Notes under the pieces: model-generated
What the model was told of the DNA's origin: nothing
The model's input: the letters and a program-made list of their open reading frames with translations, nothing else
Databases searched by the model: none
Program-made: the position numbers and the translations under genes
Shown: positions 1 through 64,000 of the stretch, piece after piece
How the letters are laid out: each line of letters begins with the position of its first letter
Position numbering within the stretch: position 1 is the first letter of the stretch
NCBI RefSeq assembly: GCF_032854445.1
Contig: NC_088295.1
Span: forward strand, 2,792,501-2,856,500
Direction of reading: 5' to 3'
Length of the DNA: 64,000 nt
Source: Liolophura sinensis
Taxonomy: Eukaryota; Mollusca; Polyplacophora; Chitonida; Chitonidae

Positions 1-21
1 CTGCTTTAACAAAGCTTGTAG
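1..21 (-). CDS. RUN gene exon, 5' part only (cut by window edge)
   Basis: The last acceptor of the 75-bp array lies next to the window edge and is followed by LQALLKQ. Phase 0 matches the previous exon. The interior copies of the array extend this to LQALLKQNQGWQI, which fits the final helix and strand of a PDZ fold. The true exon presumably continues left of position 1. Which of the six acceptors is used is not known. Confidence 0.45.
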
Positions 22-445
22 CTGGAAAAAGAGAGACAAATCATTAGGTGAACTTCATATTTGCCATCCCTGATTCTGCTTTAACAAAGCTTGTAGCTGG
101 GAAAAAGAGACAAATCATTTGGTGAACTTCATATCTGCCATCCCTGATTCTACTTTAACAAAGCTTGTAGCTGGTGAAAAAAGAGACAAATCATTAGGTG
201 AACTTCATATCTGCCATCCCTGATTCTGCTTTAACAAAGCTTGTAGCTGGGGAAAAAGAGACAAATCATTAGGTGAACTTCATATCTGCCATCCCTGATT
301 CTGCTTTAACAAAGCTTGTAGCTGGAAAAAAAAAGAGACAAATCATTAGGTGTACTTAATATCTGCCATCCCTGATTCTGTTTTAACAAAGCTTGTAGCT
401 GGGGGGAAAAAAAGAGACAAGTCATTATGTGAAATTCATGCTTAC
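1..445. repeat. 75-bp tandem array carrying a splice acceptor and exon start, 6 copies
   Basis: Six units start near 4, 79, 153, 229, 304 and 381 (spacing 74-77). On the minus strand each unit has a pyrimidine-rich tract ending in CCAG followed by CTACAAGCTTTGTTAAA and on to GGGATGGCAGATAT. The codons after the AG read LQALLKQNQGWQI in nearly every copy before a TGA; the outermost copy differs. The unit is therefore an acceptor plus about 13 codons plus intron. Confidence 0.85.
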
Positions 446-3400
446 AACTGCAGTTTGATAAACAAGCTAACAACGTTCAGGTGACCGCTGCACCAGTCAA
501 CTGCAACAAGAGAAAGCAACAACCATGCATGCTTAGATTTCTACCTATGTATCTACTAAAGTTTATACCTGCCAAAAATACGCACTGTAAATCACCAATA
601 ATTTTCATAGAACTTTTTTAATAACTAATTGTTGTGCACTATAAACTGTAGTTCAGACACTTGATTAGATAGTAAAAATCATGTGAAATTTTACGTCATT
701 ACTGTTTCATTTTTTTCTTTCTTTTTTTGTGATTAGATGGTGAATGCCATGAAGTTATAGCCGGTTTTATATTGTATTTGCATTCTGCGCTGAGTTCATG
801 TATGAGCACTGTGTCCACTCACTTTTCCTTTCTTCCCCCACTTGAGGCAGTAGCCATACATATCATCAAGTACATCTCCGGACACCACCTTACCCTGGAA
901 GAACAGAACAACACAATTATCATCCAGCACATCTCCGAACACCACCTTACTCTGGTAGAACAGAACAACACAATTATCATCCAGCACATCTCCGGACACC
1001 GCCTTACTCTGGTAGAACAGAACAATACAATTGTCATCCAGCACATCTCCGGACACCATCTTATGCTGGTAGTACAGAACAACACAATTATCATCCAGCA
1101 CATTTTCGGACACCACCTTAGTCTGGTAGAACAGAACAACACAATTACACTTCATCCAAACAGTACCACAATAAAAATAGCTACCACCTTACCCTGAGCA
1201 GAAGAACATCATAACTATATATGAGACACCTAAGGCTTTATTGATCTTGTAGAGGTGATCTGAGTAAAAGATAAGATGATATCGAGGTGGCAAAATGTGA
1301 GCTTCAGCACTTACAAGTCATATTTTATGACCTTTATTTACATCTACAACTGTACTTCTTCAGGCAATTTTTCACGGCAAATACAGTATACATGATCAAA
1401 AAATTTGTCAGTGACACATACGTGTGAGGACAAGGATCAAGAGTGATGTGTGACAATGTGTACAGACAAGACAAAGGGTCGTAGTCACTGGTATACTGGA
1501 GCTACATGTGAGGACAAGGATCAAGAGTGATTTGTGACAGTGTGTACAGACAAGACAAAGGGTCGCAGTCGCTGGTACACTGTAGGAACAGGTGAGGACA
1601 AGGATCAAGAGTGATTTGTGACAGTGTGTACAGACAAGACAAAGGGTCATAGTCACTGGTATGCTGGAGCTACATGTGAGGACATGGATCAAGAGTGATT
1701 TGTGACAGTGTGTACAGACAAGACAAAGGGTCATAGTCACTGGTACACTGTAGCTACATGTGAGGACAAGGATCAAGAGTGATGTGTGACAATGTGTACA
1801 GACAAGACAAAGGGTCATAGTCACTGGTACACTGTAGCTACATGTGAGGACATGGATCAAGAGTGATTTGTGACAGTGTGTACAGACAAGACAAAGGGTC
1901 GCAGTCGCTGGTACACTGTAGGTACAGGTGAGGACAAGGATCAAGAGTGATGTGTGACAGTGTGTACAGACAAGACAAAGGGTCATAGTCACTGGTACAC
2001 TGTAGCTACATGTGAGGACATGGATCAAGAGTGATTTGTGACAGTGTGTACAGACAAGACAAAGGGTCGCAGTCGCTGGTACACTGTAGGTACAGGTGAG
2101 GACAAGGATCAAGAGTGATGTGTGACAGTGTGTACAGACAAGACAAAGGGTCGCAGTCGCTGGTACACTGTAGGTACAGGTGAGGACAAGGATCAAGAGT
2201 GATGTGTGACAATGTGTACAGACAAGACAAAGGGTCATAGTCACTGGTACACTGTAGCTACATGTGAGGACAAGGATCAAGAGTGATGTGTGACAGTGTG
2301 TACAGACAAGACAAAGGGTAATAGTCACTGGTATACTGTAGCTACATGTGAGGACAAGGATCAAGAGTGATTTGTGACAGTGTGTACAGACAAGACAAAG
2401 GGTCATAGTCACTGGTACACTGTAGCTACATGAGGACATGGATCAAGAGTGATGTGTGACAATGTGTACAGACAAGACAAAGGGTCATAGTCACTGGTAC
2501 ACTGTAGCTACATGTGAGGACAAGGATCAAGAGTGATGTGTGACAATGTGTACAGACAAGACAAAGGGTCATAGTCACTGGTATGCTGGAGCTACATGTG
2601 AGGACAAGGATCAAGAGTGATTGGTGACAGTGTGTACAGACAAGACAAAGGGTAATAGTCACTGGTACACTGTAGCTACATGTGAGGACAAGGATCAAGA
2701 GTGATTTGTGACAGTGTGTACAGACAAGACAAAGGGTCATAGTCACTGGTATACTGTAGCTACATGTGAGGACAAGGATCAAGAGTGATTTGTGACAGTG
2801 TGTACAGACAAGACAAAGGGTCGTAGTCACTGGTATACTGGAGCTACATGTGAGGACAAGGATCAAGAGTGATTTGTGACAGTGTGTACAAGTAAGACAA
2901 AGGGTCATAGTCACTGGTACACTGTAGCTACATGTGAGGACAAGGATCAAGAGTGATTTGTGACAGTGTGTACAGACAAGACAAAGGGTCGTAGTCGCTG
3001 GTACACTGTAGCTACATGTGAAGACAAGGATCAAGAGTGATTTGTGACAGTGTGTACAGACAAGACAAAGGGTCGTAGTCGCTGGTATACTGTAGCTACA
3101 TGTGAGGACAAGGATCAAGAGTGATTTGTGACAGTGTGTACAGACAAGACAAAGGGTCGTAGTCACTGGTATACTGGAGCTACATGTGAGGACAAGGATC
3201 AAGAGTGATTTGTGACAGTGTGTACAGACAAGACAAAGTGTCATAGTCACTGGTATACTGGAGCTACATGTGAGGACAAGGATCAAAAGTGATTTGTGAC
3301 AGTGTGTACAGACAAGACAAAGGGTAATAGCCACTGGTATACTGGAGCTACATGTGAGGACAAGGATCAAGAGTGATTTATGACAGTGTGTACAAACAAG

Positions 3401-6400
3401 ACAAAGTGTCATAGTCACTGGTATACTGGAGCTACATGTGAGGACAAGGATCAAGAGTGATTTGTGACAGTGTGTACAGACAAGACAAAGGGTAATAGCC
3501 ACTGGTATACTGGAGCTACATGTGAGGACAAGGATCAAGAGTGATTTATGACAGTGTGTACAGACAAGACAAAGGGTAATAGTCACTGGTATGCTGGAGC
3601 TACATGTGAGGACAAGGATCAAGAGTGATTTGTGACAGTGTGTACAGACAAGACAAAGGGTCGTAGTCGCTGGTATACTGTAGCTACATGTGAGGACAAG
3701 GATCAAGAGTGATTTGTGACAGTGTGTACAGACAAGACAAAGGGTCGTAGTCGCTGGTATACTGTAGCTACATGTGAGGACAAGGATCAAGAGTGATTTG
3801 TGACAGTGTGTACAGACAAGACAAAGGGTCATAGTCACTGGTATACTGGAGCTACATTTGAGGACAAGGATCAAGAGTGATTTGTGACATTGTGTACAGA
3901 CAAGACAAAGGGTCATAGTCACTGGTATGCTGGAGCTACATGTGAGGACAAGGATCAAGAGTGATTTGTGACAGTGTGTACAGACAAGACAAAGGGTCAT
4001 AGTCACTGGTATGCTGGAGCTACATGTGAGGACATGGATCAAGAGTGATTTGTGACAGTGTGTACAGACAAGACAAAGGGTCATAGTCACTGGTATACTG
4101 GAGCTACATGTGAGGACAAGGATCAAGAGTGGTGTGACAGTGTGTACAGACAAGACAAAGGGTCGTAGTCACTGATACACTGGAGCTGCATAGGAGAGCA
4201 AGGATCAAGAGTGATGTGTGACAGTGTGTACAGACAAGACAAAGGGTCATAGTCACTGGTATACTGTAGGTACAGGTGAGGACAAGGATCAAGAGTGATT
4301 TGTGACAATGTGTACAGACAAGACAAAGGGTCATAGTCACTGGTACACTGTAGCTCCATGTGAGGACAAGGATCAAGAGTGATGTGTGACAATGTGTATA
4401 GACAAGACAAAGGGTCGTAGTCACTGGTATACTGTAGCTACATATAAGGACAAGGATCAAGAGTGATTTGTGACAGTGTGTACAGACAAGACAATGGGTC
4501 GCAGTCGCTGGTATACTGGAGCTACATGTGAGGACAAGGATCAAGAGTGATGTGTGACAGTGTGCACAGACAAGACAAAGGGTCATAGTCACTGGTATGC
4601 TGGAGCTACATGGGAGTACATGGATCAAGAGTGATTTGTGACAGTGTGTACAGACAAGACAAAGGGTCATAGTCACTGGTACACTGTAGCTCCATGTGAG
4701 GACAAGGATCAAGAGTGATGTGTGACAATGTGTATAGACAAGACAAAGGGTCGTAGTCACTGGTATACTGTAGCTACATATAAGGACAAGGATCAAGAGT
4801 GATTTGTGACAGTGTGTACAGACAAGACAATGGGTCGCAGTCGCTGGTATACTGGAGCTACATGTGAGGACAAGGATCATGAGTGATGTGTGACAGTGTG
4901 CACAGACAAGACAAAGGGTCATAGTCACTGGTATGCTGGAGCTACATGGGAGTACATGGATCAAGAGTGATTTGTGACAGTGTGTACAGACAAGACAAAG
5001 GGTCATAGTCACTGGTATACTGGAGCTACATGTGAGGACAAGGATCAAGAGTGATTGGTGACAGTGTGTACAGACAAGACAAAGGGTCATAGTCACTGGT
5101 ATACTGGAGCTACATGGGAGTACATGGATCAAGAGTGATTTGTGACAATGTGTACAGACAAGACAAAGGGTAATAGTCACTGGTATACTGTAGCTACATA
5201 TAAGGACAAGGATCAAGAGTGATTTGTGACAGTGTGTACAGACAAGACAATGGGTCGCAGTCGCTGGTATACTGGAGCTACATGTGAGGACAAGGATCAT
5301 GAGTGATGTGTGACAGTGTGCACAGACAAGACAAAGGGTCATAGTCACTGGTATGCTGGAGCTACATGGGAGTACATGGATCAAGAGTGATTTGTGACAG
5401 TGTGTACAGACAAGACAAAGGGTCATAGTCACTGGTATACTGGAGCTACATGTGAGGACAAGGATCAAGAGTGATTGGTGACAGTGTGTACAGACAAGAC
5501 AAAGGGTCATAGTCACTGGTATACTGGAGCTACATGGGAGTACATGGATCAAGAGTGATTTGTGACAATGTGTACAGACAAGACAAAGGGTAATAGTCAC
5601 TGGAATACTGCAGGTACATGGGAGGACATGGATCAAGAGTGATGTGTGACAGTGTGTACAGACAAGACAAAGGGTCGCAGTCGCTGGTATACTGTAGGTA
5701 CAGGTGAGGACAAGGATCAAGAGTGATGTGTGACAGTGTGTACAGACAAGATAAAGGGTCACAGTCGCTGGTACACTGTAGCTACATGTGAGGACAAGGA
5801 TCAAGAGTGATGTGTGAAAGTGTGTACAGACAAGACAAAGGGTCACAGTCACTGGTATACTGGAGCTACATGTGAGGACAAGGATCAAAAGTGATGTGTG
5901 ACAGTGTGTACAGACAAGACAAAGGGTAATAGTCACTGGTACACTCACTGTAGCTACATGTGAGGACATGGATCAAGAGTGATTTGTGACAGTGTGTACA
6001 GACAAGACAAAGGGTCACAGTCACTGGTATACTGGAGCTACATGTGAGGACAAGGATCAAAAGTGATGTGTGACAGTGTGTACAGACAAGACAAAGGGTA
6101 ATAGTCACTGGTATACTGCAGGTACATGGGAGGACATGGATCAAGAGTGATGTGTGACAGTGTGTACAGACAAGACAAAGGGTAATAGTCACTGGTACAC
6201 TCACTGTAGCTACATGTGAGGACAAGGATCAAGAGTGATGTGTGACAGTGTGTACAGACAAGACAAAGGGTAATAGTCACTGGTATACTGTAGCTACATG
6301 TGAGGACATGGATCAAGAGTGATGTGTGACAGTGTGTACAGACAAGACAAAGGGTAATAGTCACTGGTACACTCACTGTAGCTACATGTGAGGACAAGGA

Positions 6401-9400
6401 TCAAGAGTGATGTGTGACAGTGTGTACAGACAAGACAAAGGGTAATAGTCATTGGTATACTGTAGCTACATGTGAGGACAAGGATCAAAAGTGATGTGTG
6501 ACGATGTGTACAGACAAGACAAAGGGTCGTAGTCACTGGTATACTGTAGGTACATGTGAGGACATGGATCAAGAGTGATGTGTGACAGTGTGTACAGACA
6601 AGACAAAGGGTAATAGTCACTGGTACACTCACTGTAGCTACATGTGAGGACAAGGATCAAGAGTGATGTGTGACAGTGTGTACAGAAAAGAGAAAGGGTA
6701 ATAGTCACTGGTATACTGTAGCTACATGTGAGGACAAGGATCAAAAGTGATGTGTGACGATGTGTACAGACAAGACAAAGGGTCATAGTCATTGGTATAC
6801 AGGAGCTACATGTGAGGACATGGATCAAGAGTGATGTGTGACAGTGTGTACAGACAAGACAAAGGGTAATAGTCACTGGTATACTGTAGGTACATGTGAG
6901 GACAAGGATCAAGAGTGATTTGTGACAGTGTGTACAGACAAGACAAAGGGTCACAGTCACTGGTATACTGGAGCTACATGTGAGGACAAGGATCAAGAGT
7001 GATTTGTGACAGTGTGTACAGACAAAACAAAGGGTAATAGTCACTGGTATACTGGAGCTACATGGGAGGACATGGATCAAGAGTGATTTGTGACAGTGTG
7101 TACAGACAAAACAAAGGGTAATAGTCACTGGTATACTGTAGCTACATGTGAGGACAAGGATCAAGAGTGATTTGTGACAGTGTGTACAGACAAAACAAAG
7201 GGTAATAGTCACTGGTATACTGGAGCTACATGGGAGGACATGGATCAAGAGTGATTTGTGACAGTGTATACAGACAAAACAAAGGGTAATAGTCACTGGT
7301 ATACTGTAGCTACATGTGAGGACATGGATCAAGAGTAATGTGTGACAGTGTGTACAGACAAGACAAAGGGTAATAGTCACTGGTACACTCACTGTAGCTA
7401 CATGTGAGGACAAGGATCAAAAGTGATGTGTGACGATGTGTACAGACAAGACAAAGGGTAACAGTCACTGGTACACTGTAGCTCCATGTGAGGACAAGGA
7501 TGGAGAGTGATGTACAGATACATGTAACACATGTACAATGTGAGGACAAGGACGGAGAGTGATGTGCACATACATGTAACACATGTGCAATGTGAGGACA
7601 AGGACGGAGAGTGATGTACAGATACATGTAACACATGTGCAATGTGAGGACAAGGACGGAGAGTGATGTACAGATACATGTAACACATGTGCAATGTGAG
7701 GACAAGGACGGAGAGTGATGTACAGATACATGTTACACATGTACAATGTGAGGAGAAAGCACATCTTACATCCTCTTCTGCCACACTGCCCTCCTCCACG
7801 GCCAGGACCACAGCCCGACCCTTCACGTACCTGCAACAGGCAAAAACACTGTACAAGTACCAACTAGCAGAGGTGGGGAACGGAGGTTGGAGGGGTGAGG
7901 GGCGTGGGTTACAGTGTGGTACAAGAACAACACAGTAGAGACAAGGAGTAAACCTGTCCAACACCCTTTTCCCCATACATCACTGTAACCAAAGCTCCCC
8001 AAACAACACTGTAACCAAAGCTGACCTTCCCTCAACAAAAACGATTACACTATGTACATGTAGGAGAGAACAGAGCACACTGATTGTTGTGAGCACACTG
8101 ATTGTTGTGAGCACACTGATTGTTGTGAGCACACTGACTGTTGCCAGCACACTTCACACTGCCATCTGTATATGTCATACTATTATAAAATTGTGCAGTA
8201 GATGACTGAAATATAAGACATTGACGACAGAGCAGAGTAATGTACAATCCCTGTGTGAGTCACACATTTCACAGTGTGTTACAATAATCCAGTTACAGGT
8301 ACAGTATACATACACAGATCACACTTAAATACCTTATACATTTAGTATCCTATAGACAAAGAAAGACAAAGAAAGCCAGTTAAAATAAAATTATGTTATA
8401 AAGAATTTATTTCATTTTACTTGAAATGAAATACACCAGTTTGAAGGTCAAAACATCAGGCAGAATGGCAGACACAATGGAAATGAATAATAATTTTATG
8501 ATCACATGAGGCCTACGTAGAAAACTCACTGAAAATGAATTCCTAGATCCTTTGTTGGAACAAACTCATATTGCCTGTACCTCTGAAAGCAAAGAAGTAA
8601 AAAATAAAACAAATAGAAAAAAACTAGACATTTCACAAGAACCTTGCTATGCTAGAGTACATTGCTCGCATACATGTATGTCAGTCATGAGAGGAAAACT
8701 AAAAGCCAGAGTTCTTTCATGCAAGTTTGAGACATTACATGGTCTGTTTAAAAACAAACATATACAGGGTATTAAATAAGATAATTTCATCATTAACATA
8801 GAAAAATAGCACATATAATCCTTCAACCTTTTCCTATATGAAAGATAAACTTTCAGCACAATTAATACAGATTTTTAATTTGATTTTGGAGGCAAAAAAA
8901 CTACACTGGTTGGATTGGATTATTTCCGGACTGCGTTAAGGAAACCTGTGCACACCAAAACATACAACAAAATCGGCCCTGACCAGAAATGGACGAAACT
9001 GTCTGATAGGTGTACTTTATTATCTATAGACTGTGAAACAGACTGTCCAATAGAAGCCATGTACCATGTTTCAATTTAATACGATGAGCTGGTAGGGAGC
9101 TGACATGATCTAAAGTCAACGATTACTTACAGGGATTTTCCAGGTTTCATCCAGGAAACTGGCATTCTGGTAAATAAACAATTATACAAATAAGTAAATA
9201 AAATCAGTTTGAAAAGTTTGTTTTAAATTTTTATCACTAAAATTTATTCTATACCCATACAATATACATGTAGACTATGTAACTCTGTCAGATCACAACA
9301 CATAAGACAGATGAAAGAGCATTATACTGGACACAATGAATTGACATACCTTTAAATTAAGTAAAAAGTTGACCTCTGTGACTTCAAATAGTAATGACAT

Positions 9401-12400
9401 CAAAATTTCTGAAAAAAAAAAGACACCAATGAAAATTACAACTTTTTAATTCAGTTAAGAAACAGGGCAAAGGAACCAGCATGAAGGGCTATGAACTGAC
9501 ACAAATAAAGGAATGCATGTAGAATTTTACAGCAATCAGCAAAACAAATGGTGCACATCTAGTAATACATATGGCAAATGACCTAACATTTCTCCCATGG
9601 CCAAGCTGTAAACTTTGCCTGATTCTGACAGCTGATTTTATTTGGATGGTAGGATGATTTCCTACTGGAAAAAAATTAAAGCTCCAAAAGTAATATTTAA
9701 GGGCATTTATTTGCCTCAAATCTTAAGTCATTAACCATAGTATGACAATATGAAACATTATCTTCAATGACTTCATCATGCAACTTACTATAATGTACGG
9801 CAGCAGTGCACATATAATGTGTGGCAGCAGTGCACATATAATGTGTGGCAGCAGTGCACATATAATGTGTGGCAGCAGTGCACATATAATGTACGGCAGC
9901 AGTGCACATATAATGTACGGCAGCAGTGCACATATAATGTGTGGCAGCAGTGCACATATAATGTACGGCAGCAGTGCACATATAATGTGTGGCAGCAGTG
10001 CACATATAATGTGTGGCAGCAGTGCACATATAATGTGTGGCAGCAGTGCACATATAATGTACGGCAGCAGTGCACATATAATGTGTGGCAGCAGTGCACA
10101 TATAATGTACGGCAGCAGTGCACATATAATGTGTGGCAGCAGTGCACATATAATGTACGGCAGCAGTGCACATATAATGTGTGGCAGCAGTGCACATATA
10201 ATGTACGGCAGCAGTGCACATATAATGTGTGGCAGCAGTGCACATATAATGTGTGGCAGCAGTGCACATATAATGTACGGCAGCAGTGCACATATAATGT
10301 GTGGCAGCAGTGCACATATAATGTACGGCAGCAGTGCACATATAATGTGTGGCAGCAGTGCACATATAATGTACGGCAGCAGTGCACATATAATGTACGG
10401 CAGCAGTGCACATATAATGTGTGGCAGCAGTGCACATATAATGTACGGCAGCAGTGCACATATAATGTACGGCAGCAGTGCACATATAATGTACGGCAGC
10501 AGTGCACATATAATGTACGGCAGCAGTGCACATATAATGTAAGGCAGCAGTGCACATATAATGTGTGGCAGCAGTGCACATATAATGTGTGGCAGCAGTG
10601 CACATATAATGTGTGGCAGCAGTGCACATATAATGTGTGGCAGCAGTGCACATATAATGTGTGGCAGCAGTGCACATATAATGTGTGGCAGCAGTGCACA
10701 TATAATGTGTGGCAGCAGTGCACATATAATGTGTGGCAGCAGTGCACATATAATGTAATTCATGTGAATGAATACAGAACATGCCTTACCAACTACACAT
10801 ACAATGTACACCAAATGAATGCTAGACATACCTCTGAGAATTTCATCTCCGATAATAGAATTGCCAGGCTCATACCAGGACTACAACACACAGATGTACA
10901 TGTAAAGTTAGAAACACACACACACACAACTTGTAGTACATGTATGTCTGGCTGCAGACAACGACAGAGGGACAGTTCTGCTGGAGACAAATCTATTTAC
11001 AGAATGTGTGTACATGCAACAACAAACAAGGCTGGGGAAATACATTATCCGTGACAAATACTTTGACTCACAATGGCTGGTTTTATGGAAACACTAGGAC
11101 GAATCCGTCTTCAATGTGATCGCACACACATGCACTGGTTCTCTTCATACGACAGACCTTATTCAGTCCACCGCCATAGTCAGACATTGTAAACAAGACA
11201 AGTATTACAGTCAATTATTGACCTGCTGTGATATGATGTTAAGATGGGCAGAGGTCCTTTACTCTTCTGCTGTTTGCACTGTCCAAAAATGCAGCATATA
11301 TCCTTTTGGACACCAAGTCTCGGTTGGAATCTAGTCATGGCTAAGGTCTATAACACACACAGTCTGTAAGATGTTCATGTACTATGAAAACATCATCACC
11401 CATGCAATCTTACACATGTCATGTAACCACCAGAGTTGTTTTACCTCAGCCAGGTCTCCAGACTTCAGCAGGATATCTATGGGGACACTCAGCACTTTCT
11501 TCACCAGAGCCCCACGTAGGAAGAGTCGACCTTGTCCCTGTAAGGTCATAGTCTGTTGACAAAAACATACCAGATACAAGCTAAATGAGGGTACACAAAA
11601 GACAACACGTCTGTCCACGTATGAGGGTTCACAATACACAACAAATCACAGCACTGTCTGGTCTGTTTACATACCAGACACAGGCTACATGAGGATTCAC
11701 AGCAGACAACACATCACACAAAATGTCTGTCCACATACCAAAAACAGGCTACACGAGGCTCACAACAGACAACACATTACGCAAAATGTCTGTTCACATG
11801 CCTGACACAGGTCAGATAAGGATCACAACAGACAGCACATTACAGCACTGGTCTGTCTAGATATCAACAGTACGAACACAAAATACTTTTACAAATATAA
11901 ATGTACAGTACTTTACATACCCTGTATATACATGTGTTTACATATATTCATGTACAGTACAGCCAGATCCTAACCATCAATCCTACGCCCACTGTGGTTG
12001 GGTGGCCCATGTATCTTATGCCCACTATACGCAGACCCTGGTTGGACCCTGATCAAATACTGGTGTCACCCTCCACTTACCATCTGCGTAGAGCCGCCAC
12101 AGGGTCTGCTCACTGTTCGCCAACAGTCCGTGCATGGTGGCGCTATGGTCAGCTTATCATTTTACGACATTCATTCACTAGATGGAGTTTGATGTCATGA
12201 CACTGGACATACACTGTAGGCCTTGTATTATTTGCAAGAATTTCTCTGCACATTTTAAAGATTTATTACTGATTCTGAACATGACACATGCACAGAAAAG
12301 GATGATATATTCTGGTGTTTTGCCATAATTTATACATGGATAGGTAGAGGAATATTCTGGCTTGATTTTATAAAGGTTCAGGATTTAGAAAAGATTTAGG

Positions 12401-15400
12401 ATACATATATACATATAAGCTGGCCTGGGACCTATGTCGCATGTCTTCATAGGTATATATACATATCAGCTGGCCTGGGACCTATGTCGCATGTCTTCAT
12501 AAGTGTATATACATATAAGCTGGCCTGGGACCTATGTCGCATGTCTTCATAGGTATATATACATATCAGCTGGCCTGGGACCTATGTCGCATGTCTTCAC
12601 AAGTGTATATACATATAAGTAGGCCTGGGACCTATGTCGCATGTCTTCACAAGTGTATATACATATAAGTAGGCCTGGGACCTATGTCGCATGTCTTCAT
12701 AGGTATATATACATATCAGCTGGCCTGGGACCTATGTCGCATGTCTTCATAAGTGTATATACATATAAGCTGGCCTGGGACCTATGTCGCATGTCTTCAT
12801 AGGTATATATACATATCAGCTGGCCTGGGACCTATGTCGCATGTCTTCACAAGTGTATATACATATAAGTAGGCCTGGGACCTATGTCGCATGTCTTCAC
12901 AAGTGTATATACATATAAGTAGGCCTGGGACCTATGTCGCATGTCTTCACAAGTATATATACATATAAGTAGGCCTGGGACCTATGTCGCATGTCTTCAT
13001 AAGTGTATATACATATAAGTAGGCCTGGGACCTATGTCGCATGTCCTCATAAGTGTATATACATATAAGTAGGCCTGGGACCTATGTCGCATGTCTTCAT
13101 AAATGTATATACGTATAAGCTGGCCTGGGACCTATGTCGCATGTCTTCATAAGTGTATATACATATAAGTAGGCCTGGGACCTATGTCGCATGTCTTTAT
13201 AAGTGTATATACATATAAGTAGGCCTGGGACCTATGTCGCATGTCTTCATAAATGTATATACGTATAAGCTGGCCTGGGACCTATGTCGCATGTCTTCAT
13301 AAGTGTATATACATATAAGTAGGCCTGGGACCTATGTCGCATGTCTTCATAAGTGTATATACATATAAGCTGGCCTAGGACCTATGTCGCATGTCTTCAT
13401 AAGTGTATATACATATAAGCTGGCCTGGGACCTATGTCGCACGTCTTCATAAGTGTATATATATATAAGTAGGCCTGGGACCTATGTCGCATGTCTTCAT
13501 AAGTGTATATACATATAAGTAGGCCTGGGACCTATGTTGCATGTCTTCATAAGTGTATATACATATAAGTAGGCCTGGGACCTATGTCGCATGTCTTCAT
13601 AGGTATATATACATATAAGCTGGCCTGGGACCTATGTCGCATGTCTTCATAAGTATATATACATATAAGCTGGCCTAGGACCTATGTCGCATGTCTTCAT
13701 AAGTGTATATACATATAAGTAGGCCTGGGACCTATGTCGCATGTCTTCATAGGTATATATACATATAAGTAGGCCTGGGACCTATGTCGCATGTCTTCAT
13801 AGGTATATATACATATAAGTAGGCCTGAGACCTATGTTGCATGTCTTCAGAAGTGTATATATATATAAGTAGGCCTGGGACCTATGTCGCATGTCTTCAT
13901 AGGTATATATACATATAAGTAGGCCTGGGACCTATGTCGCATGTCTTCATAAGTGTATATACATATAAGTAGGCCTGGGACCTATGTCGCATGTCTTCAT
14001 AAATGTATATACGTATAAGCTGGCCTGGGACCTATGTCTCATGTCTTCATAAGTGTATATACATATAAGTAGGCCTGGGACCTATGTCGCATGTCTTTAT
14101 AAGTGTATATACATATAAGTAGGCCTGGGACCTATGTCGCATGTCTTCATAAATGTATATACGTATAAGCTGGCCTGGGACCTATGTCGCATGTCTTCAT
14201 AAGTGTATATACATATAAGTAGGCCTGGGACCTATGTCGCATGTCTTCATAAGTGTATATACATATAAGCTGGCCTAGGACCTATGTCGCATGTCTTCAT
14301 AAGTGTATATACATATAAGCTGGCCTGGGACCTATGTCGCATGTCTTCATAAGTGTATATATATATAAGTAGGCCTGGGACCTATGTCGCATGTCTTCAT
14401 AAGTGTATATATATATAAGTAGGCCTGGGACCTATGTCGCATGTCTTGATAAGTATATATACATATAAGTAGGCCTGGGACCTATGTCGCATGTCTTCAT
14501 AAGTGTATATACATATAAGTAGGCCTGGGACCTATGTCGCATGTCTTCATAAATGTATATACGTATAAGCTGGCCTGGGACCTATGTCGCATGTCTTCAT
14601 AAGTGTATATACATATAAGTAGGCCTGGGACCTATGTCGCATGTCTTCATAAGTGTATATACATATAAGTAGGCCTGGGACCTATGTCGCATGTCTTCAT
14701 AAATGTATATACGTATAAGCTGGCCTGGGACCTATGTCGCATGTCTTCATAAGTGTATATACATATAAGTAGGCCTGGGACCTATGTCGCATGTCTTCAT
14801 AAGTGTATATACATATAAGCTGGCCTGGGACCTATGTCGCATGTCTTCATAAGTGTATATACATATAAGCTGGCCTGGGACCTATGTCGCATGTCTTCAT
14901 AAGTGTATATAGATATAAGTAGGCCTGGGACCTATGTCGCATGTCTTCATAAGTGTATATACATATAAGTAGGCCTGGGACCTATGTTGCATGTCTTCAT
15001 AAGTGTATATACATATAAGTAGGCCTGGGACCTATGTCGCATGTCTTCATAGGTATATATGCATATAAGTAGGCCTGGGACCTATGTCGCATGTCTTCAT
15101 AAGTATATATACATATAAGCTGGCCTAGGACCTATGTCGCATGTCTTCATAAGTGTATATACATATAAGTAGGCCTGGGACCTATGTCGCATGTCTTCAT
15201 AGGTATATATACATATAAGTAGGCCTGGGACCTATGTCGCATGTCTTCATAGGTATATATACATATAAGTAGGCCTGAGACCTATGTTGCATGTCTTCAG
15301 AAGTGTATATATATATAAGTAGGCCTGGGACCTATGTCGCATGTCTTCATAGGTATATATACATATAAGTAGGCCTGGGACCTATGTCGCATGTCTTCAT

Positions 15401-18400
15401 AAGTGTATATACATATAAGTAGGCCTGGGACCTATGTCGCATGTCTTCATAAATGTATATACGTATAAGCTGGCCTGGGACCTATGTCTCATGTCTTCAT
15501 AAGTGTATATACATATAAGTAGGCCTGGGACCTATGTCGCATGTCTTTATAAGTGTATATACATATAAGTAGGCCTGGGACCTATGTCGCATGTCTTCAT
15601 AAATGTATATACGTATAAGCTGGCCTGGGACCTATGTCGCATGTCTTCATAAGTCTATATACATATAAGTAGGCCTGGGACCTATGTCGCATGTCTTCAT
15701 AAGTGTATATACATATAAGCTGGCCTAGGACCTATGTCGCATGTCTTCATAAGTGTATATACATATAAGCTGGCCTGGGACCTATGTCGCATGTCTTCAT
15801 AAGTGTATATATATATAAGTAGGCCTGGAACCTATGTCGCATGTCTTCATAAGTGTATATATATATAAGTAGGCCTGGGACCTATGTCGCATGTCTTCAT
15901 AAATGTATATACGTATAAGCTGGCCTGGGACCTATGTCGCATGTCTTCATAAGTGTATATACATATAAGTAGGCCTGGGACCTATGTCGCATGTCTTCAT
16001 AAGTGTATATACATATAAGCTGGCCTGGGACCTATGTCGCATGTCTTCATAAGTGTATATACATATAAGCTGGCCTGGGACCTATGTCGCATGTCTTCAT
16101 AAGTGTATATACGTATAAGCTGGCCTGGGACCTATGTCGCATGTCTTCATAAGTGTATATACGTATAAGCTGGCCTGGGACCTATGTCGCATGTCTTCAT
16201 AAGTGTATATACATATAAGCTGGCCTGGGACCTATGTCGCATGTCTTCACAAGTATATATACATATAAGTAGGCCTGGGACCTATGTCGCATGTCTTCAT
16301 AAGTGTATATACATATAAGTAGGCCTGGGACCTATGTCACATGTCTTCACAAGTATATATACATATAAGTAGGCCTGGGACCTATGTCGCATGTCTTCAT
16401 AGGTATATATACATATAAGCTGGCCTGGGACCTATGTCTCATGTCCTCATAGGTATATATACATATAAGTAGGCCTGGGACCTATGTTGCATGTCTTCAT
16501 AAGTGTATATACATATAAGCTGGCCTTGGACCTATGTCACATGTCTTCATAGGTATATATACATATAAGCTGGCCTGGGACCTATGTCGCATGTCTTCAT
16601 AAGTGTATATACATATAAGCTGGCCTGGGACCTATGTCTCATGTCCTCATAGGTGTATATACATATAAGTAGGCCTGGGACCTATGTTGCATGTCTTCAT
16701 AAGTGTATATACATATAAGTAGGCCTGGGACCTATGTTGCATGTCTTCATAAGTGTATATACATATAAGTAGGCCTGGGACCTATGTCGCATGTCTTCAT
16801 AGGTATATATACATATAAGTAGGCCTGGGACCTATGTCGCATGTCTTCATAAGTGTATATACATATAAGCTGGCCTGGGACCTATGTCTCATGTCCTCAT
16901 AAGTGTATATACATATAAGTAGGCCTGGGACCTATGTCGCATGTCTTCATAAGTGTATATACATATAAGCTGGCCTGGGACCTATGTTGCATGTCTTCAT
17001 AAGTGTATATACATATAAGCTGGCCTGGGACCTATGTCGCATGTCTTCATAGGTATATATACATATAAGTAGGCCTGGGACCTATGTCGCATGTCTTCAT
17101 AAGTATATATACATATAAGCTGGCCTGGGACCTATGTCGCATGTCTTCATAAGTGTATATACATATAAGTAGGCCTGGGACCTATGTCGCATGTCTTCAT
17201 AGGTATATATACATATAAGTAGGCCTGGGACCTATGTCGCATGTCTTCATAGGCATATATACATATAAGTAGGCCTGAGACCTATGTTGCATGTCTTCCG
17301 AAGTGTATATATATATAAGTAGGCCTGGGACCTATGTCGCATGTCTTCATAAGTCTATATACATATAAGTAGGCCTGGGACCTATGTCGCATGTCTTCAT
17401 AAGTGTATATACATATAAGCTGGCCTAGGACCTATGTCGCATGTCTTCATAAGTGTATATACATATAAGCTGGCCTGGGACCTATGTCGCATGTCTTCAT
17501 AAGTGTATATATATATAAGTAGGCCTGGGACCTATGTCGCATGTCTTCATAAGTGTATATATATATAAGTAGGCCTGGGACCTATGTCGCATGTCTTTAT
17601 AAGTATATATACATATAAGTAGGCCTGGGACCTATGTCGCATGTCTTCATAAGTGTATATACATATAAGTAGGCCTGGGACCTATGTCGCATGTCTTCAT
17701 AAATGTATATACGTATAAGCTGGCCTGGGACCTATGTCGCATGTCTTCATAAGTGTATATACGTATAAGCTGGCCTGGGACCTATGTCACATGTCTTCAT
17801 AAGTGTATATACATATAAGTAGGCCTGGGACCTATGTCGCATGTCTTCATAAGTGTATATATATATAAGTAGGCCTGGGACCTATGTCGCATGTCTTCAT
17901 AAGTATATATACATATAAGTAGGCCTGGGACCTATGTTGCATGTCTTCATAAGTCTATATACATATAAGTAGGCCTGGGACCTATGTCGCATGTCTTCAT
18001 AAGTGTATATACATATAAGTAGGCCTGGGACCTATGTCGCATGTCTTCATAAATGTATATACGTATAAGCTGGCCTGGGACCTATGTCGCATGTCTTCAT
18101 AAGTGTATATACATATAAGTAGGCCTGGGACCTATGTCGCATGTCTTCATAAGTGTATATACATATAAGCTGGCCTAGGACCTATGTCGCATGTCTTCAT
18201 AAGTGTATATACATATAAGCTGGCCTGGGACCTATGTCGCATGTCTTCATAAGTGTATATATATATAAGTAGGCCTGGGACCTATGTCGCATGTCTTCAT
18301 AAGTGTATATACATATAAGTAGGCCTGGGACCTATGTTGCATGTCTTCATAAGTGTATATACATATAAGTAGGCCTGGGACCTATGTCGCATGTCTTCAT

Positions 18401-21400
18401 AGGTATATATACATATAAGTAGGCCTGGGACCTATGTCGCATGTCTTCATAAGTATATATACATATAAGCTGGCCTAGGACCTATGTCGCATGTCTTCAT
18501 AAGTGTATATACATATAAGTAGGCCTGGGACCTATGTCGCATGTCTTCATAGGTATATATACATATAAGTAGGCCTGGGACCTATGTCGCATGTCTTCAT
18601 AGGTATATATACATATAAGTAGGCCTGAGACCTATGTTGCATGTCTTCTGAAGTGTATATATATTTAAGTAGGCCTGGGACCTATGTCGCATGTCTTCAT
18701 AGGTATATATACATATAAGTAGGCCTGGGACCTATGTCGCATGTCTTCATAAGTGTATATACATATAAGTAGGCCTGGGACCTATGTCGCATGTCTTCAT
18801 AAATGTATATACGTATAAGCTGGCCTGGGACCTATGTCTCATGTCTTCATAAGTGTATATACATATAAGTAGGCCTGGGACCTATGTCGCATGTCTTTAT
18901 AAGTGTATATACATATAAGTAGGCCTGGGACCTATGTCGCATGTCTTCATAAATGTATATACGTATAAGCTGGCCTGGGACCTATGTTGCATGTCTTCAT
19001 AAGTGTATATACATATAAGCTGGCCTAGGACCTATGTCGCATGTCTTCATAAGTGTTTATACATATAAGCTGGCCTGGGACCTATGTCGCATGTCTTCAT
19101 AGGTGGATATATATATAAGTAGGCCTGGGACCTATGTCGCATGTCTTCATAAGTGTATATATATATAAGTAGGCCTGGGACCTATGTCGCATGTCTTGAT
19201 AAGTATATATACATATAAGTAGGCCTGGGACCTATGTCGCATGTCTTCATAAGTGTATATACATATAAGTAGGCCTGGGACCTATGTCGCATGTCTTCAT
19301 AAATGTATATACGTATAAGCTGGCCTGGGACCTATGTCACATGTCTTCATAAGTGTATATACGTATAAGCTGGCCTGGGACCTATGTCGCATGTCTTCAT
19401 AAGTGTATATACATATAAGTAGGCCTGGGACCTATGTCGCATGTCTTCATAAGTGTATATATATATAAGTAGGCCTGGGACCTATGTCGCATGTCTTCAT
19501 AAGTATATATACATATAAGTAGGCCTGGGACCTATGTCGCATGTCTTCATAAGTCTATATACATATAAGTAGGCCTGGGACCTATGTCGCATGTCCTTAT
19601 AAATGTATATACGTATAAGCTGGCCTGGGACCTATGTCGCATGTCTTCATAAGTGTATATACGTATAAGCTGGCCTGGGACCTATGTCGCATGTCTTCAT
19701 AAGTGTATATACATATAAGTAGGCCTGGGACCTATGTCGCATGTCTTCATAAGTATATATACATATAAGCTGGCCTGGGACCTATGTTGCATGTCTTCAC
19801 AAGTATATAAATGCTACATAAGACTGTGCTTGTTTTATAATAAACATGTGTTTGTGCTTATAAAAATTAATAAATGACAGGACTGACAATTGTGAAATTG
19901 GGGATACAGTTTAGGGACCCGCAACTTGTCAGCAAGGTTCGAATGTGTCAGGGGTTCGAATGTTATAAATGGTAGGCCTTGTGTCATGTACCGATATGAC
20001 TCTAACATATATATTTTCAATAGAGGTTTTTTTAAGCGTATATAAGCACACAGGCTGACACTCATCACACAATGAAGTCAAATATTCCAGCATAATTTTG
20101 TATCCAACATGAGACAGTGATAAATTTACTGATAAGCCAAAAAACTTGAGTCCGCTTCCAAATTCTGAAACACCACCACAGTTGTATAGAGCCCTGATGT
20201 ACAGCGCAGACTTCAGAGAAAGCAATGTGTTCTGAAACACCACCACAGTTGTATAGAGCCGTGATGTACAGCGCAGACTTCAGAGAAAGCAATGTGTTCT
20301 GAAACACCACCACAGTTGTATAGAGCCGTGATGTACAGCACAGACATCAGAGAAAGCAATGTGTTGCATATATATATATATTTGTCAGAATGGAGTTCTG
20401 CAATAAATGCCTCTAAGTAAGTTTGTTATTTAATAATTAGTGAAGCAATTTATATTAAAACAAAACATCGTATACTCGACTCTTGAATCCCCTGTCCTCC
20501 AGACAATGGTCTATACCAGTGTTGGACCCAAACAGTAGGGATCCCAACCAGTAAGCTATTAAAACTCGAATTTTGTGTGAAATTTGTGTGCATGTAAATA
20601 TGCTGTGAGCCATCACGGTGTTCGTCACAGACATGAGGGTTTACAGGAAAATGGTCTGTATTTATGGCTAAAACATTTGATGATCATGGGTCAAAGCTCT
20701 GACGAGGGTTGGAGAAACGTTCCACATACGATGGCCAGAGGATCGTGTCAGGGAACGCATATGAAAGTGCGTACGCTGACCATGGGCTGATCGTCAGCAT
20801 TACCTCCTTCCACAATGTAGGACTGATGGTTAGGATCAGGCTGTACTGCATAATAGTTAGTTCCGTTCATCACTATAACGTCAAATCACAGAGAAACAAT
20901 TATGCCACTAACCTTCTTACAATCTTTTGTTGCAGAAATGACCAGTGAAAATGTTGGGTTAATTCTACAATGAAAAACAAAGAAAAGCAAACCATTAATA
21001 AGGCATTCAGAGAATCCCACCAGCTTGCCTGCTATAGCAGTTAACTAGACAATGAAATCAGAATAAAGATAAAAGTCGTACAGTGTTGTGGTGGTAAAGG
21101 TATCATGCAAGAGTTCATGCACAAATTGAGGTAGTGGTCTTTGATTTGCCAATTGTGAACTGCATGCGGCAATTCGTGAACAATTTAAACGCTTTGAATG
21201 TCTGAGTAAATGTAGAGCTATGGTAGTAAAAAAAACTTCATTGTGGGGTGTTAGAGTACCAATCCGCTGGAGTGGTCTTTAATATGCAAATCGCTTCCCA
21301 TAATTGGCTATCCATGTACTACTGGTGGCCACTGCATCCCTCTGATTGGCTGAGCAAATACTCAGCTGACAACAGTCACTGTCTGTGTGGATAGCTTCTA

Positions 21401-23904
21401 GAAATCTGTGTTTACAGGAGAACAGAATAAAGTCAGTCTGAATGGAACTAAGGAGGAAAATGGTAAAATCACCAGAGGAGCCCCATACCCTTCTTGTCCT
21501 CCTACATGTAGGTAAGCATGTGCGTGAACACTGTAACCTTACATGAAAAATCTGGCAATGTCCATAAATCTCATAGGCAATAAAGTCACAGAAACCCTGT
21601 ATACAAGAAATTGTTGTCCTGCATGGAGGCCTAATTTCTACAGCACATGTTTACAACAGAAAACAAAATGAAATTTATATAATTGGTATTTTTGAACTGA
21701 AAGGCTATCAATTAAAATAATTAAAAACCAGCCACAAAGCCTATATAACTAAAACAGTTCAACCTTCCATGAGTAGGCAGGTACTGAAGTAAATATAAAT
21801 GTTTAAACTTCTAGAAATAAGTAACATCAACTCTGTACAGTTCTTATACAAGGAGAACATTTGGCATGTTGTTCTAAAAAGAGTATGTTTTAATAACAAA
21901 GAAGCTTGAGCAATCCTGAAATAAAGCCACAGGACAGAGCATGGGTCCAAATCTCAAAGATCACACAGTTACAACACTCAACGAGTCAACAACAGTAACC
22001 ATTCTTGATATATTCACTTAGTGTATAATATGCCCAGCTCAAGAATTTATAATTTATAGGAAGACAACAACCTTTGTTCTGGGCACTGGTTCAGCAGGCT
22101 GGATATCCAGCTCCAGTAGTCTTTCTTGTTGCCAATCCATCGACCAGGATCTACAATACAATACCTAATTATTGCTTATTCAATTTTAAACATCAATATT
22201 TCATTAAACACTGATTCAACATCTGTAATTGTAAGTATATGGAATACGTATTTACGTTCTGTTATTGGTATGCTATATTCAGACCTACAGTGTATGGTCA
22301 TAACCACAAATAAACATTTATCCTTATTTTAATTAAATAAAATTAAATGTTTTACATACAGCAAGACAGATAAAAAGAATATTTTGCCAAGGAGATATTA
22401 TATTTAAGAACAAAATCAACTAGGGACACAGTAAAAATATAGAATGTACTTTTTGGTAAAACAGCTAAGCTTACATAAACACATTTACAATGCTAAGGCA
22501 AAAAATAAATTGAAAATTTCTTAGTGCTAAATATTACCCCCTAACTCCCACCCCTACACTGAATCAACACTTGCCCAGTTAAGTACTAATCTGAAATACA
22601 AAACTGTCACTACATACAGTATTCCTAATTCCTTAGCTATTGAGTTCGAACACTGAAATATACTGGAAGAAACGTAGAAATGTCAAATTACAGACCACTG
22701 TACAATTAGACACTATCTCCTTTGATAATTGTTAAACCTGGTTTTGGCTTACACACTTGCAGGTAAAAATTATGATTTCAATGCCACAGTAAACCTACTT
22801 CTGAGACCTTTTCGAAATATTTTTTCCAATGTCTCACAAAACCCCTCCAGCTTCACACTGCCATCACGCACATCCAACTTTTTGGAGCGGAATTCCAATA
22901 TGTAAGCTGAAAAAAAGGAGAATAAATTTCACAGGTAAATAGACACCGTTCAGGCAACAGAACTAATCTGATAACTGAACCACATGGGATCTAAATCAAA
23001 TTATGATACTATTCTGCCACCTTCTCATTAGACCTACAGTCCTGAACTAGTCCTGAAGACTTCTGTGTTAGGAGGAGAATTGCTGTCGGAAACCGCCGAA
23101 ATGCAGTTCGTACATTTTCGGTAAAACTCTTCTTCCCAAAACGTAGCGAACAGTACAGTTCGTTTTCCACTTGACAAATGGGAAACCGGAATGTTGGACA
23201 TAAGTTTCGAGTTTACACAAACAAGTAGGCAGTGCCAACGACTCTCATTGGCTGACAGGCTACACACCCCAAGCATAAATTACAGGGTGTTAAAGATGGA
23301 GGACGTGATGTACTCAGCGATTTATGCCAGCTTTGCCGTTTTCAGGCTTTGCATATATGGCGAGGAAAAATGGCAAAATTATGCCACATGCACCACCAGT
23401 TAGAAAAAAATGTGCTCTTTTCAGCCTATAGTGTCATTTTTTCCCAGTTTTTCTTCTCCTTTAAATTAAATTAAACATTGAGGTCTATTTTCAACACTTT
23501 CTGAAATTTACCTGCGACTTCAATTAGGTAAGGATAATTACCAAACTTAATTGAAGTTGAACTGGTGGAGACGCTGAGTATTAACCTAGCCCAGTATCTT
23601 TCATATTAGTTCTGACGCACGCGAGTGTCAGAACCAACATAAAAGAGCGGGGTGATCCAGGGCTAGCAATAACCACAGTACACCAAGAGAGCAGTGTGTA
23701 TTTGTTTATAACTGGTGATGGACAAAAAAATAGCATCATGTCAAAACTCGTCTCATTCACTCGCTGTTTGGCTAAATGGAAACAACAACAACAGTGGCCT
23801 CAAAGTTGAAAAATCACCTGTTGCATATATCAAAATTTCCATGTAACAAAATCGAAACGCAATTTACCTTTCAGGGTTTTGAGAAGTGGATCGCTGACAG
23901 ACAT
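1..23904 (-). CDS. RUN-domain plus PDZ-like adaptor gene (multi-exon, 3' end off the left edge)
   Basis: Eleven exons can be chained on the minus strand: 23868-23904, 22799-22906, 22072-22150, (missing microexon), 11445-11552, 10832-10880, 9350-9408, 9131-9166, 8530-8582, 7770-7830, 823-894 and 1-21 (partial). Apart from the one gap, every junction keeps frame. The N-terminal half reads as a RUN domain: FCETLEKIFRKGLR, then GNKKDYWSWI (close to GNKKDYWDY in the RUN domain of FYCO1), GQGRLFLRGAL, SWYEPGNSIIGDEILR, and FEVTEVNFLLNL followed by ASFLDETWKIP. The second half reads as a PDZ-like fold: YEFVPTKDLGIHF, GRAVVLAVEEGSVAEED, then GKVVSGDVLDDMYG. RUN domains generally bind small GTPases or their partners in membrane trafficking, so an adaptor role is inferred. 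I do not know a named gene with this architecture. It could be a FYCO1/RUFY relative; coiled-coil or FYVE parts, if any, would lie left of the window. Confidence 0.72.
446..822. other. Intron of RUN gene, unique sequence
   Basis: This AT-rich sequence separates two exon-derived arrays. On the minus strand TTGTTGCAG near 505 looks like an acceptor, but the phase-0 reading hits a stop after seven codons, so I do not call an exon. Nothing else was recognised. Confidence 0.5.
823..894 (-). CDS. RUN gene exon (PDZ-like GDVL block)
   Basis: The exon is 72 bases, 24 codons, acceptor CTTCCAG, donor GTGAGT. It encodes GKVVSGDVLDDMYG and then YCLKWGKKGK, continuing the previous exon as AEED-GKVVSGDVLDD. 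The G-D-x-[IVL]-L step is a standard PDZ feature. The acceptor and first eleven codons are repeated in tandem just upstream (see the 57-bp array), so the splice site actually used is uncertain. Confidence 0.68.
860..1195. repeat. 57-bp tandem array duplicating the start of the 823-894 exon
   Basis: Five units are spaced exactly 57 bases apart (anchor CTCCG ends at 880, 937, 994, 1051; the diverged fifth at 1108), with a partial sixth unit to about 1195. Each carries on the minus strand a CAG acceptor, then (A/G)GTAAGGTGGTG and GGAGATGTGCTGGATGA. Because 57 is a multiple of three, the minus strand stays open in the exon's own frame through the array, reading repeats of VVSGDVLDDNCVVLFYQSK. Confidence 0.9.
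1425..7498. repeat. 84-bp minisatellite, about 72 copies
   Basis: A unit containing ACAGACAAGACAAAGGGTC, then a variable GTC(A/G)CTGGTA part and ACATGTGAGGACAAGGATC, repeats every 84 bases. The array lies in the intron between the exons at 7770-7830 and 823-894. Since 84 equals 28 codons and the unit lacks stops in some frames, the minus strand shows open frames of several hundred codons; these are by-products. Blocks of neighbouring units recur near-identically (for example around 4620-4960, 4940-5300 and 5360-5560), which suggests segmental duplication inside the array. About 6.1 kb. Confidence 0.95.
7499..7758. repeat. 52-bp minisatellite, 5 copies, related to the 84-bp array
   Basis: Units begin at 7499, 7551 and so on and contain GACGGAGAGTGATGTACAGA. 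The segment ATGTGAGGACAAGGA(C/T) is shared with the neighbouring 84-bp unit, so the two arrays have a common ancestor segment. The array lies next to the donor of exon 7770-7830. Confidence 0.88.
7770..7830 (-). CDS. RUN gene exon (PDZ-like core)
   Basis: The exon is 61 bases, acceptor CTGTTGCAG, donor GTAAGA. After the one-base entry it encodes YVKGRAVVLAVEEGSVAEED. The V-x-x-V-E-x-G-S-x-A pattern is typical of PDZ strands and helix (compare V-x-P-G-S-x-A). It ends at phase 0. A 52-bp tandem array begins only about 11 bases past its donor. Confidence 0.75.
7831..8529. repeat. RUN gene intron with 18-bp array (8073-8155)
   Basis: Five tandem copies of GAGCACACTGATTGTTGT occupy about 8073-8155, the last diverged. 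The rest of the intron is unique, with no exon recognised. Confidence 0.8.
8530..8582 (-). CDS. RUN gene exon (start of PDZ-like domain)
   Basis: The exon is 53 bases, acceptor GCTTTCAG, donor GTGAGT, entering at phase 0 and leaving two bases (CA). It encodes RYRQYEFVPTKDLGIHF. The LGIHF segment sits where the carboxylate-binding loop and second strand of a PDZ fold would be, with LG in place of the usual GLGF. The CA plus G of the next exon makes Gln. Confidence 0.7.
9131..9166 (-). CDS. RUN gene microexon (ASFLDETW)
   Basis: This 36-base exon, phase 0 to 0, has acceptor TTTACCAG and donor GTAAGT and encodes NASFLDETWKIP. It matches the position of the terminal helix of RUN domains (a D-x-x-W pattern). 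It is multiple-of-three and could be skipped without a frame change. Confidence 0.68.
9350..9408 (-). CDS. RUN gene exon (FEVTEVNF block)
   Basis: The exon is 59 bases, acceptor AG after a T-rich stretch, donor GTATGT. The entering AA joins the leftover G to give Glu. It encodes EILMSLLFEVTEVNFLLNLK, close to the LYELTEVQFDL segment of FYCO1. It ends at phase 0, as the next exon requires. Confidence 0.72.
9792..10756. repeat. 24-bp minisatellite, 40 copies, two alternating variants
   Basis: A unit containing GGCAGCAGTGCACATATAAT is repeated 40 times without a spacer in the intron between exons 10832-10880 and 9350-9408. Units differ almost only at one dinucleotide: GTAC or GTGT before GGCAG. 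One unit has GTAA. Since 24 is a multiple of three, five of the six frames stay open for long stretches; I do not regard these as genes. Confidence 0.95.
10832..10880 (-). CDS. RUN gene exon (SWYEP block)
   Basis: The exon is 49 bases, acceptor GTGTTGTAG, donor GTATGT, entering at phase 0 and leaving one base. It encodes SWYEPGNSIIGDEILR. RUN proteins have a WY(E/D)P-like segment here, right after the FLR-AL helix. It lies about 75 bases from the 24-bp array in the downstream intron. Confidence 0.72.
11445..11552 (-). CDS. RUN gene exon (RUN block with GQGRLFLRGAL)
   Basis: The exon is 108 bases, 36 codons, phase 0 to 0, acceptor GTCAACAG, donor GTAAAA. It encodes TMTLQGQGRLFLRGALVKKV and then LSVPIDILLKSGDLAE. 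The G-x-G-R-x-[FW]-[IL]-R-x-[AS]-L pattern is the best conserved helix of RUN domains. The intron upstream of it contains a decayed 65-bp tandem repeat and then the 50-bp satellite. Confidence 0.75.
11560..11875. repeat. Decayed tandem repeat of about 65 bp
   Basis: About five diverged copies share ACATACCAGACACAGGCTAC, then (A)TGAGG-TCACA and CAGACAACACAT. On the minus strand each contains a TCTG then GTATGT step. The last copy runs into the acceptor of exon 11445-11552. Confidence 0.7.
12081..12135 (-). CDS. Possible isolated coding exon with strong Kozak context
   Basis: On the minus strand GCGCCACCATGC precedes a short frame reading MHGLLANSEQTLWRLYAD plus one base, ending at a consensus GTAAGT donor. 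It lies inside the large RUN-gene intron beside the 50-bp satellite. Its phase does not fit the next RUN exon (entry 0), so it would have to be an alternative start joined to another exon, a separate gene, or chance. The + strand here also holds an imperfect inverted repeat (CAGACCCTG and CAGGGTCTG). Confidence 0.22.
12405..19808. repeat. 50-bp satellite, about 148 copies, with higher-order repeats
   Basis: The unit contains GGCCTGGGACCTATGTCGCA, then TGTCTTCATAAGTGTATATA and CATATAAG(T/C). Variant sites include AAGTAGGCC or AAGCTGGCC, TCGC/TTGC/TCTC, and TACATA/TACGTA/TATATA. The rare variant GGCCTGAGACC recurs at 13821, 15271, 17271 and 18621, at spacings of 29, 40 and 27 units, with matching neighbouring variants. 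This shows duplication of multi-unit blocks of about 1.35-2 kb. All frames contain stops. The array lies in the RUN gene's largest intron. Confidence 0.97.
19809..22071. other. RUN gene intron, with a 67-bp triplication at 20164-20365
   Basis: Three near-identical copies of a 67-68 bp unit (containing CTGAAACACCACCACAGTTG) lie at about 20164-20365, followed by a TATATATATA run. The rest is unique and AT-rich. The microexon needed between exons 22072-22150 and 11445-11552 could be here, but I could not identify it. Confidence 0.7.
20164..20365. repeat. 67-bp triplication
   Basis: Three tandem copies containing CTGAAACACCACCACAGTTG and ATGTACAGCGCAGACTTCAG differ by only a few bases, suggesting recent duplication. 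Intronic. Confidence 0.9.
22072..22150 (-). CDS. RUN gene exon 3 (GNKKDYW block)
   Basis: The exon is 79 bases, acceptor TATTGTAG, and reads NPGRWIGNKKDYWSWISSLL then NQCPEQ. The first two bases complete the Asn codon begun in exon 2. GNKKDYW is the segment most like FYCO1. The donor (AAAG then GTTGTT) is weak, so the 3' boundary is less certain than the others. The exon leaves two bases while the next recognised exon starts at phase 0, so a short exon is missing in between. Confidence 0.65.
22799..22906 (-). CDS. RUN gene exon 2 (RUN block A)
   Basis: The exon is 108 bases with a strong T-rich acceptor (TTTTTTTCAG) and a GTAGGT donor. It enters with two bases and leaves one. It encodes LEFRSKKLDVRDGS and then GFCETLEKIFRKGLR, the leucine/charged helix that opens RUN domains. 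The other two frames contain stops, which supports this reading. Confidence 0.72.
23868..23904 (-). CDS. RUN gene exon 1 (initiator ATG)
   Basis: The exon reads MSVSDPLLKTLK plus one base, ending at a GTAAAT donor. The ATG has a purine at -3 (AAA before ATG). The leftover G joins CT of the next exon to give Ala, continuing as AYILEFRSKKL. A short acidic-hydrophobic leader just before the RUN domain fits its position. The upstream 5' leader contains a small GGGAGATAAC palindrome. The next upstream gene is on the other strand, so this lies near a divergent promoter region. Confidence 0.65.
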
Positions 23905-24041
23905 TTTCTTTGGCTTTTATATATTCTTCGTCTAAGCATCAGTTTATGTCAAAATGGTCCAACAGTCTAGCAGCGAACATTCGCACATCGTTTCGCAAGC
24001 CCGACTTCTTACTGTGTTTACGTTGCAACTTTCTCCAAATC

Positions 24042-24083
24042 AGGGGACATAACTCTCTTATCGTCGATAAAGTTATCTCCCTC
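24042..24083. repeat. Small palindrome with GGGAGATAAC ends
   Basis: AGGGGACATAACTC and AGTTATCTCCCTCT face each other around TTATCGTCGATAA. GGGAGATAAC termini are familiar from short inverted-repeat elements abundant in molluscs; this attribution is from memory. It sits in the 5' leader or promoter of the RUN gene. Confidence 0.45.
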
Positions 24084-24419
24084 TACATTGCTACGGCGTT
24101 CATAAAACGTGTGGGCAAGACTAAAATTGTTTATAGGCTGATGAAGTTGTTTAAATTATACCATTAATGCTGTCCCTGTAGCTCCGTTTAAATATGCTGT
24201 GTAAACGCTTGGTTGAAATATCCATTCACCTATATAATTTTATGATAATAAGAACAAGAAAAAGAAGACAGAAGGAACCATAAAAAGACGAAATGTTCTG
24301 TTTGTAGCCACGAACCGACGGCGCGACATTTAATGAATCATATAAGAACGCAATGAAAAGCTACAACAGTCACATTTCTCTCCCATCTCCCAGCTGCCAC
24401 CACCACGGCAGGTGGCGCT

Positions 24420-24500
24420 ACCTATTTCTGGAGGTTTGTTACGTCATACGTAGTATATGGGCGGTGGTGGCGCATTGTATGATGTCATAGAGACGTTCGA
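24420..24500. promoter_or_regulatory. Possible CRE-like cluster between divergent genes
   Basis: TTACGTCATACGTA occurs near 24430 and ATGATGTCATAG near 24480, both resembling CREB/ATF sites. They lie between the first exon of the minus-strand RUN gene and the plus-strand gene starting near 26.3 kb. This is motif matching only; no TATA box or start site was identified. Confidence 0.25.
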
Positions 24501-25439
24501 CAGTATCCAAGCGCCCACAGTACACAAGACAGACTGACGCCACATGACACGGCAGCCACAGATCCCTATATAGATATAACTGTACATGTAGAATGTCGCT
24601 TTGTGGTAAGTTTTCATTTTTCATTTCTTCCAAATATCTAGAGTTGTCAATGTACCTCTGACAATGAGGTATAAGCTCATGCACGTTCAACTTTGTGTGG
24701 AAATAGCAATGGAACAGCGTCGTTGGAGTTGGAATTCAAAAAGTCGAGTTGCCCTCAGTTGTCATTCGGTATGTCAGTGCGATTCTGTAAGTACCGATAT
24801 ATAGTCATTGATCTCCCAGTAAACACCGTTCCCGGGCAATTAAATTAGTGTACATTCTGACAATAAGTTGTAGAATCCCAATGTAACTGAATGGGCAGGG
24901 CGCTGGATATAACCCGTCAATGAGATCGACTATTTCAAAGTTATCAATATTAATTTCTACTTAATTCTGTTTTAAGATATGTAGCCTTCATATTTTCAGA
25001 TTGATTTTTTTTTTACTTATTTTCGTGTATAATTTTATTTTTTAAAAGAGCAAATTCTGTCTTTGGTTTCTTTACACAAATGCATTCGTATGTGCATGGC
25101 AGGCATACGTGTATTCTCTGGTCAACTCTCCAAATCATGATTGAACAGGACAGGTGTAGCATTCCGCCAGATCTTAAAACTATCAACCTGTGGAGGATGC
25201 ATCTTCAAAAACTTGGGGGAAAATGGCACCGATCGATGACTATTTAGTTAGGTTTGTTGTATACTGAGGACAGGAAACCGTATATACAGTGTATAACCTA
25301 TGTGCAACGGATGCTATCTGAAATATCAAAATGTGAAACGACGATATCTTAAATATCAAAGCATAGACGAATATGTAAGTTCGTATACATGTAGGCCTAC
25401 GAAATCTATCTTGAATATCGGTAAGAATGGATGAATGTC

Positions 25440-25860
25440 TTGAATGTCGGACAAATTGCCAATCAATCTGTCTTGATAAGTATCAAACTTGGAATTGTAT
25501 CCGAAAGTTAGTTGAATATCGATACTGGAATAATATATATGAAAACTGCTCTGGAATATCCAAGTGGATATAGTCTACAGAAACTGTCTGGAATATCCAA
25601 CCGGAAATAGTTAAAAAAAACTGTCTGGAATATCAAACCGGGAACAGCTACAAAAACTGTCTTCAATATTCAAACACGAACAGTCTACAAAAACTGTCTG
25701 AAGTATCCAACGGAAACCGTTTACCCAAGCTGTCTTGAAAATTGAACCTGGAACTGTGTGCTAAAGCTGTCTTGAACACTGAACCAGAAAATGTGTGCGG
25801 ACTACCACACTGGGAACTGTGTATGAAAGCTGTCTCGAATGCCAAGACGTAACCGAGAAC
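25440..25860. repeat. Degenerate 37-bp tandem repeat, about 10 copies
   Basis: Diverged units share (T)GGAATATCCAACCGGAA and end in AAACTGTCT, spaced about 36-38 bases. It is much older-looking than the other arrays. The short minus-strand frame through it is judged incidental. Confidence 0.65.
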
Positions 25861-25890
25861 TGTGTAAGAATTTATTATTTGTACACATTT

Positions 25891-25965
25891 GACTGGTGTT
25901 TTACGCCGTACTCAAGAATATTTCACATATATGCGACGGCCAGCATTTTGGTGGGAGGACACAAC
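25891..25965 (+). mobile_element. SINE-like element fragment, copy 1
   Basis: The sequence GACTGGTGTTTTACGCCGTA then CTCAAGAATATTTCA and GCGACGGCCAGCATT is shared with the copy near 27853. I recall the same core as a common interspersed element in mollusc genomes and transcript tails; no database check was possible. It lies upstream of or inside the plus-strand gene. Confidence 0.6.
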
Positions 25966-26324
25966 TGTTTAAGCAAGGTATCACATGACCCCATGACAAC
26001 TATCTAAATTTATGCCTATGGATTTTCCTTTTCTCCGATGTAATCCACGATTTGATTGGCTCGCTGATAACTGAGTCGCCAATCTGTTTTAACGGAGAGT
26101 GAGCCTGTTTGTATCAGCGGTTAGAACGAGCATGGTGATGTTTTGCCGCAGATGTTATGAGCATGCACAAGTTAGGCATCGTGAATTTTCTCTATTGAGG
26201 CTAGACCATCTGTTAACCTGTACTCTCTATGTTCAGTGTGCATGCTGTTAGGGCAGTTAACAAGGAATGCATACATTCACATATACTCTATATTCGTTTG
26301 TGCCAATTAACCATTTGTCAATGT

Positions 26325-28825
26325 ATGCCTCGCTTATTGGGTACGCCTTTCTCTATCTTCTTGTGTATCGTTTCCTCAGATTGCTGTGGCCTGTTTAGAA
26401 CTGGAAAATCTGAAGGTAAGCTCTACTTAGTTTGCAACAGATTTGTATAATGTTTCATATATAGCCTTGGATAAACCATCTTCAAAGAAATCGCTGTCTT
26501 CATGCAGCAGACAGACAACATATGGAAAGGTGACGAATGTTGACAAGCGCATTTTCTAAACTTGTCCCGTTTTTTTCTTTTTACTATTTAGTGAGATATT
26601 ATCTAGGGGCTGACATTTTGTTCTAACCAAACGATGCACATCAAACAATGAGGCTGAAATATGCATAGTTAATGGACGGCGAAGTCAGTACCAAAGAGAT
26701 TGCTGCACGGACGAAATACTGAACGCATCCATTTTATTTTGCTGTAGAGCGTGAGGAATCGACCGGCATTCGGTCGGATACCACTAGCTATTACGCCATG
26801 CTCGGGGATCTTTATGAAGAGCTGGACCGGAAGAAAGCGGAACTGCAACGATTGGAGAATGCGCAAAGCGACGGCAGCGAGGACTGTGACAGTCTCCAGT
26901 GGTATGGTGGCAGGACGGAGGAAATGAGCAAGATCAAGTGGTACGTCGGGCAGGGAAAGGCTTACACCTACCTGAACCGGAAGGGCCGGGGCCAGGGGGA
27001 CGGAAGTATGGCCGTCATGGCAACTGGTAAGATGCCAACAGTTCTTGAACGCATTGGAGAAACTTACATTGCAACTTATAGCTTCAGAGTAGCTACAAGT
27101 GTGACATGGTGTGCCAAAACACACGAGTTGACCTGCTCTGAGTCTCACCGAACCAAAAATGCTACCGCACAAATTCACAAAATAAATACATTTTCAGATA
27201 CCAAACCCACTGTGGCCGCCATATCTTTCGGATAGCGCTCACATCGATCACGTGACATACAAGTCACTTGATCAATGTGAGCGCAGAAAAGATAAGGTCG
27301 AAAAAAGGCGGGGGGGGGGGGGGGGGAGGGGGGAATACCTATGGCAATCATTATAGTTACACTAGGCAAGTCCAGTCGTCCATTTGGGAGGTTCACTCCC
27401 CCTGTCCTCAGATGACGCTGATCGCTTCAGCCTCGTTCGTTCTCGCAAGTGATCGCAAAATTGTGACTTACGGCTTACGGCCACAGTGGGTGTAGCGTCT
27501 GAAAATATATTTATTTTGTGAATTTGTGAGGTTGTTATGGATCGTTTTTGTTTCGGCGAGACTCACAACAGGTTAGTTGGTTGTGGGAACCACTCGGTTG
27601 TCATCGATTGACATCGCGGGAGAAGATGCGGTAAATGTGTCTTACCGTCGATCCGAAACATTTGAAACATTTATTCTTCGTAGCTCTCCCAACACTGCGT
27701 GTTGGTCGATTTCAAAGTTACATTCCGCAACTACAGACAGCATCAAACGGAAATACTCATCTAACCGAATAATGTTCGGCCGTTCCAAATTGGAGTCAGT
27801 AAACCGCGCTCTTTAATAATAGCTAGCCCCAGTGGCCTTATTTAGTTATATCATTGGTGTTTTACGCCGTTCTCAAGAATATTTCACTTATACGACGGTG
27901 GCCATCATCATGGCGAAAGGAAACCGGGAAGAGCCCGGGGGCCAGTGGCAATACGTTCATTTCGAACAACTGCATGTGTGGGGGTTACATACACCTTTTC
28001 TACGTCTGTGTCTCTTTCAGATTCGAAAAGCAAAGGACGGAATGTAAGCAATAATCGGATTGGTAAGACTGACATTTTGGAAGAATTGTTAGAAGAAATC
28101 CCGTTGGACAACTATGGCAGTAACGTATTTCTAATAAAGGTAGGCCCTAAGTGGCAAAATGCGACTGCGAGTTTTACATTGTAATCATAAGTGTTAAAAA
28201 CTGGGGCACACAAAATACCCTTAATAATCGACCCTTCCGAATGTACAAATTCCCTTTCACATGTAAATGTTTGAATGTAGGCGTAAAACTTTACAAGATA
28301 GGCATGTTAGCTCAAGGCTAACCACAAAGGCGTTATCGTACATGGGTATATTTGTGGTTTCGTTCGTACATGTGTATACAAGTTGATATACATAGGCAAA
28401 GATGTGCCTGTTACTAGCTAGTGCTATCATTTTTATTCTGATGTGATAAAATATGATAAAAAATTCAACCGCTAATATTTTCATATAGGGACAGAAGAAG
28501 AAAACAGACAAAGGTAAACATTTGTCTATTAACTTATATTAAAATTAAATAGTAAAGTATTACGGAATAATGACACAGCATTTTTTAAACGAAAAATTAC
28601 AATTCTTAAACTGTAATTTAACTCACACAGTTAGTGAATTTTCACTTTCTGAAATTGGTCGTTCAGAGATAGACCGAACTGAATTAGACCTACAAATTGA
28701 CCTAAAATGTATGAATGCATTGATTAGGCCTACAAATTTTCATGAAGTGTAGGCTTATCCTATGTTATTCACATGTCACTTCCTTTTACTTTTTAGGCTA
28801 TTTGAACAGAGAGAAAAAGAGATGA
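26325..28825 (+). CDS. Unrecognised small gene, isoform A
   Basis: Five plus-strand exons chain in frame: (26325 or 26380)-26415, 26748-27026, 28021-28139, 28489-28513 and 28797-28825 with stop TGA. From the ATG at 26325 this gives 180 codons. The protein is hydrophilic and charged, with a likely helix YYAMLGDLYEELDRKKAELQ, a Trp-rich part (SLQWYGG, IKWYVGQGKAYTYL), an acidic helix (TDILEELLEEIPLDNYG) and a basic tail (GQKKKTDK then GYLNREKKR). I do not recognise a family. The N terminus is uncertain: an excellent acceptor (GTTTCCTCAG) precedes position 26380, so the first exon may lie further upstream. The gene is divergent from the RUN gene and tail to tail with the ZASP-like gene. Confidence 0.55.
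26380..26415 (+). CDS. Unknown gene, early exon (36 bases)
   Basis: Bounded by a CCTCAG acceptor after a long pyrimidine tract and a GTAAGC donor, it encodes CCGLFRTGKSE with two entering bases and one leaving base. The leaving G joins AG of the next exon to give Glu. An alternative is a first exon beginning at the in-frame ATG at 26325. Confidence 0.5.
26748..27026 (+). CDS. Unknown gene, main exon
   Basis: The exon is 279 bases, acceptor TTGCTGTAG, donor GTAAGA. It encodes REESTGIRSDTTSYYAMLGD, then LYEELDRKKAELQRLENA, an acidic stretch DGSEDCDSLQWYGG, and KWYVGQGKAYTYLNRKGRG. Base composition is GC-richer than its surroundings, as expected for coding sequence. It is the most convincing exon of this gene. 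Confidence 0.7.
27126..27575. mobile_element. Foldback (MITE-like) element with arms of about 90 bases
   Basis: The left arm at about 27131-27217 and the right arm at about 27477-27571 are inverted copies. For example, CACAAATTCACAAAATAAAT on the left pairs with ATTTATTTTGTGAATTTGTG on the right, and CCCACTGTGGCCG with CGGCCACAGTGGG. Inside is a second near-perfect hairpin (GCGCTCACATCGATCACGTG facing CACTTGATCAATGTGAGCGC) and a G-run. No coding frame resembling a transposase is present, so it would be non-autonomous. It sits in the intron after exon 26748-27026. Confidence 0.75.
27308..27333 (+). repeat. G-run, possible G-quadruplex
   Basis: About 23 of 25 bases are G, interrupted once by A, within the loop of the foldback element. 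A matching C-run lies at about 59510-59525. Homopolymers of this length may be mis-sized in the assembly. Confidence 0.7.
27853..27960 (+). mobile_element. SINE-like element, copy 2
   Basis: TTGGTGTTTTACGCCGTTCT, then CAAGAATATTTCACTTATAC, GACGGTGGCCATCATCATGG and GGAAACCGGGAAGAGCCCGG match copy 1 over the first 70 bases and extend further. It lies within an intron. Confidence 0.65.
28021..28139 (+). CDS. Unknown gene, exon with acidic helix
   Basis: The exon is 119 bases, acceptor GTCTCTTTCAG, donor GTAGGC. The entering AT joins the leftover G to give Asp. It encodes SKSKGRNVSNNRIGKTDILE, then ELLEEIPLDNYGSNVFLIK. A SINE-like copy lies just upstream in the intron. Confidence 0.6.
28489..28513 (+). 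CDS. Unknown gene, basic microexon
   Basis: A 25-base exon, acceptor TTTCATATAG, donor GTAAAC, encoding GQKKKTDK plus one base. It matches phase on both sides. Its small size makes it less certain. Confidence 0.45.
28797..28825 (+). CDS. Unknown gene, terminal exon A (soluble tail)
   Basis: After acceptor ACTTTTTAG it encodes GYLNREKKR and stops with TGA at 28823. Phase matches the preceding microexon. No canonical AATAAA was seen close behind it. Confidence 0.45.
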
Positions 28826-29363
28826 TTTTGTGGAATTAAGACTGAACTGAAGGCATGCGGCACTAACATCTGTTATACTTTTCTACACGCTCCATTCAGT
28901 GTATATGGTTTGAACATGAATACCCCTCCGAAACGGAACAAAACTGATAATTTATGTATGACAAGTTCAGACTATATTCTTACACATTTTGAAACATATA
29001 TATCTCTTTTTGCCATCAAATGATGATTTGGCTGCGTCATGTTAACTTTATGGGTGCGCAGAAGAAGCCGGGAAAAACTCGCCCCAACAAGTGCTCTACG
29101 TCTCGTTTAAGTTCTGTAAGTGTGCATGTATATGTAGTGACTAAGGTGACTACATGAGACATGCAACATCCTGATAGAATATTATTGAAGTGGAAGAAGA
29201 TGTTAAACCTGATTAAAGCCAACAAAGTCTTGTGTCTATCCTTATAAGTTGGAGGGTCGCACTCACACGCAATGATAAAGCGCGTTCCAGCTTAAATGTC
29301 CAAAGACGTGTATCCTAAATTCAAGTATTGCATCCAAACGATCTGTTCTCTCTTTTCATACAG

Positions 29364-29509
29364 ATTTGCATGAATATTTCTGGTTAATATTTCTGTGTCT
29401 GGTCATTGCCAGTGCTCACCACAACATTTGTGCTGTCCCGTACGGCACTCCAGCCGCTCACGACAATCTCATCTCGGTGAGAAACCATCGGATCAAAAAC
29501 CATTTGTGA
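29364..29509 (+). CDS. Unknown gene, alternative terminal exon B (hydrophobic tail)
   Basis: A strong acceptor (CTCTCTTTTCATACAG) is followed, in the phase required by the microexon at 28489, by LHEYFWLIFLCLVIASAHHN, then ICAVPYGTPAAHDNLIS, and after 47 codons TGA at 29507. The first part would make a transmembrane segment. A GTGAGA donor inside it means it might instead be internal. Its second half overlaps a diverged local repeat (CACTCCAGCCGCTCAC recurs at about 29525), which lowers confidence. Confidence 0.32.
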
Positions 29510-31364
29510 GCGAAACCATACTGCACTCCAGCCGCTCACCACACCATCTGTGAGAAAGGATACTGCAATCTGGCAATGAGCAGCATGATAATTTCGCGCT
29601 AATCATTTCCTTTCAATTACAGGATACAGTAATCGAAAAAGAAAGAGCCTTGCTGGTTCTGCTGTATTACTTGGTTTATTTTCCACAACTTTTATGCGCT
29701 AGACAATATGGAGTAATGCAGAATTAATTAACAATCCACTACAAATTGAACTTGGTTGACTATACTACTTCAGCAGTGAGTCGTTAAATTAACCATTGAA
29801 CTACCTGAACACTTTGTACATATGGATGGAACATGTAAACTGTGTGATAAGCCTAACCCTAACCTGAAATTTCATATTTCAGTTTTTAAATACATCACAA
29901 TTTTGGTTTTCTCCAACACACCTGATGCAGGAATTGGGGAAAGATTTGATTCACCGCCTTAAAGCTTTGGTGTTAAGCTTTAACAATATCCTGGAACCAC
30001 ACAAGAGATTTGATGGTTACAGTCTTTAGACAATGTCCTGTTGCCACTATAAAAGTTACGCGTCTATTAAATCATCCCCAAGATGTCTATTGCAATGTTG
30101 TCCACACATTTACATGTATGAACTAGATTAGTCACCTCATGACGCAAATGAATGTTAGCACGAAATTTATCATTCAGTGACCGGATTCCGACAGTTACCA
30201 GAGAAACACTAATTCAACCCGACGACTATGAAGTATTATTCCTAACGATTTCACTATAATATATACAGTCCTTTAGACGTCAATCTTAAGTTAAAAATAC
30301 AGTCAAACAGCATTCCTATCATAACTGTTGTACATCATTAGTCAAGTGAGGACTGGAGTCACTCTCACACGCGCAATACACAGCTTTAAGGCGGATAAAT
30401 TAAATCAGGATGACTAAATGCCAACAGCGGATGTGAAATCAAATACATACCTGTACTGATAGCAGCCATACAACATGCAACCAATGTCTTATGTCATTCC
30501 CAGTGTCTATGGACGATCATTCTGACGTCATCAATGGTAATTGTCAGTCATTCTGACGTTATTAATAACACTGGTCCGTCATTACCACATCAAAATAATA
30601 ACCGTCTGTCATTCTGACGTTTCAGCGGATAATTCCCCCTTATTCGAGTTTTGATGCTATTATGCTCTGGGATAAATCCAGATTAGGAAAAGAGTTTAAG
30701 CCTATCAGTGTCTGGCTGATACATTCACGGTTGACAAAACTTAAGTTTCCGGTAATTGCTCTGTAAGGTTTGGGGATTTCGAACTGCTCTCCACAAACAC
30801 TGATAACTTGCCAGACAACACGCATGTGTACTAAACAGAACATACATCACTCTTCTTATAAACAAGACACATTTGACATAAAAAGCGACTTCCAACCAAC
30901 AATATGAATATGAGTAATATCCAAACTTGTCATGGCTGGTTGTGATCCATTCCATAATTACATTACATCAGAACCAAAATTCATAAGTCAGAAGGGCACC
31001 ACATTATCTGTACATACTAATGGAAAAATAGCAGTAGCATTATTAGGCACACTTGTTTAACGTGAGAAACTATAACTCTTGGTACAATCAGCATTTGTTC
31101 CGACCAGCAGTTCCTCAAAACACATTCCAGTGTTTACCACACGGTCCTTGGTCACTTGTCCTTATACAGTGTCTGGTTGAGAAAGCCCGACATTGTTAAG
31201 GCAAGACAGCGCAATTGCTCTGATGTAGTCCTCCAAACTCGGTCTCTATCTTTAAGTCATGTGAACATGCTCTCTGTCAGGTGAACATGTTATAGGCGTA
31301 CAGACTGAACGTGCAAACTAATTTTACTGAAAATAATTCCATATAATTTGACGATGCCAGCATG
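29510..31364. other. Intergenic region between two convergent genes
   Basis: No exon with supported splice sites and protein-like content was found. TCATTCTGACGT recurs at 30517, 30549 and 30608 as a short irregular repeat. Nothing else was recognised. Confidence 0.5.
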
Positions 31365-31579
31365 TCATTTGTAGCGACAACCATTTGCCCCATCATCACG
31401 ATGCAGCTTACGTCCCTTCACCCTAAGACGGCTTTGTTTTGTTGCAACCGTCACACAGTATTGATGGAGGAACACCTCCACGACACTCCACATTAGAAAT
31501 CTGTGGCACCAGCCGACTGACTGGGTTTGTGAATAATTTTTATTCCTCGGGATGCGGAAGCCGGCGTTTGGTTGGTAGA
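31365..31579 (-). CDS. ZASP-like gene probable terminal exon
   Basis: A strong acceptor (CTGTCCCTGCCCAG) is followed in the required phase by VYQPNAGFRIPRNKNYSQTQ and an open frame to TGA, 70 codons in all. The later part (KQSRLRVKGRKLHRDDGANG) is basic and matches no family I know. The exon could instead end earlier at an unseen donor and lead to exons I did not find. It is weaker than the others. Confidence 0.4.
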
Positions 31580-34500
31580 CTGGGCAGGGACAGATGACGA
31601 TTCTGACAAGATAAAAAATTTTTAAATGAGGTACAAAGTGATTCAAAATTAGTTAGAACTGAAAAGAATGCGGCTAATGAATGCAGTAAATACTTGTCAA
31701 CATGAATAGTCGATGGAAGTGACATGAACCGGTCTGACAGGGTGAACACCCATATGTCGGGCTAAATGGCTGGCTGATTGGCAAGTCAAAACACATCTCT
31801 CTAACAGGAACACCCAGTTAGCTGGTAATGGCTTGAACCACTTCATATATCCGCTCATGGAGATCAGATTTAACAAAAACAAAGTGGACTGCTATTAACA
31901 GGTCTAAATACAGATATCTACCAGCATGTGCACTGTTTCTCTACTGAACTTAAACAGTCAAGTAGCATCACTCGGCTTGTGGTCTACATGCTGTGCAAGA
32001 ACAAACCTGATCTGCGATATGACATGGCACAAAGAATTGAGTACTTTTTATTTTAAACTTGACTGCCACCTTTATTTGCATTTTTAAAACCACGGAATGT
32101 GCTAACCATCGGAAGTGAGAAAGCACGTGACACACCTTTATCTGATCCTTGGTCGTCTCCCACTGCCATTTGTAAAGTTTTGAAGACTCTGGAAGGTATG
32201 TTCCCTCCCGTGTAGCGTTTCTCCAGGGGCACCTCATCCGGGTTCTGAACGTCTTCGTTGTCTCGTGCGCGGTCCGGTACCTTCTCGGACGAGTCTTTGC
32301 TGACTGTTAAAGGATTCGAAGGTAAATAAAAGCGAGAGTGTGATAAATAACTTTTAAATAACAAAATTAACATATTTTTATCAATTAGCGCGAAACTAAG
32401 TCTTCTGGCTTGACAGACAATGAAATACATAGTAGGCGTTCGAGCTGGAACATGTTGTTTAGCATCGTTGTTCTGCGTACTGGCTGGTTGAAAGGTAACG
32501 GTTCAAAGCAACTGGTCATCTTGATCAAGCCCTCTGCATTCTCTGAATGTATGTTGATCTACCGGAAATTAAAGAACTGAGACTAATCGACCTGGCCCTT
32601 GTCACTAGTCGCGTGTTATACTTACGAGCAGTATAGATATTTAAGTCTCAACACTCGGTTATGTTGAGTTTCTGCAAAACGAAATATTCTGCTCCATCAT
32701 GGACTGAGCTGGACGAGCTTTGCTCTGATTAGGTATGACTAACCTTCCAGTGGGTCTAGCTCTGCCCAGTTCTGTAACACCCGGAAGGCTGGGGAGGGGA
32801 TGTACTTGCCCTTGTAGCGGATGGACGTCTCGTCATATTTCCCTACCTCTCCATCTTCATTCTCCGCCCCTACAATACACACACAGAACTTACCACACCT
32901 GTCACGCTTCGCAGCACATTTGTCACGCTCCGTTGCTCTCTACTACGTTAACAACTTCTGATAACGTAATGATTAGCACCTCTCTCCGTGATAAAACACA
33001 TCCGGCCCAAGGATTCATGGAATATTTCTTTTCTGGAAATAGCTGTGTATTGTTCTCTTAAGTATACAAATATATGTCAAATATACTTTACATATTTTAC
33101 AACTGCGTTTGCTTCGGTGGCTCTTATAATTACTGTACTGTGTCAACATGTAAGACAAGTTGAGGATCGTCTGGCTAATTCTCTGTACCTTACAGCAGAC
33201 GTAATAAAACAGGAAGTATGTATTTGGCATTTATGTTATTAACGGAACATGGGAAGTTGGTGTTCAGGCAAACTCCAAACAAAAACTCCATGCATAACCA
33301 AACTAAACGATGAATCCTGAATGTCAAAATGTGTATGAGTGGGAGTGATCAAGAGCGAAACGTGGATTAGGGAAGAAGGTCTCGTAACCATCACTTAGTC
33401 ACTGTAACTCACCCGCAGTAAACATTAGTCCGTGAACTCTACAAACTAAAACAAACTACAAAATGTAACAAAATAAGAAGACATAAGAGGATAATGGTGT
33501 ATTGTCGCTGTCGAGGCCTCACCATTAGGGCTGAGGAACTGGTTATCTTGCTGTGGGCCTTGGTCATTCACCGTCAGCTTCTGCAAACGGCTGAATGATT
33601 TGGAGGGGATACCCGTGCCCCGGTTCAGACCACTAAACCTCATCTCGTCATCTTCAGAATTATGCCGAAATTCGGGATCTTTCTCTCTCTTTTTGCGCAC
33701 TGAAAGTGAATCACCGTCAATAGGTGCATCAGTTGAAATGTATGTACAAAATAACCTTGACTCTGATCTAACACGGTTAACACCTAATATTGTGGTGTAG
33801 AGAACTTAATGTGTCTGGAGTTTGTCGCAATGGCAAACAGCGCCGTTATCTACATGTAGATGGGCGTGCATTACAAACTGTTGTCGGTGGGCTGTGCGAA
33901 GTAACGGCGATCTGGCAGCCTGTAGAAGTAACTTGACACCAGGCAACAGTTTGCTTCAATTACCCCGTCAACCTGAAACGCATGTTTATTGAAAACCGTG
34001 TTAATGTTTTCTTGTGTAGGAAATGGAAAGGTCAGGTTTGACCGTGGTATAAGCTTACGGCACGCGCCTGTATGAGTATCACATGTGCAGGCAGGGTTGG
34101 CTGACCCGGACGTAGTTACTCTAACCATAACGCCAAAATATCCTCATGTACAGATGATGACGTTCGGACAAAATTAAACCCCAGACGATTTGTCATTGTA
34201 AATGCTGAAAATTGACGATGGGAGAAGTGCTAAACGTTCAAAATAAATTCAATTCAAATTAAAAGAGTCTTTCATGTCCACCCAAGTGACATGAATCGTC
34301 TGTTCACTTAGGGATAAAAAAGATGGCTTCAAACGTGAGTGATGAATATTTTTAAAACCTTTCAAAGTAAATAAAATCTTATTTGCTTCAGTTAATCCTA
34401 CTCACGAAAGCTTAATATATAAAACTACCAAACTTCACTATCTATGGGTGCAGCAGTGAATTAATCAACCCTCAGTTAAAGATTGTATTTTAGCACACAA

Positions 34501-37500
34501 GTTACCGTATACCGCCTTCTGTATATCATGGTATTAAACTTATAATGTGTTACACACAAACAAGGAGCAAAAAAATTATTTATTATCAAACACTTAGCTG
34601 GAACACGTGACTAACTACTGTAGCCAGGCAAACAGCACAGAATCAATGCTATGAACTGGCAGTGGTAACTACGTCATACGTGGGCAGGTGATTGCTGACT
34701 ACATGTATTTGACGACCAGCTGTACGCTATAGCAGAACAATACAACACACAAGTGGTCTCTAATAACAACAAGCAAACTCTGTTTTCTGATGATTGTAAA
34801 CAGATGAGAGCGAAATAAGCCAAAAGTAGGGCCAGAGTTTATCAAAGAGCAGGCTAGGTTATAGACAAAGCAATAAATCAGGAAGGCATTATAACAAATT
34901 ATGGGGAGACCAAAGCAAATAAAAACAACAGGAAAACCAACCCTGAAAATAAGACAGACAGAGGAAAAGGCAGGAAGATTGCAGTGGCCTCCTCCCAAGA
35001 GAAATTTTGACTGGTACATTTAGCGAAGACACACGGACGATTTACTGGTCAGAAGCTCGCTGGCATTGTCTAATTAGACAAACACTTACAAAATTTTACG
35101 CAGTGTTTTACCGAAAGAGCAGCGGCGATTATGTTGCACAAGAATAATTAGCAGCAACATAAAGTTAGAAATAATAAATATCCGAAAAAGAAAGTGGAAA
35201 ATAGGTTGAAATCGTCAACCCACGTGAATCTGTATCTGCCTCAGATTTGTCTGTGTCTGTCATCCATTGTAAGACACGAAACGACATAGATTGTTTGTTT
35301 GCTGCAGAACCTCCTCGAAACTCGCCCTCCTCCGATCCCGATTGGCCAGGCTTCCCGCCAGACTCGGTCTCACGGATGAACTTGGCAACTTCAGATTCAT
35401 CTTTCTTTGGCCGTTCTTGCATTCTGTAAGAATAGACGCCAAAATTGCACAAAATGGTATCAGTGGAGGCCATTTAATTACCCCTATATGCAATGGAAGC
35501 TTAAGCGGCACAGCACAGACAACTACATCACTACCATGCGATATGCCATTTTCAAGGCTTTCTCCTCAGGGATTGGATTTTTTTATCACTTTTCTACATA
35601 TATAAGCTCTTTGGCAAACAGCATGTGTTTGTACTCAAGCTGGTGAAGCAAATGCTAAATTATGTTAACATGCAATGCCGTGGCTCTATTTGCTATTACT
35701 AACGGTACACACGGAAGAACTGTATACCAGGATTTTCATTTCTAACTTATAAGTTCAACTGGAATTTGGCAACTGCTGTCGACTATAGTTTGTCCGCATG
35801 TTGTCGACGGTCATTGCGTCGGGAGTTGTCTCCACTTACCCCTGAGCAGCGCCACCTGCTTGAGCAATGAAAGCCTCGTTGATATTGTCATTGGAGTAAA
35901 CTGGGATTGGTGAATTGTATTGTGCATGAACTTGACCCACTGCTCCTGACGGCAAGGGGGGAGACATGGTGTTCTTGGACGGGATAATCGTGGCGGGAGC
36001 CGGCCTGGCCGATATGGGAGCATGCAGTTCGGGGTCTTTGGCGGCCTTGGCCTTAGCCGATGCTTGCATGGCTTGTCTGAGAACGGAAGGAATGAAGAAC
36101 ACATCACATCAGCATGCACTGCATATAATCACTCTAACATGCTCCATTCACTAAATACTACACTGGTCTGAAAACGGAACGAGGACAAGGGTGCCGTGTT
36201 CGAACAAACGAATCTGAAATTTTATTTGATGCTAGGGCAGTTAGACACATGACCAAGACACACGATATATGCCTACAGCCGGAATCAACCAGTGATGCCT
36301 CAAATACCTGATCGCACAAAACTAGGCAATGTGCGAGACAGGGAATAATAGGTATAAGGCCAGATGCCACCACTTTAATACCTCACTACTACCAAGAGAC
36401 GCAACAAGGCCCGCTCCCGTAATTTGGGTACAAATGTTAGCAATCACTCATGCAGCAAGATACCTCACGAAAACAATGCTACAGGCTACCTCTTTGACAT
36501 GCACACATATACCTCAACATTTTGACATGCACACATATAGAACAAAATTTTGACATGTACACATATACCTGGACATTTTGACAGGTACACATATACCTGG
36601 ACATTTTGACAGGTACAGATATACCTGAACACTTTGACAGGTACAGATAGGCCCTATACCTGAACACTTTGACAGGTACAGATATACCTGAACACTTTGA
36701 CATGTACACATATACCTGAACACTTTGACATGTACACATATACCTGGACATTTTGACAGGTACACATATACCTGGACATTATGACAGGTACAGATATACC
36801 TGAACACTTTGACAGGTACAGATATACCTGAACACTTTGACAGGTACAGATATACCTGAACACTTTGACATGTACACATATACCTGAACACTTTGACATG
36901 TACACATATACCTGAGTATTTTGACATGTACACATATACCTTAACACTTTGACATGTACACATATACCTGAACATTTTGGCATGTACACATATACCTGGA
37001 CACTTTGACATGTACAGATATACGTGGACACTTTGACACGTGCACATATACCTGGACACTTTGACATGTACACCTATACCTAAATACTCTGACGTACACA
37101 TATACCTGAGTATTTTGACATGTACACATATACCTGAACATTTTGGCATGTACACATTTACCTGGACACTTTGACATGTACAAATATACGTGGACACTTT
37201 GACACGTGCACATATACCTGGGCACTTTGACATGTACATATATACGTCGACCCTTTGACACGTACACATATACCTGAATACTCTGACATGTACACATATG
37301 CCTGGACACTTTGACATGTACACATATACCTGGACACTTTGACATGTACATATATACGTCGACACTTTGACATGTACACATATACGTCGACACTTCGACA
37401 TCTACACATATATCTGGACATTTTGACATGTACACATTTACCTGGACACTTTGACATGTACACATTTACCTGGACACTTTGACATGTACACATTTACCTG

Positions 37501-40500
37501 GACACTTTGACATGTACACATATACCCGGACACTTTGACATGTACACATATACGTCGACACTTTGACATGTACACATATATCTGGACATTTTGACATGTA
37601 CACATTTACCTGGACACTTTGACATGTACACATTTACCTGGACACTTTGAAATGTACACATATACCTAAATACTCTTACATGTACACATATACTTAAATA
37701 CTCTTACATGTACACATATGCATGCATGCATGCATGAGTCAGGAATGAAATTAAGTCGGGGAATTCGGCTTGGAGCTGTTGATATTTTAATTGTGTTGTC
37801 TGTCTGTGTATACCGGTCATTGTTATGCAAGCATCGTTCAACAAGCAAAGAAAGAAAGTCTTCCGTCGCCTTTCCTCATGCGAACCCCACATGAGTCATC
37901 AGTAAGTGAGTGATTGGTAAAAGCTGGCTTAATTAAGATCAACTTTCTTTGTGTATCAGATATCGTTCTGGTCGTTCATACCGGTCTGGCCAGCTTCATA
38001 CCGTTCTGGTCGTTCATACCGGTCTGGTCAGGCTTTATACCTTTCTGGTCGTTCATACTGGCCTGGTCAGGCTTCATACCGTTCTGGTCGTTCATACCGG
38101 TCTGGTCAGGCTTTATACCGTTCTGGTCGTTCATACCGGCCTGGTCGTTCATACCGGTCTGGTCGTTCATACCGGTCTGATCAGGCTTTATACCGTTCTG
38201 GTCGTTCATACCGGTCTGGTCGTTCATACCGGTCTGGTAGTTCATACCGGTCTGATCAGGCTTTATACCGTTCTGGTCGTTCATACCGGCCTGGTCGTTC
38301 ATACCGGTCTGGTCAGGCTTTATACCGTTCTGGTCGTTCATACCGGTCTTGTCGTTCATACCGGTCTGGTCGTCCATACCGGTCTGATCAGGCTTTATAC
38401 CGTTCTGGTCGTTCATACCGTTCTGGGCTTTCATACTGGTCTGGTCAGGCTTTATACCGTTCTGGTCATGCTTTATACTGGTCTGGTCGTTCATACCGGT
38501 CTGGCCAGGCTTTATACGGTTCTGGTCTGAGTTCAAACAGTTCCTGTTAGACATTATTCCGCTCTGGCCATATGTCACATTGTTCCGGTCAGACTTCACA
38601 CCGTTCTGGTCATACTTTATAAATAGGATTCAGGTAAGAATTCATACCACTGTGGCCAGGATATATGGAACTTTGCCTCGTTCCCTTGCACAAAGCCGCT
38701 CAAGCCGCGGTTAGGGGCCGTATATTCGACAAACACATATTCAAACGTATATTATTTTGATTAATGGCCCGTAATATACTAGTATGGTGCTGAATTAGGA
38801 TACCAATCAGCTTAGAACACTTCTTGGGTTTTTCCGTCATCATTGAAAACTGCTGACTGCCTTTCTTTGCCTGATTCTGTCCTAATTTCGTACTTTATGT
38901 ACTTATTTCTTTGGTTGCTCGTGTTGAACTTTGTTTTGGAAATAGGCCTTGTGATTATATCGACCTAGAACTTTCATACTGGTTGACGGCTGGCACACGA
39001 ATGTCTCTGATGGCTTCAAGATTCATCGTTCTTGTCAGATTTCTTGTTGCTCTGGTCTGACTTCTTCTTGTTCTGGTCAGACTTTATATCGTTCTGATAA
39101 GAATTCCAACCGGTGTGCGTTACACTTCGCACTGTTGTGGTAAACTTCATATCGTTCTGGTGAGACTACATATCGTTCTGGTTGTAACACCGCCTGGGCT
39201 ATATAAAGGGCAATGCAGTTGGAAATAGTAACTTCTGATCTGTACTATGGTCATTGTTCTTCCTGTCATTGGCCGGATAATGATGGCAATTTTAACACAT
39301 CACGCAGCCAGGACAAACTGACGTTAACTGTGACCAGGTTAATGGTATATCCGCGCATTCGCCAACCTACACATCCGGCCGTCTTGTCAGGGCAGGCGGA
39401 CAAACGTTCACGGCACAATGCGAAGCTTCTCATACTGTGTTGATGTGTTTAACTAATCGAGCACTCTCATCTTACACATAGCTCTGGCTGCGCAATTTGA
39501 GAGTTTTCCCTGTGGCTGGTGATGTGAGTGTATACCAAAACCTCGCCCCGCGAACAGCCTGCACCTATCGCTGCTGAGTGCGGGCGTATCCAGTGTAACG
39601 GACGCTTGTGCTTCCCTGGTGGACTGCACATTACAGGATACGTAGTCACAGTCAAAAAACTTTCCTCTAAACCGCCCATCTTACCGGAAAGAACACTACA
39701 GATGTTTTAGTTGTAGCGTAGTTGTTGTACCCTAAACTTGAGCGCCAATCGATGGGAATAATTACAGCTTGTCAGTGTAATAAAGGTCAGATTTTATAAA
39801 AAAAACTGTAATAAATGTAACGCTGTAACGGAAGTACCGTGTAATCTGATTACCGTGTGATCACATAACAAACAACAGAGGTTGTCCGGATATTAACAAG
39901 CAGGCTTTTGTTTGACAATACATTTTACGTCACTGAAGAATTCAATTTTAGTTTGAACTATTAACATTTAAGGCAGTAGCAAAGTGATTGCTAAGGTATG
40001 GGTCTCTCTGTCCTGTGTCACAGTGTATAGTACTTGATTTCCTGCTCATGCTACATCATATAATACTGGTGTGGCAGCTGATGATGCTGCGGTTTACACA
40101 GTACTGATTACATAGCCATTTACTATCACCATCAATACTGTTTGCTTTCTTTGCCATAGTCCTGCAGCAGCATTACTGGTTAGACAATTGCTCTTCCTCA
40201 CGATACAGCAAGATTATTGCTGATGGCAGGTTGCCTTTCCTCGCAACGGTGAAGCAGAACTGCCTATTGACAGCTGTCTTTCCTCGCAACGCTACAGCAC
40301 TACTGCCTATTGACAGTTGTCTTTGCTCGCAACGCTACAGCATTACTGCTTACAGACAGTTGTCCTTCCTCACGATACAGCAGCATTACTGCTTACAGAC
40401 AGCTGTCTTTCCTCCCGATTCTGCAGCATTAGTACTTACAGACAGCGTTCTTTCCTCACGATGCTTCAGCATTACTGCTTACAGACAGCTGTCTTTCCTC

Positions 40501-43500
40501 ACGATGCAGTAGCATTACTGCTTACAGACAGTTGTCCTTCCTCCCTTAGCAGCAGCACTACTGCTTACGGAAAGCTGTCTTTCCTCATGATGCATCAGCA
40601 TTACTGCTTACAAACAGCTGTCTTTCCTGACGATGCTTCACATTACTGCTTACAGACAGTTGTCTTTCCTCACGATGCATCAGCATTACTGCTTACAGAC
40701 AGCTGTCTTTCCTCACGATGCGCCAGCATTCCTCCTTACAGACAGCAGAACTTCCTCACGTTGCTGAAGCATCCCTGCTTACAGACAGCTGTCTTTCCTC
40801 CAGATTCTGCAGCATTAGTACTTACAGACAGCGTTCTTTACTCACGATGCTGCAGCATTACTGCTTACAGACAGCGTTCTTTCCTGACGATGCTGCGGCA
40901 TTAGTGCTTACAGACAGTTGTCTTTCCTCACGATGCATCAGCATTACTGCTTACAGACAGTTGTCCTTACTCACGATTCAGCAGCATTATTGCTTGTGGA
41001 CAGTTGTCTTTCCTCACGATGCATCAGCATTACTGCTTACAGACAGTTGTCTTTCCTCACGATGCTTCAGGATTACTGCTTACAGACAGTTGTCTTCCCT
41101 CAAGATGCATTAGCATTACTGCCTACAGACAGCTGTCTTTCCTCACGATGCTGCAGCATTAGTGCTGACAGACAGCTGTCTTTCCTCACGATGTAATGGC
41201 ATTAGCGCTTGTAAACAACTCACGTCTTTCCTCACGTTGCCGCACTAGACCTTACAGACAGCTATCTTTCCTCCCGATGCTGCAGTATTAGTGCTTACAG
41301 ACAGCTGTCTTCCCTAACGATGCAGCAGCATTAATGCTTATATCTGTCTGTTCTTACTGGGCAGCAGGATTAGTGCTTACAGACAGCTGTCTTTCCTCAC
41401 CATGCAGCAGTATTATGGTTTACAGACAATTGCCTTTCCTCACCATGCAGCAGTATTATGGTTTACAGACAATTGCCTTTCCTCACCACACCAGCTACTG
41501 CTTTGGGTTAGCGTATATGCACATGCAGGGGATCCAAATTATTAAATCATCAGTGGGGTCTCAACACATATTATCTACATAGACCAGTGTGAAGCTAGCT
41601 TGCCTTTCTTTTACAGCAATATTTGTGGACGGTAAAGGCATTTGTAGCTATCAAATACATTGGAGTGCTCAAAGGACGGTATCTTATAACGTTATGAAGC
41701 ACTACTTTGAATCGAGACATGCCCTGTAGCTGCTGTTTACCTGTCCACCCGTACAGCACTGTCTTTACACCTAGCATTAACCGGTCTAGCCCTACCTGCG
41801 CCTCTCCTTTATGTCTTGTAGCTGCTGTTTACCTGTCCACCCTAAAGGCACTGTCTTCACACCTAACATTAACCGGTCCAGCCCTATCTGCGCATCTCCT
41901 TCCTGCTTTGTAGCTGCTGTTTACCTGTCCACCCTAACAGTGCTGTCTTCATACCTAACATTACCGGCCCCACCCAGCTCTACCTGCGCCTCTCCTTTCT
42001 GCCCTGTAGCTGCTGTTTTCTTGTCCACCTTAACAGTGCTGTCTTCACACCTAACATTACCGGCCCCACTCAGCCCTGCATGCGCATAAACCTTCATGTC
42101 TCGTAGCTGCTGTTTACCTGTCCAACCTAACGGCACTGTCTTCACACCTAACATTAACAGCCCCCACCCAGCTCTACCTGCGCCACTCCTTCATGCCCTG
42201 TAGCTGCTGTTTACCGGTCCACTTTAACGGCTCTGTCTTTACACCTAATATTAACAGCCCGGTCCAGCCCTACCTGCGCCTCTCCTTCATGCCCTGTAGC
42301 TGCTGTTTCAGATCCACACCGCCCAGGTAGGAGAAAGGTTTCTGTCCTGGTTTGTTCATAGCGGACAGCAGACCGTCTGGGATCTTGCCCTGTCCACTCT
42401 CTTTACTTCCGGAGTCCACGCCATTCCGTGAAGCAGGAATCGCCTGAAACAAAATAATGTTATCCGGTAAGAGCACAAGTAGGTACTTACGTTTTGTATT
42501 CGACCCACACGCAGGAATGGAAATCCGTCTTGTACATAGCACAAACAAGTATGCCATTAGTCGCTTTTAATCCCACCGGGAAGAAGCTTCATTGACGTCA
42601 TTTTACTTTTTACCGACAACGTGGATGTCTTTCCAAATAAGTTAGTGACACTACAGCATTAGAACCAGTTACGGATTGTTTGCCTGAAATGTAAACATCC
42701 CGTCAGGCTGAGTCGTCCAGCTTCTATTTGATCGTCAACCTACATGTGGCGTCACACTCCATAAGGTCCCAGACTCGTACATTGCATGAGCGTCAACAAT
42801 CAACCATTAGGGTAGCTACATGTCTAATAGAATAAACATAAATCGCAGGTTATAGCAGATTTTTACCATTATTTTATGATATGATATTAGTAAAGTACAC
42901 GTTATGATGACGGTATAAAATACCAAGCTAGATGACAGAGGTGGCTTCAACCGACAACAACCATTCAAATGCCACCTGAAAATATTACTGGAACATATTA
43001 TCTTACGTCCGATATTGTTTCTCTTTCAACCTACCCACGCTGCACATGATACATATAGTCTTCACATGTCAGACTGCTTCATTTATATGCATAATTTTAA
43101 CACCAACAAATATATCAGCACGTGACGGCGGACAGGTGATTACATAGCCTTACATGGCAACCATATAACCAGTGGCAATTAGCACCTGTCTTGTCTGTAT
43201 GGAGATCACGTGAACAGTCATACACCTTTTTAATCACTCATTCCACAACAGACTTATGTGTATAACTAAGTACGTCATTACCAAATTACACCAGTTTTAA
43301 TAATCGTTATTGAAATTCAGTGTGCCTGAATTCACCCTTTAATTAGCTGGATCGACTTCTCTACCAATCTGTTGGGTAATGACGTTTTCAAACAGGTACA
43401 TCGTCTACACAACTTATCTACAACCCTACAACAATATCTAATGACATTTTCAGTTCTTATCTACAACTTTGTACGGTAATGACGTTTTTACGACCCTAGT

Positions 43501-46500
43501 CCCTCACTGACTGTCAGGTACACCGTCTGCACATTTTATCTACAACACTGTACGGTAATGACATTTTTAGAGCCCAGTCCTTCATTCATTGTCAAGTACA
43601 TCGTTTACACAGCTTATCTATAACTTTACACGGTCATGGCTTTTTTCATCTACATCTCTGTACGGTAATGACGCTCTTTGACAACTGGTCCTTCACTGAT
43701 TATGTAAAATAACAGCTTAAACAAGCCTAAATGCTATTGGCTATAGGCCTATGATATAATCAGACTCTTTTATATCTATGTCTATGTCAATATGACTGAG
43801 GCCCTATGTCAGTAGGATTGTTTAATCCTGGTTTGTATGTTTTGTGCGGTGTTTTCCAGCTCCTTTTCTCAAAAACGTTCCCTCGGTCACATCAATATTT
43901 GTATGAGTGCAAACGATAAAGTGAACCCGAAGTACATCCATTCTAGATGATGAGCTTATGTACGAAGTCGATTGGAATGTAGGCATGCACAGGTGTAAAT
44001 TAGAATGCAGACACATGCGGTGACAAATCGGTGAGGGGGAATGCATGATACATGTACATGTCTATTTATTAAATCTGTCAACCCTGGTATATGACATCTG
44101 ATATCAGACACGTGCCACATGTCGTCTTAGGTAAGAGGTATAAACACTGTGTTAGTCAGAGATGACACGATCAGTTGTCTGGTAATGCATGTACATAGGA
44201 TCTCGATCGCTCATAGATTAATACATATCTACAGACTTTAACTACGCTTATGATTATCTTCATAAACTCAATTCATCTGTTCGAGTAGAAATTAAATTTC
44301 ACTGAAAAGAATGTTTTTAAAAGATATTTAAAATAAATTTCTCTTATAAAGAAAGGTTAACTACTTCAGTTATCGACGACTTATCTATTTCAACATCATA
44401 ATGCGTTATCCCTGAACAAGTTCAACACCTAAGTTGGTTTTGCTGTACCAAGGCGACTGCAGTGGCTGAATCACAAGTTTAGGTCGGCTTATCTATCACC
44501 AAATCGTCGTTTACACACAATTCCCATTAAGTTTGGGAGCAGATTCCATCCCAGGGTGAGGCATCAGGTTTACGTGCACTCCCCGGACACATAACTGAAC
44601 AAGATCGGATGTCGTCACAGCTGCTAAACTTTCTGTCCGATAAAAGTTATCTGTACAGTATACGGCGAGAAGTGACCTATACTGGTATCACAGATTTATT
44701 ATCATTTGGAATGATCCCACTCCAAAACAATCTCAACATTCTCTTCGCACAGAGATGTATATTCCTGATAAACGTATACTCATAAGCATGGTGCCAAACA
44801 TTTCTGCGGGGATCTGAAGCAGTCGTTGGAATTCGTAACATTTACACGTCATTTAAATAACTACATTCTTGGTAGCAAAGGTCCTAGGGCACATGACAGG
44901 GTATGCTTCCCGAGACAGATCTGCATCATGTATACAACATATGTACCGCCAGCCCGACTTGAGGGAGAATTCTCACACTGGGTAACAGACAGACTTGTAC
45001 ATGCTAAATATAGAGGGATCAGAGTTTACGACATTAGTCGTGGAGTACAACGTGTGAACGGGACAGTGGGACACACAACTGGCTCAGCAATTTGAACTCA
45101 GTATGGGGATTAGTGAGTGTTGTCAAACACGTGCCCGCATATTGTGGGGTAGTTGGGTTCCTTGAACAATACTGTCCCGTGAACAGAACCTATCCTGTTG
45201 AAGTCTCTACATGTACGTGTACCAGAGCTATGTTATAGACTAAAACAAACTCTCTCCACCTGACCGGTCTAACCCACTAACCTGCTAATACCTTTATTAC
45301 GTGACGATCGTTATATATCCGTCATTCTCCGCTCAGATACTTTCATTGCATGACACACGGCACTGGCCCATGTCTACTAAGCCCCCCGCTCCCCACTCTT
45401 TCCCCTCCCCTCACCCGTACTTAACCGTTTGGTCTATACCAGATTTATCACGTATGTATAGTGTAGCCTATATGTTGATGTTCTGCAGAACTTCCTCGTG
45501 AACATGCTATTGAATCTCTCACGGCTATATTCAGCAACATGAAGCTGTGCACATCAACACAGGATACGTATGCACAAGATACGCTTATGCATACAACACA
45601 ACAACTTCAACGCCTTAACATTAACTCCACGACCTGTACTAGAGAACTCTCTCGAAATTTCTCTCAAAATTGATCATGGACTAGAAAAAAAAGCCTACTG
45701 GTTATTAACTGGGTCGGAAGAGATTGGTGTGTCGCTAAGAAGGCTATGCCCACGACCACCTGTCAACTCGTCAAAGCCTGGCCGTCCTCCAACCAGCCTG
45801 TCATTTTAGTAAATAGACGACCAACCCTGTCAAACCTAGCTATATTGCAGAGTATCTAAAACACACACCAAATACAGTACAATCAAGCTAAGCCAACACA
45901 TCTCTCATGAACGTGATGTCTACAGTGAGTGTGCAGACATCTTACAAAGCTTGATTCACACTAAATACAGCATTGTTAAGCTAAACCAACACATCTCTCA
46001 TGAAAGCGATGTCTACAGTGAGTGTGCAGAGAAGATCTTACAAAACTTGATTCACACTAAATACAGCACAGTTAAGCTAAACCAACACATCTCTCATGAA
46101 CGTGTTGTCTACAGTGAGTGTGCAGAGGTCTTACAAAGCTTGATTCACACTAAATACAGCACAGTTAAGCTAAACCAACACATCTCTCATGAACGTGTTA
46201 TCTACAGTGAGTGTGCAGACATCTTACAAAGCTTGATTCACACTAAATACAGCACAGTTAAGCTAAACCAACACATCTCTCATGAACGCGTTGGCTGCAG
46301 TGAGTGTGCAGAGAAGATCTTATAAAGCTTGATTCACACTAAATACAGCATTGTTAAGCTAAACCAACACATCTCTCATGAACGTGTTGTCTACAGTGAG
46401 TGTGCAGAGGTCTACAGTGAGCGTGCAGAGTACAAAGCTTGATTCACACTAAATACAGCACAGTTAAGCTAAACCAACACATCTCTCATGAACCCGATGT

Positions 46501-49500
46501 CTACAGTGAGTGTGCAGAGATCTTACAAAGCTTGATTCACACTAAATACAGCACAGTTAAGCTAAACCAACACATCTCTCATGAACGGGTTGTCTACAGT
46601 GAGTGTGCAGAGGTCTTACAAAGCTTGATTCACACTAAATATAGCACAGTTAAGCTAAACCAACACATCTCTCATGAACGCAATGTATACAGTGAGTGTG
46701 CAGAGATCTTACAAAGCTTGATTCACACTAAATACAGCACAGTTAAGCTAAACCATCACATCTCTCATGAACGGGTTGGCTGCAGTGAGTGTGCAGAGGT
46801 CTTACAAAGCTTGATTCACACTAAATACAGCACAGTTAAGCTAAACCAACACATCTCTCATGAACGTGTTGTCTACAGTGAGTGTGCAGAGGTCTTACAA
46901 AGCTTGATTCACACTAAATACAGCACAGTTAAGCTAAACCAACATATCTCTCATGAACGCGTTGGCTGCAGTGAGTGTGCAGAGAAGATCTTATAAAGCT
47001 TGATTCACACTAAATACAGCACAGTTAAGCTAAACCAACACATCTCTCATGAACGTGTTGTCTACAGTGAGTGTGCAGAGGTCTTACAAAGCTTGATTCA
47101 CACTAAATACAGCACAGTTAAGCTAAACCAACACATCTCTCATGAACACGCTGGCTGCAGTGAGTGTGCAGAGAAGATCTTACAAAGCTTGATTCACACT
47201 AAATATAGCACAGTTAAGCTATACCAACACATCTCTCATGAACGGGTTGACTGCAGTGAGTGTGCAGAGAAGATCTTATAAAGCTTGATTCACACTAAAT
47301 ACAGCACAGTTAAGCTAAACCAACACATCTCTCATGAACGGGTTGACTGCAGTGAGTGTGCAGAGAAGATCTTATAAAGCTTGATTCACACTAAATACAG
47401 CACAGTTAAGCGAAACCAACACATCTCTCATGAACGCGTTGGCTGCAGTGAGTGTGCAGAGATCTTACAAAACTTGATTCACACTAAATACAGCACAGTT
47501 AAGCTAAACCAACACATCTCTCATGAACGGGTTGTCTACAGTGAGTGTGCAGAGGTCTTACAAAGCTTGATTCACACTAAATACAGCACAGTTAAGCTAT
47601 ACCAACACATCTCTCATGAACGGGTTGACTGCAGTGAGTGTGCAGAGAAGATCTTATAAAGCTTGATTCGCACTAAATACAGCACAGTTAAGCTAAACCA
47701 ATACATCTCTCATGAACGCGTTGACTGCAGTGAGCGTGCAGAGAAGATCTTATAAAACTTGATTTTCTTACTCAGGTATATTTAAATTTTACATTAACAG
47801 TGACAATTGCTCATGACAGTTGTAAACTACCATGACTGTTTTGGTTTTTTTATTGCTTAGTTGTTTTTTAGGTTTTTTGTTTAGCAAAATGAGAACCAAA
47901 ATGGCATTAGCACAAAGTGAGACTCACAATTCCTTCCGTCATTGCCAACTGAAGAAAGGCCATAACGTCTTCCCAGGACTTAAACTGGTCCAAGAATTCG
48001 GGATCTTTAACGAGTTCTTCCATTAGATCTTGTGTCGACATCTTGAAAGCTTCCTAGCAGAATCCCTCAGCAACAAAATCACCCGTCTCGCATAGAAAAG
48101 GGTCACCAATAGGCACACTGTTGTCTCACGATGAACGGAACCTATGTTACAAGCTCAGCTGTCACACAATCGGAATTTCTGTTAGAAACTAAGTTACCTC
48201 ACAACGCACGGAACCTCGCCGTCACTGTATAGTTGGTCAGTGTGACAAAGAACGGAATCTCGTATCACAAACTCAGTTGTCTCACCACAGCGGAATCTCA
48301 GAGCCACTAGTAGAACAGTATGACAAAGAACACAATCTCTATTATAAATTCAGTTGTCTCACTCAACACGGAATCTTTCTGTCACAAACGGAATGTTATA
48401 GGTAACGAAACTACTCTTTTAGTAGCTCGGCTGTTTCCCAGCAAGCCTGCTCTGTGCTAGGCTTGGCTTTCAAACGAAAAACAACTTTGTCCAAGCACAG
48501 TAGGACTTTTTCAGGGAGATGGAATCGGCAGTGTGACAGCTAGGCCGTTGTTTGCTTCGGCGTCCTGGATCTGATGTAGCACACACTCTGTCTGGTTAAG
48601 GCTGTGTTATCTGGGCGGGATTTGGCGGGATGTGAGGCAAGTGTTGACCAATCTCAACAGGCAACAAACATGTCACCGGATAGATAGGGCGTTTCCCCGG
48701 CTGTGTGTTCGGTGGTGCCACGTGTTAGCTATCAACAATGGCTATAGCGGGTCCCCAGGCCAGATCAAACTCTGCCCACAGGCAATAACAACCAGATAGT
48801 GTATAGGCCTGTCCGGAGAGTTAGGTAAATAGTAAGCAAGTGAGTTGAGTAAGCTTGGTGACCTTTGGTAAGGGGGTGTGAGGTGGACTAAAGGAATCCC
48901 ACGCTGTGGTCGTATCCAGAGAGACAGGCTCAGTGCTCCTGTCATCACAGGACCTTCTCGCCCAGCTCACTGGTGTTTATTCTAAACAGTGGACTGACTG
49001 TACGGCACCTCAAAACCACAACAATACAGCCTTTCTCATTTTCGACAAGTGATTTCTGGAAGTAAGCAGGTCAGATATGGACGCCTGATTAATACTGTAC
49101 CACACAACATAGCCTGGTAGAAAGCATTTCCCAGAGCTGGGTGTAGAACAGCTGTCAATCTCAGACAGAGCTATGCGACAATAACATACATGTAGCCGTC
49201 GGCTCTATGCGGACAGGTTAATCCGGACTGCCAGTGTAGAGAGACTACTGATGGAACCCGCTGCTCTACAAGCTCTGGTTCTCATGTCACTACCGCAGAG
49301 AATGGCCGGTCAGAATTACATCACTGTTTAAGTGAGCTGTCTTGTTTTCTATTTAGCGACGACACGATCTGGGACAAAGTACTATATATAATGTACAAGG
49401 GAAGACGGCCCAATTTACTTTACTTGTTGACAACATGTATTTGTTAATTAGTTCGAAATAACTAGGTATTTTATACTCTGCAGCACTTGGTGTTGTGATT

Positions 49501-52500
49501 ATGCGTGTAACGTGCGTGTAGAGGCCCTCATTGACGTGAAGCCTGACAGGTTTTTAGCGACCTGTACAGATCGATTCTGCTAACATGGAGTGTCAGCTGA
49601 CGTCCATTGGTCTACATAATCGGTACGTCTTAATTTTTTTTTCAATTTGACTTTGTAACGGGACGTATGTAGTCAATGCTGTGGATCGACCAAATGCCAC
49701 ACGGGCTATAAATCTATCTACTGCACCTGTGTGTAGACTATACGATACGTGGAACAGTGAACAAGTAATGAATCGTGCATTGACATCAGTATCGTGGTTT
49801 TGAACAGACGATCTAGCGGATTCCCCACTCAAGCTTTTAAGTTGATAAACACAACGGTATAAAACTGAATGTCGTCAGGACAGAATCGTGCTATTCAACT
49901 AAGCATGCAAACTGTCACGTGGTCGTCCATTTTGTCGTAAGATGGGTTACAATCTACGTCTGTGCTCAAGATGACAGCCCGAATATTTACGAAAAACATA
50001 ACACACAAAAGTACGGAGTCTCTAAGCGGATATTTCCATCCTTTAATATTTAATGTCAAAGAAAATATAGTTAAAATAAAAATCTTCGCCATTATGTTAG
50101 TTTATTTATAAATATACAAACTATTTTTTGACATAAATATTAAAAAAACAAACATGGAAATGTCTGCTTACGGCACCGTACGACAGCCCTATACAGTGTA
50201 AAAACAGAATAACACGCGACAGTGTCACCCAGTAATTGTTATCCTTCAGTATGACTCAGTGCGCGAAAATGACCTGTCCCAATCTCACCGAGTAGGCACC
50301 TCTTAGCTGCTGTTAGATCTGACCCATCCCGGGACCACGCGTCATAGCTTATGGTAAGACGTGGGCCTACATAACTGCCACAACTAAGCCCACCAGTATC
50401 TACATGTATTTCTTTAGCTCCAGTTTACCACTAGTCACGTGGACGTGTAACTATGTACCATTACTAAGATTAAACCGCCCCTACATCTATTGGACCGATA
50501 TATCACCATATTATATAATCATTATCACCAAACGCCTTTATTTCCTAAATACAAAACATGGTGCCGTTCTGCTGATGTCATAGTCCGCCTTTAGGTTCCA
50601 CGTACAGGTAACCTATTTAGTGACGCCTGTAATCTGGTGCTATCGTGCACTGTGTAAACATATACACGTAGATTCACGACAAAATTCATATTCGTACGAC
50701 AAGGTTGGAAACGGGGTTGGGGAAAAATGGCTATGTGTGGCGTACTGGAATGGCGCTCTAACACAACCAGAGGGTGAAGAAATGATAATCCGGTATATTT
50801 CCGGATTGTCAGCTCAAAGATAGGCTTTCGAGCTAAGCAGATCTTCCTTTTAATCAAGCTAGCGCTATCCGACGTCATCTACCTTGATTTACTGAGCCAT
50901 ATTAACGCTTCAAAACCTTGAACTTTCGTTCATAAATTTGCATGATTCATGATCCAATCAGATTCCACCTGACACTGGCAGGAGCTCAAAGCAACAGGGA
51001 TGTGACTTAGTGAGAAATATGCGGTGAATGAAATAAATTTATTTCACACGAGACGAAGAAGTGCTAGCGCAAAAATAACTCCCTGCACACTGAAGTTTAT
51101 CAGGGCAACCACCAAAGGTCATTTTAAGGCAAAATAGGTTAGACAGAAATAAGGGACGAAACTACAACATCGATCGGCTGTTCGGCCTCTGGATATCACA
51201 TGTACTGCCTGATAACCAGTCTTAGCACTGCTTATTGCAATTGTATCATGTTGTGTCCAGGAATAAATCGGATCCGCATTGATTCGAAACAAGGAAATAC
51301 ACATTCGGATGGGGCGATCAATGATTGGCTGAAAATGCCCTGGCGGCAATGCAACTAACTGTCGAAAGAGTTGGACTTTTGTATGTACGATGAGGCAAGG
51401 ATGACTACGAAGCCTACAGCAAGTATCAACCTTGCTGACAGCATGATGGGTAAAAACAGCCAATTGGTAAACTTCTACTTCGTGTTCCACGAATAACGAC
51501 ACAAGTAAATTATATGGGCGATTAGATCATCCTATTTTTGTGCCTTGGTAGACCTACTCTTTAATTGGAAACTACATTCTCGAAAGAACCCCTATATGAA
51601 CGAGACTTCGATAGTTCTGGCAAGAAGTTATCAGCCATTCGCGCAGGGATGTTCGTCACAAAAATGGAACAGCATTCTTGAAAAAAATTGCACCTGTAGC
51701 AAAGTGAAAAATAATGAACGAAAGAAGTAGAATTAGTTTTGTTTTAGAATTTTTAATACAATTCAAGCCAATGGCTTACCCGACCGAAACAGGTCTGTTG
51801 CTATGATTTCTTCTCTCAGGGAATAATATCAAAAAGCAAAAGCAGGCGTACATGTTTTTGGTCAAACTTCCGAACCTGGTTCGCCATTCTGGCAAAGACA
51901 GCGCATACTTGTGTGAAAGGTTTGGTACATATCGCCTATATCTATATCCCATGACCACCACGTACATACAATGTATGAAACAAAATCAGTATGCTGTCTG
52001 TTGTCGTGCAAATAATATAAGATATGGTATAAAATATACCTGTTGGCATTCCCATAGTACCTTTATCTGTTGACATTAACGTAATATGTACACTTGTTGA
52101 CATTCCCATAATATCTATACCTGTTGACATTCCCATAATACACACACGTGTTGACTTTGTCATAACACCTATCAAAAAGTATATACGCACATTTTATTTA
52201 CATTCTCATAATACGCACACGTATTGACATTCCCATAATACCTATACCTGTTGACACTCCCATAACACTCAAACGTATTGACATTCGTATAATGCGTATA
52301 TCTGTTGACCTTCCCCTAATACACATACTCATTGACATTTCCTACATGTGTACTATAATACCTATACCTGTACACAAGCTGTTGACTTTCCTATATCACC
52401 TACCTGTTCGTCTTCTCTTTTCTGGCGCCAAGCCCCGGGCACCGGTCCGCTGGGTATGGGAGGAGGCGGAGGTGGAGGAGGTGGGGGTGGTGGTGCTGGG

Positions 52501-55500
52501 GCCGCTGGAACCGCCTTGGATTCTGGGACAGAAGGTTCTTCTTGAGCTTCTGGTACCGGGGGTGGTTGCGGCAAAGGTTCTGCGGGTGGGGGTGGTTGAA
52601 CGGTTATTAATGGTGAGCTTTGCACTGGGTCTGGCCGGCTGGGCTGGGACTGGCTCTGACTCGGGGAGAAATGGCTGCTACCGTCGGACGTCGGCTGGAA
52701 TTTGGAAACATTGTCCTGTGAAAATGGTCTAGCTACTTGAGTTTGGTAATCGTCAGTAAATGGTCTAGATGCAGGCTGATTGCCACTGCCGAACGGCCGG
52801 TAAACTGAGTCCTCGTAATTGGGTGCAGCCACATTTGGCGTCTGCCTGAATGATGCCGAAGAGGACGGGGTGAAGGTGACAGAGGACGTGGACAGCTGAG
52901 GTGCTGGCTGAGGAGCTTGCTGGAACTCTCGCTCGTCGTAGAGGGAGCGTCCGCCGAAGTCGCTGTGAGCTGGGGGCTGACCGTACCGTCGGGGCAGGGT
53001 GTTGGAGTAGCCGCTGTAGTTAGTTTCAGTCGTGGCGTTGTAACGGCCAGGGGGACTACCAAAACTTTGCTGTCTTCCAAGGCTGTTTTGGAGGCCGTAA
53101 TTATCTGAAATACCATAATTATCTGACCTGCCAAATGAATCCTGGCGTCCGTATGCATCCTGCCTGATTTGGGGGTCCTGGTGTCCGTATGCATCCTGCC
53201 TGATTTGGGGGTCCTGGCGCCCGTACGTATCCTGTCTACCTTGTGCATCCTGGCGACCGTAGACATTCTGCCTTGAATGGGAGTCCTGGCGACCGTAGTC
53301 ATCGTAACGTCCGAACTGATCGGGAGCGCGGCGGCTGGGAGCGCCGAAGTCTGTCACCCCTGGAGCCACCTTGATGGTGGGGTCGTTATATGCCATGCTC
53401 CAAGGGTCTCTGTCATAGTAGTCATAAGAGGAGGAGGAAGGTGGGTACCCCCGAGAGGCCCCAGGGGAGAAGGTCGCCTGACTGGTGGGCTGATAGCCAC
53501 GGGACTGTGGCTGGGAATAGCTAGATGTTTGCTGCTGCACTGGTTGTGGAGCAAATCTTTGCGTTGGTGGTGAGAAAGGTGCTTGTCTTTGTTGTGGCTG
53601 TTGGTTGTATCTTTGCTGTGGGCTATCTCTGTAGACGCTGTCGTACGAGGGTGGGGCGGGGCTGTTGGAGTACGGCCCGCCGTACCGACCATAATCCTGA
53701 GACTGCGAGGCCGCAGGGGTGCGACTGGGGCCCACCTGAAACGATGGCGCCTGGTAACTCTGTTGTTGGTAGTTTGGAGAGATGTTATAGGAGAAGGGAT
53801 CGTTGGTGACGGGCGTAAAGGGTGATGAGGTCGGGATAGGAACAGCACCTCCCCTGGGGCAACAAAACAGATGTAACAATAGATTAAACAACGGACGAAT
53901 AATGTACATTTACTGACAACTTTACCTCTGTATTATAAGAGCATTTTATGTGAGAGTCTATTACTGGCAAATTCTAAACGTCATCATGTTTTTCTTTGGG
54001 AAAACCTATGACTGTTTTACATCCGAACCACCTGAAGAGAAGGGAAATAATCTGTTCCAAACCGAGCGCATATAATTTATCACAAGGATTATTCCCCCTT
54101 AAATTCGCTGCACAGATAGGGGTAGTACTTACTTTCGAATAGTTAACTGTAAAATATTGGTTGCTCTGCGAATTATCTCCTGGCCTTCCACGTGACTGAG
54201 ATTACCCGCATTCACATTTCCTATTTTGAGAATGACGTCTCCAGGAGAGAGTCCATGTGAAGCCACACTTCCCGGGGTGACCTGGGAAAAGCATATGTAT
54301 AGATTATACAAGGTCTGTACCTTTTACAAGGGGGTCTCAAGCTTTCAGTCATAAATTCTACAACTATGAAAACTAAAACATGACAACCATTTTTCTAAAT
54401 GCGGGTGTTTCAGAGCCTTAAAATTACCTACTGCTTTTCGCTATCATTTGCTGGACTATTTTGCTGGACTTCGTCTTATTTCATGCCAACAACTCAAATC
54501 ACAACTTGTGATATGTAGGCTGCGTTTATAAACACTTTGCTTTGTGGAAAGATAGATTCACACGCCAACACGTACATAGTGCACATTTTGTTACTCCAAG
54601 GAGGCAAGTAAAGGTTGTGTAAAGTTACGATTGTCAGTGCGTCAGTTTTATTCTCTACTGTCCTCTGTCTTACATTTCAAATCCTACGCCGATGTGTGTT
54701 AGATTTCATATTCATCCTCATATGTGTCAGATGTTATATCTACCCTCACACGTGTCACATTTCACACCTAACCTCACATGTGTCACATTTCACATCTACC
54801 CTCACACGTGTCACATTTCACACCTAACCTCACATGTGTCACATTTCACATCTACCCTCACACGTGTCACATTTCACATATACCCACACATTGGCCACAT
54901 TTCACACCTAACCTCACACGTGTCACATTTCACATCTACCCTCACATGTGCCACATTTCACATACACCCTCACATGTGCCACATTTCATATATACCCACA
55001 CATTTGCCACATTTCACATCTACCTTCACACGTGTCACATTTCACATCTACCCTCACATGTGTCACATTTCATATATACCCACACATTTGCCACATTTCA
55101 CATCTACCCTCACATGTGTCACATTTCATATATACCCACACATTTGCCACATTTTATATCTACCTTCACATATGTCACATATCATATATACCCTCACGTG
55201 TCACATTTCATAATCATCCTCATATGCGTTACATTCACATCTGCCCTCACGTGTCTCACATCGAACCTCACATGTGTCACCTTTAACATCTACCCTCACA
55301 TGTGTCACATTTCACACCTTTCCTCATGTGTCTCACATTTCACATCTGCGTCGTATCTGTCACATTTCATATCTACCCTGACGTGTCACATTTCATATCT
55401 TCAACCATAACATTGAAAAGACACAAACCATAATGTCGAAGGAGATACAACAATAATATCTGGGGAAACAAAATAACACAACCATAACATCAGTGAAGAG

Positions 55501-58500
55501 ACAACCATGACATCGGAGGAGATACAACCAGATCATCAGAGGAGACACGACCATGACATAGGAGAAAGTACAATTATATCATCGCAGGACACACGACCAT
55601 GAAGAGACACGACATTGACATCGGAGGAGACACAACCATGATATCGGAGGAGATACAACCACGACATCGGAGGAGGTACAACCATGGCATCGCAGGAGAT
55701 ACAACCATGATATCGGAGGAAGCACAATCATGATATCGGATGAGATACAACCATGACATCGTAGGAGGTACAACCATGGCATCGCAGGAGATACAACCAT
55801 GATATCGGAGGAGACACAACCACGACATCAGAGGAGACACAACCATGATATCGGAGGAAATACAACCATCACTTCGGAGGAGGTACAAGCATAGCATCGG
55901 AGGGGATACAACTACAATATCGGAAGAGATACATTATACTGTAAAATCAAGTACAAAAATGTTTAATTAATTAAACATCAATTATTAACTCGACATAACA
56001 GAGTGTAGCCAATCACCCAACATAACAGAGTGTCACCAATCACCCGACATAACAGTGTGTAACCAATCACTCGACATAACAGAGTGTAATCAATCACCCG
56101 ACATAACAGAGTGTAACCAATCACCCGACAAAACAGAGTGTAACCAATCACCCGACATAACAGAGTGTAACCAATCACCCAACATAACAGAGCGTAAACA
56201 TCACCCGACACAACAGAGCGTAACCAATCACCGACACAACAGTGTGTAACCAATCACTCGATATAACAGAGTGTAACCAATCACCCGACATAACAGAGTG
56301 TAACCATTCACCTGACATAACAGAGGGTTACCAATCACGCCACTTAACAGAGTACAACCAATCACCTGAAATAACAGCATGTAACCAATCACTCGACATA
56401 ACAGAGTGTAACCAATCACGCGACATAACAGAGTGTAACCAATCACCCGACATAACAGAGTTTAACCAGTCACCCGACATAGAAGAGTGTAACTAATCAC
56501 CCGACATAACAGAGTCTAACCAATCACCCGACATGACAAAGTGTAACCAATCACCCGACATAACAGAGTGTAACCAATCACCCGACATAACAGAGTGTAA
56601 CTATTCACCGACATATCAGAGCCTAACCAATCACCCGAAATAACAGTGTAAGGAATCACGCGACATAACAGATTGTTACCAATCACCCGACATAACAGGG
56701 TGTAACTAATCACGCCACAGAACAGAGTGTAGCCAATCATGCGACATAACAGCATGTAACCAAAGACGCGACAATACAGGGTGTAACCAATCACGCGACA
56801 TAACAGAGAGGAACCAATCATGCGACATAACAGCATGTAACCAAAGACGCGACAATACAGGGTGTAACCAATCACGCGACATAACAGAGAGTAACCAATC
56901 ACGCGACATAATAGAATGCAACACATTACGCGACATAACAGAGTGTAACCAATCACACGACATAAAAGAGTGCAACCAATCACGTCACATATCAGAACAT
57001 ACCCAATCAGGCAATATAACAGGCTGTAACCAATCACACCACATTAGCGGGTGTAACCAATCATGCGACATAAAAGAGCGTTACCAAAGAATAAATTGAT
57101 GTCAGGGGTTATGTGAAAAAGTATATCAACAACAATTTATTAGTATGAGGAGCGGTGAAGAAGTTTCACTACTATTATATATCCAAAATGTCCACAGAAT
57201 GGAGAAAATGAGACAAATCGCATTTAAACCGTTAATTTTGAATCACTGGTTTCGTTGAGCTCATACAAATGACTACCGGGTAAGTGATTATAAAATAATG
57301 TGAAAAGATATTCATACCATTTCTTACAATAATTACCAAGCTTAATACGTTTTCTAGTATTAACTAGAGATATTTTCATATCCAAAAGTACATGATGGAT
57401 TGATGGGGCATGTCCTTTCGTGGGTCACGTGATGAATTAACACCGTGCAGTGACAAGTGCTTGGTTGGATACAAACAATACTATCTCGACTTAAGACACA
57501 AACCACTTTGTATGTTTTCGATACGCAAGTCGCAATTTTTTCTCACTGGTTTGTTTGTCTCTGTAAATACCAGCTGACATTTGTTTTTAAGATCTATAAA
57601 TTTCTTGTAAAGAAAGAGAGGCAGTCAAGTGATGTCAGATGTTATTTATCTGGGTGGTGTACTTCTCGTGGCTGGGCCGCACTGCAGTGGCCACCCCGCG
57701 TGTTCACATCTGTGCTGAACATGTGCTATTATTTCCTGTGACAACCGAATTAAATGTTAGGCCAGGAATAATGTTTGGGGACAGGTTTTTTAAGGACCGA
57801 TGCTTAGTGAGGAATGAAGCAGCCACGCGACCTTGCCTCCCCCACACGTATGGACCACGACCTTGCTAACTTGGCTGATTTACTACCAGCTAACACGTGT
57901 ATAGTTCTCTCAGACTGGCTTACGGTGTCGCTGTTATCTATGTGGTTTACACGTCCCGGCCCCATCCCGGCGGGGCACGTAGAGGCTCTTGTGGGGGGCA
58001 GGGTTCTCATACCCTGCTGTATATTACCGTATCACGTTACCTGACGTATCACATCTCTTCCGTCACTCCATTTAAACACCATCATTTCACATTTTAACTT
58101 CATTTCTCTGTTTTATATGATACCCGTAGGCTCTTCTGTATTTTCTACTGTAACAACTTCTAATGGAAAAATATATGAAGGCTACAAATAATTTTCTAAG
58201 CAAAGAAATACCAGTATGGAAAGGCCTAACCTACTCTTATTTACACATTATTTTGACACACTATTACATTATAAACCTGCGAAGAACAATGATGGCACAT
58301 AAAACGATTAATAGAACGAGCTGAGATATACCATGGTAAGTATCTAAGAAAGCCTGGTTACAGGTAACCCGCCTGATCGGTATGTATGGTAGTCCGTATG
58401 AGGTGTCATGGCGGACTGTACCAGATATTATGTGTTTACAGAATGCATTTCTCACCCTCTGTACTGCCATGGGCATGTTAAACTCGCTCCCGCCCTGGAG

Positions 58501-58554
58501 ACGAAAACCCCAGGGTACGTCCTCGCTCGAACGTTGAAGCCAGATCGTCTCCAT
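31365..58554 (-). CDS. ZASP/ALP-like PDZ scaffold gene, PDZ isoform
   Basis: Ten exons chain in frame on the minus strand: 58456-58554, 54133-54281, 52404-53853, 42274-42443, 35840-36076, 35224-35423, 33523-33699, 32744-32869, 32136-32303 and 31365-31579. They total 2991 bases, or 996 residues plus stop. The N terminus is a PDZ of the ALP/Enigma/ZASP type (VPWGFRLQGG, then VTPGSVASHGLSPGDVILKI). Later come a ZASP-like motif (YNSPIPVYSNDNINEAF) and MSFRVLQWM, very like SFRVLQ of ALP (PDLIM3). In the known family the PDZ binds alpha-actinin at Z-discs and actin anchors; a sarcomere or cytoskeleton scaffold is inferred. Family members normally end in one or more LIM domains. None is visible here. 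Confidence 0.8.
32136..32303 (-). CDS. ZASP-like gene cassette exon 3 (RVFKTLQ)
   Basis: The exon is 168 bases, acceptor CTTTAACAG, donor GTGTGT, with the same phases as the other cassettes. It encodes SKDSSEKVPDRARDNEDVQN, then EKRYTGGNIPSRVFKTLQMA and VGDDQGSDK. The core R-Y-x-G-x-x-I-P-S-x-x-F-x-x-L-Q is clear. Confidence 0.82.
32744..32869 (-). CDS. ZASP-like gene cassette exon 2 (PAFRVLQ)
   Basis: The exon is 126 bases, acceptor GTATTGTAG, donor GTTAGT, with the same phases as the previous cassette. It encodes AENEDGEVGKYDETSIRYKG, then KYIPSPAFRVLQNWAELDPL. It shares the R-Y-x-G-x-x-I-P-S-x-x-F-x-x-L-Q core with its neighbours. Confidence 0.82.
33523..33699 (-). CDS. ZASP-like gene cassette exon 1 (KSFSRLQ)
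   Basis: The exon is 177 bases, acceptor TCACTTTCAG, donor GTGAGG, entering with two and leaving one base. It encodes RKKREKDPEFRHNSEDDEMR, then GTGIPSKSFSRLQKLTVNDQ. The I-P-S-x-x-F-x-x-L-Q core is shared with the next two exons. Length is a multiple of three with matching phases, so it can be skipped cleanly. Confidence 0.8.
35224..35423 (-). CDS. ZASP-like gene exon with ALP-type SFRVLQ motif
   Basis: The exon is 200 bases, acceptor ATTCTTACAG, donor GTGGGT. It encodes MQERPKKDESEVAKFIRETE, a Gly/Ser/Glu linker, then NKQSMSFRVLQWMTDTDKSE. The last part closely resembles the segment that precedes the LIM domain in ALP/PDLIM proteins. It leaves one base (C), which with TG of the next exon gives Leu. 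Confidence 0.85.
35840..36076 (-). CDS. ZASP-like gene exon with ZM motif
   Basis: The exon is 237 bases, acceptor CGTTCTCAG, donor GTAAGT. It begins QAMQASAKAKAAKDPELHAP and ends with AQYNSPIPVYSNDNINEAF, then IAQAGGAAQ. The N-SP-x-x-x-YS-x-x-N-x-x-EA pattern is the ZASP-like motif that contributes to alpha-actinin and Z-disc binding in family members. The middle is Pro/Ser/Ala-rich linker. Confidence 0.88.
36077..36485. other. Intron before the ZM exon, unique part
   Basis: No further exon was recognised between the ZM exon and the 28-bp array. Confidence 0.4.
36490..37722. repeat. 28-bp minisatellite, about 44 copies
   Basis: The unit contains ACATATACCTGGACACTTTG then ACATGTAC, with variants AACACTTTG, GTCGACACT and ACGTGGACA. 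It lies in the intron between the ZM exon and exon 42274-42443. It is stop-free on the minus strand in all three phases, giving a 295-codon frame whose protein repeats every 28 residues (three DNA units). This is not called as a gene. Confidence 0.93.
37960..38640. repeat. 18/21-bp interspersed minisatellite
   Basis: Two related units alternate irregularly: GTCGTTCATACCGGTCTG (18) and GTCAGGCTTTATACCGTTCT plus G (21). Both lengths are multiples of three, so long frames stay open on both strands. A diverged tail continues to about 39185 (CATATCGTTCTGG). Intronic. Confidence 0.9.
38641..40155. other. Intron, mostly unique
   Basis: It contains decayed copies of the previous repeat near 39020-39185 and a CTATATAAAGG TATA-like motif at 39199. 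Short frames at 39467-39710 exist on both strands, but no supported exon was found. Confidence 0.4.
40160..41512. repeat. 43-bp minisatellite, about 31 copies
   Basis: The unit contains CATTACTGCTTACAGACAGC then TGTCTTTCCTCACGATGC. Copies diverge moderately. It is open in three phases on the plus strand, so the translated frame repeats every 43 residues. Intronic. Confidence 0.92.
41723..42300. repeat. 92-97 bp tandem array built from an exon end and its donor, 7 copies
   Basis: The anchor GTAGCTGCTG occurs at 41726, 41818, 41910, 42006, 42103, 42200 and 42296. The last is inside the real exon 42274-42443. On the minus strand each unit carries AAACAGCAGCTACAGGGCAT, the following codons, then CAG and GTAGGGC, that is, about 35 coding bases plus the donor plus about 60 intron bases. 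Some copies have lost the GT (third and fifth). Confidence 0.9.
42274..42443 (-). CDS. ZASP-like gene exon (IPDGLLSAMNKP block)
   Basis: The exon is 170 bases, acceptor TTTTGTTTCAG, donor CAG then GTAGGG. It encodes AIPASRNGVDSGSKESGQGK, then IPDGLLSAMNKPGQKPFSYL and GGVDLKQQLQGMKERR. Two leaving bases join the next exon to give Arg, then QAMQASAKAKAAKDPE. Its last 35 coding bases and donor are copied six more times in the intron behind it (41723-42290). Confidence 0.82.
42444..45860. other. Intron, unique sequence
   Basis: A loose repeat of GTACGGTAATGACGTTTT and TTATCTACAAC-type segments occurs at about 43370-43690 (four to five diverged copies). A plus-strand frame at 44826-45095 has no family resemblance or splice support. 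Otherwise nothing was recognised. Confidence 0.45.
45866..47763. repeat. 93-bp minisatellite, about 20 copies
   Basis: The unit contains TTGATTCACACTAAATACAG then CACAGTTAAGCTAAACCAAC and CTCATGAACG. As 93 is 31 codons, the plus strand reads repeats of HTKYSTVKLNQHISHE. The AAG(ATC) insertion in some units introduces stops, so the frame is broken into pieces. It lies just downstream of the alternative exon at 47928-48041, within the intron. Confidence 0.95.
47928..48041 (-). CDS. ZASP-like gene alternative first exon (no PDZ)
   Basis: An ATG at 48041 (context CAAGATGT) opens MSTQDLMEELVKDPEFLDQF, then KSWEDVMAFLQLAMTEGI, ending at a GTGAGT donor in phase 0. That is the entry phase of exon 42274-42443, so the two can join. 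There is no good pyrimidine tract upstream, so it reads as a first exon with its own promoter rather than an internal exon. The product would be 468 residues without a PDZ. The encoded leader is acidic and helical. Confidence 0.65.
48042..52030. promoter_or_regulatory. Intron with the likely alternative promoter near 48.05-48.7 kb
   Basis: If the exon at 47928-48041 starts transcripts, its promoter lies just above 48041. A loose repeat of AACGGAATCT(C) and AACTCAGTTGTCTCAC segments occupies about 48120-48410. No TATA box was identified. A 127-codon minus-strand frame at 51119-51502 has no recognisable family. Confidence 0.35.
52035..52380. repeat. 28-30 bp tandem array next to an exon donor, about 11 copies
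   Basis: Units contain TACCTGTTGACATTCCCATA then ATAC. On the minus strand each reads CAACAG then GTATAGGTATTATGGG, which resembles the real donor of exon 52404-53853 (GAACAG then GTAGGTGATATAGG). Confidence 0.75.
52404..53853 (-). CDS. ZASP-like gene large low-complexity exon
   Basis: A single 1450-base exon, acceptor TTGTTGCCCCAG, donor GTAGGT, codes for 483 residues rich in Gln, Pro, Ser, Tyr and Arg. It includes a block of GRQDxYGRQD-type repeats (53110-53290), a near-exact 36-base (12-codon) duplication there, and near its end an uninterrupted run of 11 prolines before IPSGPVPGAWRQKREDEQ. The open frame spans the whole exon and phases match both neighbours. Such regions are typically disordered and elastic or partner-binding (SH3/WW for the prolines). 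Tyr-Gly/Gln-rich content is reminiscent of phase-separating sequences; that is inference. Confidence 0.85.
54133..54281 (-). CDS. ZASP-like gene exon 2 (PDZ part 2)
   Basis: The exon is 149 bases, acceptor TTTTCCCAG, donor GTAAGT. It encodes VTPGSVASHGLSPGDVILKI, then GNVNAGNLSHVEGQEIIRRA and TNILQLTIRK. PGS-A-GL-GD-I--I and the helix with H-E-Q-I are standard PDZ features, completing the domain begun in exon 1. The intron upstream carries three minisatellites (54705-57085). Confidence 0.9.
54705..55400. repeat. 28-bp minisatellite, about 25 copies
   Basis: The unit contains CACATGTGTCACATTTCACA then TCTACCCT. Variants alter CACGTG/CATGTG. Open on the plus strand in three phases (protein period 28 residues). 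It lies in the intron between the two PDZ exons and is unrelated in sequence to the other 28-bp array. Confidence 0.93.
55500..55935. repeat. 23-bp minisatellite, about 18 copies
   Basis: The unit contains CCATGATATCGGAGGAGATA then CAA, with C/T and A/G variants. It is stop-free on the minus strand over several units in all phases (protein period 23 residues). Intronic, between the PDZ exons. Confidence 0.92.
55985..57085. repeat. 27-bp minisatellite, about 40 copies
   Basis: The unit contains ACATAACAGAGTGTAACCAA then TCACCCG, with CACGCG variants toward the right half. As 27 is nine codons, the plus strand reads CNQSPDITE repeats. Intronic, between the PDZ exons. Confidence 0.94.
57086..58455. 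other. Intron 1 of ZASP-like gene, unique part
   Basis: No exon was recognised. Short overlapping frames at 57639-58097 have no support. Confidence 0.4.
58456..58554 (-). CDS. ZASP-like gene exon 1 (PDZ part 1)
   Basis: This exon encodes METIWLQRSSEDVPWGFRLQ, then GGSEFNMPMAVQR, ending at donor GTGAGA. PWGFRLQGG is the PDZ peptide-binding loop of this family. The ATG at 58554 (context ACAATGG) fits the usual family start, a few residues before the first strand. The frame extends upstream to an ATG at 58620, but that extra leader does not look like the family. The exon ends after Gln-Arg, exactly where the paralogous exon at 60432-60545 ends. Confidence 0.85.
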
Positions 58555-60431
58555 TGTCACCCAGATCTTGACAATCGGAGAACCGGAATCCTTGGAACAG
58601 ACGATTAAAAGTTTTCCCAAAAGTTAGCCGGCCTTGGAGACGGGCCTAGCGAGGTAGCGCTGTACCGGTACTGGGCCTCTCTTTCCAACACCCGACAAAA
58701 ATAGAAACTTCTCCGTTACTTTGGCAACGGATTCCAGTGGCGTCGAAATGTGCTCTGCTCTTCACAGGAGAGCAATTACTAAACTGGTCTGTTATATTCC
58801 ATATACTAGAGCACTGCAAGCATGTCTAACGGCACCATGTAGCGGTATAAATAGACATGTACATCATTTCAGGTTTGCGTCATTTGTAGAGGAAAACAGA
58901 GAGAGAGAGAGAAAGAACTTTGGCATGACATGTTACAGAGCTGTGCAGTCTGTCGTGTAATATCCCTCGTTACTCGGAGTCTTAATGACCCTGTTTACAG
59001 GAGTCTAGAACGTTGATCCAGCAGTACAGGCTCTATGTGATATATCAGATGTGTAATAATTATTACTTTGTATCACACTATTGGATCATTTGGAAAACAT
59101 AAACCATATTAATATGTAACCAAACTATTAGAATCAAATTTGGGATTATAGGTGAAGACAGTGTGACATCTGTAAGCCTGATCAAAGTAAAAATCTTAAG
59201 CGCCCCGCACAACTTCGCTGCTTTATTATTAATTGTGACAGAAGAATTATCGCCGTAATTATATATATATATGTATGTAATAAACTAACTTGGACAAACA
59301 AGTTGACAATGTTAAAATAGGATTATTCACAATATGAAAAAGTTGAAGATGTGGAACCACTGCTCACATAAAATATTACATGTTAACGGATTTTGGGACG
59401 CAAATGGAAGTGTATATATGTACATGTAGTACTGATAAAAGAAAGGTTAAGTTGTCATAATTGGCTTAGTGTTTTATAATGTGATGTTTAGTTAAACATA
59501 AGTGCTGACCCCCCCCCCCCCCCCCGCCGACCCCACCCACCGTCCACACACACATGGATCTTGTCTGTTCGTTAAGTAAAGTATATGGCACTGTTATTAG
59601 GATGTGTAAGTTAGCTCCAGTGTCTGAAAATGTAATTGGCTGGGGTGGCATTTAGTTGTATTCCGCTGAGCATCGTATATATATTTCCCAAACACAAGCG
59701 ATAATTATCTGTATCTAACTTCATTGCATTTTCAGATGGAGAGTCATCTAAGCGTGGGTGCGTGTTGTAAACTCCGGCGCTGAAGAAACGGCTCGGAAGG
59801 AAGTTTGGTAAATCCTGGAAGTTAGCCGTCGGCTGTGAACGCCTGGATCATCTCACTATATCATATACACACGCCGTAACTGTTCCCTGTCGATACTGCA
59901 GTTCCGTACACCAATGGGAGATTCCATTTGACGGTCATCCCTTCGCGAAACTCACTCAACATATGGCTTCATTAGACAGCAAACCGAAAGCAGTTTTAAA
60001 TGGAAGCAAAAATACTTTGTTCGGAAATATCAGACACTGTGCTTAAGCAAAAAAAAAAAAACTTTTGTCGGTCATTGATGAAGAGAAGGCCTTTCATTTA
60101 CGGCTTACGTGCTCTTTATTTCAAATATGGTCACAGGGTAACGTAAAGCAAAGGTGAAGGTCAGCAACTTGAGCCGGCAAGATGCACACGTCAGAAGTAA
60201 GTAAAGCTGGATATTTTTAGCGACGGTGCAGCTCATCCACCGACGGGTTGCTATCTCCCAGCATCCGCGCTTATGCATAGTTACCATTCCTGGCAGCAGT
60301 GTCTTCAGCAAGTATACGCCGGTTTCTTCAAAGTGCACCTCTTCCAGGCCGAGCCTCGCTGTGGGGAGAAACGTGGGACGACCAGTGCCGGCGTCCGTCC
60401 CCGAATGATGGCGTAGCTTTTAGAACTAACC
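58555..60431. promoter_or_regulatory. Shared upstream region of two head-to-head PDZ genes
   Basis: About 1.9 kb separates the two divergent first coding exons. It contains a C-run near 59510, TATATATATATG near 59265, and no recognised exon. A bidirectional promoter or two separate promoters are both possible. Confidence 0.45.
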
Positions 60432-60545
60432 ATGGCTAGTTTTTCGCAATATAACGTTCGTTTGTTTCGGGACTCCTTTGACACACCTTGGGGGTTCCGG
60501 CTTCAGGGAGGTAAGGACCTCGGCCAGCCTCTCACCATCCAGAGG
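60432..60545 (+). CDS. Second ZASP-like PDZ gene, exon 1 (runs off right edge)
   Basis: An ATG with good context (AACCATGG) opens MASFSQYNVRLFRDSFDTPW, then GFRLQGGKDLGQPLTIQR, ending at a GTAAGT donor. This is the first half of a PDZ of the same family as exon 58456-58554, with the same loop (PWGFRLQGG) and the identical splice position after Gln-Arg in phase 0. The remaining exons are expected to the right. The second PDZ half was not found before 64000, so the first intron is at least 3.4 kb or the exon was missed. Confidence 0.85.
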
Positions 60546-60641
60546 GTAAGTTAAGTCCCTTATTTTCACCTTTCACATGATTTGTGTCGTTACCATTTAT
60601 AGTAGCTGTTCCACATTTACTTTTGTGAGAGGTGAAAGTAC

Positions 60642-60702
60642 ATGGAAGTTCTAGCCTCTTTTCCGCGATCGTCGAGCCAGTCGTTCCGGAGGCTCACCCG
60701 AG
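60642..60702 (+). CDS. Possible alternative first exon
   Basis: ATG at 60642 opens MEVLASFPRSSSQSFRRLTR plus one base, ending at a GTAAGC donor, just inside intron 1 of the second PDZ gene. SSQSFRRLT weakly recalls the S-x-S-F-x-x-L motif of the family. No transcript evidence. Confidence 0.22.
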
Positions 60703-60714
60703 GTAAGCAAATCT

Positions 60715-61041
60715 TTACTTCAAAATAACGTTCATATATTTACCGTAGCCTAATTGAGTAGCTAATGATTTTCCACACTGACAGACTTTCTCTCCCGAAC
60801 ATGCTGGGAATGCCGGTTTTGGCAAGTTTCTGACTCTGTTGGCGTAGTCTTCACGATCAACTTCCTGTTGAGTTACTAGTTTATTTTCTCCAACGGAAAC
60901 TGTGTAGGCTTTAATCTGCTCGTGGAAATCTGTTGTGTCAGCAATTTCCAAGGTTATCTGGTGAATATTGTTGATATATGAAATCTGAAGCCAGACTGGG
61001 ATCGAGGCCGGCGCGTGCCAAGTTCCTTCAGTGAGCACCAA
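60715..61041 (-). CDS. Hypothetical 108-codon frame
   Basis: A minus-strand frame in non-repeat sequence reads EIADTTDFHEQIKAYTVSVG, later REDYANRVRNLPKPAFPACS and KVCQCGK. Composition looks protein-like, but there is no recognised family and no clear promoter. It is antisense to intron 1 of the second PDZ gene. It could be a nested gene, an old element fragment, or chance. Confidence 0.22.
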   Translation of the reverse strand: MVLTEGTWHAPASIPVWLQISYINNIHQITLEIADTTDFHEQIKAYTVSVGENKLVTQQEVDREDYANRVRNLPKPAFPACSGEKVCQCGKSLATQLGYGKYMNVILK

Positions 61042-61049
61042 TCGCAGGA

Positions 61050-62155
61050 CAGGAACTGGTTATTGGTATCCATTGGTCAACGCGGTAGTCATTAAACCCC
61101 TGCATGGCCTCAGTGAACCCCGGGGGCTAGCAGGGTTGCCCTCGTAATCAACCTATTTCATGACCTTCTGATACTACCCGGATCGCGTCATGAAACAAGG
61201 TGCTCGTGCTCACTTCAGCCCCATGTCCACAGGTTATATACTATAGGAAACGCATCATTTTATCCTGGTCACCAGGCTAAATTGTTGTACAATAAAAACT
61301 TGTGAAAAGAATTTCTGTAAATAAAAGACACGTCAGTAGTGAAGTGTTGATTTACTGCTATCATCTGCCAGTGCTCTATCTCAGTGGATGTAAAGGTGGC
61401 GATGTTTCTTAGCTAGAGATGGCGTCTGCCAACAGACCGATTCTCATTATCAACCTGTAACTAATTATGTCACCGAATCAAGTATTTATTTACTGACTTC
61501 CACGCTGTGCCATAACTATCCTCGCCAGCTATGTTCAGTCGGGCGTACATAAACCATCTGAATTACAGTCAAACCTCATAGCCTACACATGCTGGGTGTA
61601 CTTAGAACAAAAATGTTGAAAGGAAGATAACAGACATTGTATGCACATACATACCACAAACAAGGTAATCTTGTTCCAACGAAAATACAGTTTATTTGAC
61701 GACTATTATACAGACTGGGTTGGGTCCGCATTACTGGAGGGCTTCTTCTAAGAAGACAATCAAGGAGGTTCTTATTGTTGACAAATAATTTTAGACTCTG
61801 TCATGTGTTTTGATTTGTATTAATCACAATTTTTTCTTGCAACATCGATGAGTACGGGCATTTTTGCTGAAAGTTGTTTCCTTGGTGATTAGGAGTTAGG
61901 ATCGTTTTAATGGAAACTTCTTTTTGATAAAGGAAACCTCTTTAATGTTGTGAAATTAAGGCCAGGATCACGCTGACGTATGGGCGCTTCTTCCATGATA
62001 AAATGGAGTTAACATTGTGTCGATAAAAACTCTTTGACGTGATGATGGGAACTCATTCTTTGATGAACAAGTCAAAAACAAAGTTATGACCATGCTGATG
62101 AACGCCTCTTCCATCATGAACTGGATTTTGTATAGTGTTGATGGAAACTCCTTCT
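61050..62155. other. Intron of second PDZ gene, unique
   Basis: No supported exon. The right part (from about 61900) contains early, diverged copies of the next repeat (GAAACTC-TTCTTTGA, GAACAGAAGTTACGATCG). Confidence 0.4.
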
Positions 62156-62800
62156 TTGAAGAACAGAAGTTACGATCGTATTTAGAGATGCTTCTATGAT
62201 CCGCAGAAGTAAGGATCGCATTGAGAGAGGTTCCTTCTTTGTGTGAACAGAAGTTGGGCTCGTATGGAGAAAGGTTCCTTCATTGGTGAACAGAAGTTAG
62301 TCTCGTATGGAAAGAGGTTCCTACTTTGAAGAACAGAAGTTACGATCGTATTTAGAGATGCTTCTATGATCCGCAGAAGTAAGGATCGCATTGAGAGAGG
62401 TTCCTTCTTTGGTGAACAGAAGTTAGGCTCGTATGGAGAAAGGTTCCTTCATTGGTGAACAGAAGTTAGTCTCGTATGGAAAGAGGTTCCTGCTTTGAAG
62501 AACAGAAGTTACGATCGTATTTAGAGATGCTTCTATGATCCGCAGAAGTAAGGATCGCATTGAGAGAGGTTCCTTCTTTGTGTGAACAGAAGTTGGGCTC
62601 GTATGGAGAAAGGTTCCTTCATTGGTGAACAGAAGTTAGGCTCGTATGGAAAGAGGTTCCTGCTTTGAAGAACAGAAGTTACGGATCGTATTTAGAGATG
62701 CTTCTATGTTCAGCAGAAGTAAGGCTCATATTGAGAGAGGTTCCTTCTTTGGTGAACAGAAGTTAGGCTCGTATGGAGGGAGGGTCCGTCTTTAATGAAC
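62155..62800. repeat. Compound repeat: about 171-bp period made of about 43-bp subunits, 4 copies
   Basis: CAGAAGTTACGATCGTATTT recurs at about 62165, 62335 and 62505, with a one-base variant at 62677. Within each period are four related subunits carrying GAACAGAAGTTAGGCTCGTA or variants and GAGGTTCCTTCTTTG. This is a higher-order arrangement in a small array. Confidence 0.88.
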
Positions 62801-63565
62801 ACAAGTTCAACAGGAACAGTTCGCCCTTACGCCTATGTGTATTTAAGCCGTATATGAGTTCTAACAAGTAGTCCTTTGTCTGTGATATTTAAAATAATTA
62901 ACCAGATTTGAATAACCTCTCATTTCTTTTTATGCTGTAGGAATTCCACGAAGATAACTCAATAAAGTTAAGTAAAAGGTAATAAGTCGTTTATATACCC
63001 ACGCTGGGCATTTTTTGTGGATGTAGAGGACCAGAGGTACATTTAAGCCGTGGATGATAACTGAGCACAAATATAAAGTAAAATTAACCACGGGCGTAGA
63101 ATAACACATCACATTTATCATTGGGGAACATCTGTATGTATTTGTGGACGTACGGAAACACAGAGCTCAGCAATACTTCACAGTAAGACCTCTGTGCATA
63201 GTAGAAAACCACTTTGAGTTTCTTTACATGTGCCGTCAGCTAACCTGCATTTTTACTTACATTACAGTTTGATCGTAAACAAGGTATAACATCCTTTTGT
63301 TGTATTTGAATGTATATTGTGAGCTTTGTGTTGACTGCAGTCGAACAACGAAAACAACAACAAAGTTTATTGGCAAGGAAGCAAACATGGCCGTCTGTAT
63401 ATTTGATGATTGAGGAAAATACAGTGGAGGTTATGTAGACGTTAGTGATAATGTAGTAATGTAATTTCATTCTGTAATAGGTGTGACAACGGTGCATTAT
63501 TCACTCTGATGAATAGGCACAATGGAGTGATGCAATATCCATAATAAACGCACGAAGGCTTTAAA
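62801..63565. other. Unique sequence, no gene recognised
   Basis: Short minus-strand frames (62930-63121, 63240-63497) have no family features or splice support. Confidence 0.4.
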
Positions 63566-63569
63566 CCGA

Positions 63570-63812
63570 TCGATAGTCATTACTTTGATAGTTAGGCGGC
63601 ATTACACTGATAGTTAGGCGGTATTACACTAATAGACATAATTACACTGATGAAAAGGCATTACACTGGTGGATATGCTGCATTACACTGATGGATAGGC
63701 ATTACTCCGATGGACAGGCATTACACTGATGGATAGGCATTACAGTGACATTACAGTGATGCAAAGGCATTAAGTTGATGGATAGGCATTGCACTGATGA
63801 AAAGGCAGTATA
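63570..63812. repeat. 19-21 bp degenerate tandem repeat, about 12 copies
   Basis: Units resemble CATTACACTGATGGATAGG with substitutions and length variation. Confidence 0.8.
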
Positions 63813-64000
63813 CGTTATATACATTGTAATTGATTGATATTTATATCTATTCGTGGTCTATGAAAAGTATTTCCTCATTTCTTGGATTTCGTCATATATA
63901 ACAGTAAATTTACATTGTCTTTTGTCCTTTCGGGAATACAAATCATATTTTGGTTTTGTTTTACCTTTGAACTAGTTCATATGTGTACACCTGAAAGGTG

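Follow-up and report, generated by a model that had tools for sequence, protein, structure and literature searches.

Minisatellite-like tandem duplications of an intron-exon boundary, known as mirages, occur in the amphioxus genes Adh3 and TnC and the globin genes BflGb6 and BflGb9, as described in the accessible parts of PMC3087553; to these, the accessible text of PMC3902484 adds PGBD5 and troponin C. In the same portions of both papers, mirages have units of 10-160 bp with many copies bearing AG or GT signals, and they are reported or inferred to leave splicing undisturbed. The case of BflGb6 involves the 3' end of an intron and the 5' part of exon 2 (PMC3087553, same portions). Tandem AGGT duplication, a recorded route of intron gain according to the accessible sections of PMC3443670, likewise adds new AG and GT signals. 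In human segmental duplications, tandem repeats overlap splice junctions and alter gene structure, and repeats at exon-intron boundaries are often accompanied by alternative transcripts (PMC2812944, accessible sections). In a limited literature search, mostly without subscription papers, we found no report of a mirage in molluscs or chitons.

The DNA analysed here (the window) is a stretch of 64,000 nucleotides from the chiton Liolophura sinensis, lying 2.8 Mb into C1. A gene on its minus strand, the strand on which all features of this gene are given, carries a 57-bp tandem array at 861..1147 (5.0 copies, 90% matches, 0% indels, TRF score 469), and direct repeats across 861-1147 keep a register of exactly 57 bases. 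Each repeat unit combines 33 nt of exon start (GGTAAGGTGGTGTCCGGAGATGTACTTGATGAT, as in exon 894-823) with 24 nt of intron end (AATTGTGTTGTTCTGTTCTACCAG), the latter holding TGATAAT, a pyrimidine tract and CAG. The TGATAAT motif arises where exon and intron sequence join within each unit; standing about 24 nt before each CAG, it is what we take to be a plausible branch site. Acceptors of the form CAG lie at 894, 951, 1008, 1065 and 1122, and behind each come 33 exon-start-like nucleotides. The TRF result, the register and the units confirm what the earlier note had seen, namely that the acceptor and first eleven codons of exon 823-894 occur five times at 57-base spacing, each with its own CAG. 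Chance does not explain this array.

The four full copies upstream of the exon differ in small ways. Copy 1 (895..951) spans from the 951/952 junction through the CAG at the 894 junction, and copy 2 (952..1008) starts at the 1008/1009 junction; both keep a GT at +2. This donor-like GT is absent from copy 3 (1009..1065, junction 1065/1066) and copy 4 (1066..1122, junction 1122/1123). The bases around the acceptors are TTCTTCCAG followed by G at 894, TTCTACCAG followed by A at 951, 1008 and 1122, and TACTACCAG followed by C at 1065. An exact 14-base match between 1183-1196 and 884-897 pointed to a sixth, diverged copy at 1183..1218 (direct-repeat family D3), with its CAG at 1196-1194 and its acceptor before 1193. 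Its alignment to the unit, which takes in the polypyrimidine tract, the CAG and the initial 11 bases of the exon, scores 33, a value reached by none of 2000 random window stretches outside the array (best random score 27). CAG is intact before all five in-register starts and before the sixth, and a GT stands one base after the acceptor at 894, 951, 1008 and 1193.

An open frame of 130 aa runs from 1188 to 796 across the five in-register copies, and the unit consensus translates as SKVVSGDVLDDNCVVLFYQ. The sixth copy has a spacing of 71 nt to its neighbouring acceptor and, after 13 codons (GKVVAIFIVVLFG), reads into a stop. The claim that no copy has a stop is therefore to be limited to the five in-register copies and does not extend to the whole cluster.

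The gene model around the array, with its PDZ-like exon, holds: the phases fit, and the junction at 894 gives contiguous, if weakly matching, PDZ-like sequence. The coding exon 823..894 has 72 nt and phase 0 at both ends (GKVVSGDVLDDMYGYCLKWGKKGK), with its exon-proximal acceptor at 894/895; a genome search with its 24 amino acids gave one match. It is preceded by an intron of about 6.9 kb (895..7769), which holds two further arrays besides the 57-bp one, an 84-bp unit repeated 72 times (1419-7511) and a 52-bp unit repeated five times (7486-7754). Both stop short of any exon. A dispersed element, perhaps a SINE or MITE, lies at 1244-1401 of the window and has at least 25 further matches in the genome at 71-85% identity. 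The upstream exon, 7770..7830, ends in phase 0 (YVKGRAVVLAVEEGSVAEED). Downstream, the exon after 894-823 corresponds to 9203-9001 of locus L006, entered in phase 0 and left in phase 2; this phase is taken up by a 46-nt exon that begins behind the AG before TGCTGTTTACCAGGCC, with exons of 69, 60 and 83 nt following. In this way the phases chain from exon 7830-7770 through 894-823 and the five L006 exons.

Splicing at 894 reads VLAVEEGSVAEED-GKVVSGDVL, a PDZ-like sequence without interruption, contiguous in the manner of PDZ domains. Across the spliced exons the match to PDZ_6 (E 0.018) is below the Pfam cut-off, as are the matches of PTB-like sequence in the L006 exons to IRS (E 0.004) and PID (E 0.038). 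A candidate further upstream exon (11445..11552), whose phase does not join 7830 directly, is weakly RUN-like (Pfam RUN, E 0.0053, below cut-off). It was not among the matches listed by a genome-wide RUN search, nor was the locus of the window gene among those listed by a genome-wide PID search. We dropped RUN and PTB as names for the gene, given the weakness of these matches. PDB searches returned nothing useful.

The array is thus minisatellite-like and, on the predicted gene model, its unit lies across an intron-exon boundary, as in the amphioxus mirages, with the orientation described for BflGb6 (PMC3087553, accessible parts). It differs from them in its mollusc host and its 57-bp in-frame unit; splicing and haplotype variation have been examined in amphioxus, whereas the chiton array is known from one assembly. 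The window array also departs from intron gain through tandem AGGT duplication. What has grown here is an intron of about 6.9 kb that already existed and whose acceptor lies in the unit and has been multiplied; formerly exonic sequence was not found to hold any new intron. While the alternative forms in human segmental duplications have transcript support (PMC2812944, accessible sections), the chiton array was read from the genome alone.

The window array has company elsewhere in the genome. Among 93 unique sampled exons, with the window exon outside the count, we found five clear and two borderline boundary arrays, where a clear case is one in which, judged by inspection, the junction and at least 10 nt of exon are repeated. 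Two clear cases are donor arrays directly behind myosin exons at about 0.68 Mb of C12: a 31-bp unit repeated 18 times (L063, 1180-1460; exon end CTCACACAG followed by GTCAGT) and a 66-bp unit repeated 8.1 times (L064, 330-720; GATCATCAG followed by GTATGTG). The other three lie at kinesin exons. They are a donor array on C1 (L081, 63 bp, 5.7 copies), a decayed donor array on C10 (L093, 34 bp, 9.1 copies) and an acceptor array at about 0.68 Mb of C8 (L088, 1-330, 64 bp, 5.1 copies). The borderline cases, L089 (71 bp) and L072 (32 bp), include about five and about nine exon bases, respectively. The L088 array is the closest sister of the window array but has a frame-breaking 64-bp unit, and among its approximately five copies the three upstream ones that have an exact start meet a stop after 11 codons. 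With the window included, the six clear arrays have units of 57, 31, 66, 63, 64 and 34 bp, three of them multiples of three. Given the frame-breaking units and the stops in L088, some boundary arrays cannot be coding inserts.

In the first 46 loci (30 PDZ and 16 myosin), none had an array overlapping the matched exon stretch; the array of L063, at a neighbouring exon in the flank of L050, escaped this test because only the matched stretch was examined. Later exons were chosen for lying close to a contig end (26 from the listed matches and 24 of 270 matches), and this near-end set is incomplete, as most matches with internal stops, long single-exon kinases and some others were omitted. Several candidates proved intronic on inspection and were rejected as boundary arrays, namely L049 (the same exon as L067), L065, L070, both arrays of L074, L079, the first L080 exon, L091 and L036. 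At the second L080 exon (1001-1301, C1 at about 4.563 Mb, a kinesin gene), a 44-bp array repeats an acceptor-like tract and AG, without exon sequence, just before the real acceptor.

We consider it likely, from sequence and by analogy with the amphioxus arrays, that the 57-bp array is a neutral mirage and that splicing takes place at the exon-proximal acceptor. A segment across the intron-exon boundary (24 nt of intron end and 33 nt of exon) would have been duplicated in tandem, and the resulting minisatellite would have been amplified through unequal exchange or slippage. The spliceosome would choose the acceptor at 894, the upstream copies would be intronic, competing but mostly silent acceptors, and the match of the 57-bp period to the reading frame is probably a coincidence. 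Minisatellites at an exon edge could persist in this manner while one working junction beside the exon survives. The earlier note had left three options side by side, a length-variable insert, a splicing decoy or neutral expansion. We favour the last, combined with mostly unused decoys, because 11 of the 12 changes among the copies replace amino acids, the sister arrays break the frame and the amphioxus arrays spare splicing; the insert is without positive support.

The changes were counted in the four full copies against their consensus. One of the 12 is synonymous, and two adjacent changes share one codon. Under a neutral expectation of 23-30% synonymous changes, one or fewer of 12 has P 0.09-0.20, depending on transition bias. 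This is a weak test, and we saw no sign of purifying selection on the copies at the low power that 12 changes allow. With so few changes, the absence of stops is itself probable (P 0.65-0.73), so that the open frame is no evidence of coding use. Loss of the donor-like GT, considered as a selected trait, takes up two of the 12 changes (P 0.06). Between exon 894-823 and the unit consensus there are three differing sites, two of them synonymous (read by eye).

The alternative that some transcripts use upstream acceptors, so that each unit would contribute 19 residues behind the EED of the PDZ-like domain and copy number would vary between individuals, appears rather unlikely to us. Its appeal lies in the five in-register acceptors, which retain both CAG and frame, and in the plausible lengths of the extended exons; boundary repeats in human segmental duplications are, moreover, accompanied by alternative transcripts (PMC2812944, accessible sections). 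On the other hand, nearly all changes between copies replace amino acids, the sixth acceptor is out of frame, the extra residues would fall within a compact domain, and no in-frame insert could come from sister arrays whose units measure 31, 34 and 64 bp. Slightly less probable still is the extension of this idea, in which partial use of upstream acceptors would let the copy number of a chromosome-end minisatellite set the length of a PDZ-like insert in 19-residue units, with protein length polymorphic among chitons. The array could instead be read as part of one long coding exon from about 1188 to 823, with the 57-bp units as a protein repeat. The 130-aa open frame would fit, but every unit places a pyrimidine tract and a CAG precisely where the exon begins, splicing at 894 already yields contiguous PDZ-like sequence and the amino-acid changes among the copies look unconstrained, so that we regard a long exon as very improbable.

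We give equally little credence to a chain of mini-introns, in which each GT-intact unit would provide a 56-nt GTAAGG...CAG intron and the array would be removed piecewise, an early stage in the birth of an intron through AG/GT duplication. A GT does stand one base behind the acceptors at 894, 951, 1008 and 1193, and intron gain through tandem AGGT duplication is on record (PMC3443670, accessible sections). However, there is no GT at 1065 and 1122, 56 nt may be too short an intron for this animal, and use of these sites would shift the frame and leave one-base exons; an intron is already present, and therefore no new one is needed. Least probable of all is an assembly artefact. Tandem arrays can be miscounted, but these copies differ from one another and occupy about 0.3 kb, and HiFi reads averaging 8,347 bp went into the assembly (PMC11068029, accessible parts), which makes an artefact unlikely; comparable arrays also exist at independent loci.

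Among the in-register acceptors, the exon-proximal one at 894 has the best tract, with 13 of 17 pyrimidines and G at +1; the four array copies reach 11-12 of 17 and carry A or C at +1. Against the neutral reading, the sixth acceptor also has G at +1, with a pyrimidine run of 7 versus 6 at 894. A trend towards a stronger proximal site is opposed by L088 as well, where the acceptor of the exon has 6 of 13 pyrimidines versus 7-8 of 13 in the three copies seen. Which site is chosen may therefore depend on more than strength. Donor arrays were scored against the donor consensus: in six of them (four clear, two borderline), none of 50 copies placed by period was better than the exon's own donor, 12 were equal and 38 weaker, the last count being inflated by copies that are out of register (such as L063 copy 3 and L081 copy 5) and the visual check being limited to the first six copies per array. 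Exons starting at the upstream in-register acceptors would be 129 to 300 nt long. Such lengths are compatible with exon definition, and the anatomy therefore does not forbid use of these acceptors, which speaks against the neutral reading.

We also asked where in the genome such arrays lie. The published Liolophura japonica assembly, whose species was renamed Liolophura sinensis in a correction (PMC12441733), carries telomeric repeats where scaffold 1 begins, according to the scaffold table in the accessible part of PMC11068029. Tandem arrays of period 7 or more (TRF) account for 40.7% of the sequence in the window and 38.0% in L006, compared with 3.1% of the 30 PDZ loci (95,439 bp) and 10.2% of the 16 myosin loci (52,041 bp). 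Near-end pieces showed 26.0% of 29,218 bp and 19.9% of 18,625 bp at a slightly laxer TRF threshold. In 7-kb samples of C1, coverage was 87% at 1 Mb, 17.7% at 12 Mb and 2.7% at 48 Mb, and samples from C4 at 20 Mb and C9 at 12 Mb gave 5.5% and 1.5%. On these few samples, minisatellites appear concentrated toward chromosome ends.

All seven clear or borderline boundary arrays lie within 5 Mb of scaffold ends. At a cut of 5 Mb, clear cases were found in 5 of 50 near exons versus 0 of 43 far ones (Fisher 0.059), and with the borderline cases in 7 of 50 versus 0 of 43 (0.014); at 3 Mb the clear cases were 4 of 42 versus 1 of 51 (0.17; 0.043 with borderline), and at 7 Mb 5 of 56 versus 0 of 37 (0.15; 0.039 with borderline), all in a comparison whose near set was chosen by place, whose cases were called by eye and include two that presumably belong to one gene, whose TRF threshold was 50 in the first set and 40 later, whose exon edges are approximated by HMM match edges and whose C3 and C5 lengths were assigned from the table in the accessible part of PMC11068029. 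The tendency of boundary arrays toward contig ends is suggestive only.

The window array is most likely a mirage in a mollusc, and a neutral one. Its presence beside five clear and two borderline cases among 93 sampled exons suggests that boundary-duplicating minisatellites arise in any setting that combines dense minisatellites with intron-rich genes. Such arrays form natural series of near-identical competing splice sites, regularly spaced and with small differences, which makes them useful for questions of site choice. The value of the window array lies in its being one of several in one genome and a natural test of this choice.

Some further features were seen. On C99, seven COX1 matches at a spacing of about 15.5 kb indicate a tandem chain of mitochondrial genomes, either a concatemer or an assembly artefact; ARAGORN with the bacterial code found no tRNA on this mitochondrial contig. 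The mitochondrial gene order, with ORFs named by eye apart from COX1, is of a mollusc type and speaks against amphioxus as the source, a first guess prompted by the minisatellites. Within the window, on the minus strand, the regions 35165-36108 and 54135-54287 have DUF4749 matches, one over and one below the Pfam cut-off, along with a PDZ match. The gene with these matches neighbours the array gene and is perhaps ALP/Enigma/ZASP-like. Over about 52.4-53.9 kb it has a long open frame that is rich in proline and holds a 36-bp repeat at 53140-53297.
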